DNA of 64,000 bases from Methanothermobacter sp. (GTDB taxonomy: Archaea > Methanobacteriota > Methanobacteria > Methanobacteriales > Methanothermobacteraceae). The notes below the pieces were generated by a model. The model made no database searches. It was not told the origin of the DNA and was given only the letters and a program-made list of their open reading frames with translations. Location: assembly GCF_030055425.1 (NCBI RefSeq), contig NZ_JASFYE010000003.1:127350-191349 (forward strand), given 5' to 3'. This document shows, in pieces, positions 1 to 64,000 of the stretch. Both the position numbers and the translations under genes were made by a program. The first letter of the stretch is position 1. Each line of letters opens with the position of its first letter.

Positions 1-363
1 ATTCTCCTAAGACTTGAGCCCGGCATGGATCTCATGGCTGAGATGGAGGCCCTGGAAGTTGAGGGCGCTGTTGTATCGGGTATAGGTAGCCTCCATGGTG
101 TGAGGATAAGGACAGCGGATGAGAGCATCCTTACAGTTGAGGGCCCCCTTGAGATAATATCCCTTCAGGGGACAATTACAGGCGATGGTGTCCACATCCA
201 CATTGCAGTGGCTGATTCCTCTGGAAGTGTGCTTGGCGGACACCTCAAGGGTTATTGCAGGGTAAGGACAACCGTCGAACTTGCCGTGATACCCTATCAT
301 GGTAAACTGAGAAGGGTGATGGATGATAGAACCGGTTACAGGGAGCTACTGGTTCTTGACTGA
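1..363 (+). CDS. PPC/DUF296 domain protein, 5' end missing
   Basis: The reading frame is open from base 1 (ILLRLEPGMDLM...), so the gene begins before the window; the Met at base 25 is internal. What is visible is nearly a whole PPC (DUF296) domain: the LEPGMDLMAEMEAL opening, GAVVSGIGSLHGVRIR, then ISLQGTI, VHIHIAVADSSGSVLGGHLKG and a closing VRTTVELAVI strand, which is the usual order in this trimeric alpha/beta fold. Members include plant AT-hook nuclear proteins and uncharacterised prokaryotic proteins thought to bind DNA or small ligands. No AT-hook is seen here. The exact role is unknown. Confidence 0.85.
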   Translation: MLLRLEPGMDLMAEMEALEVEGAVVSGIGSLHGVRIRTADESILTVEGPLEIISLQGTITGDGVHIHIAVADSSGSVLGGHLKGYCRVRTTVELAVIPYHGKLRRVMDDRTGYRELLVLD

Positions 364-484
364 TTTCAAGCACATGGGAAGCTCAGACATGGAATCACTT
401 CCCCGGGGGGATCTCTGTTACGGCTTTCCACGTGACTCAAATCCTACTTATAGGACCACATCCAAATAGTATAGTGGTGATTGG

Positions 485-1051
485 ATGATATATGAGCACC
501 TCGAGGACCCTATCCTGTATGATGGAAGCCAGATAGAACCTGCATGGGCCCTCAGTGAACTGGGAATAAAGGGTTCAAGCATAATAACCTGGATAGGCCC
601 AATGGATGTGAAGAACATCGTGGACTACGAGGACGTTGACCTTGAGATAAAGTCTGAGAATGTCCTTCACTTCATTGTTGAACACTTTGATGAACAGCCA
701 TCAAGTCTGCGGTTATCATATCACAGGCAGAGGATTCTGGTCATGCTGTTAATGGAGGAACTTCGGGGTCATGGATTCGAGATCCGGAGGGAGGGTGATG
801 ACCTCTACATAGGTTCATCCAAGTTAACTGTTTCCATAGCAACTGCCTCGGTATCCAGCATGAAGATACACCTGGGTGTGAACATCCATGAGAAGGGCAC
901 ACCAGATGATGTGGATACCGTGGGGCTCCTGGATGAGAGGCCTGAACTTGGGATGAAGGGAGTTGTCCAGATAGCAGAGAATGTTGCCATGGCATACATA
1001 CATGAGATTGACTCCATTGAGGAGGACATATGCAAAACCAGAATCTTCTGA
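485..1051 (+). CDS. DUF366 family protein
   Basis: A 188-residue protein starting at ATG 485, just after a GGTGAT ribosome site. It matches the archaeal DUF366 family as I remember it: an N-terminal [17 protein letters not shown] segment, a central helical stretch, and the C-terminal [17 protein letters not shown] block. No catalytic motif or membrane segment is visible and the function is unknown. It is followed within 30 bases by queD and queE on the same strand, so it may be cotranscribed with 7-deazaguanine biosynthesis; that link is inference from position only. Confidence 0.75.
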
Positions 1052-1081
1052 AGAGGCAGAGAAACTTCTGATGTGGTTAAC

Positions 1082-1558
1082 ATGAAAATAGTTATCAACG
1101 GGATACATGCCAATTTAAGGTTTTCAGCGGCACACATGATACCTGAACACGAGTCATGCGGATGCATACATGGACATTCATACATAGTTGACGTGAAGGT
1201 TGAGGGAAAAAGGAGTGGCAAACACGGATTCGTGGCTGACTTCAAGGACGTTAAGGCAGTGGTGAGAGAACTATGCAGCAGATTTGACCATAAACTCCTC
1301 ATACCCCTCAGAAGTCCGCTCATAAATTTCTCATCAACAAGCGGAAACATCAAATTTGAGATCGGGGGTAAGGAGTACAGTATACCCGAGGAGGACTGCT
1401 GCCTCCTTGACCTGGAATCCAGTTCTGCAGAGGAACTTTCACGTTACTTTGCCTCAACCCTCTTTAAGGAGCTCGGCAGAAAGTACGACATATCCTCGGT
1501 TGAGGTCTGCGTAAATGAGGGGATAGGACAGGGGGCCATCTACACCATATCGCGGTGA
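1082..1558 (+). CDS. queD: 6-carboxytetrahydropterin synthase-type protein (QueD/PTPS)
   Basis: A 158-residue protein of the 6-pyruvoyltetrahydropterin synthase fold. Zinc ligands are visible as His18 (FSAAHMI) and His30/His32 (CIHGHSY); Cys26 is the probable catalytic cysteine, and FDHKLL (Asp69-His70) is the usual second conserved pair. QueD converts dihydroneopterin triphosphate to 6-carboxytetrahydropterin, the precursor used by QueE for preQ0 and archaeosine. The direct neighbour queE supports this over a folate or biopterin role. ATG 1082 is preferred to the in-frame GTG at 1073. Its TGA stop (1556-1558) lies inside the GGTGAT ribosome site of queE, suggesting translational coupling. 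Confidence 0.88.
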
Positions 1559-1563
1559 TCCAC

Positions 1564-2298
1564 ATGAGGGCACCCATTATGGAGGTCTTCAGCAGCATCC
1601 AGGGTGAGGGCCTCCTTGTAGGGAAGAGGCAGATTTTCATACGGTTCGCCGGCTGCAACCTTAACTGCAGCTACTGTGACACCCCAGAGAGCAGGGACCC
1701 ATCCTGTGGGGAGGAACTCTCAGCAGACCAGCTTCTGGGGATGGTTGAAAACCTCATGACACCTGATTTTCATTCACTGAGCATCACGGGGGGCGAACCG
1801 CTTCTTTACCCGGACTTTATCAGGGAATTCCTTGAGGATTCCCCATGGAGTGCTCTTCTTGAAACCAACGGCTCTCTTCCGGCCAGCGCACGGAGGATAT
1901 CCCACCTCTTTGATTACGCATCGGTGGATATTAAAACATCTGAACATTTTTCAGGGGATTTCAACCACATTATTACAGAATCCGATATATCCGGGCCAGA
2001 TGACCTCATTGATCGGGAGATTCAAGTCATAAACATATTAATATCAAAAGGTGTAAATACATATTGTAAGGTGGTTGTGATGCCCACAACGGGGGCTGAA
2101 TACATCGGGGCCCTGGCCATGCGGCTCCGTGAAGGCGTTGATGACCATGAAAAACTTTCAATGGTTATACAGCCCTGCAGTCCCCCTGAACAGTGGGCTC
2201 TGTACACTCCTCGCCTGCTGGAAATGTCTCAGGAAGCCGGAAAGTATATGGATGTTTACGTTATACCACAGATGCATAGGGCCCTTGGCCTTAGGTAG
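1564..2298 (+). CDS. queE: 7-carboxy-7-deazaguanine synthase (radical SAM)
   Basis: A 244-residue radical SAM enzyme converting 6-carboxytetrahydropterin to 7-carboxy-7-deazaguanine in the preQ0/archaeosine pathway. The QueE signature FSSIQGEG is at residues 9-16; the 4Fe-4S cysteines are Cys31, Cys35 and Cys38 (CNLNCSYC), and the SAM-binding TGGEPLLYP follows. Its length fits the family. The start is ATG 1564, placed four bases after GGTGAT; an in-frame GTG at 1555 is less likely. No queC or tgtA is in the window. A CBS-domain gene begins 11 bases downstream with its own AGGAGG site. Confidence 0.92.
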
Positions 2299-2309
2299 GA
2301 GGTTGTCAG

Positions 2310-2873
2310 ATGGAAATGGAAACAAAGGTTACAGTCCATGATGCCATGACATCGAATGTTATAACAGCAGACCCTGGCATCAGCGTTGCAGAAGCAGCAT
2401 CGATAATGACAGAAAAGAAGGTCGGAAGCATCATTGTGAAGAGCAACTCCGAACCTGAAGGACTCATAACAGAGAGTGACATCATAAGGAAGGTGGTTTC
2501 CAAGGACCTGGCTGCCAGCAAGGTTACAATTGGCGAGGTAATGAGCCGCAACCTCATAAGCATAGAACCTGAAAGGGAACTCAGTGACGCCGCAAGGCTG
2601 ATGGCAAAGAACAGTATAAGGAGACTCCCTGTGGTTAAGGACGGTGCACTGGTGGGGATACTGACATCCTCTGACGTTATGATGGTCGCCCCTGAACTCA
2701 CCGAGATCCTTGTTGAGAATGCAAGGATTGAGGAGAACAGGGCTCTGAAACCTGAGAATGAGAGGTCTGTCCCCGGCGTGTGCGAGGTCTGCGGTAACTA
2801 TGAGGAGTACCTTGAGGAGTATGATGGTAGATACATATGTGAGGAGTGTAAAGAGGACCTAGAGGGTGAATGA
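2310..2873 (+). CDS. Two-CBS-domain protein with C-terminal zinc ribbon
   Basis: A 187-residue protein with two CBS domains (roughly residues 8-63 and 73-128), each with the VMS/AMT...GSIIV...GLIT..D pattern, then a zinc ribbon with Cys158-x2-Cys161 and Cys177-x2-Cys180. A CBS pair forms a Bateman module that usually binds adenosine nucleotides or SAM. CBS plus a C-terminal ribbon is known in archaea; the ribbon could bind zinc or another metal cofactor. No enzymatic domain is attached. An AGGAGG site precedes ATG 2310. First of five consecutive CBS genes; the next begins at a GTG overlapping its end by eight bases. Confidence 0.88.
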
Positions 2874-3684
2874 TTTGTTTGTAAGAGACGTAATGACTTT
2901 AAATCCCGTCTCAGTCTCACTTGAAACTGCCGCCACGAGAGTAAGATCCATTCTAAGGGATGAGGATTTCAGATGCGTCCCTGTGGTTGAGGGGGAGAAA
3001 CTGAGGGGTCTTATAACAAGGGGTGATGTGCTCAACATCACAGCAACCAAGTCAAATCTTGAGGCAAGGGGTATAATGGAAAAACCAAAGGTTATCCTGA
3101 CCCCTGAGATGGATGTGATGAGGGCAGCATATGACCTTTTAAAGGCCGGTGAGATACAGGCACCTGTTGTTGAGTCAGCCGACAGCATGAAGCTTGTGGG
3201 AATACTGAGTGCCATAGACCTCATATCAGGCTTCCTTGAAAATGGCTATGAGCCGGTCAGAAGCCCTGTAAGTGAGATAATGTCCCCAGACCCTGTTACA
3301 TGTGAACACAGCGACCAGCTTTCAGCTGTATGGGATCTTATGGATGAATCAGGGTTTTCAGGCCTTCCTGTGATGAAGAATGGTAAAATGATAGGCATCA
3401 TAACCAGGAAGGACCTTCTGAGGTACGGCCATGCAAGGATACACAGGGAATCAGGTGAAGTAAAATCCGTGGCGGTCGAGAAGATAATGAAGACACCCCC
3501 TGTTGCCATAACACCGGATACTCCTTCTGAAAAGGCCGCCTCTCTCATGCTGGAGAAGGATATTGGAAGGATCCCCGTGGTTGAGAACCCGGTATTTGTG
3601 AAGAGGGACCCCAGCATGGTGAAGGAGGCAGATCTTCTGGGTATAGTGTCCAGGGAGGACGTCCTGGAAGCATATATCAAGTGA
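2866..3684 (+). CDS. Four-CBS-domain protein
   Basis: A 272-residue protein built only of four CBS domains in two Bateman pairs (about residues 5-60, 65-125, 135-190 and 205-270). Each repeat shows the V.DVM...PV...A...M....FRCVPVV pattern ending in GLITRGD, GILSAID, GIITRKD or GIVSRED. It starts at GTG 2866, overlapping the preceding gene, so the two are probably translationally coupled. CBS-only proteins of this type in methanogens are usually annotated as IMP-dehydrogenase-related, but no dehydrogenase barrel is present. Ligand and partner are unknown; energy or nucleotide sensing is a family-level inference. Confidence 0.88.
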
Positions 3685-3730
3685 AATGGTGGCTTGATGA
3701 AACCTGAAAGTCCCATCAACGAGAAATTAA

Positions 3731-3784
3731 TTTTTATTAAAAATATTAGTTTGGGTAATAACGATACTTACTTCATGTAAGTAT
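3731..3784 (+). promoter_or_regulatory. Promoter and inverted repeat of the second CBS operon
   Basis: An AT-rich TATA-like stretch lies at 3731-3745. It is followed by a perfect 8-bp inverted repeat, ATACTTAC (3764-3771) and GTAAGTAT (3777-3784), with a 5-base spacer. The repeat sits near the expected start of transcription and about 20 bases before ATG 3806, which has a GAGAGGTG ribosome site. It could be an operator or a short leader hairpin. Confidence 0.5.
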
Positions 3785-3805
3785 ATCTCCCAGAGAGGTG
3801 TGTAA

Positions 3806-4747
3806 ATGAGAAAAAAAGACACCATAAACCTGGTAAAGTCTAGGGACCGTGGTCCCATTGAATTCGAGAGCAGAAACTTCGACCATGAAGGCGATGTCAT
3901 GACAATCGCCGGGAAGGAAGTAATTTCCATACCACAGACAGCCACCATCAAGGAAGCAGCGGAGATAATGGTTAAGAACAAATTCAGGAGGCTTCCCATA
4001 ACAAACCCGGGAACAGGGAAGCTCCAGGGGATAGTAACGGCCATGGACATCCTGGACTTTTTAGGAGGGGGAGATAAATTCAAGATCCTGGATAACAAAT
4101 ACGATGATAACTTCCTCGCAGCAGTCAACGAACCGGTTAAGAGTATAATGACACGTGATGTCATCCACATAACCACCAGGGACTCCATATCAGATGCGGT
4201 TACCATGATGCTGGAAAACAGTGTCGGCGCCCTGCCGGTTGTGGATGATGAGGGGAGAATAGCAGGTATAGTATCCGAGAGGGACTTCGTGCTCCTCATG
4301 GCAGGTGTATTCATCGATGAGGTCACCGAGGATCACATGACAGCCGATGTCATAACGACAACACCCGGAACACCGATAGAGGGGGCCTCAAAGATAATGG
4401 TAAGAAACAGGCTCAGGAGGATACCCGTTGTTGGTGAGGAGCGAAGGACACCCCATCCCGAGGATGAAAAACTTGTTGGAATTGTTACCTCCACAGATAT
4501 ACTCGAGTTCCTTGGAAGGAACCAGGCATTCAACTCAATGAAGACCAACAGTGCAGAGGAGGTTCTCGCCACACCTGTAACTGAAATCATGGAAAGGGAG
4601 GTCTGCACCGTCACATCAACAACCACCCTTGGAGAGGTCTGTGAGATCATGGAGAAACATGGAATTGGTGGTCTGCCGGTGGTGGACTATGGAAACCTCA
4701 GGGGAATAATAACAGAGAGCGACCTTCTTAGGGCAATAACAGGTTAG
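3806..4747 (+). CDS. Four-CBS-domain protein
   Basis: A 313-residue protein with four CBS domains in two pairs and a roughly 30-residue charged N-terminal extension (MRKKDTINLVKSRDRGPIEF). CBS blocks begin near residues 32, 112, 178 and 252; examples are GDVMTIAG...FRRLPIT, SIMTRDVIHITT, HMTADVITTTP and EIMEREVCTVTS. No other domain is attached. The gene has its own promoter region after a 121-base gap, so it starts a second CBS transcription unit with the next two genes. Its function is unrecognised beyond probable nucleotide-responsive regulation. Confidence 0.88.
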   Translation: MRKKDTINLVKSRDRGPIEFESRNFDHEGDVMTIAGKEVISIPQTATIKEAAEIMVKNKFRRLPITNPGTGKLQGIVTAMDILDFLGGGDKFKILDNKYDDNFLAAVNEPVKSIMTRDVIHITTRDSISDAVTMMLENSVGALPVVDDEGRIAGIVSERDFVLLMAGVFIDEVTEDHMTADVITTTPGTPIEGASKIMVRNRLRRIPVVGEERRTPHPEDEKLVGIVTSTDILEFLGRNQAFNSMKTNSAEEVLATPVTEIMEREVCTVTSTTTLGEVCEIMEKHGIGGLPVVDYGNLRGIITESDLLRAITG

Positions 4748-4755
4748 GTGGTCCC

Positions 4756-5592
4756 ATGAACGTTGGAAGTATAATGACAGATGAAGTCTTTGTCATGGAA
4801 GACACGCAGCAGGTTGCATACGCCAGGAACCTCATGTTAAGGCACGGCATAAGCAGGGTAGTCGTAGTGGACTCCGAGGGGAAACCAGCAGGTATCGTCA
4901 CAGAGACGGACATAACAAGGAAGCTGAGAATTGATGGACCAGCATGGAAGAGGAGACCCATAGATAAGATATCAATAAGAAGGGTCATGAACGAGAACCC
5001 CATCAGCGTGGATATCAACGCCACTCCAAGGGAAGCCGCCGACCTGATGCTCAAGAAGAAAATAGGCTCACTCCTTGTGATGGATGGGGAGGAACTTGCA
5101 GGCATCATAACCAAGAGGGATCTTCTCAGATTCTTCAAGGACCGGTGTGCCGGCAGATGGAAGGTTGAGGATTTAATGACCCGGGACGTTAAAACTGTGA
5201 CAGCCAACCATACACTTGCCCATGTTATAGATGTCATGGAGGAGAACGGCATATCAAGGGTTGTTGTAACCGGGAACGGGGCTGTTGAGGGGATAATAAC
5301 ATCTGAGAACCTCTCATTTGCAACATTTGAGGACCCTGAGAGGGGCATACCTGTTGAAAGGGTCTACTTCATAAGCCGTGCATCCGAGGAGAAGAAGAGG
5401 GTCAGGACAATCGCAATGCTAACTGCCGGCGATATAATGACCGAGGACGTCATAACAGTCGAACCATCAGCCGATGCATCAGACGCGGCTTCAGTGATGC
5501 TTGATAACGGTATAAGCGGACTGCCAGTTGTTGAGGATGATGAACTGGTGGGAATAATAACAAAAACAGATATAATAAGCGGGATACAGTAG
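4756..5592 (+). CDS. Four-CBS-domain protein
   Basis: A 278-residue protein made of four CBS domains (starting MNVGSIMTDEVFVMED, IRRVMNENPISVDI, VEDLMTRDVKTVTA and AGDIMTEDVITVEP). Typical closing motifs GIVTETDITRKL, GIITKRDLLRFF, GIITSENL and GIITKTDII are all present. The ribosome site AGGTGGT precedes ATG 4756, and only eight bases separate it from the previous CBS gene. It has no linked catalytic or membrane domain. It may act by binding a nucleotide and a partner protein encoded elsewhere. Confidence 0.88.
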   Translation: MNVGSIMTDEVFVMEDTQQVAYARNLMLRHGISRVVVVDSEGKPAGIVTETDITRKLRIDGPAWKRRPIDKISIRRVMNENPISVDINATPREAADLMLKKKIGSLLVMDGEELAGIITKRDLLRFFKDRCAGRWKVEDLMTRDVKTVTANHTLAHVIDVMEENGISRVVVTGNGAVEGIITSENLSFATFEDPERGIPVERVYFISRASEEKKRVRTIAMLTAGDIMTEDVITVEPSADASDAASVMLDNGISGLPVVEDDELVGIITKTDIISGIQ

Positions 5593-5601
5593 GTGGAGAG
5601 T

Positions 5602-6420
5602 ATGATAATTAAAAATATCATGTCAGAGGATCCTGTCTGCATCGATAAGGACCAGAACGTCTGCGACGCCCTTCGATTAATGGGTAAGAAAAACGTATCA
5701 AGGCTCCTTGTCATCAACACAAACAGCGAACATGAGAGGGAACTTGTGGGGATAGTCACCGAGAAGGATATAGCAATAAAACTGGGATCATCAAGGTACG
5801 GAAACATGGCCCCATCCCACTTCCATGTCTCAACGGTCATGACAGGGGAACTCATAACCGCGGATCCGGGCATGGACGCAGGAAACGCAGCAAGCCTCAT
5901 GCTCGAGAACAACATAGGAAGCCTGCCTGTTATCCTTGATGACGAGATACTGGGAATCGTGACCAAATCAGACCTCCTTGATATATGCAGGGGAAGGGCC
6001 TATGAGAGGTACACTGCAGGCGATGTGATGAGCACAGAGATGATAACGGTGTCCCCCCAGGAGAGGGCTGTCCATGCAAGGAGGATGATGATTGATGCAG
6101 GCATAGGACGTCTACTGGTAATGGATGGGGGGGAACTTGCCGGTATACTCACCGCAAAGGACATGACACGTGCAGTTATAAACTTCAGGAAGGTGGTCCC
6201 GGATAAACACAAATCCTCAAGGATAAGAAACCTTCTGGTTGAGGATATAATGAAACAGAACGTCAGAACCGTTGAGGCAGATACTCCGGTAACTGATCTC
6301 GCATCAATGATGATGGAGACAGGTTATGGCGGCTTCCCTGTGGTGGACGGCGAACTTGAGGGTATAGTTACAAAGACGGACATCCTTGACCTCATAGTTG
6401 AGATAGAGGGTGTCTTCTAA
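5602..6420 (+). CDS. Four-CBS-domain protein
   Basis: A 272-residue protein with four CBS domains (IKNIMSEDPVCIDK, VSTVMTGELITADP, AGDVMSTEMITVSP, VEDIMKQNVRTVEA), each ending in a G-hydrophobic-[VL]T.KD/SD motif. ATG 5602 is preferred over the in-frame GTG at 5593 because GGTGGAG at 5592-5598 then serves as the ribosome site. It is the last of the five CBS genes; a T-rich stretch follows the stop before the RNA ligase. Close similarity in architecture to the preceding two genes suggests origin by tandem duplication. Confidence 0.88.
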   Translation: MIIKNIMSEDPVCIDKDQNVCDALRLMGKKNVSRLLVINTNSEHERELVGIVTEKDIAIKLGSSRYGNMAPSHFHVSTVMTGELITADPGMDAGNAASLMLENNIGSLPVILDDEILGIVTKSDLLDICRGRAYERYTAGDVMSTEMITVSPQERAVHARRMMIDAGIGRLLVMDGGELAGILTAKDMTRAVINFRKVVPDKHKSSRIRNLLVEDIMKQNVRTVEADTPVTDLASMMMETGYGGFPVVDGELEGIVTKTDILDLIVEIEGVF

Positions 6421-6461
6421 TCCTTTATTTTTTGAATAAACCCAAGACACATGCTTACTGA

Positions 6462-7616
6462 ATGATCAGCGTGAATCTGATGAGTACAGACATTCCTTTC
6501 CATGAGGTCACAGAGAAAACAGGGATTCCATCTGCAAGGCTGAAAGATGGGCTTGAGAGGGGCGCCATCAGGGTCACTGAAGAGGGAGGTGTTAATGCTT
6601 TAATTTTTAAAAAGTCCCTCATGGACCTTGAGGCGGGCACGGTGATCTACACTGGAGATGAGGTTGAGGTCATCCGGGGATTCCCGAAGATCAGGAGGAC
6701 ACTTCTACTCTACCCCACCCTGATGGAACACTTCAGGGACAGCGTTGCAGTGGAGGAGAAGATGAACGGTTACAATGTCCGCATAACACTCCTTTCATCA
6801 GGTGATACGGTTGCACTCACACGGGGAGGCCATATATGCCCCTTCACAACCAGGAAGGCGCTGGAACTCATGGACCTTGACGGGTTCTTCTCTGACCATG
6901 CGGACCTTGTTGTATGCGGTGAGATGGTTGGAAGGGACAATCCATATGTCTCACAGGACTACCCTGAGGTGGGGCCCCTGGGGTTCAGGGTCTTTGACCT
7001 CAGGGAGAAGAACACCAACAGACCCCTCCCAATAAAGGAGAAGAGGGACCTTCTTGAATCCTATGGTCTTCCACCCGTACGTTTATTTGGAATTTACCCT
7101 GTGGAGGATGCTGCGGAGGAGGTTGCAGACATAATACGAACCCTGGGGAGGGAGGGAAGGGAGGGGGTTGTCATGAAGGACCCCTCCATGGAGTTACCTC
7201 CCCTGAAGTACACTTCATCCCAGGCACATGCACGGGAACTTGCATATGCCTTCAGCTACCCCTTTGACTTCGGGAGGCCATTCTTCTTCAGCAGGGTTAT
7301 AAGGGAGGGGTTCCAGGCCTATGAACTGGATGAGTCAGATGAGGAGACCCTTGAGAGGGCCCACCGCCTTGGAGAGGCAATAATATACCCCATGCTTGAG
7401 AGGATAAAGGCCATAGCAGATGGGGAGGCCGCATACGAGGACACGGTCATCGATGTGGATGACAGGGAGACAGCCGAGGAGTTCATAAGGCACCTTGTAC
7501 ACCTCGGTGTCTCGGCAACCCTCGCAGATTACAGGGACGGCAAGGCCACGGTGAGGCGATTCTACCAGGCAACAACAGACAGGATAAACAACTACCTGGA
7601 TGGGGGCCTTTACTGA
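6462..7616 (+). CDS. ATP-dependent RNA ligase (archaeal Rnl3 type)
   Basis: A 384-residue RNA ligase of the family biochemically described from Methanothermobacter, which adenylylates 5'-phosphate RNA ends and can circularise single-stranded RNA. Nucleotidyltransferase motif I is KMNG with the AMP-accepting Lys at residue 100 from this start. Motif IV (EGVVMKD) and motif V (PLKYTSS) follow, and a helical C-terminal dimerisation domain closes the protein. I recall the studied protein as 381 residues with Lys97; that matches a start at the in-frame GTG 6471, so the true start may be there. It overlaps pheA by one base. Its natural substrate is not established. Confidence 0.9.
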   Translation: MISVNLMSTDIPFHEVTEKTGIPSARLKDGLERGAIRVTEEGGVNALIFKKSLMDLEAGTVIYTGDEVEVIRGFPKIRRTLLLYPTLMEHFRDSVAVEEKMNGYNVRITLLSSGDTVALTRGGHICPFTTRKALELMDLDGFFSDHADLVVCGEMVGRDNPYVSQDYPEVGPLGFRVFDLREKNTNRPLPIKEKRDLLESYGLPPVRLFGIYPVEDAAEEVADIIRTLGREGREGVVMKDPSMELPPLKYTSSQAHARELAYAFSYPFDFGRPFFFSRVIREGFQAYELDESDEETLERAHRLGEAIIYPMLERIKAIADGEAAYEDTVIDVDDRETAEEFIRHLVHLGVSATLADYRDGKATVRRFYQATTDRINNYLDGGLY

Positions 7617-8437
7617 TGGCAGGGGAATCCATAGCCTACCTTGGGCCTGAGGGGACATTCACAGAGGAGGCGGCACTCCATATTGGTGAGAAACTTCTGG
7701 CCTTTGACTCCATACTTGAGGTTCTGGGGGCAGTGGCATCAGGTAAGGCTTCAAGGGGGGTTGTACCCATTGAGAACTCAATTGAAGGACCTGTTGGGGT
7801 AACACTTGACCTTCTGGTATGGGAATATGATCTGTGCATAGAGAGGGAGATAATACTGAGGGTTAGGCACAACCTCCTTGTCAACAGTGGTGTATCCCTG
7901 GGGGAGGTAAGGGAGGTTTACTCACACCCCCAGTCACTTGCCCAGTGCCGGCGATTCCTGGAGAAGCTGGGGGTCACAACACATTCAGCACCAAGCACAG
8001 CGGCAGCAGCCAGGACGATAGTGGGGAGACGGGAACTTGCGGCGATAGGGACCCTGAGAGCAGCTGATATCTATGGCCTTGATGTGATCGCAGAGGACAT
8101 ACAGGACTTTGACCCCAACTTCACAAGGTTCATAGTCCTCTCAGAGAATGACCATGAGCCAACAGGAAGGGACAAGACCTCCATAGTATTTTCACTGGCA
8201 GAGGACAGACCAGGGGGGCTTTATGAGGTCCTGGGATTCTTTGCAGAGCATGGTGTGAACCTCACAAAGATAGAGTCCAGGCCCTCAAAGAGGGGGCTTG
8301 GCAAGTACATATTCTTCATAGATTTTGAGGGACACAGAAAGGACGCCGTCATCATGGATTTGCTTGATTGTATAGCTGATAGAACACCATTCTTTAAAAT
8401 TCTGGGGTCCTATCCAGAGGAAACTGTTCATGAATAG
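7616..8437 (+). CDS. pheA: Prephenate dehydratase
   Basis: A 273-residue monofunctional prephenate dehydratase making phenylpyruvate for phenylalanine. The catalytic domain opens with IAYLGPEGTFTEEAA and contains GVVPIENSIEGPV and NFTRFIVL (the Thr-Arg-Phe catalytic signature). A C-terminal ACT domain (about residues 190-270) carries GGLYEVLGFFAEHGVNLTKI followed by ESRP, the phenylalanine-binding feedback site. No chorismate mutase domain is fused. The ATG overlaps the stop of the RNA ligase gene (TGATG), so the two are probably cotranscribed, although no functional tie is obvious. Confidence 0.93.
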   Translation: MAGESIAYLGPEGTFTEEAALHIGEKLLAFDSILEVLGAVASGKASRGVVPIENSIEGPVGVTLDLLVWEYDLCIEREIILRVRHNLLVNSGVSLGEVREVYSHPQSLAQCRRFLEKLGVTTHSAPSTAAAARTIVGRRELAAIGTLRAADIYGLDVIAEDIQDFDPNFTRFIVLSENDHEPTGRDKTSIVFSLAEDRPGGLYEVLGFFAEHGVNLTKIESRPSKRGLGKYIFFIDFEGHRKDAVIMDLLDCIADRTPFFKILGSYPEETVHE

Positions 8438-8586
8438 TTCTTTTGATTTTTCAGGGACCGCACCAGACTTCAGTATAAACCCCTGTTAATGGGTGTCTGG
8501 TTGATATTCCATGCCATATAAATTATATATACCCGGCTGTTCAATATAGATCCAGTTGATTATCACTGATTTATCAGGAGATGATT

Positions 8587-9189
8587 ATGATTAGTCAGGA
8601 TAAGAAAATCCTCCTGAGACAGCTTAAGAAACTTGAAAGGGACCTTGAAGAGGGTAATATTTCAAGGAAGGAATACACTGAACTGAAGGAACAGTACACC
8701 AAGGAACTTGAAACAATTGAGGCAGTTGAAAACATAAGGCGGCTTCAGGGACAGAAAACCCCGGAAAAACCCCTCGACCACTGGGTGAAGGAATCACGGA
8801 AAAAGAAGGAGGAAGAGGAGAGGGAGGAACTCGTCAGAAGGTACGTCAAGACAGAGGAGGTTAAGGGAAGGAGGGGTCTGAATCTGTCGCTCATAGGTGC
8901 CATAATAATTGTGGCGGCGTTCTTCTTTGGAACAGGATTCGGGCTGTACTTCATGAACCTGAAGGAGGAAACCCCTGTTACAGGGACCGTTACCGTGAAC
9001 GAAACTGCATTCCCTTCCTTCAACAACACAGTTAAAAATGTGACTGTAACCTACACCACAAACAGGACCCCCACCAACACAACACCCACCACTCCAACAA
9101 CACCAGAAAAGCCTTCAACACCCACAACTCCAACAAACCCCGATAATCAGGGGACCGGTGGAGGGGAGAATCCACCATCATCACCATGA
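8587..9189 (+). CDS. Membrane protein with coiled coil and Thr/Pro-rich tail
   Basis: A 200-residue protein I do not recognise. Residues about 1-45 form a charged helical hairpin (ILLRQLKKLERDLEEGNIS) that resembles a short oligomerisation (SHOCT-like) motif. More charged coiled coil follows, then one membrane helix (LIGAIIIVAAFFFGTGFGLY, about residues 99-118) and an outside tail rich in Thr, Pro and Asn with N-x-T sites. This suggests a single-pass protein with a glycosylatable surface stalk. An AGGAG at 8575 favours ATG 8587 over ATG 8581. The lipoprotein gene 15 bases downstream may share its transcript. A TATA-like ATATAAATTATATAT lies at 8517-8531. Confidence 0.7.
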   Translation: MISQDKKILLRQLKKLERDLEEGNISRKEYTELKEQYTKELETIEAVENIRRLQGQKTPEKPLDHWVKESRKKKEEEEREELVRRYVKTEEVKGRRGLNLSLIGAIIIVAAFFFGTGFGLYFMNLKEETPVTGTVTVNETAFPSFNNTVKNVTVTYTTNRTPTNTTPTTPTTPEKPSTPTTPTNPDNQGTGGGENPPSSP

Positions 9190-9204
9190 GAGTGAGGAAA
9201 CTGC

Positions 9205-9729
9205 ATGAGGAAACACTGGCTCATCCTTTTCATAGTAATGGTTGTTGCGGTGTCAGGATGCACATCACCTGACAGTAACTCAGAGAACCAGACCAAAAGG
9301 TTCTCAGGGAACAATATTTCATTTGAGTACCCATCCAGCTGGGTGACAGCCAATTCACTGGCAAACGAAACAATCGCAGCCGTTGGGGACCCGGCATCAG
9401 TTGATTCATCTGGACTTGCACAGGTCTCAGTTGTGATCCAGTCAAGGGAACTCAAGGGTAACCTCTATGATATGTACAGGGACAACTATGATGCACTGTT
9501 CACCAACTCCAGTTACAGGAGGGTTTCAGAGACAAACACAACCATAGGTGGTTACCAGGCAATAGAGAATGTCTACATTGTCCTTGATGGGGTGCAGAAG
9601 AAGCAGAGGGCCATCTGGATACATAACAACAGAAGGGTCTATGTGATACTCTGCACAGCCCCGGCTGAGAGGTTTGATGCTGAAAGGAAGAACTTCGACC
9701 TCATCGTGAACAGCTTCAGGTTTATTTAA
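9205..9729 (+). CDS. PsbP-like lipoprotein
   Basis: A 174-residue exported protein. The N-terminus is a signal peptide ending in a lipobox (VVAVSGC, Cys19), so the mature protein is probably lipid-anchored outside. The rest looks like the PsbP/DUF1795-type fold common in methanogen surface lipoproteins: an opening FSGNNISFEYPSSW strand, a central IGGYQAIENVY and a C-terminal FDLIVNSFRF. Several N-x-S/T sites are present. The function is unknown; it may pair with the membrane protein encoded just upstream. Confidence 0.75.
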   Translation: MRKHWLILFIVMVVAVSGCTSPDSNSENQTKRFSGNNISFEYPSSWVTANSLANETIAAVGDPASVDSSGLAQVSVVIQSRELKGNLYDMYRDNYDALFTNSSYRRVSETNTTIGGYQAIENVYIVLDGVQKKQRAIWIHNNRRVYVILCTAPAERFDAERKNFDLIVNSFRFI

Positions 9730-9804
9730 CTCCACCTCCTTTCTTTAGGTGACACACCAAAACTATAAATTTATATTTACCAAAATATTATTAAATTATA
9801 AGGG

Positions 9805-9880
9805 TCACTGCAGTGATAACTAAATGGGCTCTTTTTATTTTATCTCCAGAGGTTTAAAGACTGTACTGGGTTTTTAAACC
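9805..9880 (+). promoter_or_regulatory. Palindrome and hairpin in the leader of the KH-coaBC operon
   Basis: After an AT-rich TATA region (about 9765-9801) comes a perfect 12-bp palindrome TCACTGCAGTGA (9805-9816). Further down is an 8-bp inverted repeat GGTTTAAA (9851-9858) / TTTAAACC (9873-9880). The first is placed like an operator at the transcription start; the second would form a leader hairpin ahead of the AGGAGG site. Regulation is inferred only from these symmetries. Confidence 0.4.
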
Positions 9881-9946
9881 GGGATTTACAGTGTGGCCTC
9901 GTTTACGATAACCACGGTAATCACTAAAGAAAAGGAGGAAGAAGGA

Positions 9947-10444
9947 ATGGTATTGCCAATATGCGATGTCTGTCTTAAAAGCGGAATTTTATGTCAGGGC
10001 TGTGAAAATAAACTTAAAACAGGGGAGGTAAGTCAGACTGAACTGGAGATCTCAAAGGTTCTATACAGGATTGGAGAGGGAAAACTCGGATTTAAAAGGG
10101 CCATAGACCTTGATGGAATAGTTATAATCATAACAGAGTCTGATGAGGTCGGAAAACTAATAGGTAAGGGCGGTAAAATCGTAAGGGCAATATCAAGGGC
10201 CCTGGGCAAGAAGGTGAGGGTGGTCGGTGAGAACTCTGACCTAAAATCAGTTGCAGAGGATGTCCTTGCACCTGCAAGGATTTCAGGGATCAACATAGTA
10301 TTTGGAAAGGACGGCGAGGAACGCTTCAAGATCAGGGTTATGCGGGAGGATGCAAGGAGGGTTCCAGGGAAACTTGAAACCCTCAACGAGATAATAGAAA
10401 TGCTGACCGGAGAGAAAACGGTTGTTGTTATAGATGACACATGA
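9947..10444 (+). CDS. KH-domain (NusA-like) RNA-binding protein
   Basis: A 165-residue archaeal protein with an N-terminal CDVC...CQGC zinc-knuckle-like segment (LPICDVCLKSGILCQGCENK) and a KH domain in the middle (VGKLIGKGGKIVRAISRALG, the GxxG loop being GKGG). Related proteins are labelled NusA-like or KH transcription-termination proteins in archaea. ATG 9947 is chosen because a GGAGG at 9934-9938 sits eight bases upstream; the longer frame from GTG 9893 lacks such a site. It precedes coaBC by 10 bases. RNA binding is a confident family inference; the RNA target is unknown. Confidence 0.8.
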   Translation: MVLPICDVCLKSGILCQGCENKLKTGEVSQTELEISKVLYRIGEGKLGFKRAIDLDGIVIIITESDEVGKLIGKGGKIVRAISRALGKKVRVVGENSDLKSVAEDVLAPARISGINIVFGKDGEERFKIRVMREDARRVPGKLETLNEIIEMLTGEKTVVVIDDT

Positions 10445-10454
10445 TGGGGATGGA

Positions 10455-11612
10455 ATGGAGATCGTACTCTGCGTTACAGGAAGTGTTGCCGCCATTGAGG
10501 CGGTTAAACTTGCAAGGGAACTGAGAAGGCAGGGTGCCAGTGTCACCTGTTTCATGAGTGAGGACGCCTGCAGGATAATACATCCCTATGCAATGGAGTT
10601 TGCCACAGGAAGCAAACCCATCCTTGAACTTACCGGGGAGATAGAGCACGTTAAGTACGCCGACGCGGACCTAATCCTGGTGGCCCCTGCAACCGCCAAC
10701 ATCATAGGTAAACTTGCCTTTAAGCTGGCCGACAACCCCATATCATCCCTTCTCCTCACGGCATCAGGGATGGGGACCCCCATAGTTATGGTCCCATCAA
10801 TGCACGAGGCCATGTATGCCGCCGCAGAGGAAAACATACGAAGGCTGAGGGATGAGGGTGTTGTCTTTGTTGAGCCCCGCATGGATGAGGGGAAGGCCAA
10901 GTTTCCGGATATCAACACGATAGTACTGGAGGCAATGAGGCAGACCTCAAAGCAGAGTTTGAGGGGTAAAAGGGTCCTCGTAAGCCTTGGCGGAACATAT
11001 GAGCCAATAGATCCAGTGAGGGGCATTACAAACAGAAGTTCAGGTAAGATGGGTCTTGCGGTTGCACGAAGAGCATACATTGAGGGGGCCGACGTTACAC
11101 TCCTGGCGGGTATCGTATCAGTGGATATCCCCCAGCAGTTCACAGTTATAGGGGCTGAGACAGCGGATTCCATGGTATCAGCAGTCAGTGAACTTATAGG
11201 GGAACATGATGTATTCGTATCGGCTGCAGCTGTCGCTGACTTCAGACCCACCTGCACAGAGAGGAAGATATCCTCAGATGGAGAGCTCACACTCACACTT
11301 AAACCAAACCCCAAGATCATAAAAATTGCAAGGGAACTTAACCCCAAAGCACTTATTGTTGGATTCAAGGCCGAGTATGATGTCCCCAGGGAGGAACTTA
11401 TCAGATCTGCAGAGAAGCAGATGCAGGAGGCTGGTGTGGATATCGTCGTTGCAAATGACGTCTCAGTTGAGGGGTTCGGCTCAGACAGTAACAAGGCCAT
11501 CATAGTCTCTGATAAAATACTTGAACTTCCTGTAATGAGCAAGGATGACCTTGCATCCCTCATAATTGATGAGATTGCAGGGAAACTTGAAGAGAAGGAA
11601 CGAAATTCTTGA
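10455..11612 (+). CDS. coaBC: Bifunctional phosphopantothenoylcysteine decarboxylase / phosphopantothenate-cysteine ligase
   Basis: A 385-residue bifunctional CoaBC (Dfp) for coenzyme A synthesis. The flavoprotein half (about 1-180) opens with MEIVLCVTGSVAAIEAVKL and carries the NIIGKLAFKLADN and MHEAMY signatures. The ligase half begins near residue 182 with RVLVSLGGTYEPIDPVRGIT and includes NRSSGKMG and the lysine-containing KISSDGE/LKPNPKI blocks. ATG 10455 matches the conserved start; an in-frame ATG at 10434 overlaps the upstream KH gene and is less likely. The archaeal enzyme is generally CTP-dependent; that is family knowledge. Confidence 0.92.
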   Translation: MEIVLCVTGSVAAIEAVKLARELRRQGASVTCFMSEDACRIIHPYAMEFATGSKPILELTGEIEHVKYADADLILVAPATANIIGKLAFKLADNPISSLLLTASGMGTPIVMVPSMHEAMYAAAEENIRRLRDEGVVFVEPRMDEGKAKFPDINTIVLEAMRQTSKQSLRGKRVLVSLGGTYEPIDPVRGITNRSSGKMGLAVARRAYIEGADVTLLAGIVSVDIPQQFTVIGAETADSMVSAVSELIGEHDVFVSAAAVADFRPTCTERKISSDGELTLTLKPNPKIIKIARELNPKALIVGFKAEYDVPREELIRSAEKQMQEAGVDIVVANDVSVEGFGSDSNKAIIVSDKILELPVMSKDDLASLIIDEIAGKLEEKERNS

Positions 11613-11676
11613 GGAAGCCTAAATAATGCTTTCACTCATTTTCAGCAGAAATCAGAAAATGGAGTTATTCACTCCA

Positions 11677-11734
11677 GGTTATTGTGTTGCAACAATAACC
11701 CGGAGGTGAAATTATGGCCTTCAGTTGGGATTAA
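11677..11734 (+). other. Hairpin followed by a ribosome site and six-codon open frame
   Basis: In the convergent gap between coaBC and fibrillarin, GGTTATTGT (11677-11685) and ACAATAACC (11692-11700) form a 9-bp stem with a 6-base loop. Two bases later comes a textbook GGAGGTGA (11702-11709) and ATG 11714, but the frame is only MAFSWD before TAA 11732-11734. This could be a leader peptide, the stump of a lost gene, or chance. No downstream gene on this strand is left to regulate. Confidence 0.3.
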
Positions 11735-11798
11735 AATTATGTAACTAACCCAATATATACCTTTTTTACTAAAAATCTGTTAAAAAATCATATGAATT

Positions 11799-12464
11799 TC
11801 AATCACTTCTTTTAACAAGAACCGCCATATGGTCCTTCTCGTAGGGGTTAAGACCCACCTGATCCATCACCTGGAAATCTGAGTCCCTGAGTTTCCTGAC
11901 CTCCTCACGGAAGATCTTACGGGGGCTCCTTGTAACATCTATGCTCCTGGCCTTTATCATTATGAGACCGTGGCCATCATCCCTCAGGAAATATTCCATA
12001 TTCTCGGTGAACAACCGGGTCTGGTCTGGCTGTGCAATGTCACAGTAGACAAGGTCAGCAGCCTCAACTATCCTGAGGTAATCTCTGGGCCTTGAGGCAT
12101 CCTCGAGAAGAGGCAGCATGTTCATACGGGCACTGCACACTTCCAGAAGCTCCCTCATCATCCGGGGTGAAAATTCAACGCAGTATACCCTGCCGTCTGT
12201 CACAATATCAGAGATGTGTGAGGCTGTTGTTCCGGCCGAAGCCCCAAGATACAGTACCCTGCAATCTGCTTTCAGGCTGAAGCCTCTGAGACCATTGTGA
12301 ATGGCAGCGGCGAGTTTGGATCGCCTGGGATCCCAGACCCGGTACTCCCGGCCACCCCACTCTATGAGCTTCTCCCCATATACCCTCACACCGGGATTGG
12401 GGTTCACTGTGAGGAGCGAGTCATTCATCATAAAAACACCATCAAGGCCCTTAACACGTTTCAC
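11799..12464 (-). CDS. flpA: Fibrillarin, box C/D RNP 2'-O-methyltransferase
   Basis: A 221-residue archaeal fibrillarin that methylates ribose 2'-OH of rRNA and tRNA guided by box C/D RNAs. The SAM-binding motif is [15 protein letters not shown], followed by acidic VEFSPR and [10 protein letters not shown], with the catalytic Lys in [10 protein letters not shown]; residue order and length fit the family. GTG 12464 is chosen because a GGAGG sits nine bases upstream; GTG 12473 abuts that site. It follows nop5 by a few bases on the same strand, the standard archaeal pair forming the sRNP core with L7Ae. Confidence 0.94.
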
Positions 12465-12485
12465 TGGACACACCCTCCACTCTGA

Positions 12486-13595
12486 TCATCTTTTCCTCTG
12501 GAACCTCTTCCTTTTGACGGGAGGTTTCTTGTTTTTATTTTTTATGAATTCGAATCTCTCATTGAAACTTTCAATGATCTCCGGATCGAATTCCCCGCTG
12601 AAAACATCCTTTCTCACCGCAATTACTATTTTACCGGCAAGAAGCCTTGCAACCCTGCCTCTTATCCACCATGGTGATGACCGTATGGACGGGTGCTGAA
12701 ATATCACACCATGCTTGGGTGGCCTCGCATTTGATTTGAGGTGCCTGAAGAGGGCCTTCTCAGCCCCAAGGACCTGTACAGTGGATGAGGGGAGCATGGC
12801 AAGTTCCCTGAGACCACCTGCATGTGCAATAAGCCTTGCACCAACATTCGCACCTGCAAGTGCCCTGAGGTTGGGGGCGAGCTTCTCCATTTTGAGGTCA
12901 ATGTACCTCTCGGTGTCCTGCCTCAGCCTCTGGAGTCTCCTGATACTCTCCGCAAGGTCCATGAAGATATGGAGGTCCTCGCTGCTGATATCTGAACCTA
13001 TGCTTTCCTCCACATCCATCCTGAAATTTTCAAGTATCCTGTCCCTGTCACCGTACCTGGCAACCAGCTCAACGTACTGCTCATGGCTCCTCACACCATC
13101 CAGTTCAGGGAAGTGAAGGGAATACCATTCCCTCAGCCTCTCTATCAGTTTCCCGATCTCCTCATCCAGTTCATCAAGGGCATTTATGGCCTGTATGAGG
13201 AACCTGTCGGATTCCCTGAGAGACTCCCTCAGTTTTTCCCGGGTTGCCGAGATGAGGGCGCTATGTATGAACCTGGATGGGGGGATATCAGTGATTGATT
13301 CCAGTATCTCATCGAGGTTCTCCCTAAGATGGACTCCGGCGGCTGATGGCATTTCGAACCTGATTTTACCAAATTCAGAGTATGCAGGTGATGGTTCGGC
13401 CTCAACAACAACCTCATCATATTCATCAAGGAGCCTTTCAAGCATCCTCCTCTCCTCAGGTGTGATACCTCCCATCTGTGATTCTTTGAGCCTGCTGGCC
13501 ACCTCATCCAGCGGGAAAGTTTCATAATCTATGACTTTCAGATCTTCAGTGAAGGCAACAAAACCAGCAACGCAGCCTGCGAGATAACACTTCAT
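12486..13595 (-). CDS. nop5: Nop5/Nop56-58 box C/D RNP scaffold protein
   Basis: A 369-residue Nop5. The N-terminal domain that binds fibrillarin is followed by a coiled coil (about 130-240) and the Nop domain, recognised by GANVGARLIAHAGGLRELA, VQVLGAEKALFRHL and PKHGVIFQHPSI. The tail is highly basic (NKNKKPPVKRKRFQRKR). It bridges L7Ae-bound guide RNA and fibrillarin. It is transcribed away from pyrD; the 51-base gap contains a TATA-like CTATAAATATATTTA (13619-13633) that could serve either direction. Confidence 0.95.
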   Translation of the reverse strand: MKCYLAGCVAGFVAFTEDLKVIDYETFPLDEVASRLKESQMGGITPEERRMLERLLDEYDEVVVEAEPSPAYSEFGKIRFEMPSAAGVHLRENLDEILESITDIPPSRFIHSALISATREKLRESLRESDRFLIQAINALDELDEEIGKLIERLREWYSLHFPELDGVRSHEQYVELVARYGDRDRILENFRMDVEESIGSDISSEDLHIFMDLAESIRRLQRLRQDTERYIDLKMEKLAPNLRALAGANVGARLIAHAGGLRELAMLPSSTVQVLGAEKALFRHLKSNARPPKHGVIFQHPSIRSSPWWIRGRVARLLAGKIVIAVRKDVFSGEFDPEIIESFNERFEFIKNKNKKPPVKRKRFQRKR

Positions 13596-13646
13596 AGGGG
13601 TACATCTATAGGTGGTGACTATAAATATATTTAGAAGGTGTTTTTC

Positions 13647-14555
13647 ATGCTGAGGACCAGGATATGTAATATTGAGCTCAGGAATCCAACCATGCTTGCT
13701 GCGGGAGTTATGGGGAGCATGGCGTCATCCCTCAACAGGGTCTACCGTGCAGGTGCAGGGGCCGTTGTAACCAAATCCTTTTCACTGGAACCCAATGAGG
13801 GCTATAAAAACCCCACCACGGTCGAGGTTACCGGTGGGATCATAAATGCCATAGGCCTATCAAATCCAGGGGTTGAGGCATTTAAAGAGGAGCTCAGGGG
13901 CGTGGATGATGATGTGCCCCTCATAGCATCCATCTATGGGTCTTCACCGGAGGAATTTGCCAGGGTGGCGGCTTCAGTGGAGGAGTACGTGGATATGATC
14001 GAACTCAATGTGTCCTGTCCCCATGCCATGGCGGGTTGCGGGGCTTCCATAGGACAGGATGCCGGTCTGACATTCCGGGTGGTCTCGGCTGTAAAGGATG
14101 TCGTGGCTGTGCCGGTATCCACCAAGCTCACACCAAACGTTACAGACATCGTTGAGATAGCAAAAAGCGCCGAGGATGCAGGTTCAGATGCCCTGACCCT
14201 CATAAACTCCCTTGGCCCCGGGATGAAGATCGATATAAAAACAGCAAAACCTGTACTCTCAAATGCCTTTGGGGGAATGTCTGGCCCCGCCATAAAGCCC
14301 GTGGCTGTAAGGTGCGTCTATGATGTTTACCGCAATGTTGAGATCCCGCTAATTGGTGCCGGTGGCGTCAGGGACTTCAGGGACGCGGTTGAATTTCTCT
14401 TTGCAGGTGCAGTGGCCGTTCAGGTGGGTACAGCCATAATGTATGATGGCCCCGAGATCTTCATGAGAATATGCAGGGGCCTTGAGGGGTTCATGATTGA
14501 GGGGGGCTTCTCATCGGTTTATGAGATGGTTGGCCTTGCCCATGAGGGGGTGTGA
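13647..14555 (+). CDS. pyrD: Dihydroorotate dehydrogenase B, catalytic subunit
   Basis: A 302-residue class 1B dihydroorotate dehydrogenase, the FMN barrel subunit of pyrimidine synthesis. The family opening LRNPTMLAAGVMGSMASSLN, the IELNVSCPH active-site segment (catalytic Cys), TKLTPNVTD, INSLGPGMKID and the phosphate-binding IPLIGAGGVRD / VQVGTAIMY blocks are all present. ATG 13647 follows GAAGGTG; the in-frame GTG 13638 is too close to that site. The partner pyrK begins five bases after its stop, so the NAD-linked PyrDK heterotetramer is expected. Confidence 0.94.
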   Translation: MLRTRICNIELRNPTMLAAGVMGSMASSLNRVYRAGAGAVVTKSFSLEPNEGYKNPTTVEVTGGIINAIGLSNPGVEAFKEELRGVDDDVPLIASIYGSSPEEFARVAASVEEYVDMIELNVSCPHAMAGCGASIGQDAGLTFRVVSAVKDVVAVPVSTKLTPNVTDIVEIAKSAEDAGSDALTLINSLGPGMKIDIKTAKPVLSNAFGGMSGPAIKPVAVRCVYDVYRNVEIPLIGAGGVRDFRDAVEFLFAGAVAVQVGTAIMYDGPEIFMRICRGLEGFMIEGGFSSVYEMVGLAHEGV

Positions 14556-14559
14556 TTTC

Positions 14560-15354
14560 ATGGGAAATGTTCCAGAGGTTCTTGAAATTAAGGGGATAGT
14601 TGAGGAATCTGAGACCGTCAGGACCTTCATATTTGACTGGGACTTCAGGAGCGAAATAGTGCCCGGTCAGTTCGTCATGGTCTGGAATTTCAGCAACGAG
14701 AAACCCATGTCAGTCTCACTCATTGACCATAAGAGGTCTGAGATCGGCATATCCATAAGGAGGGTTGGCGAATTCACATCGGCGGTTCATGAACTGGACG
14801 AAGGAGACCTTCTGGGGATCAGGGGCCCCTATGGGAGGGGTTTTGAACTCATGGGGAGAAACCTGATCCTTGTGGGCGGCGGGATAGGCATGGCCCCCCT
14901 GGCAGCCCTTGCAGAGGAGGCTGTGGCGCGGGGCATGAATGTGGATGCGGTTGTGGCTGCAAGGACAGCAGATGAGCTTCTCTTCACCGAGAGACTCGAG
15001 AATGCAGGTGTTAATATCCATACATGTACAGATGATGGAACCTGCGGGTTTCAGGGATTTGCACATGAACGCCTTTCTGAAATGGGTGGAAAATATGACA
15101 TGGCGGCTGTGTGCGGTCCAGAGCCCATGATGTTCCATGTGAAGGCGGTGCTTGATGAGAGGGGGATACCTGCCCAGTTTTCCCTTGAGAGGTACATGAA
15201 GTGCGCCGTGGGTATCTGCGGACAGTGCTGCGTTGACGGGACCGGGTGGAGGGTCTGTGCCGAGGGCCCTGTCTTCTGGGACCATGAATTACGGGGTGTC
15301 GGTGAATTCGGCAGGTACAGAAGGGACGCTGCCGGCCGGAGAATCAGCTGGTAA
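14560..15354 (+). CDS. pyrK: Dihydroorotate dehydrogenase B, electron transfer subunit
   Basis: A 264-residue FAD/2Fe-2S subunit passing electrons between PyrD and NAD. A ferredoxin-reductase-like FAD domain (PGQFVMVW, KPMSVSLIDH) is followed by the nucleotide-binding LILVGGGIGMAPLAALAEEA and by the cysteine cluster CAVGICGQCC...RVC (about residues 217-236), which is the PyrK 2Fe-2S ligand set. ATG 14560 has the preceding GAGGGGGTG as ribosome site; the frame is open further upstream inside pyrD but that part is not conserved. The AI-2E permease gene begins 12 bases later. Confidence 0.93.
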   Translation: MGNVPEVLEIKGIVEESETVRTFIFDWDFRSEIVPGQFVMVWNFSNEKPMSVSLIDHKRSEIGISIRRVGEFTSAVHELDEGDLLGIRGPYGRGFELMGRNLILVGGGIGMAPLAALAEEAVARGMNVDAVVAARTADELLFTERLENAGVNIHTCTDDGTCGFQGFAHERLSEMGGKYDMAAVCGPEPMMFHVKAVLDERGIPAQFSLERYMKCAVGICGQCCVDGTGWRVCAEGPVFWDHELRGVGEFGRYRRDAAGRRISW

Positions 15355-15366
15355 TTTGGTGGTTTC

Positions 15367-16374
15367 ATGATAGAGAAGCTCAGGGGCACCATCACATCCA
15401 CTTCATTCCTTGTACTTGCACTTATACTTCTATCGGCCATTGTAATCTATCCCATCTGGACCATGCTCTTCCTGGGGGCGGTATTCGCCTATATTGTAAG
15501 GCCGGTGGCTTTAAGGATAAATGAGAGGATACCCTACCTCTCGGTCTCCATAATCATAGCCATGGTCGTTGTTATAATGCCCCTTGTGGGTATAGTGGTT
15601 TTCACCGTGGATTCCCTCATAAACTCCACCCCCTCACTCATAACCCTCGCAAGGGGCTTTGATATCCCCAACCTTCCGGGACAGCTCCAGAGTTCAGGGG
15701 GCACCCTGGGGGCTTTGAGGGGTATTCTAACCGACATACTGAGCGGATCCCTCAACTATGTGATTGATGTGATACAGTCAGTCCCCATGATAGCCCTGCA
15801 GCTCTTCATATTCCTCTCATCAACATTCTACTTTGCAAGGGATGGTGAAAGGCTCCTTTCATATATAAGGGGTCTCATACCCCCTGAAGCCAGGCCCTTC
15901 ATGGGGAGGATGGCCTCTGAGACAGAACGTGTGCTCATGAGCATATTCTATGGCCACTTCCTCACAGCACTCCTCATAGGTATCATGGCAGGGGTCGGCT
16001 TTCACCTCCTGGGCTACCCCTACGCGATACTCCTGGGTATAATAACAGGGATATTTCAGCTCATACCGGTTATAGGTCCATGGGCGGCCTATACGCCCCT
16101 TGCCATCTATGACTTTGTTACCGGGAATATCCTCAGGGGTGTCCTGGTCCTCATCTTCGGGATATTCCTCAGTACAATCGACATATACCTCCGGCCAAAG
16201 CTTTCAGGTAAGTATGCTGATATACACCCCATGATATTCCTTGTGGGTTTCCTTGGGGGGCCGGTCGTATGGGGTGTTGCCGGGTTCATAGTTGGGCCAC
16301 TGGTCCTGGGGCTTGCCTACGCAGCCCTTGAGGCCTACCGGCTTGGAGAATCAGCTGGTGAGGAGAACCGGTGA
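15367..16374 (+). CDS. AI-2E family transporter (PF01594-type permease)
   Basis: A 335-residue polytopic membrane protein with two N-terminal helices, a soluble periplasmic-side segment (about 80-150), and a C-terminal block of five or six helices. The family signature runs through LLGIITGIFQLIPVIGPWAAYTP, YLRPKLSGKYADIHPMI and FLGGPVVWGVAGFIVGP. Members include TqsA and Na+/H+ antiporters, so the substrate cannot be told from sequence. It follows pyrK by 12 bases and may be cotranscribed. A long AT-rich accessory region begins after it. Confidence 0.87.
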   Translation: MIEKLRGTITSTSFLVLALILLSAIVIYPIWTMLFLGAVFAYIVRPVALRINERIPYLSVSIIIAMVVVIMPLVGIVVFTVDSLINSTPSLITLARGFDIPNLPGQLQSSGGTLGALRGILTDILSGSLNYVIDVIQSVPMIALQLFIFLSSTFYFARDGERLLSYIRGLIPPEARPFMGRMASETERVLMSIFYGHFLTALLIGIMAGVGFHLLGYPYAILLGIITGIFQLIPVIGPWAAYTPLAIYDFVTGNILRGVLVLIFGIFLSTIDIYLRPKLSGKYADIHPMIFLVGFLGGPVVWGVAGFIVGPLVLGLAYAALEAYRLGESAGEENR

Positions 16375-16418
16375 ACATAAAGTGTCATGCTTATTCTGGT
16401 TATTTCGTAATAGGTAAG

Positions 16419-16679
16419 CTATGATGATGGAGAGAATTCACCAGAACCCGTGAGAAGCCGGATCCAATTATCAGAAAAATTACGCTGGATAAGGTTCTTA
16501 TCCTCTTTTTCATGTTCCAAGGTTTCTTTCCAATAGAGCAATAGGGGGTTTATTCCAGTAATGATCTCATAACCATGAACCTGTACGATGATATGCAATA
16601 TATTTTTCCAATATTCCTCTGGGAGATAATGATCCCTAACAGTAAGTATAGCGTTACCCATAATTAATACACATCCCAA
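16419..16679 (-). CDS. Small hypothetical protein, doubtful
   Basis: An 86-codon frame beginning at TTG 16679 (first ATG at 16661). The translation (MGNAILTVRDHYLPEEYWKN then IITGINPLLLYWKETLEHEK) is protein-like with mixed charge and aromatic residues, but no family is recognised and no ribosome site is visible before either start. The same frame continues upstream past a TAG at 16692-16694 into another open stretch. It could be a small gene or the decayed end of a larger one. Confidence 0.25.
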   Translation of the reverse strand: MGCVLIMGNAILTVRDHYLPEEYWKNILHIIVQVHGYEIITGINPLLLYWKETLEHEKEDKNLIQRNFSDNWIRLLTGSGEFSPSS

Positions 16680-16691
16680 GTGGCTGAAGTA

Positions 16692-16980
16692 CTACACTAC
16701 CCTCCTTGCTAACACACCTCCCAAAAGCCAAAAGCAAAAGATTACCAATATCCATTGAAATATATGTTTGATGTTCCACGATAAATTCTTTGATGCTACC
16801 TGTAATGTTGTTGAGTTTGGAGTTTATGTAGCTATTGTTGTTGCGTATGCTGCTATGTTAACTCCTATGAGGCCCTGACCCATCAGGTCATAACTGATGA
16901 TTTCAACAAGGGTCATGGGATTGTGTGGGGCGGGTTGTATTGGGCTAATAAGGCCCCTTGAAGGCTTTTCTCTCGCTGTT
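16692..16980 (-). pseudogene. Remnant of a membrane-anchored protein
   Basis: Reading the minus strand gives an open stretch (SPIQPAPHNPMTLVEIISYD then LMGQGLIGVNIAAYATTIAT), a TAA stop, and in the same frame TPNSTTLQVASKNL followed by a hydrophobic helix (FQWILVIFCFWLLGGVL) and an Arg-Arg end before TAG 16692. The order Thr/Asn-rich segment, membrane helix, short basic tail is typical of an exported protein C-terminus. A stop codon splits it and no start or ribosome site is seen, so a decayed gene is likely. Its original identity is unknown. Confidence 0.3.
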
Positions 16981-17025
16981 CTTTAAGCCTTCAAAGGTTT
17001 GCTGTGCTATTACCCGGGAGTGACT

Positions 17026-18237
17026 TTAGCCTTTCATTTGGAGTTCTTTCAGGGTTTTTTTGGCTTTTTTGTATTGTGGGTCTATTTTCAGGGCTTTTTT
17101 GTAGGATTTTTTGGCTTTTTGGTGTTTTCCAAGTTTTTGTAGTGTTTTTCCTTGCATGTACCATAGTGTTTTGTCTTGGGGGTTTAGTTTGAGGGCTTGC
17201 TTGTAGCATTTCAGGGCTTCCTCTGGTTTTTTGAGGTCTTCCAGGATTATCCCTTTCCATTCCCATGTATCGGCGAATTCTGGGTTTATTTCAAGGGCTT
17301 TTTCAAAACATTCCAGCGCCTCCTCATATTTTCCAAGTTTTCTGAGGAGTAATCCCTTGTTAGCCCATGTTTCGTCGTTTTCTAGGTTTATTTCTAAGGC
17401 TTTTTCATAGCATTCCAATGCCTCATCATATCTCTTAAGTTCTTCAAGGACTACTCCTTTGTTGTTCCATGCTTTTGCATTTTTTTGGTTTATTTCTAAG
17501 GCTTTTTCATAGCATTCTATTGCTTTTTCAGGTTTACCGATTGTGTCAAGGAGCGCTCCTTTGTTGTTCCATGTTCCATCGTCTTCTGGATCTATTTGTA
17601 GTGCCCTTTCATAGCATTCCAATGCCTCATCATATCTCTTAAGTTCTTCAAAAATTAGTGCTTTGTTGTACCATGCCTCTACGAATTCTGCGTTTATCTG
17701 TAATGCTTTTTCATAGCATTCCAATGCCTCCTCATATTTTCCAAGACTGCGTAATCCGTTACCTTTATTATACCATGCTTTTGCATTTTTTTGGTTTATT
17801 TCTAAGGCTTTTTCATAGCATTCTATTGCTTTTTCAGGTTTACCGATTGTGTCAAGGAGCGCTCCTTTGTTGTTCCATGTTCCATCGTCTTCTGGATCTA
17901 TTTGTAGTGCCCTTTCATAGCATTCCAATGCCTCATCATATCTCTTAAGTTCTTTAAGGACTACTCCTTTGTTGTTCCATGCTTCTGCTAGTTTTGGATT
18001 GTTTTTGAGGATTTTTTCATAACATTCTAAGGCTTTCTCTGATCTTTTGAGTTTTAGTAGTGTCATTGCATTATAGTGCAAGATTTCCGGGTCGTTTGGA
18101 CTCGCCTTGAGGGCTTTCCTGAATTCTTTAAGAGCTTCTTTGTATTTTCCCTGTTTTAGGCTTGATCGGCCCCCGCTGAGGCGCCATCCAGCTTTTCCCC
18201 TGGCCATCCAATCCATTATCTTCTTAAAGGGATTCAT
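17026..18237 (-). CDS. TPR-repeat protein
   Basis: A 403-residue protein. After a short basic N-terminus (MNPFKKIMDWMARGKAGW) it is made of about eleven 34-residue TPR units with the pattern W.NKG..L..L..YEEALECYEKALEI.P. No enzymatic or membrane domain is seen, so it is a cytoplasmic protein-binding scaffold. ATG 18237 overlaps the TGA of the upstream fragment (ATGA) and is preferred to the longer frame from 18291. Its DNA carries an exact 182-bp direct repeat. Upstream partners are a surface-protein fragment and a second, frameshifted TPR gene of the same island. Confidence 0.82.
   Translation of the reverse strand: MNPFKKIMDWMARGKAGWRLSGGRSSLKQGKYKEALKEFRKALKASPNDPEILHYNAMTLLKLKRSEKALECYEKILKNNPKLAEAWNNKGVVLKELKRYDEALECYERALQIDPEDDGTWNNKGALLDTIGKPEKAIECYEKALEINQKNAKAWYNKGNGLRSLGKYEEALECYEKALQINAEFVEAWYNKALIFEELKRYDEALECYERALQIDPEDDGTWNNKGALLDTIGKPEKAIECYEKALEINQKNAKAWNNKGVVLEELKRYDEALECYEKALEINLENDETWANKGLLLRKLGKYEEALECFEKALEINPEFADTWEWKGIILEDLKKPEEALKCYKQALKLNPQDKTLWYMQGKTLQKLGKHQKAKKSYKKALKIDPQYKKAKKTLKELQMKG
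17467..17954. repeat. Exact 182-bp direct repeat within the TPR gene
   Basis: Bases 17467-17648 and 17773-17954 are identical over 182 bp and lie 306 bp apart, which is three 102-bp (34-codon) TPR units. Identity at every silent site shows a recent duplication or gene conversion within the TPR gene. Such a repeat can expand or contract by recombination, changing the number of TPR units. Confidence 0.9.
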
Positions 18238-18677
18238 GCTCCAGCCTCTCTCAACTTCTTTTCCAGGTAGTTTTTGAATTCTAGTATGCATGCCTCTATC
18301 GCCTCGCGATTCTCATATGTTAACAGGGCCACAACGCCCATCCCGGTGCCTATTATAGTGCCTCCATGTTTTATGGCGCCCACAACATCCCCATCCTTTA
18401 AAGCCTCCTTGAACAGCTCCCATTCATCCCTCATGAATTTACCTAAATTATTTATAGCCCTTTCTATATCGTCGGGATCGCCACCAACACTACCACTGCT
18501 AACCGCCCTTAGAGTATCTACGGCTTCTCTATACTCATTTACCATTCTACGGGTCCATCCGTCTGACTGTCTTGATAGTATTTCAAGATAGTTTTGTATT
18601 GGTTCTGTGTCTCCTGTTAGTAATGTGTAGGTGATGAATGTTGGCAGACCACCTGGTGTTAGTAGTATGGTCATCAT
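18234..18677 (-). pseudogene. C-terminal fragment of a duplicated surface/membrane protein
   Basis: This 147-codon frame is homologous to the last ~150 residues of the protein at 19325-20959. Both begin with a (M)MT(I/L)LLTP(G/S)G(L/I)P block and end with a GD(V/I)VG.(I/V)K.G....G hydrophobic segment and a Lys/Glu-rich tail. The copy starts abruptly at that block with no ribosome site, directly after the TGA of the frameshifted TPR gene and in the same frame. It is probably a truncated duplicate. Its stop overlaps the TPR gene start by four bases, so it could still be translated and coupled. Confidence 0.6.
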
Positions 18678-18701
18678 TGCGACATTTTCGAGGTTGTAAC
18701 A

Positions 18702-19323
18702 TCAGGCTTTTTCTTGGTTTTTAAGTTTTTTGTGAAGTGCTGCTTTGGTTTTGTGTAATAGTTTGTTTTTTGGGTCTATTTTGAGTGCTTTGTCGAAGCA
18801 TTTTAGGGCTTTTTTGTATTTGCCGATTTTGGATAATGTTATTCCCTTGTAAGTTAATGTTTCAATGCTTTTTGGGTTTATTTCTAGGGCTTTGTTGTAG
18901 CATTCTAGTGCTTCTTCATATTTGCCCAGCTCCTGGAGGATTGTTCCTTTGTTGTTCCATGCTTCTATAAGTTCAGAGTTTATTTCTAGGGCTTTGTTGT
19001 AGCATTTTAGCGCCTTTTTGTATTTTTTAAGTTCTTTTAGTATTATTCCTTTGTTGTTCCATGCTTCTGCATATTCCGGATTTATTTTTAATGCCTTGTC
19101 ATAATATTTTAAAGCTTTTTGGTATTCTTTGTTGGGTGAAACAGAATCCTATGTTGAATAAATCTTTCTCAGTTTTTGATATGAGGAGCCTATAGACATT
19201 TATGGCTTTTTCATACTCTTCTTTTTCAATTAATCCCAACGCGATTTTTCCTAGAGAATATTCTATGAAAATGAAGACTACACTTAATAGAAATATAAAT
19301 AATATGACTGCATTTAAATCCAA
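18702..19323 (-). pseudogene. Membrane-anchored TPR protein with a frameshift
   Basis: The first part, from TTG 19323 (after GGAGGAGAT), gives one membrane helix (AVILFIFLLSVVFIFIEYSL) and a TPR-like segment ending ISKTEKDLFNIG. The frame then runs out near 19100. From about 19150 down to TGA 18702 a different frame encodes four clean TPR units (KALKYYDKALKINPEYAEAW, WNNKGIILKELKKYKKALKC and so on). A single-base indel near 19140-19155 would join them into a protein of about 206 residues. It is either a pseudogene or a sequencing error. It is paralogous to the intact TPR gene at 17026-18237. Confidence 0.6.
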
Positions 19324-19324
19324 T

Positions 19325-20959
19325 TTAATCTCCTCCAGTTTCTTTTTCAAGAACAGCCTTCACAAATTCCTTAAAGCCACTCACCGCCCACGAACCAACC
19401 GTTATTCCTCCAGCAATAAGCTCAATACCATATTTCACAACACCCACAATATCTCCCCTCTTAAGAGAGTTATAGAACCTCACATATCTATCACGGAAAA
19501 ACCCGAGAATATCTCCTTTTTTCCCATCGGGTCCTATTAAACTATTTGGATCTAAACTATTCTGAAGCTCTTTTATCACATTATCCAAGACTTCATTAGG
19601 ATCCGTTATCTTCTTTAAAAGTAATTCAAAGTATGTAGCATCCTTACTCAACCATGCATACGCCATAGCAAGAGGTATGCCACTTGGTGTTAGTAGTAGT
19701 GTCATTATTGTGGCGTCTTTGATGTATGGTAGCCATTCAGGATGCTCCATGATAATATATGCGGCCAGGGTAACAGCCAAACTCAAACCAAGGGTTTCTG
19801 GGGCTGAAAGCACACCCAGTTCAAGCACAGCAGCCTCGGCTGTTGAAACACCAGCAACACCAATAAATTTCCACCAACCACTCCAATTCAAAATTTCATT
19901 CCCAAGTTTTTTGGCTAGTTCTGTTTGTTGGTGGTAGTAGCAGTATGCTCCCATAAGATTGTAGATTATGTCTCTGACTATTCCTGTTTTATGGTCTATT
20001 ATGATGTATCTTCCTTGGTTGTCAGTGATTAGCGTATAATTTTCGGTTTCGAGGATGTCTAGTGGCTCTCCATTGAGTAGTTTCTGGCCTATTCCTGTTA
20101 TTGGGGCGGTTGTGGGGTCTGATCCTGGGAATAAGGCTTCCATAACATAGTATTCTATTGGGTTTATTGTGGATGTCCTTGCGTAGTTGAATGCTTTCAG
20201 GTTTTGTGTTGTTCCGTTGGCTTTCACTCCCATGTTGTGGTTGCATTCCAGGCTTATCCATGTCGCTGGGCTGTGGTCTCCTGCTGAGACCATCGCTGGC
20301 CTGGTTCTTGTCCATGTTATGTTGTATTTTGCGGCTTGGTCTGCGATTGTGTCGTGGAGGTATATTGTTTCGAGGCCTGCGGGGAATAGTCCGTAGGCTG
20401 CTTTTAATGGTCCTGGAGAGTATTCTTTGTTTAGCCAGTATTGTAGTGTCTGGTTTGTTATTTTTTTGGTGGCTATGGTGTAGGTTATAATGGCGTCATA
20501 GTTGCTGGCTTCCCAGGTTAGGGTGTCATTTATTATTATGTTGGGCCCGGTTTCTCCTGGCGGGTGTATGTAGTAGCCGTTTGTGTAGAGTAGTAGGAGC
20601 GTCCTTGTTGATCGGTTCCCTGGGAATGTTATGTTGGCTATTGTGACACTTTCTTCGCCAGGATATTCTATGCTGACTTGGAGGATGTCTATGCATCTTC
20701 CATGGTTTGTTAGGATGAAGTTCTTTTCTTGTTCTGTTAGGTTGAAGTTGTTGAGGTATTCATTTATTGTTTCGAGTTCGTCGAGTCCGAGTTTTGTGCA
20801 GATTTCTATGAGTCTGTTCAGTCCTGCGGTGGCGGTCCAGACAATTTCTCTTTGACTTTGCCTGTTCACTTGATAGAATGGGTTGGTTAGCTCTGCCAGT
20901 TTATATGCTACACCATCCTCCACAAGGAATACTGTCTCATTGAATGGGCCTGTAGCCAT
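19325..20959 (-). CDS. Unrecognised extracellular/membrane protein (downstream part of a frameshifted gene)
   Basis: A 544-codon frame with no recognised domain. The first ~370 residues look extracellular, with many N-x-S/T sites. The C-terminal part has hydrophobic stretches (about 405-460, and GIELIAGGITVGSWAV near 515) that may cross the membrane. The ATG at 20959 has no ribosome site and lies inside the end of the upstream pseudomurein-binding/PKD frame, overlapping it by 52 bases. The simplest reading is that both are one gene split by a frameshift near 20957-20965 (GCTATGGCTA slippage). The C-terminus is partly duplicated at 18234-18677. Confidence 0.6.
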   Translation of the reverse strand: MATGPFNETVFLVEDGVAYKLAELTNPFYQVNRQSQREIVWTATAGLNRLIEICTKLGLDELETINEYLNNFNLTEQEKNFILTNHGRCIDILQVSIEYPGEESVTIANITFPGNRSTRTLLLLYTNGYYIHPPGETGPNIIINDTLTWEASNYDAIITYTIATKKITNQTLQYWLNKEYSPGPLKAAYGLFPAGLETIYLHDTIADQAAKYNITWTRTRPAMVSAGDHSPATWISLECNHNMGVKANGTTQNLKAFNYARTSTINPIEYYVMEALFPGSDPTTAPITGIGQKLLNGEPLDILETENYTLITDNQGRYIIIDHKTGIVRDIIYNLMGAYCYYHQQTELAKKLGNEILNWSGWWKFIGVAGVSTAEAAVLELGVLSAPETLGLSLAVTLAAYIIMEHPEWLPYIKDATIMTLLLTPSGIPLAMAYAWLSKDATYFELLLKKITDPNEVLDNVIKELQNSLDPNSLIGPDGKKGDILGFFRDRYVRFYNSLKRGDIVGVVKYGIELIAGGITVGSWAVSGFKEFVKAVLEKETGGD

Positions 20960-21810
20960 AGCCCTATACTAATCCATTTGGCTGTATTGTTAAGAGGCAT
21001 TTTAAAGGTTAAGTTTAAAGTTTGTCCCAAAAACGTTACTGCTGTTGAATTAACATGAATTGTCGCGAGCATAACCTCCAACATCATCGTCCTAGTGGAT
21101 GTGACACCATAACCCCGGACGGTTAAGGTTACGGTGTATGTTCCTGCTTTGTAGGTGTGTGTTGGGTTCCTTTCAGTGCTTGTTGTGTTGTCTCCAAAGT
21201 CCCATTGCAATGACTGGATAGAACCTGTGCTCTTATCCATGAAATAGGTGGTGTAACCTTCGATTTTGTAGGTGTAGTCGGCCCGTGGCCTTGTGATGGT
21301 TCCTTCCTTTTTTGTTATTTGCTGTATTGTAATGTGGTCTGGTAGTTTGCCTGTGCTGTTGTAGAAGTTTATTATCCTTGCATAGGCATAGATCAGGCTT
21401 TCGTAGCGCACTTGTCCAATGGCTGTGTTGGCATAATTCGGCGACCTGCCATTGGATTCCATGAAGTTTTTGATGTTCTGGGCCGCCTGCAAATATCCGC
21501 TTTTGTATAGTGTTCCTGTTGCCGCCCCCCTCGGATTAGTAGGCGGATTATAATCAGGTAATGAAATACCGGCCCGTTTGCCCTGATTAAGGTTCAGGAC
21601 AGTAGAGGACGCCACATACAAATAATTGTCTGATGTTATATTCTTCCCATTAACCACAACCACTGATGGTATACGGTTCTGCGATGTTGTATAATTCCCT
21701 ATCATCTTAGAGGCGTCACAAACCTCATCATAAGATAAACTTAGAGCGAAAGAATTACCTATAAGATAGAAACACAAGACAGCCATCATAAAGAACAGAA
21801 ACTTTCTCAT
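20908..21810 (-). CDS. Secreted pseudomurein-binding and PKD-domain protein (N-terminal part)
   Basis: Starts at ATG 21810 with GGAGGTG six bases upstream. A signal peptide (KFLFFMMAVLCFYLIGNSFA) is followed by two pseudomurein-binding-type repeats: one around DASKMIGNYTTSQNRIPSVV with the following NGKNITSDNYLYV, and one around NIKNFMESNGRSPNY. A PKD domain comes next (SLQWDFGDNTTSTERNPTHT, then YTVTLTVRG). Such repeats hold proteins on the pseudomurein wall of Methanobacteriales. The last ~17 residues of this frame (LWLQAHSMRQYSLWRMV) do not look native and lie in the overlap with the next frame, which supports a frameshift. A TATA-rich region is at about 21835-21860. Confidence 0.75.
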   Translation of the reverse strand: MRKFLFFMMAVLCFYLIGNSFALSLSYDEVCDASKMIGNYTTSQNRIPSVVVVNGKNITSDNYLYVASSTVLNLNQGKRAGISLPDYNPPTNPRGAATGTLYKSGYLQAAQNIKNFMESNGRSPNYANTAIGQVRYESLIYAYARIINFYNSTGKLPDHITIQQITKKEGTITRPRADYTYKIEGYTTYFMDKSTGSIQSLQWDFGDNTTSTERNPTHTYKAGTYTVTLTVRGYGVTSTRTMMLEVMLATIHVNSTAVTFLGQTLNLTFKMPLNNTAKWISIGLWLQAHSMRQYSLWRMV

Positions 21811-22588
21811 AAAAAACACCTCCAGCAAAAATAAAGTTGATTATAAAATAATATAAAAATATTATTATCCACTTGAGGACCGAAAAACATAAATCCCATT
21901 ATATAACACAAATTTAGTATTAAAAGTATATTTATTAGATAATATATTCGTCACTTACATTTTCTCTTAGATCTCTAACATCCAATGTTCATGATTTTCA
22001 TTAAAAACTTACAAAAAATCCATGCAAAGCATGCATGAAGTGCTAATATCTCTTTCTTTGTAATGCAGATGAGGTTGCATTGAGTGTTTCTTTAAATTGG
22101 CATTGGAATGATTTTCCCAGTGATAAATTGGCATTTCATCACATAACGTCTCTGTTTGAGTCTGTATCTGCGGTACTTACACTCCACCACGAGGAGCGTA
22201 TGGTTTATTGCCAAAGGGGAAGCGATAATGCTTACATCACGTAATTTTTCACGTTCTTTACTGTAATTCTTCAGCAAGGGCTTAACATCTTTATCGATTT
22301 GTAATGGGTGTATTGTCTGTTCACAGAAACTCTAACTCAATGGTGTCTTATTACATTTTTTGACATGAAAGGGATCTATATTTTTTATCTGATTTTTTTC
22401 TTGTTCCGTTTTGTTTTAGAAGTTGTTCAAGTCGAGATTTTGAAGGTGTTTTTACAAGTCAACTGCTCTGTGTTCACATTTTTTAATATCTTTTGATACT
22501 ATGGCATACTGGTCTGGCAAGACAGTTAAAACGGATAACCCATTCATTCCTAGAACATTTTATTAGTCCCACACAACAGAGTAAAGTC
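21811..22588. other. Long AT-rich gap before polB1
   Basis: About 780 bases without a supported gene. It holds the promoter of the surface-protein gene on the minus strand (AT-rich 21835-21925) and, at 22556-22568, a TATA-like element for polB1. Between 22063 and 22246 the plus strand has an open stretch without a start (DEVALSVSLNWHWNDFP...) and the minus strand a 61-codon frame from 22277 to 22092 (MLKNYSKEREKLRDVSII...). Neither is recognised nor has a ribosome site; one may be a remnant gene. No tRNA or insertion-sequence end was seen. Confidence 0.45.
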
Positions 22589-24358
22589 ATGGAAAGATAC
22601 AGTATGGTGCTCCTTGACATCGACTACTTAACGGTCGATGAGATGCCCGTCATCAGACTCTTTGGTAAGGACAAGTCAGGAAATGAGCCAATCATCGCAT
22701 ACGACAGTTCATTCAGGCCATACATATATGCGATCCCCACCGATACAGAGAGGTGCATGGATGAACTCGCTGAACTGGGACTGGAAAAACTTGAGGTCAC
22801 AGAGCGAAGGGACCTTGGAAAACCGGTGGAGGTTATAAGGATAGAATTCAGGCACCCCCAGGAGGTTCCGAAGTTAAGGGAGAGGATAAGGAACCTTGAA
22901 TCCGTTGCGGATATAAGGGAACATGACATCCCCTTCTACAGGAGGTACCTCATTGACAGGTCAATCGTTCCAATGTCGGGGATAGAATTCAATGGCTTGG
23001 AGGTGGAGTCGGCACCATCAGTCACATCAGATGATGTGAGGATCATTGAGATAACCGACGGGATAGAAACATCTGATTCTGGCTTCCCCCAGCTGGACAT
23101 CCTCAGCTTCGACATTGAGGTGAGAAACCCCCATGGGATGCCTGACCCTGAAAATGATGAGATAGTTATGGTTGGAATTGCCGGCAACATGGGTGTTGAA
23201 TCGGTGATATCAACGAGGGGCAAGCACCTGGACTTCGTTGAGATGGTTGATGATGAGGCGCAAATCCTTGAGAGGTTCGCTGAAATCGTCAGGGAGAAAA
23301 AACCCGACATCCTTGTGGGCTACAACTCCGACAACTTCGACTTCCCCTACCTATCAAGGAGGGCAGAGATCCTTGGGGTGGAACTTGACCTTGGATGGGA
23401 TGGGTCAAGGATAAAGACCATGAGGAGGGGATTTGCAAACGCAACGGCCATAAAGGGGACGGTGCACGTGGACCTCTACCCTGTGATGAGGAGGTACATG
23501 AACCTTGACCGCTACACACTTGAGAGGGTCTACCAGGAACTCTTCGGGGAGGAGAAGCTGGACCTTCCAGGCGATAAGCTCTGGGAGTACTGGGACCGGG
23601 AGGAGCTGAGGGATGAACTCTTCAGGTACTCCCTTGATGATGTCGTTGCAACCTACCGGATCGCAGAGAAGATCCTCCCCCTCAACATGGAGCTTACCCG
23701 TATAGTTGGCCAGCCCCTCTTTGACATATCCCGCATGGCAACTGGACAGCAGGCCGAATGGTTCCTTGTACGCAAGGCATACCAGTACGGGGAACTCGTA
23801 CCAAACAAACCATCACACTCAGAGTTCTCAAAGAGAAGGGGCCGTAGGGCCGTTGGAGGGTATGTTAAGGAACCTGAGAGGGGTCTCCATGAGAACATAG
23901 TCCAGTTCGACTTCCGCAGCCTATACCCCAGCATAATAATCTCAAAGAACATATCCCCAGACACACTCACCGATGAGGAAGATTGTGACTGCCACGTTGC
24001 ACCGGAATACGGTTACAGGTTCCGTAAGGAGCCACCTGGCTTTGTACCCTCGGTTATAGGTGAGATACTCTCTGAGAGGGTCAGAATCAAGGGGGAGATG
24101 AAGCTTTCAGATGACCCCATGGAGCGAAAGATACTCAATGTACAGCAGGAGGCCCTCAAGAGGCTTGCAAACACCATGTACGGGGTCTACGGTTACTCAA
24201 GGTTCAGGTGGTATTCAATGGAGTGTGCAGAGGCCATAACCGCATGGGGAAGGGATTACATCAAGAGAACAATAAAAATAGCTGAGGAATTCGGTTTCCA
24301 TACGGTTTATGCAGACACAGATGGTTTCTACGCCACATACACAGGGAGGAGGTCCTAG
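22589..24358 (+). CDS. polB1: DNA polymerase B, large N-terminal part (split PolB1)
   Basis: A 589-residue family B DNA polymerase fragment. Present are exonuclease motifs I (FDIE, 174-177), II ([11 protein letters not shown], 245-255) and III ([10 protein letters not shown]), polymerase motif A (DFRSLYPS, 441-448), motif B ([12 protein letters not shown], 524-535) and motif C (YADTDG, 574-579). It stops 10 residues after motif C; the rest of the palm and the thumb are missing. In Methanothermobacter PolB is naturally encoded by two distant genes, so this is the expected large subunit. ATG 22589 lies about 25 bases after a TATA-like TTTTATTA and is probably leaderless. It ends overlapping comE tail to tail. 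Confidence 0.93.
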
Positions 24359-24897
24359 GACCTCACCTCATCCATGAACCTCTCTATTATCTCCTCAGGG
24401 CTTAAGTCTATGACAGGGACATCCGCGTTACCAGGTTTTACAGGCACATGGGTAAACACTGGTCCGTCCTCCTCAAGGACCCTTTTAAAGTCAGGTTCCT
24501 CCTGGACCCGGATAACATTGAATCCCATTGACCCGGCAACATTCCCCAGGTCTATGTGATCTGAGTAGGTGCACTGGGAACCTGTGCTTCCGTAGCACCT
24601 GTTGTCTAGGAGGACTATGAAGAGGTTTTTGGGTGCCTGGGCAGCGGCTGTTACCAGTCCCCCCAGGTTCATGAGGATGGATCCATCACCATCAAGTACA
24701 ACAACCCTTCTCTTCTGTGAGAGGGCAAGTCCAAGTCCAATGGAGGACGCCATACCCATGGATCCAAGCATGTAGAAATGCCGTGACGAATCCCTGATAC
24801 TGTAGAGCTCCCTTGATGGGAAACCCAGGTTGCATACAACGATTTCATCATCAAGGACCTCCACGATCCTTTCTATGGCTTCAATTCTTGTGAGCAT
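24355..24897 (-). CDS. comE: Sulfopyruvate decarboxylase, beta subunit
   Basis: A 180-residue thiamine-diphosphate-binding subunit. The TPP motif is visible as [16 protein letters not shown] (GDG...N), and the opening [20 protein letters not shown] is usual for ComE. With ComD it decarboxylates sulfopyruvate to sulfoacetaldehyde in coenzyme M synthesis. ATG 24897 follows comD's stop by four bases with GGTGAT as its ribosome site. Its TAG stop shares the palindromic CTAG with the TAG of polB1 on the other strand. Confidence 0.92.
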
Positions 24898-24901
24898 GTT
24901 A

Positions 24902-25399
24902 TCACCAGTAGGCAACCTCAAGGAGCACAGCCACAGGGTGCCTCTTTTTGAGTGAGAGCGCTGTGAGTTCCACTATGGATTCCCTTGCATCTGAGGGTGT
25001 TTCAGGGGTGCTGTAGGGTATTTTGAGGATATCCAGTATCTCGGTCGTGGCCCTTCCCATGGGGACCTGGGCCTCCATGAACTCACCCCTGGTTCCCCGG
25101 TGACTTACAATCATTGTTATGGGGATATGGTAGAGGCTGTAGAGTGATGCGAGGACATTCACGGAGTTACCGAGACCTGAGTTTTGCATCAGCATGGCTG
25201 TGGTCTTCCCGGCTATGTAGGCGCCGGCTGCAACACCGAAGCCCTCCTCCTCACGTGTAACCGGCACGTGCCTGATTTCCGGGTCAGAGTCCACCATTTC
25301 AAGGACGAACCTTAGGTTCACACAGGGGACGCTGACCGCGAAGTCTATCCCCGACTCCTTCATACCCTCGTAAACAGCCCTGCTGCTATCCAACTTCAT
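24902..25399 (-). CDS. comD: Sulfopyruvate decarboxylase, alpha subunit
   Basis: A 165-residue partner of ComE with the pyrimidine-binding half of a TPP enzyme: [19 protein letters not shown] contains the conserved Glu, and [19 protein letters not shown] follows. It acts in coenzyme M biosynthesis after sulfolactate oxidation. Its ATG overlaps the comC stop by four bases (ATGA), so comC-comD-comE form one operon in pathway order: dehydrogenase, then the two decarboxylase subunits. Confidence 0.92.
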
Positions 25400-26421
25400 A
25401 ACCCCTTAATCTTGAGGTCCAGGCCGAGTTCATCTGATATTTCGTTCAGTCTTTCAAGGAGCTTTTCATCCACCTCTATTCCCTCTTCACGCCCCCTCTT
25501 TATGTTCATGGCCTCAATGTCACCTGGTATGAGGACGTCCCCGGATGATTTAACCTCCTCGATGAATTCATCCACACTGGATTTGAATTCCTCGAGGTCG
25601 ACCATCTTTGAGGGGTCTATGGCCATCATGAGGTCACCCTTGGTGCACATCTCCCGGGGGTTTGCGGTTCCCTGAACCGCAGCCCCAAAGGCCGCCCCCA
25701 CAAGGGGACCTGCCAGGATCTCTATCATGAATGAAAGCGCATAACCCTTATGCCCACCGAAGGGGAGTATGGACCCCTTAAGGGCAAGTTCAGGGTCGGT
25801 TGTGGGGTTTCCATCGGCGTCCAGGGCTATGTTTTCAGGTATCCTCTCACCCTTCCTGGCGGCCTCCAGGAGTTTGCCCCTTGCGGATGCTGAGGTTGCC
25901 ATGTCAACCGAGACATAGTGCCTGTTTGATGGGATCCCTATGGCCACTGGGTTTGTTCCCAGGATGGGTGTTTTGCCACCTATGGGTGCCACTGCAGGCT
26001 CTGTATTTGCTATCACAACCCCTATCATGTTGTTCATGACCGCCATGTCCGAGTAGTATCCGGCAACACCGAAGTGGTTGGAGTCATGGACACCCACAAG
26101 CCCGACGCCGGTATCCCTGGCCTTTTCAATTGCAAGTTCCATGGCCCTGCAGGCAACAAAGTGTCCGAACATGTGGTTACCGTTTATCAGGGCCGTGGAG
26201 GGGGTTTCCCTTTCAATGGTTATATCACCGTGGGGCTTTATTGTCCCACAGCGCAGTCCCTCAACGTACTGGGGGAAACGACCGATTCCATGTGAACTGA
26301 AACCCTTCAGGTCAGCGTCCAGGGTAACATCAGCCACTATCTCTGAAACCTCCTCTGGAACCTCCATGGCGGTGAGTATTTCCTTTATGATTCTAACTTC
26401 CTCTTCAGCACTTATCCTCAT
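25396..26421 (-). CDS. comC: L-sulfolactate dehydrogenase
   Basis: A 341-residue member of the LDH2/MDH2 oxidoreductase family, which oxidises (R)- or L-2-hydroxyacids with NAD(P). Family blocks are [54 protein letters not shown] and [17 protein letters not shown]. Position next to comD and comE supports sulfolactate to sulfopyruvate in coenzyme M synthesis rather than plain malate dehydrogenase, though methanogen members can use several hydroxyacids. ATG 26421 has AGGAGG six bases upstream. It follows purM by 10 bases on the same strand. Confidence 0.88.
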
Positions 26422-26431
26422 GAGAGTCCTC

Positions 26432-27448
26432 CTAAAGTTTTATTGATTCACCGGTGTAAGTTTTAAGGGCAACCTCCGCTTTCCTGGGTGTTACATTACC
26501 GATATGGTGGGCGCCGTCACCAAGGACATCAAGGGCCTCATCCAGATCATCCTGGCTGACAACAGCACAGAAGCCAACACCCATATTGAAAACCATGTAC
26601 ATCTCTGTTATACCAACCCCTGCTTCGTGGATGGTCCTGAATATCTCCTGTGGTTCTGGCAGGGAATCAAGATTGTATCCGGCGTCCCTGTTAAGCCTCT
26701 TGAGGTTTCCGAAGCCCCCTCCTGTTATGTGGGCAAGGCCATGGACACTAACCCCTGAGTCAAGGAGCCTCATCACGGGATCCACGTAGATCCTTGTGGG
26801 TTCAAGGAGTTCCTCGCCCACGGTTTTAGTGGAGCCTGGCATTTCATCGCCCACTGAGAGTTTCAGCTCATCAAAGAACACCTTACGGGCAAGGCTCAGG
26901 CCGTTACTGTGTATACCGCTGCTTTCAAGGCCTATAACAGCGTCACCCTCCCCCACATTCGCACCGGTTATTATGCGGTCCACATCCACAAAACCGATCC
27001 CTGTGGCTGCAAGGTCAAGGTTTCTGATTATACCTGGGAGTGAGGCTGTCTCACCACCTATTATGGCCACCTGTGCGATTTCAGCACCCCTTGCAAGGCC
27101 CTTACCTATCTCATCAGCAACATCAGGGTCTGGTTCTTCAACGGCGAGGTAGTCAACGAGTGCCGCCGGCCTTGCGCCCACACAGAGTATATCGTTTACC
27201 ACCATTGCGATGCAGTCAATCCCCACGGTGTCGTACCGGTTCATCATCTCAGCGACCAGTATCTTGCTACCGACACCGTCGGTGCTCATGGCTATGGCCA
27301 CATCACCCATCCTGACCAGGGCCGCGAAGTGGCCGGCCCCGCTTATAACGTCGCAGTATCTGAGTGTGTCCTTAAGCCGGGAGGTTAAGCGTGATACGGT
27401 CAGCTCCTCCAGGTCTATATCCACGCCGGATTCTGAATAGGTTACCAT
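26432..27448 (-). CDS. purM: Phosphoribosylformylglycinamidine cyclo-ligase
   Basis: A 338-residue PurM that closes the imidazole ring to give AIR in purine synthesis. Typical blocks are [22 protein letters not shown] (ATP binding), [31 protein letters not shown] and [18 protein letters not shown] 27448 is preceded by GTGGTGAT. It is upstream of comC in the same direction; purP, another purine enzyme, is 3 kb away. The length is normal. Confidence 0.94.
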
Positions 27449-27494
27449 TCAATCACCACTAAAGAATAGTTTAAGGTCATCTAAATAGTTAGCC

Positions 27495-29405
<1,911 letters not shown>

Positions 29406-29477
29406 AAGATCACTTCTAAAAAATAGGGGATCAACAGTAAACGGGATGTTTACTGCAGATTAAAAAACAGGAAAAAA

Positions 29478-30110
29478 TCAGTTGAGGTCTTCAAGCCTTT
29501 TCTGGATTTCCTCTGGGCTGAGCATCCTGAAGCCTTCCTCCTCTGTGACAGTCGCCACAAGGATGCCGTTGCCTGAATAGGTGTCCCTCTCCATGGCGGA
29601 CTTTATGGCCCTTATGGCGATGTCAACCGCCTCATCAACATAGAGTTCATCGGTGTATCTGTCCTCAAGCACACCGTAGGCCACAGGTGAACCTGAACCT
29701 GTTGACACAAACTTGTCAGGTATCATCCCCCCTGATGGGTCAAGGGAGTATATCTTTGCACCTGTTTCATCAACACCACCAAGGAGTGTCTGGACAATGA
29801 ATGGGTAGAAACGTGATGAGTGAAGTATGTTGGCAGCAAGTGCAGCTGCAGCTTCTATGCTTATCCTTTCTGAGTTCCTCATGCGGTAAAGGGCAGCCTC
29901 TGCCTTGAGGTATTTCATGAGGCTCTGGGCATCTGCAACTGAGCCCGCTATTGTGGCTGCTATGTGTTCATCTATTTTAAAGATCTTGTCTGTGGCCTTG
30001 TGGGCTATGAGGTTGCCCATGCTGGCCCTTCTCTCTGTGGCAAAAACAACTCCATCTTTACATGTTATGCCGACAGTTGTGGTGCCTTTCAGCGTTTTTT
30101 CATCTTTCAT
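29478..30110 (-). CDS. psmB: Proteasome beta subunit
   Basis: A 210-residue precursor. A nine-residue propeptide (MKDEKTLKG) is cut before Thr10, the N-terminal nucleophile (TTTVGITCKDG). Counting from that Thr, Glu17 and Lys33 of the active site are present. It forms the inner beta rings of the 20S proteasome; the alpha subunit is not in this window. A GAGGTG ribosome site precedes the ATG, and an AT-rich promoter lies in 30115-30160. Confidence 0.95.
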   Translation of the reverse strand: MKDEKTLKGTTTVGITCKDGVVFATERRASMGNLIAHKATDKIFKIDEHIAATIAGSVADAQSLMKYLKAEAALYRMRNSERISIEAAAALAANILHSSRFYPFIVQTLLGGVDETGAKIYSLDPSGGMIPDKFVSTGSGSPVAYGVLEDRYTDELYVDEAVDIAIRAIKSAMERDTYSGNGILVATVTEEEGFRMLSPEEIQKRLEDLN

Positions 30111-30317
30111 AAATACACCTCAATAAAAATAATAAAAAACCAGCTCCAGTTTTTAATTGTGTTTTATGATGTATGTGGCTGTCCATCGGGACATAAAAGT
30201 TCTGTACCTATATAAATTGGAGGTCCTTATTAAACTTTGCGATTTTTTTATAATAAAATAAGGTTAAGGGGGTTATCATTTCAGGATTTTATAGATCCAG
30301 AATGAAAGTTGGGGGGG

Positions 30318-31409
30318 CTATGTTATGATTTCAGGCAGGCGGTCTGTCTCTGAGGCCACCTTTATCTCCCGTGCAACACGCCGACCCATACTCATCCCCT
30401 CACCATGGAGGAGATAACTGTAGGTGGATCCATGCATGAAGGTATTTGTTCCCCCATCTGTACGGGCACTCATCTCGAAGGTAACGATTTCCAGGTTATC
30501 TGTACACATGGTCTGAAGGCAGAATGGGCCGTTCATACCCGGGGGCACGATCTTACTGGCAGCCTCAACCATACGGTCGCCCATCTCAAATGCCTGCGGA
30601 AGCAGTGATTCCCTCATTGCAACGGGGTGGTTACCTGTTATAACGTATGATGGGTCCAGGTTTATCTCAAGCTGGTCCCTTGCAGGGATCCTCACAAGGC
30701 CGTCGATGTTTGACTCGAAGCGGCTGTCCATACCCATGAGTTCCACTTCATCGTTCATGATTGAGTAGAAGTAGTGGATACAGAAGTTCGTACCTGATAC
30801 ATACTCTTCAATGTGGGCATCATCAACATCGTCCTCGGTTATCCAGCCCCTCTCAATCATTGAATCGATTTTATCGTTGAATTCCTCTGTACTGGACGCC
30901 ACAAAGTATCCCCGGCCACCCCTGGCCCCCGGGAACTTGACCATCACTGGCCTGTCTATCTCTTCAGGGTCAGTGTACTTGAGGGGTATCCTTATACCAG
31001 CCTCCTTCATGAGTTTCCTTTCAAGGTCGCGCTCGGATTCCCATCTCAGTATGTCCCTGTTACCGAACATGGGGACATAGAAGTCGTTTTCGATGTGGTC
31101 AAGGCCTGCGTAGGCCACAAATGATCCGTGGGGAACTATTATGCTGTTCATGGACCTTAATTTATCCTGAACATCATCATTTACAATGTCACTGAACTTA
31201 TCAACAATTATGAATTCATCTGCAACCCTGAACCGCTGGTATGGTACCTCCCGGCCCTTTTCACATACCACAGCGGTTCTGAAGCCCTCCTGTTTTGCAC
31301 CGTTGAGTATGTGAAGTGATGTGTGGCTGCCAAGGGTTGCAACTGTTATGTCTTCCCTGCTGTATCCATCAAGGATGCTGAGTATCTCATCACGGTTTAC
31401 CTTACTCAT
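30318..31409 (-). CDS. purP: FAICAR synthetase (formate-dependent)
   Basis: A 363-residue ATP-grasp enzyme of the archaeal PurP family, which uses formate and ATP to make FAICAR from AICAR. Recognisable parts are [67 protein letters not shown] and the metal-binding [12 protein letters not shown] near the end. ATG 31409 has a GAGGGG ribosome site; the frame is open for another 22 codons without such a signal. The gene is divergent from taw2. A 207-base gap separates its stop from psmB. Confidence 0.9.
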
Positions 31410-31553
31410 AAAAAAACCCCTCAAATTTATATATAAATGGTTGGATTTCATGCTAGTTATCTTTTTTGCCTTCAACAGAAGCCATTAAATACTTTGATGA
31501 AGAAGAACATTTATGGATTTATTTTTCAGAAAGCCCTCCATAGCAGTGAAAAC

Positions 31554-32279
31554 ATGAAATGGGTGAGGATAGGGGACATCGTAGTTCTAAACAGGGATGT
31601 TGAGGACCCTCAGAGATTCCTTGAAATACCTGGTGTGAGGGGTGTTCTCCTTGTTGAGGAGATACGTGGACCCCTGAGGAAGCCCAGGGTCAGGGTCCTT
31701 GCAGGTGAATGCACCGAGACAATCCACAGGGAAAACGGCTGCCTTTTCAGGATAGACCTTTCCAGGGTAATGTGGTCAAGGGGCAACATAAATGAGAGGG
31801 CCAGAATACCTGGACTTGTGGAGGACGGCGAAACCGTTGTTGACATGTTTGCAGGTATAGGCTACTTTTCGTTACCGGTGGCGGTCCACTCAAACCCCGG
31901 GAGAGTCCACTCCATAGAGATAAACCCTGACTCATTTGAATTCCTCAAATCCAATATAGAACTAAACAGGGTTGAGGGGGTCGTGAAACCACACCTTGGG
32001 GACTGCCGTTCCATCGCCCCTGAACTGGACGCTGACCGGGTTATAATGGGTTATGTTGGAACCACCCACCACTTCCTTGAAGCTGCGCTGGAATGCGTCA
32101 ATGAGGGGGGCGTTTTACACTACCATGAAACTGTCCCTGAGGGTATAATGTTTTCAAGACCCCTCAAGAGGATTGAAAGGGCGGCACACCCGAGGAGGGT
32201 GTCTGTTCTTGACAGGCATGTTATAAAGAAGTACTCGCCGGGTGTCTGGCATGTTGTCCTGGATGTACGGATCCACTGA
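31554..32279 (+). CDS. taw2: tRNA(Phe) wybutosine aminocarboxypropyltransferase Taw2 (Trm5-related)
   Basis: A 241-residue SAM-dependent enzyme of the Trm5/Taw2 group. The SAM motif is VVDMFAGIGYFSLPVAV, followed by IEINPDSFEFLKSNI. The segment MGYVGTTHHFLEAAL is the Taw2-type version of the Trm5 catalytic loop, so transfer of an aminocarboxypropyl group to imG-14 in tRNA(Phe) is favoured over G37 methylation. ATG 31554 is the first Met consistent with the family N-terminus (WVRIGDIVVL); a longer frame begins at 31437. Its role is family-based and the choice between Taw2 and Trm5 is an inference. Confidence 0.8.
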   Translation: MKWVRIGDIVVLNRDVEDPQRFLEIPGVRGVLLVEEIRGPLRKPRVRVLAGECTETIHRENGCLFRIDLSRVMWSRGNINERARIPGLVEDGETVVDMFAGIGYFSLPVAVHSNPGRVHSIEINPDSFEFLKSNIELNRVEGVVKPHLGDCRSIAPELDADRVIMGYVGTTHHFLEAALECVNEGGVLHYHETVPEGIMFSRPLKRIERAAHPRRVSVLDRHVIKKYSPGVWHVVLDVRIH

Positions 32280-32288
32280 GGGTTGGCA

Positions 32289-32858
32289 GTGTCTGTTGCA
32301 GGTGTTGATCTGGCTGCATCTGATGGAAATGAGACAGGTGTGGCCATAATAGATGGTAGGAGAGTGAAGGTGTTCAGTGTCTTCTCATTTGATGAGATAA
32401 TCCATGCAGTGAAATACGCAGATACAGTGGCGGTTGACGCGCCACTCTCACTTCCCAGAGGTCGCTGCTGCCTCAGGAGTGACTGCATCTGCAGCAGGCA
32501 TGGCCACTTCAGAAGGGCGGACCTTGAGATCAGAAGATATGGCAGTGTTCTGCCATTGACCTGGAGGGGGATGAGGGAGCTCACCATGCGGGGTATCAGG
32601 ATAAGGGAGGCACTTGAGTCCCATGGGGTGGAGGTTATTGAGACACACCCCAGGACAGCGGAGAGGATTATGAAAAATGCAGGGCTGCAGCTGAAACTCT
32701 GTGATACCTCCACAATGAGCATACACCAGAGGGACGCCCTCACAGCTGCACTGGTCGCCCTCCTCTATTCAGAGGGAAATTTCATTGAATTGGGGGATCC
32801 CTCCGAGGGAACTATAATACTCCCTGAGGTTGAAGAACAAAAACCAGAACAGTTCTAA
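32289..32858 (+). CDS. DUF429 family protein (RNase H-like fold)
   Basis: A 189-residue protein opening with VAGVDLAASDGNETGVAII, the DUF429 signature whose Asp is thought to bind metal, then DTVAVDAPLSLP and ETHPRTAERIM near the end. It is predicted to be a nuclease-like fold; no activity is established. It has a central Cys-rich stretch (CCLRSDCICSRHGH) that may bind a metal. GTG 32289 is favoured because GAGGG ends six bases before it; TTG 32283 is the longer alternative. It follows taw2 directly, probably in one transcript. Confidence 0.78.
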   Translation: MSVAGVDLAASDGNETGVAIIDGRRVKVFSVFSFDEIIHAVKYADTVAVDAPLSLPRGRCCLRSDCICSRHGHFRRADLEIRRYGSVLPLTWRGMRELTMRGIRIREALESHGVEVIETHPRTAERIMKNAGLQLKLCDTSTMSIHQRDALTAALVALLYSEGNFIELGDPSEGTIILPEVEEQKPEQF

Positions 32859-32897
32859 AATCAGACTGAGGGAACCATAAATTCCCAGAGGCAGGTA

Positions 32898-33971
32898 TTA
32901 AACAAGGAATTGGGGGTAAAGCCTTTCTATTGTCTCGATGACCTTTGGACTTAAAAAATCATGGTTGATGAACTTCCTGTAAACCGGTAACCTCTCCTTT
33001 AACGTGAAGCCCGCGGACTCTGTGAGCCTTCGAAGTTCATCCACCTCGGGCCAGGGGGCCTCCGGATTCACGTAGTCCCTGCTCAGCGGTGAAACACCAC
33101 CCCAGTCATCTGCACCTGCAAGCAGGAAGACCTCACCTGTTTCCCTGTTGAGGTTTGGAGGCACCTGTATGCTCACATCGGGAAAGAGGAGCTTTGCCAC
33201 CGCAACCATCCTCACCATTTCAAGGAGTGAGGGTTCCGGGTGGTGCTCCATGGGTATCCCTGGCTTCGCCCGGAAGTTCTGGATTATTATCTCCTGCAGG
33301 TGGCCATACCTGTCCTGGATACGCCTGAGTTCAAGGAGTGATTCAGCCCGCTCCTTCACTGTCTCACCTATACCCACGAGTATCCCTGTGGTGAACGGTA
33401 TTTTAAGACGCCCAGCATCTTCTATCATCTTTATTCTCAAGGCAGGATCCTTACCAGGGCTTTCACGGTGAGCCTCTTCTTCCATCAGGCGGGGACTTGC
33501 AGACTCAAGCATGAGGCCCATGGACGCGTTCACCTCCCTGAGCCTCCGAAGATCCCTGTAGCCAAGCACACCCATATTTGTGTGTGGCAGTAGACCAAGG
33601 TCCAGTGTGGCGCTGCAGAGGTTATAGGCATAGTCAACCATATCACTGAATCCAAGTTCTTCGAGTTTCTCCATCACCTCAGGGAACTCATGTGCATTCT
33701 CACCGAAGGTGAAGAGGGCCTCTGTGCACCCCAGATCCCTGGCCATCCTGACATCCCTGAGGACGTCCCCCGGGGGAATGATAGGTGGGTCAGGGGAGTC
33801 TGACCTGAAGGTGCAGTAGCCGCAGCGGTTGCGGCAGGCCCTTGTGAGTGGTATGAAGACATTCCTTGAATAGGTCACCTCTCCCGGCTCACAGACACGC
33901 TTCATGAGGTCCAGTAGTTCAGGACCATCAACAAGGAGAAGTTTCAGGATTTCTTCCTTTCCAAGAACCAT
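32898..33971 (-). CDS. cofG: FO synthase subunit 1 (CofG)
   Basis: A 357-residue radical SAM enzyme that, with CofH, couples tyrosine and a ribityl-uracil to form the deazaflavin FO of coenzyme F420. The 4Fe-4S cysteines are Cys46, Cys50 and Cys53 (CRNRCGYC). GCTEALFTFGENAHEFPEV, LLESASPRL and the C-terminal INPE-type NPEAPWPEVDEL block match CofG. CofH is not in the window. ATG 33971 is taken; transcription is the same direction as the two genes upstream. Confidence 0.92.
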   Translation of the reverse strand: MVLGKEEILKLLLVDGPELLDLMKRVCEPGEVTYSRNVFIPLTRACRNRCGYCTFRSDSPDPPIIPPGDVLRDVRMARDLGCTEALFTFGENAHEFPEVMEKLEELGFSDMVDYAYNLCSATLDLGLLPHTNMGVLGYRDLRRLREVNASMGLMLESASPRLMEEEAHRESPGKDPALRIKMIEDAGRLKIPFTTGILVGIGETVKERAESLLELRRIQDRYGHLQEIIIQNFRAKPGIPMEHHPEPSLLEMVRMVAVAKLLFPDVSIQVPPNLNRETGEVFLLAGADDWGGVSPLSRDYVNPEAPWPEVDELRRLTESAGFTLKERLPVYRKFINHDFLSPKVIETIERLYPQFLV

Positions 33972-33992
33972 GGAAGCACCGCTAAAATAAGT

Positions 33993-34430
33993 TTAATCTG
34001 AAATATCAGAGACAACAACCTCAACAAAGCAGGGTCCCACACCACTCCGGTCCCTGTAGAGAACAACAAAGAGCCCTGTATCCTCTGTCATGCAGAGCCT
34101 GTAATCCACGCTGAAGTTCATATCCTCAAGGGCCTCCTTTAGCCTGTGGATACCCCCGATATCGGTTTCTGTCCCTACCTCAACACAGGACCTTATCTGC
34201 TCATCCATCACACCAATGAGGGCCGTGCCCTCCTCGGATATGAGCTCCAGTTCCTCTGCACCCAGTTTCTCTATAAGGCCATCAAGTTCCCTGCCCATTT
34301 CCTCCATGCTCATCCTCTTTCTTGACATTCCCCTTACTATTAGTATCTCCTTTGAGTCAAGGGCTGGTCTTGAGCCCTCAAAAGCTTCAAAGTAACCCAT
34401 GATCTCCCCGGCTATCCTGTGCAGTTTCAT
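33993..34430 (-). CDS. Conserved methanogen protein, unknown function
   Basis: A 145-residue protein (MKLHRIAGEIMGYFEAFEGS...). It resembles a small methanogen-only family I believe is DUF2120, but I am not certain. It has no membrane segment or metal motif; a central acidic helix region and a C-terminal strand block (GLFVVLYRDRSGVGPCFVEV) are seen. ATG 34430 is favoured because GGAGTGAT lies seven bases upstream. It follows mptA by eight bases and precedes cofG, so it may belong with pterin or deazaflavin cofactor synthesis; that is inference from position. Confidence 0.6.
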   Translation of the reverse strand: MKLHRIAGEIMGYFEAFEGSRPALDSKEILIVRGMSRKRMSMEEMGRELDGLIEKLGAEELELISEEGTALIGVMDEQIRSCVEVGTETDIGGIHRLKEALEDMNFSVDYRLCMTEDTGLFVVLYRDRSGVGPCFVEVVVSDISD

Positions 34431-34438
34431 CAAGGTTA

Positions 34439-35395
34439 TCACTCCTCTGATCCGTTAAGTTCCTCTATCTCGTATCTGAGTTCCCCCATTGTCGCAACCT
34501 TCTCAGCGAAGGCGTTGTGTCTGTGTATGCTCTCCTCGTTTATCTGCCTTACGGTGACTATTGTGTCGTCGGGGAGGTGGGGGTACTCGCTGACTATCCT
34601 GTGCACCATGTTACGGACGCAGTCCTCAACGAACATGGGGTTCTCATGGGCACCCACAACAACTGCATTTTCATCGGGCCTCTTGAGGAGTTCATAGACA
34701 GGTGAACTCATGGAGCCCTCTATGATGTTTATGAGGTTCTCGGCCCTTATTGTCTGGTCCTCAGGGACCTCTATCATTATCATGCCGCGCCCCCTCTGGT
34801 TGTGGGAGGCGAAGGATACACAGTCAAGAACCCTTTCAACTGTTTCAGGGTCAAGGAATTCCAGGAGCTTCTGACGGGATGTTTCCTTAACTGATTCCTG
34901 TGCACAGGGGCACACGGTCATCCCCACCACCTCTGCCCCTATCATCTTGCGTATCACTATACCGTCATCGTCCCTGTAGCCGATGGCGTCTGCCATGATC
35001 TTTGTCATCTCCTGGCTCTTCTTGGCGGTGACAGGGGATTTCTTCATGAACATGAAGTCGCTCTTCATGCTCACCTCGGCTCTGCGGGCGTACCTGTGCT
35101 TTTTGAGGAGTTCATTGACTATCTCTGCACAGAGGGATTCCAGTTCAAGGGCGCTGTTTTCAACAACCTCCTCGAGGACGTCACTTATGGCCTCGGGGTT
35201 CCTTGACATGTGGATCCCCCTCTGCCTGCTCGGGAGGTCCACAAATGCATCGAATGTTGGAAGAAGTATTATGGGTCTTCTACCATCCCTTTCTATCTTC
35301 AGAAGCTTCTTAACACCTGTAACACCCACCCTTGTAAGGTGAACGGGGATGCTAGGAATCTTGTCCTGTGTATCTGGAAAACAAACTAAACCCAA
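34439..35395 (-). CDS. mptA: GTP cyclohydrolase IV (MptA)
   Basis: A 318-residue Fe(II)-dependent GTP cyclohydrolase that makes 7,8-dihydroneopterin 2',3'-cyclic phosphate for methanopterin. The opening PDTQDKIPSIPVHLTRVGVT, the VCPCAQ motif and HNAFAEKVATM near the end are typical of the COG1469 family. No ATG or GTG fits; the start is TTG 35395, supported by GGGGTG six bases upstream and a TATA box (AGTATATAAGC, about 35451-35462). Its stop is followed by the small methanogen gene. Confidence 0.92.
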   Translation of the reverse strand: MGLVCFPDTQDKIPSIPVHLTRVGVTGVKKLLKIERDGRRPIILLPTFDAFVDLPSRQRGIHMSRNPEAISDVLEEVVENSALELESLCAEIVNELLKKHRYARRAEVSMKSDFMFMKKSPVTAKKSQEMTKIMADAIGYRDDDGIVIRKMIGAEVVGMTVCPCAQESVKETSRQKLLEFLDPETVERVLDCVSFASHNQRGRGMIMIEVPEDQTIRAENLINIIEGSMSSPVYELLKRPDENAVVVGAHENPMFVEDCVRNMVHRIVSEYPHLPDDTIVTVRQINEESIHRHNAFAEKVATMGELRYEIEELNGSEE

Positions 35396-35657
35396 ATTTT
35401 ACACCCCATAAGTAATGGTTACCTAGGTTTTAAGTATAGTATGAAAACTTTGCTTATATACTTGTCCGGTGATTATGAATCCCATGAAACAGAATATTAC
35501 AGTGATGTCCCGGTTTAAGTGGGTATTGGTTTATTTGATGGAATTTCAGTCCGGTCTTTTCTGAAATGGTGCAATCACAGATTGTGTTGGGACCTGGCTC
35601 ATGCTGTGTCTGAAGGCATCATTCTACCATCAAAAGATACGTCAGGCAATAATCAAT

Positions 35658-36326
35658 CTATGAGAGGAGTTTCAGTATCTCCTCGGGGGTGAGGTCCCTG
35701 ATATTCTCATCCAGTCTCACAACGGCACCATAAAGTTCTTCAGCCCTTGATGCAAGGAGGCCTGTGCTTTTATCGGGCTCCCCTATAACGAGGATTTCCC
35801 CAAGGTCTTCAAGCTTCCTTTCAATGTCATTCTTAAGGTGCTCTATCTTCTTCTCTATACCCTTAAGGGCAGCATCAGGGATCCGGGGGTTTATCTTCTT
35901 CATATCATCCACTGACAGGGGCGCACCTGCAACCAGGATATTTCCCGGTTCAACGCCCGCCTTAACAAGGAGCTTTTTAACTGAGGAATTATTCACAAGT
36001 ATCAGTTTACCCTTCGAAGCTTCCTTTATCCTTTCAGATGGGTCTTCACGTTCAATGACACCGAAATCTGCAAGCATGCCGTCAATGGCCTCCCTGGCGG
36101 CCATGAGCCTCCTGCAGAAATCGTATGCATCTTCCCCGGTGAGCTCATGTGATGGAAGGCTGGCGTATATATGGTCCTCTGCTTCAATGAGTTCCATCAG
36201 GGCCTCCTGAAATTTCCTGGTGTCTATGACACCATCCTGGGGATCCCTGAACCCGGATTCCCTCCGGATATTCGTACATGATTTTCTTATAAGCTCCTCT
36301 GCCTGCTCAAGTCTGATTTTTTCCAT
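35658..36326 (-). CDS. Conserved methanogen protein, probably DUF2100
   Basis: A 222-residue mostly helical soluble protein. From memory it fits the methanogen DUF2100 family, seen in the segments [40 protein letters not shown] and the closing [11 protein letters not shown] cannot confirm this. The LVNNSSVKK / ILVAGAPL alternation suggests a Toprim-like or small Rossmann-like core, but no catalytic signature is clear. It begins 12 bases after the histone-deacetylase homologue on the same strand, so they may be cotranscribed. Confidence 0.6.
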
Positions 36327-36338
36327 TTTCTGACCCTC

Positions 36339-37334
36339 TCAGAAATTGAAGAATGGTGAAAACACATCGCTAATCTCATTGAAGATTTCAGCCACAGCCG
36401 GTGACCTCTCATATTCCACCTTAACACCGGAACCCTCAAGGCCCCTGATGAATGAGACATTCGAGTTTCCAAGGGCCTGGAGGTCATAGCCCCCCTCAAG
36501 TACAGCTGCGCATGGCAGCCCTGTTTCATGGATGAACCATCCCATCCATGAGAAGAACTCCTCATCCACCCTCATATCTGCCAGTGGATCCAGCCTGTGG
36601 GCATCGAACCCTGCAGATACGAATAACATATCCGCCCTGAATTCACCGACTAGCTGGGGGAGCACCTCAGAGAGTATCCAGATATAATCATTGTTTCCTG
36701 AACCCCTGGGCAGGGGGATGTTGAGGTTGAAGCCCTCACCATCACCCTCCCCCATCTCACCAATGAATCCGGTCCCGGGGAAGAGTGTCCTGGGGTCCTG
36801 GTGCACCGAGACATACATGACTTCCGGGTCGGTGTAGAATATGCTGGATGTTCCGTTCCCGTGGTGAACGTCAAAGTCAATCACAGCCGCCCTTGAAATC
36901 CCGAGGTTCCTGCGGCTGTGCTCAATGGCTATTGCGATGTTGTTGAATATGCAGAAACCCATGGACCTGTCATAGGTGGCATGGTGACCTGGGGGCCTTG
37001 CAACGGAGTATCCCCATCCACCCTTCAGTGCCTCCTCAGCCGCGACCATGGCGCCACCTGCGGCGAGCCTCGCCACACTGAAGCTCTCAGGTGTCATGTA
37101 GGTGTCATAGTCCAGCCATCCACCGCCCCTCCCTGAGAACACCTCCAGGTACTCCACATGGACGCTGCTATGGACCATGAGGATCTCATGGATACCCGCC
37201 ATCCTCGGCTCCATGAACTTCAGCTGAAGCCCCGAGGACTTCAGGGCATCAATGATTGCACGTGTCCTCCCCTTGTTTTCAACATGGCCCTCATTGTTGT
37301 GGAGGTCATAGGTGCTGGAGTGTATAATGGCCAT
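36339..37334 (-). CDS. Histone deacetylase family protein
   Basis: A 331-residue arginase/deacetylase-fold amidohydrolase. Family residues are RPPGHHAT (catalytic His pair), VIDFDVHHGNGT and FVSAGFDAHRLDPLAD (zinc-binding Asp-His-Asp), plus EGGYDLQALG at the end. Archaeal members may deacetylate proteins or small acetylated molecules such as polyamines; the substrate is unknown. ATG 37334 lies about 30 bases after an AT-rich TATTTATT, so it may be leaderless. Confidence 0.88.
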   Translation of the reverse strand: MAIIHSSTYDLHNNEGHVENKGRTRAIIDALKSSGLQLKFMEPRMAGIHEILMVHSSVHVEYLEVFSGRGGGWLDYDTYMTPESFSVARLAAGGAMVAAEEALKGGWGYSVARPPGHHATYDRSMGFCIFNNIAIAIEHSRRNLGISRAAVIDFDVHHGNGTSSIFYTDPEVMYVSVHQDPRTLFPGTGFIGEMGEGDGEGFNLNIPLPRGSGNNDYIWILSEVLPQLVGEFRADMLFVSAGFDAHRLDPLADMRVDEEFFSWMGWFIHETGLPCAAVLEGGYDLQALGNSNVSFIRGLEGSGVKVEYERSPAVAEIFNEISDVFSPFFNF

Positions 37335-37365
37335 GGTTGAATTTTTGGTGCAGGGGAATAAATAA

Positions 37366-37839
37366 TTAATCGCCTATCATCTTGGTGGAGGTCATGTCCT
37401 CCTTCACTATGTTGAGGACAGTCTGGGTGTAGGTCCTCTGAACGTCACCCTCACTCAGCAGACCCTTGATGAAGCCATCCAGCTCCCCTGTATCCTTGAA
37501 TTTTCCTATGAGTATGGCATCGAATTCTCCTGTGACGTCGTAGACTGCAAGGACGTTTTTGTGGTAGGCTGTCCGTGTCTCCCAGTTCCTCAGAACTCCA
37601 CCTTTGACCTTAACACCTATTATGGCTGTGAGTTTATATCCAAGTTTGGAGTGGTCTATCACCGGCACGAATTTCTTTATAACACCCTTCTTGACCAGCT
37701 TCTCAACACGGTTGTGCACAGTACCCACCGAGACATCAAGTATCCTTGAGATGTTCCTGTAGGACATGCGCCCGTCCTCATTTAGGAGGTCTATTATTTT
37801 CCTGTCAATATCATCGATTTTGACTAGATCATCATCCAT
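37366..37839 (-). CDS. Lrp/AsnC family transcriptional regulator
   Basis: A 157-residue regulator with an N-terminal winged HTH (KIDDIDRKIIDLLNEDGRMS, then VSVGTVHNRVEKLVKKGVIK) and a C-terminal RAM ligand domain. Length and order are typical of Lrp. ATG 37839 follows GTGGTGAT; an in-frame start at 37851 is inside that site. An AT-rich TATA region (TTATAATATAAC on the minus strand) lies just upstream with GGTATACA, which could be part of an operator. Target genes are unknown. Confidence 0.9.
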   Translation of the reverse strand: MDDDLVKIDDIDRKIIDLLNEDGRMSYRNISRILDVSVGTVHNRVEKLVKKGVIKKFVPVIDHSKLGYKLTAIIGVKVKGGVLRNWETRTAYHKNVLAVYDVTGEFDAILIGKFKDTGELDGFIKGLLSEGDVQRTYTQTVLNIVKEDMTSTKMIGD

Positions 37840-37974
37840 TGGAATCACCACTAAACAATGTATACCTATGGAAGTTATATTATAAACTTTTTTAAATTAT
37901 GGTGTTTTAGAAGAAGTTATTAACTTTTATAGATAGTAGGTATTCCCTTATAAATGTTTAGCTGAAACAGAAAA

Positions 37975-37993
37975 AAGTAAAAAAAGGGTTAAT
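37975..37993 (-). terminator. T-tract terminator after the DUF4013 gene
   Basis: Reading the minus strand, the stop of the DUF4013 gene is followed by AACCCTTTTTTTACTTTTTT with no strong hairpin. Archaeal termination, including aCPSF1-dependent termination, relies on such U-rich tracts. Confidence 0.5.
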
Positions 37994-38671
37994 CTATTCG
38001 TAGGCGTACCTGAGTGCAAGTGCCCTGTTCCAGAAGAGCTGGATGTAGGGGTATATTATAAGCACTGCTATAAGGGTACCGATGATGGGTATTGAATTGA
38101 GGAGACCACCAATGAATGCAATAACAGCTGCGATGAGACCGACAACAATGTACCAGATAATGTAGTCGATCCATCCGATCTGGGAGATCACATCCAGTAT
38201 TTCACCGAACCTGAATGCTGCTCCAAGTTCACTGTCATTGTAGGCCATGTGTGCTATTGCGATGGTCTCTATGAGACCAAGGATTATTGCAAGTATCACA
38301 CCGATTATCACAGTACCCCCAAGTAGACCTGTGAAGGCTGTGGGGTTTGTGATAACCCCTGTATCTGGTGAAACCATTGCCAGAGATCCGAAAGTACCTG
38401 CAAATATTATTATCAGTGGAACTATCATGTATGCTATCTGGACAACGAAGACCTTTAATCCATCAACGAACATTTCACCCCATTCATCAAATTCTGGAAG
38501 CTCATCAAAACCCGCTATTGAGGCCTTGAGGGCTCTGAAGCCGTATCCCATGACCAGGAAGATGGGTATTATGACAACACTGGCTATCATAAGGACACCG
38601 AGTATTATGACCTTCTTCCAGTCACTGGAGGGATACCTTATGGCGTCGTTTACAATTTCACCTATATCCAA
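37994..38671 (-). CDS. DUF4013 family membrane protein
   Basis: A 225-residue protein with about five membrane helices. The segment LPEFDEWGEMFVDGLKVFVV after the first helix is the DUF4013 signature; it precedes helices around AYMIVPLIIIFAGTF, VIIGVILAIILGLIETIAIA, IIWYIVVGLIAAVIAFIGGL and a last one. Members are common in methanogens and of unknown function. The gene is divergent from the secreted protein at 38798 with AT-rich promoter sequence (TAAATGATTATATATAAAAC) between them. Confidence 0.85.
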   Translation of the reverse strand: MDIGEIVNDAIRYPSSDWKKVIILGVLMIASVVIIPIFLVMGYGFRALKASIAGFDELPEFDEWGEMFVDGLKVFVVQIAYMIVPLIIIFAGTFGSLAMVSPDTGVITNPTAFTGLLGGTVIIGVILAIILGLIETIAIAHMAYNDSELGAAFRFGEILDVISQIGWIDYIIWYIVVGLIAAVIAFIGGLLNSIPIIGTLIAVLIIYPYIQLFWNRALALRYAYE

Positions 38672-38797
38672 TTTTCACACCTCCGCGGATTTCCGCAGCT
38701 AAAATTATATAAATGATTATATATAAAACTGCCTAATCTGTTTAGAGGAAGATATAAATCGCTGCACAGTTAATAATACAAAAGAGCGGGTGAATGG

Positions 38798-39484
38798 ATG
38801 AAGAAGGGGATACTAATCGTTGCTTTGCTGGTGATCGTCGGGGGTTACTTTTACTTTACATCCACTTCAGGGGATTTTGAACCACTGGGAAGGCTGGGAT
38901 TCGTTAAAATCGCAAACCCCGACATGTACCCTGGCCACATACACTCAAAGTTACTTGCAGATTATGCCCGGGAAAGGGGATCAAAGTGCATCCTTGTGGT
39001 CCACTATGGGGGAAGCTCCAATTACCGCTGCTACATGGAGGGGGATGTCTACATCCTTGAACTTGCATACGTAGAGAAAAAGCAGTACAATCCCGGCATA
39101 GACTGGAATGAGGTCTGGCAGGAGGGCATATATGGCGTTCCCGACGACAAGTGGACCTACCGTTCAGATGGTAAGGAATTTGATACCCTGGATGAGGCAC
39201 TGGCTTATATAAAGGAGAGGGCCGCGGAGCACGGACAGGTGGGCCCCATACCAATGGTGTATCATGGGACAGTGAGGGAGGGGGACATTTTCATAAACCA
39301 GGGATGCGGTTTCCCGCTATATTACAAGATTTCAAGGGAAGAGTACGGGCCAATCGCAGCGTACTACTATGTTATAAGGGGAATAATCTTCCCCTACCTC
39401 AACAACCCCTACCGGAACTTTGAAATCAGGAATGCAAGGGCCCTCCAGTACTACTACACCCACAACATGCTGAACTATGAATGA
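38798..39484 (+). CDS. Unrecognised exported protein
   Basis: A 228-residue protein that I do not recognise. It starts at ATG 38798 after GGGTGA. The first ~20 residues (GILIVALLVIVGGYFYF) form a signal anchor or uncleaved signal, leaving the rest outside the membrane. The body is Tyr- and Gly-rich, with a Cys at position 67 or so (SKCILVVHYGGSSNYRC) and a second Cys-Gly near 168 (NQGCGFPLYY) that could form a disulfide. No N-x-T-rich stalk or repeats are present. Confidence 0.65.
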   Translation: MKKGILIVALLVIVGGYFYFTSTSGDFEPLGRLGFVKIANPDMYPGHIHSKLLADYARERGSKCILVVHYGGSSNYRCYMEGDVYILELAYVEKKQYNPGIDWNEVWQEGIYGVPDDKWTYRSDGKEFDTLDEALAYIKERAAEHGQVGPIPMVYHGTVREGDIFINQGCGFPLYYKISREEYGPIAAYYYVIRGIIFPYLNNPYRNFEIRNARALQYYYTHNMLNYE

Positions 39485-39499
39485 GAACAATCGTACAGG

Positions 39500-40645
39500 C
39501 TACGAACGGGAACCGTGGAGGTCCATTATGACCTCCTCAATCTCCCTGATCCCCGCATCTGTTTTTATCCCTGTTGGCCTTATATGGGTCCTTGAAACCC
39601 TGAAGCCTGCCTCCTCAAGACACCCCATAACATCCATAAGCGGGGGGGCGCTCACACCCAGCTTGCTGCAGACCTCATGGACATCATAGAATCCCGGAGG
39701 CATTCCCACCTCACCCATACAGTTCTTGAGCAGTTTCAGGACATCCTCTGATTTATTGAGGGTTTTATTTTTAGCTTCAGCCATCATGGATCCTATAAAT
39801 TTTTCATCATGCAGTTCCCCTACCCATAGGGGTCCGGCAGCATCCATTTTACCCCCGCAGATAGGGCACCTTCTGTTTTCAGGTACACCCCTCACATGTT
39901 GATGGTGAAGGCAGCTGAAGCAGTGGAGCATGTAGCCAATGTTTTTGAGGGTTTCATCGGCCCTCCTGGCACCCCTCCTCACATGGGCATAGATCCTCAT
40001 GTAGTGCTGGCTGCTGTGTGATAGAATGAATGACGCGCCCTTACTGTACCTGGCAAGGTTCATTGCAGTGAAACCTGCAAGTATCCTCAGCCCGGTCTCA
40101 TGACAGTACTCTGTTTTGAGGGGCCTTGATGAGTACTTCCTGAGGCAGGGTTTTATATAGGTTCCGCAGAGACCCGAGGTGTCTGTGGCGGTAACAGCAA
40201 GGAGGGATCTGTTTCTGGCGGATGCCGCCGCAGAGTCCATGAATGGTGCCGGGGTCCCGAAGGGGTCCACGTCAATAACATCAAAGCGGCCAGGGTTCCC
40301 TCTGAGGAAGATAGCGGCGTCCTCCCTGCTGACCAGGGGGGATACAGAATTCAGATCTGAGTTATGCTCTATGCATTCAACTGCAAGGGGGTTTATATCA
40401 TTTGCAGCGGCCTCAGAGACACCATCAACCTCCACCAGGTACCTTATGGCCCTTATGCCGCTCCCTGAGAATGTATCCGCTACGCTTATCTCCCTATCAA
40501 GTACCCTCTGAAAGGCCTGAACCGCAAGCACAGACACATCCCTGTTGAACTCCATCACAGGGTTATAGAAGACAGGGGCCCTGGATGATACCTTACTGAA
40601 ATCCGGAACCTCAATTGTGACTGAACCCTCATTTATGGTTATCAT
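39500..40645 (-). CDS. trm1: tRNA (guanine26-N2)-dimethyltransferase Trm1
   Basis: A 381-residue archaeal Trm1 that methylates G26 (and often G10-adjacent sites are handled by others). The opening ITINEGSVTIEVPDFSKVSS and APVFYNPVMEFNRD are diagnostic. A Rossmann SAM domain (VADTFSGSGIRAIRYL), the catalytic DVDPFGTPAPF, and a zinc site near 255-285 (CFSCLHHQHV...CPICGGKM) follow. ATG 40645 has GGAAGTG upstream. It converges with the unrecognised exported protein gene (15-base gap). Confidence 0.94.
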   Translation of the reverse strand: MITINEGSVTIEVPDFSKVSSRAPVFYNPVMEFNRDVSVLAVQAFQRVLDREISVADTFSGSGIRAIRYLVEVDGVSEAAANDINPLAVECIEHNSDLNSVSPLVSREDAAIFLRGNPGRFDVIDVDPFGTPAPFMDSAAASARNRSLLAVTATDTSGLCGTYIKPCLRKYSSRPLKTEYCHETGLRILAGFTAMNLARYSKGASFILSHSSQHYMRIYAHVRRGARRADETLKNIGYMLHCFSCLHHQHVRGVPENRRCPICGGKMDAAGPLWVGELHDEKFIGSMMAEAKNKTLNKSEDVLKLLKNCMGEVGMPPGFYDVHEVCSKLGVSAPPLMDVMGCLEEAGFRVSRTHIRPTGIKTDAGIREIEEVIMDLHGSRS

Positions 40646-40692
40646 AGTAACACTTCCTTACGAAACACGATAATAATCCACAGTTATAGTTC

Positions 40693-40843
40693 GGGACTTA
40701 CATCCAATAAATGAAATTCGATTAACATGCACATTGTATATTGGGATCACGTCCACTAAATGAATGCAGTCACATACAGGACTGGCATCCAACCTCGAGA
40801 CTCACATCAATCTCAGTCACATATGGGATCAGCATCCAACCTC
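40693..40843. repeat. Degenerate direct repeats between trm1 and the CPBP protease
   Basis: Four related copies of GGGAYYNRCATCCA-like sequence start at about 40693, 40743, 40778 and 40825. The last two are part of a longer imperfect repeat: 40767-40796 and 40814-40843 match at 25 of 30 bases (CAGTCACATA...CATCCAACCTC). They fill most of the 283-base divergent gap, which otherwise contains only promoter-like AT stretches (ATATATTTATTAG, 40851-40863). They could be protein-binding sites or decayed repeats. Confidence 0.55.
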
Positions 40844-40928
40844 AAACATCAATATATTTATTAGTGCCGGATGATTTACTGATTACTGTGATACTCAGAC
40901 AGGATTTGGTAAGAGGGCCGGTGACTCA

Positions 40929-41828
40929 ATGAGGAATTTCCTGGACAATGTCTACACGGGAAGAAATGAGCCATGGCGTTATATACTGACGGTGCTCCTC
41001 AGCTTCGTGGTGTCCAATGTGGGCGCCGGTTTTCTCATGGGGTTATTCCTGGTGGCCATACTCATAATCACAGGGAGAATGGATGCAATTGAGGGCATCC
41101 CGGGCTTCAGCTGGCCAGCTTTACTCATCATGGTGGCAGTGGCCTTTTCTGCCTCAATGTTCTTTCTCTATGTTGGATTGAAGTTCATCCACAAACGCGA
41201 TTTCATATCAGCCCTGAACTCCAGGGGCCGTGTTGACTGGAGGCGGGTACTCAGGGGAGGGGTGGCATGGTTTCTTATTGTCGGGATCCTTGACCTGATC
41301 TCGATTATCCTGGATCCTTCTTCGGTCAGATTTAAATTCACACCGGAATTCTGGTGGCTTCTAATCCTTTCATTAGCTGCATTTCCTGTGCAGGCTTCCT
41401 TTGAGGAGATATTCTTCAGGGGATACCTCATGCAGGGGATGTGGATGATCATTAAGAGGCCCATCCCACTGATGATCCTGAATTCAATGGTATTCTCGAT
41501 CCTGCACTGGTGGAATGGCACGACCCTTACAATGAGCCTCTCAATAACAGCCAGCACATTCATCATTGGACTGGTACTTGCACTCATAACACTCACAGAT
41601 GATGGTGTGGAACTCGCCATGGGGGTGCATATTGCAAACAACCTCTATGTCAGTGTTATACACAGCTCCCCGGAGGCCGGTCTTGGAAACCTTCCATCCC
41701 TGATGGTAAGCCCCTCGGATCCCTACACCTCCCCAGTGGCACTGATCCTCGCATCGGCTCTTCTCGTGGCCATACTATTCAGGGGACGTTATGGGGATGT
41801 GCTGGGTGTTCTGAGGTACCGTGGATGA
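40929..41828 (+). CDS. CPBP (CAAX/Rce1-type) intramembrane protease family protein
   Basis: A 299-residue protein with about eight membrane helices. The three CPBP motifs are present: EEIFFRG (EExxxR, about residue 157), FSILHWW (FxxxH) and HIANN (HxxxN/B), which form the intramembrane metal- or glutamate-based active site. Members cleave prenylated or secreted peptides or provide immunity; the archaeal substrate is unknown. ATG 40929 follows GGTGA at the standard spacing. The preceding gap carries degenerate repeats. Confidence 0.87.
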   Translation: MRNFLDNVYTGRNEPWRYILTVLLSFVVSNVGAGFLMGLFLVAILIITGRMDAIEGIPGFSWPALLIMVAVAFSASMFFLYVGLKFIHKRDFISALNSRGRVDWRRVLRGGVAWFLIVGILDLISIILDPSSVRFKFTPEFWWLLILSLAAFPVQASFEEIFFRGYLMQGMWMIIKRPIPLMILNSMVFSILHWWNGTTLTMSLSITASTFIIGLVLALITLTDDGVELAMGVHIANNLYVSVIHSSPEAGLGNLPSLMVSPSDPYTSPVALILASALLVAILFRGRYGDVLGVLRYRG

Positions 41829-41952
41829 GGATGAATAACCCATTGAATCGGATTAAATGGGGTATCACATGTCTGATTGCAATGGTTAGGGTATCACTTT
41901 TTAAGTTCCAGTGAGAAACTAATAACTCAGTAACTCTTACTCAGGTGTTCAC

Positions 41953-43041
41953 ATGATACCGGTTGCTACTCCCATAATCGATGAAGAGGAAATAGAGGAA
42001 GTCGTGAAGGTACTTAAATCGGGATTCATTGCCCAGGGACCACGGGTGGCGGAATTCGAGGAGAAGTTTGCATCCTATGTGGGTACTGAATACGCTGTTG
42101 CAACAAGTTCAGGGACAACAGCCCTCCACCTCGCCCTCCTGGCTGCAGGGATTGGAAAGGGGGATCAGGTTATAACAACACCATTCAGCTTCGCTGCAAC
42201 GGCAAACGCAGCCCTATACGTTGGTGCTGAACCAGTATTTGCAGATATAGATCCCGAAACCTACAACATAGATCCTGAGGGGATCGAGGAGCTCATAACA
42301 CCCAGCACAAGGGCAATAATACCCGTACACCTCTACGGGCAGCCCGCTGACATGGACCCCATCCTGGAGCTGGCTGCTGACCATGACCTCCTGGTGATTG
42401 AGGATGCTGCCCAGGCCCATGGTGCAGAGTATCATGGAAAGATGGTGGGTTCCCTGGGGGATGCCGCATGCTTCAGCTTCTACCCAACAAAGAACATCAC
42501 AACAGGCGAGGGCGGGATGATAACAACTGATAATGAGGAAATTGCAGAGATGGCACGGATTCTAAGGGCCCACGGGGAGACAGAGCGCTACAACCACACC
42601 TACCTTGGCTACAACTTCAGGATGACCGATATTGCCGCGGCCATTGGCATAGCCCAGCTCGGAAAACTTGAAGACTTCAACAGAAGAAGAATAGAAAATG
42701 CAGGGTACCTCACAGATAACCTAAGGGACATGGAGGAGGTGTCAACGCCCCACGTTGCAGCTGGGGTTAAACACGTCTTCCACCAGTACACCCTGAGGGT
42801 TCCGGGTTCAAGGGACAGACTAATGGAATTCCTAAATGAGAGGGGTATAGGTACCGGAATCCACTACCCGAAACCCATCTACAGGCAGGAACTCTACAGG
42901 AGGATGAGTTTCAATGCCAGCTGCCCGGTCAGTGAAAAGGCTGCAGAGGAGGTCCTATCGCTACCTGTACACCCTGCCCTTACTGACGAGGACCTTGAAA
43001 GGATTGTGAATTCTGTCAGGGATTTCTTCGGGCAGAACTAA
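41953..43041 (+). CDS. DegT/DnrJ/EryC1/StrS-family sugar aminotransferase
   Basis: A 362-residue PLP enzyme of the sugar aminotransferase family. The N-terminal substrate loop ([17 protein letters not shown]), the [15 protein letters not shown] phosphate-binding turn, EDAAQAHGA and the PLP lysine Lys180 in [15 protein letters not shown] are intact. Such enzymes aminate nucleotide-linked ketosugars for cell-surface glycans. No other sugar genes are adjacent, so the substrate is unknown. AGGTG precedes ATG 41953. Confidence 0.9.
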
Positions 43042-43174
43042 CATTATTTATCTCAGGTTCAGTGTGGTGCTGACTAGCATAATTCTATTTTTCATGTTAC
43101 GCCGAGATGTACATTTAAAAATTAAACTACTGATTTAAGGGAGTTTCAGCGACCTCAGCGTTATTAAGGAACAT

Positions 43175-43477
43175 TTACTGGAGCTTTTTCTTTACAGATT
43201 CAACCTTGTCACTGAGGCCCCTGTCGGTGTCCCTTCTATCATCGATTTTGATGGTTGTGTAGACTCTCTCTGAGCCTGCCTCCAGGACTGCCTCATGGGC
43301 CGCCTTAACAGCCTCAAGGAGTTCGTCCAGGTCACCGGCCTCAACAAGAGTCCCCATACCTGAGATCTCATACCTCACGTTCATCCTCTCGAGGGCACTG
43401 ACTGCAGCGGCCACGTAACCGCTGAGTGAGGTGCTGCCTGTACCGAGAGGTATTATGGTGAGCTCTGCGGTTATCAT
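43175..43477 (-). CDS. MTH1187/YkoF-type thiamine-binding family protein
   Basis: A 100-residue protein of the UPF0045/DUF77 family (MITAELTIIPLGTGSTSLSG, then VRYEISGMGTLVEAGDLDEL). The family has a ferredoxin-like fold; members bind thiamine or similar ligands, and the Methanothermobacter member MTH1187 has a solved structure as I recall. A strong TATATATAAAAC (about 43499-43509 on the minus strand) lies 25-30 bases before ATG 43477, which has no ribosome site, so the mRNA is probably leaderless. Confidence 0.9.
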   Translation of the reverse strand: MITAELTIIPLGTGSTSLSGYVAAAVSALERMNVRYEISGMGTLVEAGDLDELLEAVKAAHEAVLEAGSERVYTTIKIDDRRDTDRGLSDKVESVKKKLQ

Positions 43478-43516
43478 GGTGAATATATATGTCGACTGTT
43501 TTATATATACGGTTCC
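43478..43516. promoter_or_regulatory. Shared divergent TATA region
   Basis: The 39-base gap contains TATATAT on both sides of GTCGAC: CATATATATTC and GTATATATAAAACAG read on the minus strand. The element at 43499-43509 is well placed for the leftward gene. For the rightward gene, the start codon lies only about 10 bases after it. Confidence 0.55.
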
Positions 43517-44362
43517 ATGGATGTTCAGGAATTCAACCGGAGAATTATGGCCAGAATAAGGGGTCTCATGGAATCACATAAACTGGTAGAGAGGGGAGAA
43601 CACGTTGCAGTGGCACTTTCAGGCGGAAAGGACAGTGTGCTGACACTCCATGCGCTCGCAGATTTAAGGGAGGAACTGGATTTTGAACTCACAGCCATCA
43701 CGGTTGATGAGGGTATAAAGGGCTACAGGGGGGAGGGGGTCCTTGCAGCAAGGGAAAACGCCCGTATAAGGGGAGTTGAACTCATAGAGAAGTCATTCAG
43801 GGAGGAATTCAACTTTGAACTTGACGATGTTCTGGAAGGGTTCAGAAGCCCCTGCATACCCTGCGGTGTCTTCAGGAGGTGGATACTCAACAGGACAGCA
43901 AGGGAAATAGGGGCATCAAAGATTGCAACGGGCCACAACATGGATGACGAGGTTCAGTCATTCATGATGAGTCTTGCAAGGGGGGATGTGAGGAAGTTCT
44001 CCAAGTTCGGGCCGAAACTTCAGAGGATACACCCTGCGATGGTACCGAGAATAAAACCCCTCTGGAGCACACCTGAGGAGGATGTCAGGCTCTGGGCTGA
44101 ACTCAATGATGTGAAATTCCACAGTGCTCCCTGTCCATACTCCAGCAGATCAATGAGGGCAAGAATAAGGGATTTCCTTAACAGGATAGAATCAGAAAGT
44201 CCCGGTATAAAGGAGAGGATCATGAAATCATTAACGTTTACATTCCAGCCTCTGGTGGAGGATGATGGAATCGGGGAGTGTTCAGTCTGTGGAGAACCAG
44301 CATCAGGGATTAAATGTAAGGCCTGTGAGTTCCTTGAAATTATAGAAGAAGCGGATCATTAG
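43517..44362 (+). CDS. tRNA-thiolation ATPase (TtcA/Ncs6-like, TIGR00269 group)
   Basis: A 281-residue PP-loop ATPase; the ATP motif SGGKDS is at residues 35-40. CIPCGVFRRWILNRTAREIG and ATGHNMDDEVQSFMMSLARG match the Ncs6/CTU1 group, which adenylates and thiolates wobble or T-loop uridines of tRNA. The C-terminal zinc finger (CSVCGEPASGIKCKAC) is present. The N-terminal zinc finger usual in this group is absent: the protein begins at the helix just before the PP-loop domain. A start at ATG 43547 is possible but would cut into that helix. Which uridine it modifies is not shown. Confidence 0.83.
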   Translation: MDVQEFNRRIMARIRGLMESHKLVERGEHVAVALSGGKDSVLTLHALADLREELDFELTAITVDEGIKGYRGEGVLAARENARIRGVELIEKSFREEFNFELDDVLEGFRSPCIPCGVFRRWILNRTAREIGASKIATGHNMDDEVQSFMMSLARGDVRKFSKFGPKLQRIHPAMVPRIKPLWSTPEEDVRLWAELNDVKFHSAPCPYSSRSMRARIRDFLNRIESESPGIKERIMKSLTFTFQPLVEDDGIGECSVCGEPASGIKCKACEFLEIIEEADH

Positions 44363-44376
44363 AGCATCCTTTTAAC

Positions 44377-45966
44377 TTATTCCAGGATTCTGGTAACTGA
44401 GCCAATACCCTTGCTTCTTCCCTCACGGAAGATTATCTTCTGACCCTCCCTCACATGGTGGGGCCTGTACTTGAACCTCATCCGCACACGCCCCCTGTCA
44501 CCGGCTGACATGAACTCTGCATCAAGGGGTTCCAGTATGGTGGTCTCTGCTATTGTTTCAATGTGGGTTACGCTCTCATAGCCTGCCTTTATGGTTGTGG
44601 GATGCACCAGTATGGCCACCTCGGCCTCAAACTCCCTGACGGCCTCAGGTTCATAGTCGGGGTGGGCCAGTATCATACCCCTTTCTATTTCATCTGCGGA
44701 TGCCCCTGCGATGGATATTCCAACTATATGCCCGGGCTCTGCACAGCCTATACGGTAGTGGTGCATCTCGATGGATTTAACGGTGACCTCCCGGAATTTC
44801 CCGGTATTCATGGGGCCCAGGAGCAGCGTATCACCCTTCCTGACAAGGCCCTGCTGGATGGTTCCACTGACAACGGTTCCAACACCCCTGATGGTGTATA
44901 CCTTGTCTATGTACATGAGGAACGGCTTCTCATCCCCGTTGATGTCACGCTTAACCTCCAGGTTGAGGAAGAGTTCATCCAGGACTTCAAGGCCCTCCCC
45001 TGTGACAGAGGATGTCTCTATTATGGGTACTATGTGCTGGTTCATCTTCCCTGCTATCTCCCGTGCAGAGTCCCTTCCGGCCACATGGAAGGGTATCCTC
45101 CCAACCAGTTTAAGGAGTTCAGATATCTTCTCCCGCACAGCCCTTATCTTCTCAGAAGTGGCCATATCGGTTTTTGTGAGCACAACGATCACAGGAAGCT
45201 CCATTGCAATCATTATACCCAGGTGCTCCCTTGTTATATGTGTTGGGCCCTCATCCGCGGCAACGGTCAGGAGGCCATAGTCCAGGTTCTGCCCCACAAT
45301 CCCCCTTATTGTTGTCCTCAGCCATGGCTCATGTCCAACGGTATCAACGAAGGATATTACCCTGTCGGCCTTGTCCATGAGCCCTGATTTCTCCCTCCGG
45401 TCCAGGGGATTTTTGAGTCTTATGACCCTTCCCTCCCTGAATCCATATATGGCGAAGGATAGATCCGCTGACAGGCCCCTTTCTATCTCGTGTTTCTGGA
45501 CATCAAGGAATATCCTTGTCTTCCCGCTTCCATCGTCGGGGGTTCCTGTTGTGAGTGTACCGAGTAGTGTGCTCTTTCCATGGTCAACGTGGCCGGCGAC
45601 ACCTATGAGGAGGTGTTCCCTCTCTGTTTTCTGTTTCCTTGAGATTATCACCTCGGCCACCCTACCGTGGGTTCCCTCATGGAGGTTAACCTCCTCCACA
45701 ACGGCATCTATCTCCTCACTCAGTTTTCTGAGGACCTCAACTGACTCCCCGAGTTCCTCATCAGGGAGGCCAACCGGTTCACCGCTGTCCTCCACACCAA
45801 GGAGGTACACGGCCCTTCCATCACCCCTCTCCATACGGTACTTCATCTGGGAGATCAGGCTCTTCTTCCGGTCCATCTTCAGATGATACCCCGGTGAGAG
45901 TGCCTTCTTGAATTCTATGTTCCTCCTCTCACCGGGTGATGTGAATGATCGGATATCTTCTATCAT
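44377..45966 (-). CDS. GTPBP1-like translational GTPase
   Basis: A 529-residue EF-Tu/EF-1alpha-like GTPase of the GTPBP1/2 type. Residues 1-118 form an N-terminal extension. The G domain has [12 protein letters not shown] (about 125-136), DTVGHEPWL and the TKTD specificity motif, followed by two beta-barrel domains ([13 protein letters not shown] onward, [20 protein letters not shown], and the closing [19 protein letters not shown]). Eukaryotic relatives act in ribosome rescue and mRNA decay; the archaeal role is undefined. DUF1922 lies eight bases upstream on the same strand. Confidence 0.88.
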
Positions 45967-45974
45967 ATCTCGTT

Positions 45975-46190
45975 CTATTCCTTTTTCACGGGATTTGTGA
46001 AATGGCAGGTGCCATACCTTTCTTCCTGGAGTTTTCTCACGATTTCTGCGGCTTCCTGGAAGCTATCGGCCTTTCCAAATATGCGCCTTGTTTTAACCTT
46101 CAGGGTTCTTCCACAGACACACTTCCGGGTATCTGCGCCCTCCTTTGAGTATAGGGCCCTTCCACAGTCACATCTGAATATGACGTACAT
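45975..46190 (-). CDS. DUF1922 zinc-ribbon protein
   Basis: A 71-residue protein with Cys7-x-Cys9 and Cys24-x-Cys26 ([10 protein letters not shown] and [10 protein letters not shown]), a compact zinc-binding rubredoxin-like fold, then a helix ([18 protein letters not shown]). The family DUF1922 includes MTH1184 of M. thermautotrophicus, whose NMR structure I recall. Its function is unknown. It sits just upstream of the GTPBP1-like gene. An AATAAAAATATTT element on the minus strand near 46218-46232 could be its promoter. Confidence 0.88.
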
Positions 46191-46348
46191 TCATATCACA
46201 CTGCTCTTTCCACAGTAAATATTTTTATTGAACCGGTATTTAATGAATAGTTTTCCCCATCATTGCATTATTCTGAATGATGACTTGTAATAATTAGTTG
46301 TGAGCTTGTGGTGTGCCTGGGACATTACCCTATGATGTATCATCGTAT

Positions 46349-47047
46349 TCAAATGAGTTCTTCAAGTGTTGGAAGTTCATGCGGGTTTCTGAGGTAGTGC
46401 TCTATCCCCCTCCTGTGGCCTGCACCCACAACGGCAACAACGCGGTCCTCCTCAATGGAGAGGAGCCTGTGGGCCATGAATGCATCCCTCTCCTCAACAA
46501 GCACACGGTATGCTGAGGGTGATATTTCTCGGAATTCCCCCATAACCTCCGCAAGGGTGTCGTCACTTTTAAGGCTCTCAATATCCCTTACATCCTCCCC
46601 CCCAATAAATGACCTCATGATTGCAAGGAAGAATCTAAGCTTTTCCCGGCGGCTCATGGATCTGATGGCCCGCTGCATGGTCACCCCTATGTCACGGTCA
46701 ATGAGGGCAACCCCCGCACCAACCTCATGGGCGGCATCTATCGCTGCAAGCATCTCACTTCCCGGCTTAACACCTATATCCTCACCGATCTTCCTCTGGA
46801 AATAGGTTAAAAACCAGCCTGCAAGGATGACACCAATGTTTCCACTTCTGAGGGCATCCCTGAGGGAGGGTTCATCCCTTTTGATCCCCATTTTTTCTTC
46901 CATGAGCATCCTGTACCTTCCGGGGTCAAGTTCCACTGCAACAACGTCCGGTTTCATCTCAAGTATGGTTCTTCTCACCTCATCAACACTTTCTCCAGAT
47001 ACATGTGCGGTACCTATTATCTTCAGCTCATCCAGATTCATGTCCAC
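46349..47047 (-). CDS. TraB-domain protein, short form
   Basis: A 232-residue TraB/PrgY family protein. The opening IIGTAHVSGESVDEVRRTIL and DVVAVELDPGRY, the central LIDRDIGVTMQRAIR and the final VVAVVGAGHRRGIEHYL are the usual signature residues (two Gly-x-x-His motifs and a Glu), which suggest a metal-dependent peptidase-like site. The C-terminal membrane helices found in many archaeal TraB proteins are missing. GTG 47047 has a GGAGG five bases upstream; ATG 47041 is possible. It follows comB by 11 bases. Confidence 0.82.
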   Translation of the reverse strand: MDMNLDELKIIGTAHVSGESVDEVRRTILEMKPDVVAVELDPGRYRMLMEEKMGIKRDEPSLRDALRSGNIGVILAGWFLTYFQRKIGEDIGVKPGSEMLAAIDAAHEVGAGVALIDRDIGVTMQRAIRSMSRREKLRFFLAIMRSFIGGEDVRDIESLKSDDTLAEVMGEFREISPSAYRVLVEERDAFMAHRLLSIEEDRVVAVVGAGHRRGIEHYLRNPHELPTLEELI

Positions 47048-47058
47048 TGCAGCCTCCC

Positions 47059-47712
47059 TTAGATCAGCGATATCCTGCCGTCCACGTATAAGGGTACTTT
47101 TTCTGTTATATTCCTTCTGAGGCAGTATTCAATATCACCGGAAAAACCAAGTTCCCTGAGCCTCCTGGCTGACCTGGATTTTCTTATGGCATCATCAACC
47201 ATGGAACTTTCCTGTACTGCAAGTACTGAGGCCTCAGCGTACTCTTCAAACTCACCACCAATTGCACGTATTATTTCACCGGCACAGAGGAAATCCTCTA
47301 TTGCAAAGCGGCCATTAACACCGGCCATGACCACCTCAACTTCATCCGAAAGATTCCTTGCAGCTGAGGCTACCGCATCCAGATTGTTGAGGCAGCCCAC
47401 GAGGGCCTGTGATTCAACTGACTCAAGGATCCTTGTACCGTTACTGGTGGTTAGCACAAGGGCATCACCTGAATGTTCCCTCACCTCCAGTGGGGAGTTG
47501 GCCAGGAATCCCGGCAGGGTCTCACCACCACGCTCCCCTGCCACCAAATATCCCTTCCTGGAGTATTCCATTGCCTTCTCAACGTCCCCAACAGGGATAA
47601 CCTCCCTGAAACTGTCCAGGGCAGCGGTTATGGTTGCACTTGCCCTCAGAAGGTCCACCATTATGCAGAGCCCACTGCCCTCCGGTTTTTCAAAGCTGAG
47701 ACTTACCCTCAT
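47059..47712 (-). CDS. comB: 2-phosphosulfolactate phosphatase
   Basis: A 217-residue Mg-dependent phosphatase making sulfolactate in coenzyme M synthesis. Its conserved parts are CIMVDLLRASATITAALDSF, GERGGETLPGFLANSPLEV, LTTSNGTRILE and AGVNGRFAIEDFLCAGEII. Sulfolactate is the substrate of ComC, encoded at 25.4-26.4 kb. ATG 47712 has AAGGTG five bases upstream; the GTG at 47718 overlaps that site. It is divergent from mmp17 with only 15 bases between the starts. Confidence 0.93.
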   Translation of the reverse strand: MRVSLSFEKPEGSGLCIMVDLLRASATITAALDSFREVIPVGDVEKAMEYSRKGYLVAGERGGETLPGFLANSPLEVREHSGDALVLTTSNGTRILESVESQALVGCLNNLDAVASAARNLSDEVEVVMAGVNGRFAIEDFLCAGEIIRAIGGEFEEYAEASVLAVQESSMVDDAIRKSRSARRLRELGFSGDIEYCLRRNITEKVPLYVDGRISLI

Positions 47713-47727
47713 CAGCACACCTTATAA

Positions 47728-48312
47728 ATGATTATAGAGAGATTTATTCATGAGGTATTTATAGACTTCACCGGTGACTCAATGAGGATTCTTACAACAC
47801 CAATGTGTGAGGGCATACTGAGGATTGCAGGCGTCATGGGGTACCATGTGACCCGCAAACCTCAGGATGAGGATGCAGACATTTTATTTGTGCTATCTGA
47901 GACACCAGTTGGCGGGGCGGTTAAACTTAAACTCAACACATTCCCCCAGATAAGGGAGGCCATAGGAACCGTTTTCAGGACTGTTCAGGACCTGGATCCT
48001 GGAAGCCTCAGGTACTCCTCGGCTGATGAGATAGACTTTGAGGTCTGCTCCCCATGGTGGCATGATCCTGCGGGGTTGCGGGAGATGAACAGCAAGATAA
48101 AAGTAAGGGTTTATTCAGATTTCTTAAGGGAGATCGTTGGGGATATGGGATTCAACATTGTTGATTTGAATGAAGATTTCACTGTATGCCCCGATTACAT
48201 GGAACTTGACTGCATCAGGGTCCCCTCCCACAGAAACCTTCCAGTGGACCCTGTTAAGAGGGCTTTATTCAGGTACACGTATCTGGAGAGGAAATTATGT
48301 ACGAAACTTTAA
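47728..48312 (+). CDS. mmp17: Methanogenesis marker protein 17
   Basis: Up to 194 residues. From position next to marker 7 and from the blocks [40 protein letters not shown] and [21 protein letters not shown] assign it to marker 17. In Methanococcus this protein copurifies in the ATP-dependent MCR activation complex with McrC, Mmp3, Mmp7 and AtwA. The start is uncertain: ATG 47728 has no ribosome site and overlaps a TATA-like CTTATAAAT, while ATG 47782 has a GGTGA at proper spacing (a 176-residue product). It overlaps mmp7 by 16 bases. Confidence 0.75.
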
Positions 48313-49211
48313 CCTATCAGGGCGGTGTGCACCGCCATGAGGAAATGAAGGAACTGATTGAGGACCTCGGCGGATTTGTTCTCCAGGAGAACATGCTTCA
48401 GATGGACCTCATACTCACACTGGCCGTCCCAATTGAGGACGTGGATAAGGTGAGGGAGAAGGCCCGGGAGCTCCTGGGGAAGGTTAAGGTTGCCCCTATG
48501 GCGGGTACCGAGATAGCCATCGTCTCACCGACCCTGGCAAGGCATCATTTACCCCACTCTGCCTGTGATATATCCGAGTACCTCCGAAGATACGGTGCCA
48601 AGGATAACATGATAGGCCTTGCCCGTGGGGCAGGTAAGGGTATATCCAGGATATCAGAGGACGAAAAGAGGCTCATAGAGGAACATGATCTTGCAGTTTT
48701 TGCCCTTGGAAGTTTTGAGCAGTGCATAAAGGATAAGGTCCATCTTTTCAGCGACATAAACATCCCGGTGGTGGTTACAGGGTCCCCTGAGAAGATTGAC
48801 CTCAGCGAGCTTCCAGGTGCCGACGCATATGTTGGGGGCCTTGGGAGGATACCCCGGAGGCTGAAGAGGGGTGAGGATATAAGGGCCCTCAGAAAACTTG
48901 TTGAGGTGGTCGAGGATATACTTGACAGGAGGAGGCGTGAAATGGCGGCGGACCCACCTCTGGTCCCCTCAATACTTGTTAAGACCGAGATTGAGAATCA
49001 GGTGCCTGCCGTTAAGGAGGTCTACTCCCCCACACCTGTAACAAGTCAGCTTGATGGGGTCCGTGTGAAGCTCAACTATGACCGCTATCATGACGAGATA
49101 GCAGATGTGAGGGTTTCTGATTACCGGCTGGGCGACATATCTGAGATCAGGAAGTCAATGATGTACGACTACATTCTGGTTAAGTTACTGCCTGAAAGCT
49201 CCATACTGTGA
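48297..49211 (+). CDS. mmp7: Methanogenesis marker protein 7
   Basis: A 304-residue protein opening with [20 protein letters not shown], the marker 7 signature. Further blocks are [40 protein letters not shown] and [20 protein letters not shown]. In other methanogens Mmp7 is part of the MCR activation complex that reduces nickel in F430; the biochemical step of Mmp7 alone is not known to me. It begins inside the end of mmp17, so the two are translationally coupled, and the metallophosphoesterase starts four bases after its stop. Confidence 0.86.
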
Positions 49212-49215
49212 TCCC

Positions 49216-50262
49216 ATGAGGAGGGAGTTCCAGGTCCTGATATTTATCCTGCTCTTCTCCTCAGGATACTATCTTCTTAATTTTACTGTCCTGGAATCTC
49301 TTGGTATGGGAATTCTGAGCCTCCCCCTTACATTTCTTCTACCGGCAGCCATAATCTCCGAGAGGGTATACCCATCATTTATCTCAAGGGCTGCCTATGT
49401 GGTTTCCATGATATGGGTGGGAATGGCTGTTTACATCCTCATTGGCCTTGGGGTAACCTTTGCAGCATCCCTTGTTCCAGGTATTCCGTTCTCCCCTATC
49501 CCTGCGGCGGCCTTCTCCGTTATAATGGTTTTCTATGGGCTTTTGAAGGGCTGGAATATTGAGGTCAGGACTGTTAGGATCCCATTTCCATGCAGCGATA
49601 AGCTGAGGCTGGTGCAGATTTCAGATCTTCATGTGGGGACTGTGAGGTCAGGGGGTTTCATCAGGAGGGTTTCTTCTCTTATCTCTGAAATTGAACCTGA
49701 TGCCGTCCTCATAACAGGTGACCTCCTGGATGGTTCAAGGCCCGTTGAAGTTTCAACACTCTCCGAGCTTCAGGCAGATGTACCCGTATTTTTTGTTTCT
49801 GGCAACCATGACACCTATTCAGGGGACTTCAGGTCCGCAGTGGAGGGGGCGGGTATCATGTGTATTGATCAGCGCGTTGTTGATTTCAGGGGGGTGCAGG
49901 TTGCAGGTGTGGGTTATTCGATGGAGAGACATTCTCTTCCTGCAATCCTTGATATAATGGAATTTGACCCGAGGAGGCCCCTCATACTTCTTCATCACCT
50001 TCCTGTTGACTGGGATGACGCCAGGGAAATGGGTGTTGACCTCCAGCTATCCGGCCATACGCATGGCGGGCAGTTCTACCCCTTCAACCTCCTTGTTGGC
50101 ATGATGTTCCCCTTTATCAGGGGCCTTTATGAGGATTCAGGACGTTTTCTATATGTTTCACAGGGCACAGGCACATGGGGGCCACCTCTTCGTATAGGAT
50201 CATCCTGTGAGGTCACGGTTATTGAACTTATTCCCTCTGATCATGGCTTCAATGGAGATTAA
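49216..50262 (+). CDS. Membrane-anchored metallophosphoesterase
   Basis: A 348-residue protein with about three to four membrane helices in the first 115 residues, then a calcineurin-like phosphoesterase domain. All metal motifs are present: SDLHVG, GDLLDG, GNHD, HHLP and GHTHGGQ. The architecture is like bacterial YkuE/YaeI, which cleave lipid-linked phosphoesters. It follows mmp7 by four bases, so it is likely cotranscribed with the MCR activation genes, but no functional tie is evident. Confidence 0.88.
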   Translation: MRREFQVLIFILLFSSGYYLLNFTVLESLGMGILSLPLTFLLPAAIISERVYPSFISRAAYVVSMIWVGMAVYILIGLGVTFAASLVPGIPFSPIPAAAFSVIMVFYGLLKGWNIEVRTVRIPFPCSDKLRLVQISDLHVGTVRSGGFIRRVSSLISEIEPDAVLITGDLLDGSRPVEVSTLSELQADVPVFFVSGNHDTYSGDFRSAVEGAGIMCIDQRVVDFRGVQVAGVGYSMERHSLPAILDIMEFDPRRPLILLHHLPVDWDDAREMGVDLQLSGHTHGGQFYPFNLLVGMMFPFIRGLYEDSGRFLYVSQGTGTWGPPLRIGSSCEVTVIELIPSDHGFNGD

Positions 50263-50360
50263 GGATGAATTGAATGGTATTCATTATTTCGCTGGTTTTA
50301 TGGTGATGGCTGGTTTTTTAGGCGACTGGCTTTTATGTTCTCTGACCCCCTGATGGGAAA

Positions 50361-50393
50361 CTTTAAATACAATTTTTGAATATATATTCAAAA
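50361..50393 (+). promoter_or_regulatory. TATA box and 20-bp perfect palindrome upstream of UPF0251
   Basis: A TATA-like CTTTAAATAC (50361-50370) is followed by TTTTGAATATATATTCAAAA (50374-50393), which is its own reverse complement over 20 bases and ends one base before the ATG at 50395. Placement over the expected transcription start and immediately ahead of an HTH protein gene suggests an autoregulatory operator on a leaderless transcript. Confidence 0.65.
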
Positions 50394-50394
50394 C

Positions 50395-50964
50395 ATGCCT
50401 AGACCAAGAAGATACAGGAGAATCCTGGGAGAACCCCGTGTGGTTGCATTTTCCCCGGAAGCCGGTGAAGAAGAAGTTGAGGTTGAGATAACCCTCGATG
50501 AATTTGAGGCTGTCAGGTTAAGGGACTACCATGACATAAAACAGAAAAAGGCTGCTGAAATCATGGGTATATCACAGCCAACATTTCACAGGACACTGAC
50601 ATCCGCACGGGCCAAGATAGCAGAGGCACTGGTCGAGGGCAGACCAATAATACTGAAAGGAGGTGATTACATCACAGACAGAAGAAGATACAAGTGCATG
50701 GACTGCCAGTTTGAGTGGATCTCACCTGAAAAGGAATACAAAAAGTGCCCAGACTGTGATTCAGAAAACATAACGCTGGTATCAGCAGATACACTACCAA
50801 GGATGGGAAGGGGAGGCTTCGGAAGAGGCCTTGGCGCTGGACGTGGGGCACCACGTGTCTGCAAATGCATTGAATGCGGATACGAGGCACCAAAAACACC
50901 TGGAGTTCCATGCAGAATGGAGAAATGTCCAGAGTGCGGCGCACCAATGTGTGGAGCCGACTGA
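50395..50964 (+). CDS. UPF0251 (DUF134) HTH protein with two zinc ribbons
   Basis: A 189-residue putative regulator. Residues 1-90 are the DUF134 domain with a sigma-70-like helix-turn-helix (KKAAEIMGISQPTFHRTLTS, about 52-71). A first zinc ribbon follows (Cys101/104 and 118/121), then a Gly/Arg-rich linker (about 136-152) and a second Cys cluster (156, 158, 161, 173, 178, 181). Most DUF134 proteins lack this double-ribbon tail, so the C-terminal half is a lineage addition. No ribosome site precedes ATG 50395. The adjoining palindrome suggests self-repression. Confidence 0.85.
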   Translation: MPRPRRYRRILGEPRVVAFSPEAGEEEVEVEITLDEFEAVRLRDYHDIKQKKAAEIMGISQPTFHRTLTSARAKIAEALVEGRPIILKGGDYITDRRRYKCMDCQFEWISPEKEYKKCPDCDSENITLVSADTLPRMGRGGFGRGLGAGRGAPRVCKCIECGYEAPKTPGVPCRMEKCPECGAPMCGAD

Positions 50965-51353
50965 AACTTTAACGCCAAGACCTGTATTCAGCGATTTATC
51001 ATAATTACGCTGAATACCCCCTATCTATGATAAAATACATAACAGCTTGTTATATATGTGATTTGAGACTGTACCACCTCTACCTATTTTGATGAAGAGT
51101 TAAGGTGGTAATCGTAATTATAGTGATTGTACCGGAGGGGGGTTAGTTCTCAATCAGGGGCATGATATTATTAGCAGGTTACATGTATTTTACCAGATGA
51201 TAACTCTTATTCTGGAAAAACAGATTATTTCATGTCTGCTAATAATAGAGAATCAGCAAACCGAAATTTCGAATGAAGCTGATTTAACGCCAGAATTTTC
51301 GATTAAATGATGCAGATTATTCTTCTCAGGGATTAAATCTACTTGGTTATGAC
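50965..51353. other. Gap with four successive inverted repeats
   Basis: No gene is seen in this 389-base stretch. It contains (1) GTATTCAGCG 50984-50993 / CGCTGAATAC 51008-51017; (2) TACCACCT 51072-51079 / AGGTGGTA 51103-51110; (3) ATTATTAGCAG-GTT-ACATG 51167-51185 / CATGTCTGCTAATAAT 51231-51246, enclosing CCAGA 51193-51197 / TCTGG 51211-51215; and (4) AATCAGC 51251-51257 / GCTGATT 51278-51284, enclosing the palindrome CGAAATTTCG 51262-51271. Item 1 may be a terminator hairpin for UPF0251. Items 3 and 4 could be a structured RNA. Confidence 0.6.
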
Positions 51354-52646
51354 CTAAAGTTTCCTCTTCAACATACGCGTAACAGTTTCTATATGCTTCT
51401 GCTGTTCCCTGGCCTCCTTCTGAAGTGACATCAGGAGTTCATTGGTCACAGGGATGGGCATGCTCCTGAATACGTATGAATCAAGCATGAAACTGAATGC
51501 CCTCTCCTCAGCCAGACTCCTGAACTTCCTGTCTGATGGCTCCATGAATACAGGGTTATCCTCATCTTCAAGGCCCTTAACCTCCTCACCAAGTTCCGTG
51601 CCTGGTATCGGTTCAGCGATGCTCACAAAGTAGTCGTCGAGCATGAGTTCATCTGCAAGTTCCAGGGTCTCCTCATAGTCTCTTTCATCTTCACCGGGGT
51701 ACCCCACTATGAATGACCCTGCAACCTTCAGATTATGCTCCCTGGCAAGTTCAACAGCCTCAATAACATCCCCTGGTTTGATGCCCTTCTTCATCCTTCT
51801 GAGGATCCTTCTGCTCCCTGACTCTATACCATAGAACACCCAGCCATTGGAGTACTCTGATATGGCATCGAGGATCTCAGGGGTCACCATATCAACCCGT
51901 ATATCAGGCACCGTCAGATTCCGGGGCCCTGTGATTTCACTTATGTCCCTGAGGAGCTCAGTGAATGCATCCTCATCAACACCCCTGAACCTGCTGCTCC
52001 CGTAGAGTGTTCCGGTTCCCCCGCTTATTGCAAACCTCCGGGCCCCGGATTTCCTCAGTTCCCTGACCTCCACCACGATATCCTCCAGGGGTCTGCTGCG
52101 GACCTCACGGCCGAAGAATTCCGGGACCTGGCAGAATGTGCAGTTACCTGGGCAGCCCCTGTGGGTTTCAATGTAGACACTGGCACTCCTTATGTTCTCC
52201 TGTGAGATATCTGCAGGAACAAGTGGGAGGGTCCTTTTCATGGAGCAGCGGGTTGGTTCATTGATTATAAACCCTTCAGGGGATTTAAATGCTGCCCCGG
52301 GCATTTCAGACGCTTCCAGACTTCCAGATGCAACCTCCATGGCCATCCCCACCTTATCCTCACCCTCGCCCTGAATTACAAGGTCAACGTCGAGGTGGCG
52401 GAGTACAAGTTCAGGGTCCATGCTCACGGGACCCCCCACCACCCTGAAACCCCGTATATTATTAATAATATCCCTGTACCTCAGGAGGTGGATGGTGGAC
52501 TGGAGGCTTATGAAAACCACATCTGCGCCGGAACCCTCAAGGCCCTTCCTGAGTTCAACGCTGCAGCCAAGGTCCCTCAGGGCACCGGCAATGAGCATTG
52601 AACCGTAGGTGTAGTGCTCTGGTGTTAAAACAACCACACGAGTCAT
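51354..52646 (-). CDS. B12-binding radical SAM protein, probable McrA glutamine C-methyltransferase
   Basis: A 430-residue protein. The N-terminal ~110 residues look like a cobalamin-binding Rossmann domain (VVVLTPEHYTYGSMLIAGAL, then VVFISLQSTIHLLRY, GEGEDKV). The radical SAM domain has Cys165, Cys169 and Cys172 (CPGNCTFC), with FAISGGTGTLYGSSRF and GIESGSRRILRRMKKGI following. It overlaps mmp10 by four bases and lies beside mcr. B12-dependent radical SAM methylases modify McrA; methylation of Gln400 (MgmA) is the natural guess for this one because Mmp10 methylates Arg271. This assignment is inference from context. Confidence 0.7.
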   Translation of the reverse strand: MTRVVVLTPEHYTYGSMLIAGALRDLGCSVELRKGLEGSGADVVFISLQSTIHLLRYRDIINNIRGFRVVGGPVSMDPELVLRHLDVDLVIQGEGEDKVGMAMEVASGSLEASEMPGAAFKSPEGFIINEPTRCSMKRTLPLVPADISQENIRSASVYIETHRGCPGNCTFCQVPEFFGREVRSRPLEDIVVEVRELRKSGARRFAISGGTGTLYGSSRFRGVDEDAFTELLRDISEITGPRNLTVPDIRVDMVTPEILDAISEYSNGWVFYGIESGSRRILRRMKKGIKPGDVIEAVELAREHNLKVAGSFIVGYPGEDERDYEETLELADELMLDDYFVSIAEPIPGTELGEEVKGLEDEDNPVFMEPSDRKFRSLAEERAFSFMLDSYVFRSMPIPVTNELLMSLQKEAREQQKHIETVTRMLKRKL

Positions 52647-53890
52647 TCAGAAGCACCGAAGAAATTTATGGCCTGTATAAGTTCATAGAATGCTTCCATC
52701 TCCCGCTCTATAACATCATACTGGGACAGCGTACCGCTCATCTCCCCATCAACGGTGAGCCTTTCAGGACCCCTTATGACTATCCGGTCGGTACCATCCC
52801 GGCTTAGAACCTCCTTTGCCTGCATTTCATGGACAAATGCCCTGCCAGGGATTATCACTGTTTCCTTAAGTTCGCTGAGGTCCACAGCCTCGAGGTCCCT
52901 CCTGGTGATGAGGCATGCTATGTCCTTCTCAACACCAACAACGTTCACCATATCCTCTGCCCCAAGGTTCCTTATTATCCTCCTTATGTAGGGGGCTGCA
53001 ATGGATCCTGTGATTATGGTTGCCTCTCCCCTGATTTCAGGGAGGATCTCAAGGTACTCCCTGCTTGAGTCATCTGCAAGGACAAAGGGTGTACCGTTTT
53101 CAGGGTCGCAGACAGGTGTCCCTGTAACCCTGAGATTGAACTCCCGGTCAACCATCCTCACAAGGTCCTCAAATTCCTGGACTGTGTGCGGCTCTATACC
53201 CTCAATTATTGGCTCATTGCCGAGTATCAGCCCCTGGTGCTCATAGTTTGCAAACCGCATCATTATGAATCCAGTGGCCCCCCACTCCTCAAGTCTGGAG
53301 CAGGTTTCAAGGAGGTCATCACCATCATTCACACCTGGTATGATCACTGCTGCAGCGTGGACCTCACAGGATTCACAGAATATCCTGAGGGCTTCCAGTG
53401 CATTTTCAGCGTTCCTATCACGCATCCACTCCCTCCTCAGGAGGGGGTTCGCTGAGAACACCGTGAAGGTTACCTCATCCACACCATTTCCAATGAGCCG
53501 GGATGCCAGTTCAGGGTCATCCATGCCCTTACCGCTTGTGTATCCCAGGTGTATGGGGATCCCAAACTCACTAAGCCCAGATGTCAGCTCCTCAAGGTGT
53601 GGGTAGCAGCTCACATCACCCCCACCGCTGATGTTTATCTTCAGGTCCTTATCCTGAGTGTTCTGCATCATCAGTGTCGTCTGCACGTTACCCATGACAA
53701 GGAATGGTGGTAAAAATTCCTTTCCCCTCTCTGCAACATCAGTTCCACAGGTTTCACAGCCCACCCTCCCCGGGGAGCAGTTCCTGCAGCCGAAGGGTTC
53801 AAATTCCCCCACCTTTCTGAAGTAACAGTACCTGCAGAATCCCCTGCAGTCCTTGCCAGGTATACCACCCAAATCCGCTATTATCTGCAT
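52643..53890 (-). CDS. mmp10: Methanogenesis marker 10, McrA arginine C-methyltransferase
   Basis: A 415-residue radical SAM enzyme. The opening DLGGIPGKDCRGFCRYCYFR has the cluster cysteines 15, 19 and 22. A second Cys-rich stretch (CRNCSPGRVGCETCG) follows, then INISGGGDVSCYPHLEEL, all diagnostic of Mmp10. It is the B12-dependent enzyme that installs 5-methylarginine in McrA (Arg271 here). It starts at ATG 53890 about 25-30 bases after a TATA-like AAATTATATTTAA on the minus strand, so it is probably leaderless, and reads away from mcrB. Confidence 0.9.
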   Translation of the reverse strand: MQIIADLGGIPGKDCRGFCRYCYFRKVGEFEPFGCRNCSPGRVGCETCGTDVAERGKEFLPPFLVMGNVQTTLMMQNTQDKDLKINISGGGDVSCYPHLEELTSGLSEFGIPIHLGYTSGKGMDDPELASRLIGNGVDEVTFTVFSANPLLRREWMRDRNAENALEALRIFCESCEVHAAAVIIPGVNDGDDLLETCSRLEEWGATGFIMMRFANYEHQGLILGNEPIIEGIEPHTVQEFEDLVRMVDREFNLRVTGTPVCDPENGTPFVLADDSSREYLEILPEIRGEATIITGSIAAPYIRRIIRNLGAEDMVNVVGVEKDIACLITRRDLEAVDLSELKETVIIPGRAFVHEMQAKEVLSRDGTDRIVIRGPERLTVDGEMSGTLSQYDVIEREMEAFYELIQAINFFGASE

Positions 53891-54020
53891 GTCCCTTTTT
53901 CTGTGCCGCGCCTTAAATATAATTTATTACCCTGCAGCCATCATAATGGCGGTGTGCATGATCATAAAAATCAACGCAGCCGTACAAAAAATCCATAAAA
54001 CCCGAAGAAAATGTGTTGAT

Positions 54021-54031
54021 ACATATAAATC
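54021..54031 (+). promoter_or_regulatory. mcr operon TATA box
   Basis: ACATATAAATC is the best TATA-like element before mcrB. It predicts transcription starting near 54045-54055 and a leader of about 140-150 bases. TTAATTAATTATG at 54056-54068 is an alternative, which would start the RNA almost exactly at the folded element (about 54090). Confidence 0.5.
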
Positions 54032-54088
54032 TTTCGACTTGATTCAGAAAGAAATCTTAATTAATTATGATCAAGTTAAATATGCACC

Positions 54089-55527
<1,439 letters not shown>

Positions 55528-55558
55528 ATAATCTCTCAGAACTGGGGGCAAAAAACCA

Positions 55559-55996
55559 ATGGACGTTCAGATATTTCCTCACAGGCTGCTAGGGGCCGAC
55601 ACCACAGAGAAACTCCTTAACCGCCTTGAGGACATCCACGGCGTTAAGAGAATGGTGATCCACGGACAGAGACTACCACCAGAGGACCACCCTGACAGGC
55701 GCATAATCAACGTGAAAGGCCAGGAATTTGAACTTCAGGTTAAAACTGGCCGCGTGCTGCTTGAAGTGGAGGACGAGGAGACAATAACAGATATCAAGAG
55801 GGTTTGCGAGGATCTCCTGCCCTTTGGATATGATGTTACTCCCGGCAAGTACATAAGAACACAGAAAACCGTCACAGACGAGATAAAGTACGGCGAGAAC
55901 CTTGATGAGATTCCTGATGAACTCATCGGTCTCACGGATCAGAACGCCAGGCTCAGTGAAAGGGCCACAATAATAAAAAGAAAGAAGGAGCATTAG
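55559..55996 (+). CDS. mcrD: MCR operon protein D
   Basis: A 145-residue protein found in nearly all mcr operons but not in the mature enzyme. The opening [20 protein letters not shown] and [12 protein letters not shown] are typical. Studies in other methanogens report binding to immature MCR, so an assembly or F430-delivery role is likely but unsettled. GGGGG lies shortly before ATG 55559; it abuts mcrC directly (TAG then ATG). Confidence 0.95.
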
Positions 55997-56593
55997 ATGA
56001 TCGGAAAGTGCACTCACGTGGTTGACTGTAGAGAGACAATGGGCATGGGTGAAGGTGGAGGAATAGCCCAGAGGGGCACCTTTGCCCAGTGCGGAAGTGA
56101 AGTTCTGGCAGTGGCAATGTCACCTGGCAGGCGCCACATAACCAAGCCTGTCTGCGAGATAACATTTGCCCTGAGGGAAGCAAACATAATGACCAGTACT
56201 CTGGTACTCAACGCAGGCGCAGGGGTTCCACAGGACGCTCCAAGTGCCGGTGCAGGAAGCCTCTTTGGATTAACGCCTGCTGAAGTCGAGCAGATGAAGC
56301 GGCACAGACTCCTTGTGGTGCACCTTGGCGGAGTCAAGAACCACATCACCTACAAGGCGCGCCTCATACTCAGAAACGTTGACCGCCCATGCATAGTCAT
56401 ATGCGAATACCCGGTTGACTTTGAGGACTTTGCGAAGATAGGTGTCAAAACCAGGGCCGTAATGCCTGATGAACCAAAAACCAGGGGAACAATCGTCGAC
56501 ATCGTGAGTGGAGTTATTAGAGGAGAAACCTGTCCCCAGGAAAAACTGGATGAGATTATAAGAAAGGTTAAGTTAGCTTTAGGAGGTGCATGA
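55997..56593 (+). CDS. mcrC: MCR operon protein C
   Basis: A 198-residue protein carrying [40 protein letters not shown] and [19 protein letters not shown], the McrC signature. In Methanococcus, McrC is part of the ATP-dependent activation complex that reduces F430 nickel to Ni(I), together with Mmp3, Mmp7, Mmp17 and AtwA; Mmp7 and Mmp17 are encoded 6-8 kb upstream here. It starts one base after the mcrD stop and ends one base before the mcrG ATG 56595. Confidence 0.95.
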
Positions 56594-56594
56594 T

Positions 56595-57344
56595 ATGGCA
56601 CAATACTATCCCGGAACAACTAAGGTTGCTCAGAACAGAAGGAATTTCTGTAACCCTGAATACGAACTTGAAAAACTGAGAGAAATCTCAGATGAAGATG
56701 TAGTAAAGATTCTGGGTCACAGGGCCCCAGGGGAAGAATACCCAAGTGTTCACCCACCACTGGAAGAGATGGATGAACCAGAGGACGCAATAAGAGAAAT
56801 GGTCGAACCAATAGACGGTGCAAAGGCCGGTGACAGGGTCAGATACATACAGTTCACAGACTCAATGTACTTCGCCCCAGCCCAGCCATATGTGAGGTCA
56901 AGGGCATACCTCTGCAGGTACAGGGGTGCAGACGCAGGTACACTCTCAGGTCGTCAGATCATAGAGACCAGGGAGAGGGACCTTGAAAAGATATCCAAGG
57001 AACTCCTTGAAACAGAGTTCTTTGACCCTGCAAGGTCAGGTGTCAGGGGTAAATCTGTCCACGGACACTCACTGCGTCTCGATGAGGACGGTATGATGTT
57101 CGACATGCTCAGAAGGCAGATCTACAACAAGGACACAGGCAGAGTCGAAATGGTCAAAAACCAGATCGGTGACGAACTCGACGAACCCGTGGATCTTGGT
57201 GAACCACTGGATGAAGAAACCCTGATGGAAAAAACAACCATCTACCGCGTGGATGGTGAAGCCTACCGTGATGATGTAGAAGCCGTGGAGATCATGCAGA
57301 GAATCCACGTTTTAAGATCACAAGGAGGGTTCAACCCAGAATAA
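56595..57344 (+). CDS. mcrG: Methyl-coenzyme M reductase I, gamma subunit
   Basis: A 249-residue gamma subunit of MCR. MAQYYPGTTKVAQNRRNFCN at the N-terminus, LGHRAPGEEYPSVHPPLEEM, the segment RVRYIQFTDSMYFAPAQPY and RGKSVHGHSLRLDEDGMMFD (F430-contact region with the conserved Ser-Val-His-Gly-His) are normal. ATG 56595 is chosen over an in-frame GTG 56586 that lies in the AGGAGG site. It is followed by mcrA after 19 bases. Confidence 0.98.
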   Translation: MAQYYPGTTKVAQNRRNFCNPEYELEKLREISDEDVVKILGHRAPGEEYPSVHPPLEEMDEPEDAIREMVEPIDGAKAGDRVRYIQFTDSMYFAPAQPYVRSRAYLCRYRGADAGTLSGRQIIETRERDLEKISKELLETEFFDPARSGVRGKSVHGHSLRLDEDGMMFDMLRRQIYNKDTGRVEMVKNQIGDELDEPVDLGEPLDEETLMEKTTIYRVDGEAYRDDVEAVEIMQRIHVLRSQGGFNPE

Positions 57345-57363
57345 TCCGGGGGAGGTGTAGATT

Positions 57364-59016
57364 ATGGCTGACAAATTGTTCATAAATGCTTTAAAGAAAA
57401 AATTTGAAGAATCCCCTGAAGAGAAGAAAACCACATTCTACACACTTGGTGGCTGGAAACAGTCAGAAAGAAAAACCGAGTTTGTGAACGCTGGTAAAGA
57501 AGTGGCAGCAAAGAGGGGTATACCCCAGTACAACCCTGACATAGGTACCCCACTTGGTCAGAGGGTGCTCATGCCCTACCAGGTTTCAACAACCGATACC
57601 TATGTTGAAGGGGACGACCTCCACTTCGTAAACAACGCTGCCATGCAGCAGATGTGGGACGACATAAGGAGGACCGTTATCGTCGGTCTGAACCACGCCC
57701 ACGCTGTTATAGAAAAGAGGCTGGGTAAGGAGGTCACACCCGAGACCATAACCCACTACCTTGAAACAGTGAACCACGCAATGCCCGGTGCAGCTGTCGT
57801 CCAGGAGCACATGGTGGAAACCCACCCTGCACTGGTGGCAGACAGTTACGTCAAGGTATTCACAGGTAACGATGAAATAGCAGACGAAATCGACCCTGCA
57901 TTCGTCATAGACATCAACAAACAGTTCCCAGATGACCAGGCAGAAACCCTCAAGGCAGAGGTTGGTGACGGAATCTGGCAGGTCGTCAGGATCCCAACCA
58001 TAGTCTCAAGGACCTGTGACGGTGCAACAACCTCACGATGGTCCGCCATGCAGATCGGTATGTCAATGATTTCAGCCTACAAACAGGCAGCAGGTGAAGC
58101 CGCAACAGGTGACTTCGCATACGCTGCAAAACACGCTGAAGTCATACACATGGGTACATACCTGCCTGTGAGACGTGCAAGGGGTGAAAACGAGCCTGGT
58201 GGTGTACCATTCGGTTACCTTGCAGACATCTGTCAGAGCTCAAGGGTCAACTATGAGGACCCTGTCAGGGTGACACTGGACGTTGTGGCAACCGGTGCAA
58301 TGCTCTACGACCAGATCTGGCTAGGATCATACATGTCAGGTGGTGTTGGATTCACCCAGTACGCCACAGCAGCCTACACAGACAACATACTTGACGACTT
58401 CACCTACTTCGGTAAGGAGTACGTGGAAGACAAGTATGGACTCTGTGAGGCACCAAACAACATGGACACAGTCCTGGACGTTGCAAGTGAGGTCACATTC
58501 TACGGCCTTGAACAGTACGAAGAATACCCAGCACTCCTCGAGGACCAGTTCGGTGGATCACAGAGGGCAGCAGTCGTTGCAGCTGCAGCCGGATGTTCAA
58601 CAGCATTCGCAACAGCAAACGCCCAGACAGGTCTCAGCGGATGGTACCTCTCAATGTACCTCCACAAGGAACAGCACTCAAGGCTCGGATTCTACGGTTA
58701 CGACCTCCAGGACCAGTGTGGTGCATCCAACGTCTTCTCAATAAGGGGCGACGAGGGACTGCCACTGGAGCTTCGTGGACCTAACTATCCAAACTACGCC
58801 ATGAACGTGGGACACCAGGGTGAATACGCAGGTATATCACAGGCACCACACGCTGCCCGTGGAGACGCCTTCGTGTTCAACCCACTGGTGAAAATAGCCT
58901 TTGCAGACGACAACCTCGTCTTCGACTTCACCAACGTCCGTGGCGAATTCGCCAAAGGTGCTCTGCGAGAGTTCGAACCAGCCGGTGAAAGAGCACTCAT
59001 AACACCCGCAAAATAG
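57364..59016 (+). CDS. mcrA: Methyl-coenzyme M reductase I, alpha subunit
   Basis: A 550-residue alpha subunit. Gln147, the axial nickel ligand of F430, is at [10 protein letters not shown]. The residues known to be modified in this genus are at the expected positions: His257, Arg271, Gln400, Gly445 (thioglycine), Asp450 and Cys452 ([14 protein letters not shown]), as are active-site Tyr333 and Tyr444. The match in number points to isoenzyme I of Methanothermobacter. GGGGAGGTG precedes the ATG. A strong hairpin terminator follows the stop. The MCR hexamer catalyses the last step of methanogenesis in the cytoplasm. Confidence 0.99.
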
Positions 59017-59025
59017 ATTAACGAA

Positions 59026-59075
59026 GGTGCATTACACAAACTTTTTAAGTGTAATGCACCTAATTTTTTTTATTC
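59026..59075 (+). terminator. mcr operon terminator
   Basis: A perfect 12-bp stem GGTGCATTACAC (59026-59037) / GTGTAATGCACC (59049-59060) with an 11-base loop is followed by TAATTTTTTTTATT (59061-59074). It lies 10 bases after the mcrA stop and 26 bases before the mtrE ribosome site. No clear separate mtr TATA box is seen, so mtr may depend partly on readthrough. Confidence 0.85.
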
Positions 59076-59100
59076 AAAAAAAATAAAAGGAGGAAGAAAT

Positions 59101-59988
59101 ATGGACCCTATGATAACAGGTTTAGGTGTTGTAGCTCTCATGGGTGCAGCTGCAACCATAGCAGGAGCCGCAGAGGACTTAGAGTCTGACGTAGGATCCC
59201 AGAGTAACCCCAACTCACAGGTTCAGCTGGCACCACAGATGGGACACCTGCACCGAATAATCAACAAGGCCGTTTCAGGGGAACCCGTTGCCTACGGGAC
59301 CTGGTGCGGAATTGCTGGTTCAGTTGCATTTGTCCTTATGAATTCAATGCAGCTACCTGTGATAATGGCCATTGCAATCGGTTCCGTAATCGCTGCAATG
59401 GTACACACAACATACGCTGTAACATCCCACATGGGACGAATTGTCAGCCAGTCCCAGTTCAACCAGCCACTCTTCATGGACATGCTGGTTCAGCATTTAG
59501 GCCCAATCGCAGGGCATGGCTTTATTGTGACATTCTGTATTGTAGGATTATCATACCTCATGACATTACCAATCCCTGGATTTGCACACCCATTCCCACT
59601 GCCACTTCTTGCAGTGCTCTGGGGTATAACCATAGGTGCAATCGGTTCATCAACAGGGGACGTCCACTACGGTGCTGAAAGGGAGTACCAGCAGTACCCA
59701 TTCGGTGGAGGTATACCTGTTGCGATTCACGGTGACATAACAACAAAGGCAGAGCTCGGAGCAAGGAACTCAATGGACGTTGTTCACTTCTGTGCAAAGT
59801 ACGGCGGACCCCTGACAGGATTCGCATTCGGTGCAATAGTATTCCTCAGCTTCTGGAACACAATAGTCTTCGGCATAACCGGCGGAATAATATCCGGTCT
59901 CATAATAGTCTTGTTACTGATAATCCTCAACAACAGGCTTGAAGTCTTTGCAAGGAACAAATATGGACCATACAAGGAGGAAGAGTAA
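59101..59988 (+). CDS. mtrE: Tetrahydromethanopterin S-methyltransferase subunit E
   Basis: A 295-residue membrane subunit with about six helices. The Mtr complex moves a methyl group from methyl-H4MPT to coenzyme M and pumps Na+ outward. MtrE, with MtrC and MtrD, forms the membrane core; blocks such as EDLESDVGSQSNPNSQVQLA, GSSTGDVHYGAEREYQQYPF and YGGPLTGFAFGAIVF are typical. AGGAGG precedes ATG 59101. It abuts mtrD with no gap. Confidence 0.97.
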   Translation: MDPMITGLGVVALMGAAATIAGAAEDLESDVGSQSNPNSQVQLAPQMGHLHRIINKAVSGEPVAYGTWCGIAGSVAFVLMNSMQLPVIMAIAIGSVIAAMVHTTYAVTSHMGRIVSQSQFNQPLFMDMLVQHLGPIAGHGFIVTFCIVGLSYLMTLPIPGFAHPFPLPLLAVLWGITIGAIGSSTGDVHYGAEREYQQYPFGGGIPVAIHGDITTKAELGARNSMDVVHFCAKYGGPLTGFAFGAIVFLSFWNTIVFGITGGIISGLIIVLLLIILNNRLEVFARNKYGPYKEEE

Positions 59989-60690
59989 ATGGATCCATTA
60001 TTACTGATAGGAGCTATAACCGCTGGAGGAGTACTCATAGGTGGAGGTGTCCACTTCGTACCTGTGGGTGGTGCACCAGCAGCTATGGCAACAGCAACAG
60101 GTGTGGGTACCGGTACAGCTATGCTGGCTGCAGGTGCAGGTCTCACAGGACTCATAACAGCCGCAGCAATGACCGGACAGTCACCCCTCATGATAATGGC
60201 TGCCGGCGCAGTTGGTTCAATGCTCATGATAGGTATCACCATGCTTGTGGGTAACATGGTCTACGTCTTTGGTGTGGGTACCGTTCCAGTATCTGCAAAG
60301 GTCAGTGTGGACCCAATCACAGGCATGGAACAGGAGAAATACGTCACCCCAGGTACCGAGGGACATGGTCTTCCAACAGTCTGTTTTGTCAGCGGTATAA
60401 TAGGAGGAGCCCTCGGTGGAATCGGCGGCGGGCTCATCTACTGGGCACTCAACGAGGCCCTCAAAACCCTGTCATATGGTGCAATGGGTGCTGCAGGTGT
60501 TGCAGCAATCTTTGCCGTGGGTATATTCTTCATAAACGCGGTTATTGCATCATATAACATTGGAGGTACAATAGAAGGTTTCCACGATCCTAAATTCAAG
60601 AGGATCGGAAGAGGAATAATTGCATGTCTCATAGCCTCCATTGTTGCAGGGGCCCTTTCAACATTACTCGTATACGGAGGTGTCTTCTAA
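59989..60690 (+). CDS. mtrD: Tetrahydromethanopterin S-methyltransferase subunit D
   Basis: A 233-residue membrane subunit with about six helices. [40 protein letters not shown] and the Gly-rich [20 protein letters not shown] segment are typical of MtrD. It belongs to the Na+-translocating core with MtrC and MtrE. Start and stop abut mtrE and overlap mtrC by one base (TAATG). Confidence 0.97.
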
Positions 60691-61493
60691 TGTCAGTAGC
60701 AGCTGGAGGACCGGCTGGTGCAGCCATACCTGAGAGCAGGCTAATGGCACTTGGAATACTGGGCGGACTTGCAGGCATATACGCATCTGCAGTTAACCCC
60801 GTCATAGGACCGGTTCTGGCCTCCCTTGGAGCGGTCTGTGCAATAGTATGGGGTGCAGACGCCATAAGGAGGGTCGCAAGTTACGGTCTCGGTACCGGTG
60901 TGCCATCAATCGGGTACATGTCAGTTGCAATAGGTATAGTTGGTGTGGTTGCTGGACTGGCAGCAGCTTTCGTGGTACCTGCCATTGCAGTACCTGTCGT
61001 TGCACTGATACTGGCAATGATACTCGGTGTGGTTGTGGCTGTACTGGGTAAGAAGATAGTTAAGATGAAAATCCCAATTCTCGAGAAGTGCACCGCGGAG
61101 ATCTCAGGTGCAGCAGCACTTTCAGTACTTGGATTCTCAGCAGCCATTGCAGGTAGCTACACACTGCAGGCAATGCTCACATCAGTCATAACAACAGGGT
61201 TCATCGGACTGCTATTCATCCTCAACACAATGGCAATCCAGCACCCATTCAACGCATGTCTTGGTCCAAATGAGAACCAGACAAGGACACTGAAACTTGC
61301 AGCATCAACAGGGTTCATCTCCATGGCCGTTGTGGGCCTGCTTGGAATAGGGCTCAACCCTGGCTGGTGGGTTGTTTCACTTGTCGGTGCACTCTGCTGG
61401 ATACTGGCATTCAGGGCATTCGTGAGCGCATCCTTCGAGGAAGCAGCATCCGTAAAATGGTCAGGTCTCTGGCCTAAGGAGGAAGAGCACTAG
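60690..61493 (+). CDS. mtrC: Tetrahydromethanopterin S-methyltransferase subunit C
   Basis: A 267-residue membrane subunit with about seven helices ([20 protein letters not shown] start; [38 protein letters not shown]). Its ATG overlaps the mtrD stop by one base, so it is translationally coupled; a longer in-frame start inside mtrD has no support. The C-terminal [20 protein letters not shown] tail is normal. Confidence 0.97.
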
Positions 61494-61504
61494 GAGGCTT
61501 CAAA

Positions 61505-61807
61505 ATGGAAATGTTACCACTTGTTAAGATCGCTCCGGAATACAACCTGACCCTTGATCCTTCCACCGGTATGATAGGGGCTGCCCTTGGAAGGGAAGTC
61601 ATAATATTATCCATGGACGAAATAAACGAACAGATAGCTGCATTAGAGGCTACAGCAGATGATCTGATTAACTCACTGGACCCAACAACCATCCCCGAGG
61701 GTTCCTACCCTGGAAGGGAAGGAGTATACCTGACGGCAGGTAAACTCACCAACATGGTTTACGGGTTCATACTTGGTCTGATCATCCTGTTTGCCCTGCT
61801 CTTATAG
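61505..61807 (+). CDS. mtrB: Tetrahydromethanopterin S-methyltransferase subunit B
   Basis: A 100-residue subunit with a soluble N-terminal part ([20 protein letters not shown]) and a single C-terminal membrane helix ([18 protein letters not shown]). A GGAGG lies 9 bases before ATG 61505. The gene is between mtrC and mtrA as in the standard mtrEDCBAFGH order. Confidence 0.96.
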
Positions 61808-61819
61808 GAGGTGTTATAA

Positions 61820-62536
61820 GTGGTTGAAAAGAAATCACCTGCTGAAGGATGGCCTGTGGTCAACGGTGACTACATCGTGGGCGACCCTGAAAGTCCTGTG
61901 GCTGCCACAACCCTCGCCTCACACATCGAGGACATACCTGTTGAGGCAGGAGCTGCCATCGCAGGGCCATGCAAGACAGAGAACCTCGGAATCGAAAAGA
62001 TGATCGCAAACCTCATATCCAACCCCAACATCAGGTTCCTTATACTCTGCGGCTCAGAGGTACAGGGACACATCACAGGTCAGAGTATAGAGGCCCTGCA
62101 CCAGAACGGTGTGGACCCTGATAAAAGGAACATCATCGGCGCAACCGGCGCAATTCCATACATTGAAAACATACCTGATGAGGGTATTGAGAGGTTCCAG
62201 AAACAGCTCGAGATCGTCAACCTCATAGACGTTGAGGACGCCGACGCCATCAAGGCCAAGGTCAAGGAATGCATCGAAAAGGACCCCGGTGCATTTGAAG
62301 AAGAGGCCATGATCATAAAGGTCGAGGAAGGCGGAGAAGAAGAGGAAGGCGAAGAGGTCAAACCTGTGGCACCAGAAACAGCCCTTATTGAGGCCAGGAT
62401 GAGGAACATCCAGACACAGGTTAAAATGATAGGTTCCACCAACAGAATGTTCGCCGGTATGTACTCAGGTAAGGTTCAGGGTATAATGATAGGTCTTGCC
62501 TTCACCCTGACACTGGGTATACTTCTACTGGTCTAG
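61820..62536 (+). CDS. mtrA: Tetrahydromethanopterin S-methyltransferase subunit A (corrinoid protein)
   Basis: A 238-residue subunit that carries the cobamide which accepts and donates the methyl group. His84 (EVQGHITGQ), the axial cobalt ligand in this genus, is present; the cobamide-binding domain is about residues 1-170, then an acidic linker ([11 protein letters not shown]) and one C-terminal membrane helix. It starts at GTG 61820 with AGGAGGTG six bases upstream. The C-terminal ~45 residues resemble MtrF. Confidence 0.98.
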
Positions 62537-62548
62537 GGAGGCTTCCAG

Positions 62549-63015
<467 letters not shown>

Positions 63016-63030
63016 CTTGGAGGTTTACAT

Positions 63031-63963
63031 ATGTTTAGGTTTGATAAGGAACAGATCGTACTGGACATAGCTGGAACCAAGATTGGTGGTCAGCCAGGAG
63101 AGTACCCAACCGTATTAGCAGGAACAATATTTTATGGCGGACACAACATCATTGAAGATGAAAAGGCAGGTGTCTTTGACAAGGACAAGGCAGAAGCTCT
63201 CATAAAGACACAGGAAGAGATGTCCGATGTCACAGGTAACCCACACATCGTGCAGACCTTCGGTCAGACACCTGAGGCAATAGTCAAATACCTGGAGTTT
63301 GTGGGTGACGTCACAGACGCACCATTCTTCATAGACTCAACATCAGGTGAGGCAAGGATCGCCGGTGCAGAGTACGCCAGTGAAGTTGGTCTTGAGGACA
63401 GGGCCATCTACAACTCAGTTAACATGGCCGCCGACGAGTCAGAACTCGAGGCACTCAAGAACACAAAACTCTCAGCTTCAATCGTCCTTGGATTCAACCC
63501 AATGGACCCCACAGTTGAGGGTAAAATTGGAATCTGGGAAGACGGTGCCGGTACAATAGACAAGGGTCTTCTTGAAATGGCCGCTGACTGCGGTATCGAC
63601 AAGTACCTCATGGACGTTGCAGTCACACCACTCGGTCAGGGTGCAGGTGTTGCTGTGAGGACCTCATTTGCAGTTAAGAGCAAATGGGGATACCCTGTTG
63701 GTAGCGGTATCCACAACGTGCCATCAGCATGGGACTGGCTCCGTGAGTACAAGAAGGAACACAAAGAAGCCTGGCCTGTATGTGACGTTGGATCCAACCT
63801 GATCCAGCAGATGGCCGGCGGTGACTTCGTACTCTACGGTCCAATAGAAAACGCCAAGATGGCATTCCCGGCCTGTGCAATGGCTGACATATTCATAAGC
63901 GAAGCAGCCAAGGATATAGGCACCGAGGCTGTGGAAGACCACCCATTCTTCAAGCTGCTCTAG
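63031..63963 (+). CDS. mtrH: Tetrahydromethanopterin S-methyltransferase subunit H
   Basis: A 310-residue soluble subunit that transfers the methyl group from methyl-H4MPT to the MtrA corrinoid. It is a TIM-barrel methyltransferase: MFRFDKEQIVLDIAGTKIGG, GNPHIVQTFGQTPEAIVKYL, FIDSTSGEARIAGAEY and the end KMAFPACAMADIFISEAAKD are typical. GGAGGTT precedes ATG 63031. It is the last mtr gene; its TAG stop is in the loop of the terminator hairpin. Confidence 0.98.
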   Translation: MFRFDKEQIVLDIAGTKIGGQPGEYPTVLAGTIFYGGHNIIEDEKAGVFDKDKAEALIKTQEEMSDVTGNPHIVQTFGQTPEAIVKYLEFVGDVTDAPFFIDSTSGEARIAGAEYASEVGLEDRAIYNSVNMAADESELEALKNTKLSASIVLGFNPMDPTVEGKIGIWEDGAGTIDKGLLEMAADCGIDKYLMDVAVTPLGQGAGVAVRTSFAVKSKWGYPVGSGIHNVPSAWDWLREYKKEHKEAWPVCDVGSNLIQQMAGGDFVLYGPIENAKMAFPACAMADIFISEAAKDIGTEAVEDHPFFKLL

Positions 63964-63987
63964 GAGCAGCCATAAATTTCTTTTTTT
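63954..63987 (+). terminator. mtr operon terminator overlapping the mtrH stop
   Basis: GCTGCTC (63954-63960) and GAGCAGC (63964-63970) form a perfect 7-bp stem whose 3-base loop is the mtrH stop codon TAG. ATAAATTTCTTTTTTT follows. It marks the end of the mcr-mtr block. Confidence 0.75.
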
Positions 63988-64000
63988 GGCCATTATTATT

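Follow-up and report, generated by a model that had tools for sequence, protein, structure and literature searches.

What reads the perfect palindrome that separates the TATA box of a UPF0251/DUF134 gene of Methanothermobacter sp. from its start codon? The sequence TTTTGAATATATATTCAAAA is its own reverse complement and lies at exactly positions 50374-50393 of the window, by which we mean the whole stretch of 64,000 nucleotides that was analysed. The TATA box of the UPF0251 gene promoter, TTTAAATA, was assigned from the sequence and from its spacing to the palindrome and occupies positions 50362-50369 on the forward strand, and the start codon ATG of the gene is at 50395. A first-pass annotation of this DNA had described a perfect 20-bp palindrome between TATA box and start codon, and the exact coordinates and the self-complementarity of the site bear this description out. 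Within the palindrome, positions 50377-50390 form a 14-bp core, TGAATATATATTCA, delimited by its conservation and by its co-occurrence with DUF134; neither the palindrome nor the core has a strand. No other perfect palindrome of at least 20 bp exists in the 64-kb window, where 0.1 would be expected under a first-order Markov model (mean of 30 simulations), and for 132 bp composed like the intergenic region the Markov model gave 0.0002. The palindrome was also the single match at up to 3 mismatches in the window, against an expectation of 0.01 from shuffled sequences, and TTTTGAAN6TTCAAAA was found at one place in the genome when its 12 contigs were searched. As the sole perfect 20-bp palindrome of the window, the site is taken to be real rather than a product of chance. 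We propose that it is the operator of the downstream UPF0251/DUF134 protein, which quite probably acts as a dimer to repress its own gene and to control a small metal-related regulon.

The gene itself (50395-50964, forward strand) encodes a protein of 189 amino acids, and a profile search matched residues 3-94 to PF02001 with 140.6 bits (E 2.5e-41), against a curated cut-off of 27. An AlphaFold2 model of a single chain had a mean pLDDT of 78 and a pTM of 0.48, with residues 31-90 in blocks at pLDDT 84-97 and a poor stretch at residues 132-150. In this model a helix-turn-helix of the sigma-region-4/DeoR-like type is predicted at residues 34-81 (50494-50637, forward strand). Foldseek matched it to sigma-factor region 4 and to the DeoR DNA-binding domain with a probability near 1.0 and an rmsd of mostly 0.6-1.0 across about 40-50 columns, at E values above 0.01 and with zero matches at an E of 0.001 or less; the Sigma70_r4_2 profile gave an E of 4.1e-5 and 23.6 bits, below its cut-off of 25.7. 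The DUF134 protein is thus predicted to possess a helix-turn-helix resembling sigma region 4. The domains Fe_dep_repress and Fe_dep_repr_C were absent among the Pfam matches of the protein, and a sequence search for a solved relative of the whole protein returned none, the best hit (E 0.019) being an MCM chain over the region of ribbon 1. On the opposite strand beside the UPF0251 gene, genes for the MCR-modifying TIGR04014 glutamine C-methyltransferase and TIGR03278 Mmp10 were noted (51354-53890, 54196-55527 region), and the ORF at 54196 looks by eye like mcrB; the two modifying enzymes mark the organism as a methanogen.

Ten cysteines of the protein were placed in two zinc ribbons by a cysteine alignment of orthologues, namely ribbon 1 (C101, C104, C118 and C121; 50683-50784, forward strand) and ribbon 2 (C156, C158, C161, C173, C178 and C181; 50857-50955, forward strand), the second of which is absent from the Archaeoglobales proteins examined. 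The PF02001 match, the model and the ten cysteines agree with the earlier description of a helix-turn-helix protein with two zinc ribbons. The four cysteines of ribbon 1 and the six of ribbon 2 are invariant across six orthologues of the order, and in a set of 30 aligned sequences, several of which were entered as partial sequences, ribbon 1 was complete in 20 and ribbon 2 in 13. Full-length Archaeoglobales proteins, whose genes retain the site, have ribbon 1 only. One protein read to its stop (L191) has ribbon 2 only, and an Altiarchaeotal protein, also read to its stop (L170), has neither ribbon, with a one-mismatch, near-perfect palindrome, TTATGAATTTATATTCATAA, before its gene. Because the site is kept by Archaeoglobales with ribbon 1 only and by L170 with neither, the double ribbon is disfavoured as the sensor, and we would place low confidence in the predicted zinc ribbons in that role.

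DUF134 proteins were found by profile search in 30 of 60 relatives. A lack of the palindrome before the orthologous genes of closely related strains had been named beforehand as an outcome against autorepression; the palindrome is present there in each of the eight genomes of the genus, at an identical position before the UPF0251/DUF134 gene, and the position is also identical in the four genomes of a second family of the order. The 30 orthologue loci of the order were read in the direction of the gene: 25 have the exact 14-bp core no more than 220 bp upstream, two more (L014 and L019) have a one-mismatch core, and at the remaining three (G034, G049 and G050) the core is 392-481 bp upstream. 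In G034 and its sister G048 a core precedes the gene before DUF134, and that gene resembles the NifX-like end of MrpORP. Perfect palindromes of 20 or 22 bp were observed at 24/30 of these loci, with TTTT..AAAA arms in two families (12 loci together) and TTAT..ATAA arms in a third (12 loci), in which a few sites are imperfect or asymmetric (L014, L016 and L017). That both arms have changed together fits two like subunits reading them, and the symmetry of the site and its co-varying arms suggest that the protein would bind as a dimer. In one genus (L029-L031, L104-L106, L108 and L109), a one-mismatch copy of the core stands 17 bp past the first, as in TTATGAATATATATTCATAATAAATATATATTCATAATG, and the pair is predicted to be a tandem operator. 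In a close relative (G003, locus L003) the DUF134 protein stops at residue 155 and has lost ribbon 2, and the operator is unchanged.

If the palindrome is the operator of this protein, do the two occur together across genomes? Among 151 genomes of the archaeal phylum, DUF134 was found in 57 and the core in 66; 55 genomes had both, 2 had DUF134 only, 11 had the core only and 83 had neither (Fisher 2e-27, a value that overstates independence, the genomes being related). The core was therefore present in 55/57 genomes with DUF134 vs 11/94 without it, whereas the control, a reversed core pattern of the same composition that is also palindromic, was present in 0/57 and 11/94. Since the reversed control also reached 11/94, the 11 genomes with the core only represent the background level. 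The two genomes with DUF134 only were G053, which contains two one-mismatch copies, and G075, which is 64% complete. Within one genus of 67 genomes, 18 had both, none had DUF134 only, 5 had the core only and 44 had neither (Fisher 4e-12, kinship ignored). The core lay less than 800 bp upstream of the DUF134 gene in 53 of the 57 genomes, including G150 at -17. The genomes without an exact core near the DUF134 gene were G060, G075, G053 and G074; G060, a member of the same class, has a site at another gene and none before DUF134. We hold with high confidence that site and protein belong together. Computation establishes the site, its conservation, its spacing from the TATA box, its joint occurrence with the protein and the identity of some of the neighbouring genes.

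The position of the site within the promoter was then considered. In this genome the TATA centre and the palindrome centre are 18 bp apart, and a centre spacing of 17-19 bp was found in 24/28 genomes, compared with 18% in shuffles. These 28 genomes, many of them close relatives, are those of 30 with an exact core within 500 bp, and in the other four, all of one genus, two boxes tied, which gave a spacing of 14 bp; these four were counted as misses. The first TATA search covered the upstream side of the core only, and the downstream side and the shuffles were added as a control; the best TATA score, 7-8 of 8, was reached upstream of the core in 28/28 genomes and downstream of it in 1/28. The distance from the core to the start codon, however, varies from 17 to 481 bp. 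In the own genus the TATA centre is 29 bp from the ATG and no ribosome-binding site could be seen by eye, and a leaderless or nearly leaderless transcript of the UPF0251 gene is plausible. Archaeal repressors bind downstream of the TATA box. A spacing that is fixed with respect to the TATA box but free with respect to the ATG puts the palindrome where such repressors sit and thus supports autorepression, and the conserved inverted repeat overlaps the promoter of the UPF0251 gene itself, as expected for an autorepressor. The autorepression proposed in the first-pass annotation is well supported by orthologue conservation, TATA spacing and the co-occurrence of site and gene, and we hold with fair confidence that repression, rather than activation, would be the effect of the predicted operator. 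The scheme we infer is that, in a dimer, each helix-turn-helix would contact one TTTTGAATAT arm; the bound dimer, placed after the TATA box and before the start of transcription, would block the assembly or the start of RNA polymerase, so that the gene would repress itself.

The first-pass annotation had also proposed a search of the genome for further copies in promoters. This yielded one more exact core and no others: the exact 14-bp core is present at two places in the own genome, the second being G000:C1:304104, and no one-mismatch copy was detected there. At up to 2 mismatches the own genome contained 12 sites (2 of them exact) vs 7 for the reversed control, which gives no sign of a regulon of weak sites. 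Each of the eight genomes of the genus has exactly two copies of the core. The second site lies in a divergent promoter, with CTTAAATAGGTTTTGAATATATATTCA leading to a short DtxR-like gene one way and a TIGR04076 gene the other way, and its palindrome is intact in all eight genomes. In the DtxR direction the same layout of TATA box and palindrome was seen in 8/8 genomes of the genus, and in the TIGR04076 direction the site is, by eye, upstream of a TATA-like box, a position compatible with activation or with no effect on that gene. A published table gives a TIGR04076 protein a potential role in redox reactions or in the metabolism of iron clusters (PMC8667426). The short DtxR-like gene looks broken in G003, G005 and G007 (a frame split, or a stop plus an altered start). 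This DtxR-like gene and the TIGR04076 gene divergent from it would likely constitute the rest of the regulon in the own genome.

Copies of the site recur in related archaea close to genes connected with iron and Fe-S clusters. The neighbours confirmed by profile were Mrp/NBP35 ATPases (L068 and L226), NifX-like genes (L078 and L219), DUF5320 genes (L216 and L219), a gene for an Fe-S-cluster protein (L222), a DtxR-like gene at a Lokiarchaeal site (L223), a FeoA gene about 430 bp from the site (L216) and, at L220, the DUF134 gene followed by a cation-efflux gene. By eye, we also recognised Mrp at L072 and L227, NifX-like genes at L079 and L226, a DUF5320-like gene at L235, Fe-S proteins at L230, L232 and L234, cation efflux genes at L217, L221 and L229, and ribbon proteins without a helix-turn-helix at L069-L071, L074, L076 and L077; no evident metal-related neighbour was present at sites L073, L075, L081 and L225. 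In related archaea the targets would accordingly comprise Mrp/NBP35 ATPases, NifX-like proteins, DUF5320 proteins, Fe-S proteins and ribbon proteins lacking the helix-turn-helix. From these neighbours, iron or Fe-S status may be the signal, which we state with modest confidence; it would be sensed by the variable C-terminal part of the protein, which consists of zinc ribbons in many archaea and of a NifX-like domain in several bacteria. The metal or redox sensing that the first-pass annotation had thought possible gains indirect support from these genes.

Some other neighbours deserve mention. At L076 and L077 (G048 and G034), the gene of the two-ribbon protein without a helix-turn-helix has a 22-bp palindrome copy of its own nearby and adjoins a gene resembling the phosphoesterase gene (49216-50262) found before DUF134 in the window. 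It has the look of a DUF134 gene minus the DNA-binding half. At the Lokiarchaeal locus L224, a 20-bp copy, ATTTGAATATATATTCAAAT, stands beside a gene that by eye is peroxiredoxin-like, which hints at a connection with redox. Also by eye, a single type of MBL-fold hydrolase was seen near the sites L218 and L223 (Archaeoglobus and Lokiarchaeota) and downstream of DUF134 at L080 in one methanogen.

To follow the site outside the order, 48 distant loci were used, obtained from the 80 kept of 133 found by leaving out 32 that were titled as, or looked like, relatives of the order; the 48 include four with bacterial titles. The core was found at up to one mismatch within 150 bp upstream at 9/48 loci, and the reversed control at none; at 38/48 this upstream stretch was devoid of such a site, and one further locus had a two-mismatch copy. 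The core precedes DUF134 genes in Methanocellales (as a 22-bp palindrome), in Archaeoglobales and at one Altiarchaeotal and one Lokiarchaeal locus, and an extra Archaeoglobus copy at L229 had been missed under the automatic gene start. At loci titled Aenigm-, Woese-, Micr-, Nano- or Pacearchaeota there was no core within 150 bp upstream of the gene. In 26 distant genomes, which are those of loci hand-chosen from the 80, the exact core was present in 17, with 1-3 copies each, and the reversed control in 1. The recognition helix is conserved in the distant set partly by selection, the search having been seeded on that helix. In Archaeoglobaceae (L219, L222 and L230-L234), a second conserved element, about TCGGT..ACC and then GAAAAATTCAAATA, adjoins the palindrome; it may be the site of another regulator plus BRE/TATA.

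These data can be set against other explanations of the palindrome. One is that a metal regulator of the DtxR/MntR type reads the site, with the UPF0251 gene as just one of its targets, which would agree with the second site preceding the short DtxR-like gene in each of the eight genomes of the genus, with the Lokiarchaeal site that also lies before a DtxR-like gene, and with short-frame homologues in G038, G148 and G049, all of which have DUF134 and the core, the homologue in G038 even sharing a contig with DUF134. This explanation is weakened, and in our view improbable, because DtxR homologues are present in 139/151 genomes regardless of the core. The core occurs in 64/139 genomes with them vs 2/12 without (Fisher 0.07) and follows DUF134 instead (55/57 vs 11/94). 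In addition, among the matches listed, close orthologues of the short DtxR-like gene (at least 73% identity) are confined to the own genus, and the gene looks broken in 3/8 genomes, yet all eight keep both sites.

Nor does the arrangement favour activation, although in two cases, TIGR04076 and the DUF5320 gene of L216, the palindrome is, by eye, just upstream of a TATA-like sequence, so that an activator or dual site, with some targets (TIGR04076 and one DUF5320 gene) activated from upstream of the TATA box, can be envisaged. Before DUF134, all 28 genomes have a good TATA box upstream of the core and only one has its equal downstream, the place downstream of the TATA box is that of archaeal repressors, and the second site of the genus shows the same layout in the DtxR direction in 8/8 genomes; we therefore regard such a site as unlikely. 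The palindrome might also be no operator but a promoter element in the form of a second TATA-like box, an RNA hairpin or the site of a chromatin protein, as its centre, ATATATAT, is TATA-like and A+T-rich. However, a TATA box needs no palindrome of 20-22 bp with co-varying arms; where the gene looks leaderless, the palindrome precedes the predicted start and would not be transcribed; and, above background, the site is confined to genomes with DUF134. An explanation of this kind seems very improbable to us.

DUF134 is not restricted to archaea. In the bacterial phylum of G177, a Bacillota MAG, it was detected in 107/149 sampled genomes, 105 of them above the curated cut-off. Plasmid-borne DUF134 genes lie beside NifB/NifX-family genes in Salinivibrio and Citrobacter, and beside Mrp/NBP35, with TIGR04076 farther away, in Selenomonas; in four of seven loci a NifX-like domain is, by eye, fused to DUF134. 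The archaeal core at up to one mismatch was found at 0/37 bacterial loci in the 170 bp upstream of DUF134, the 30 chromosomal loci among them being the best-scoring ones and not a sample. A site of the TTGACATATGTYAA type at up to one mismatch was present at 9/37 loci, two of which (L258 and L259) are near-identical; the spellings when reversed gave 0/37, and shuffled sequences averaged 0. The pattern comprises four spellings, was suggested by L113 and L114, which are among the nine, and is partly derived from the same loci. For L273 and L275, also among the nine, a fixed start position was used, as the start codon was not found. In Roseburia, TTATTGACATATGTCAATAA lies upstream of DUF134, and the Selenomonas plasmid has exactly two matches to the bacterial pattern at up to one mismatch, one before Mrp and the other before DUF134. 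The half-site TTATGAACAT of L258 and L259 (TTTTGAACAT in L274) is one letter off the archaeal TTATGAATAT (TTTTGAATAT).

A tentative reading of these similarities, which we consider possible but rather doubtful, is that DUF134/UPF0251, as an ancient regulator shared by both domains, governs the trafficking of iron and Fe-S clusters through one ancestral operator half-site, its sensor having been swapped and its kind of targets kept. The half-site might have been TTATGAAYAT, where Y would be T in archaea, from methanogens to Lokiarchaeota, and C in Bacillota. On the same uncertain footing, the swapped sensors could be the zinc ribbons of many archaea and the NifX-like cluster-binding domain of several bacteria, and the targets conceivably retained would be DUF134 itself, Mrp/NBP35 and NifX-like proteins. 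Our estimate for this ancestral operator was lowered slightly because the ribbons are missing in some proteins that keep the site and because the bacterial pattern is partly circular.

A motif of this kind may be described in work on archaeal DtxR regulons. In the open-access papers covered, neither a function nor an operator or regulon for DUF134 was found. There, a DUF134 protein is called 'without any known function' (PMC7565180), UPF0251 appears solely in a mutation list (PMC5886521) and a virus protein has a predicted COG1342 domain (PMC3622292); DUF134 itself was not found in the available parts of PMC10434189, PMC7970244, PMC6155114, PMC8346489, PMC8459023 and PMC4608573 (DUF1343, DUF1345, DUF1348 and DUF1349). 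It appears that the kind of system is known and that the operator of DUF134 is undescribed in the literature covered. The family is widespread but little-studied, with members in 57/151 genomes of the archaeal phylum and in 107/149 of those sampled in the bacterial phylum, and it would become open to assay immediately with a concrete operator, a predicted regulon of small size and a signal (iron or Fe-S status) that can be tested. Strict anaerobes would thereby gain a candidate for the regulator of their Fe-S carrier genes.

Compared with known systems, the protein studied here is a clear member of UPF0251/DUF134 (PF02001). Bacterial plasmid members of this family are found beside or fused to NifX-like domains, or beside Mrp/NBP35, and the double zinc-ribbon tail occupies the place that a NifX-like domain has in several bacterial members. 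The metal-dependent repressors DtxR, MntR and IdeR (PF01325 and PF02742) act, as is proposed here, on metal-related targets through a palindromic operator that covers the promoter. They form a different family: the helix-turn-helix predicted here is sigma-region-4-like, and no DtxR domain was among the Pfam matches. The Fe-S carriers Mrp/NBP35 and MrpORP (NF041136 and PF10609) are among the genes bearing the site in related archaea, and Mrp/NBP35 on the Selenomonas plasmid carries a related palindrome; they are predicted targets rather than the regulator, and the two exact sites of the own genome lie at other genes.
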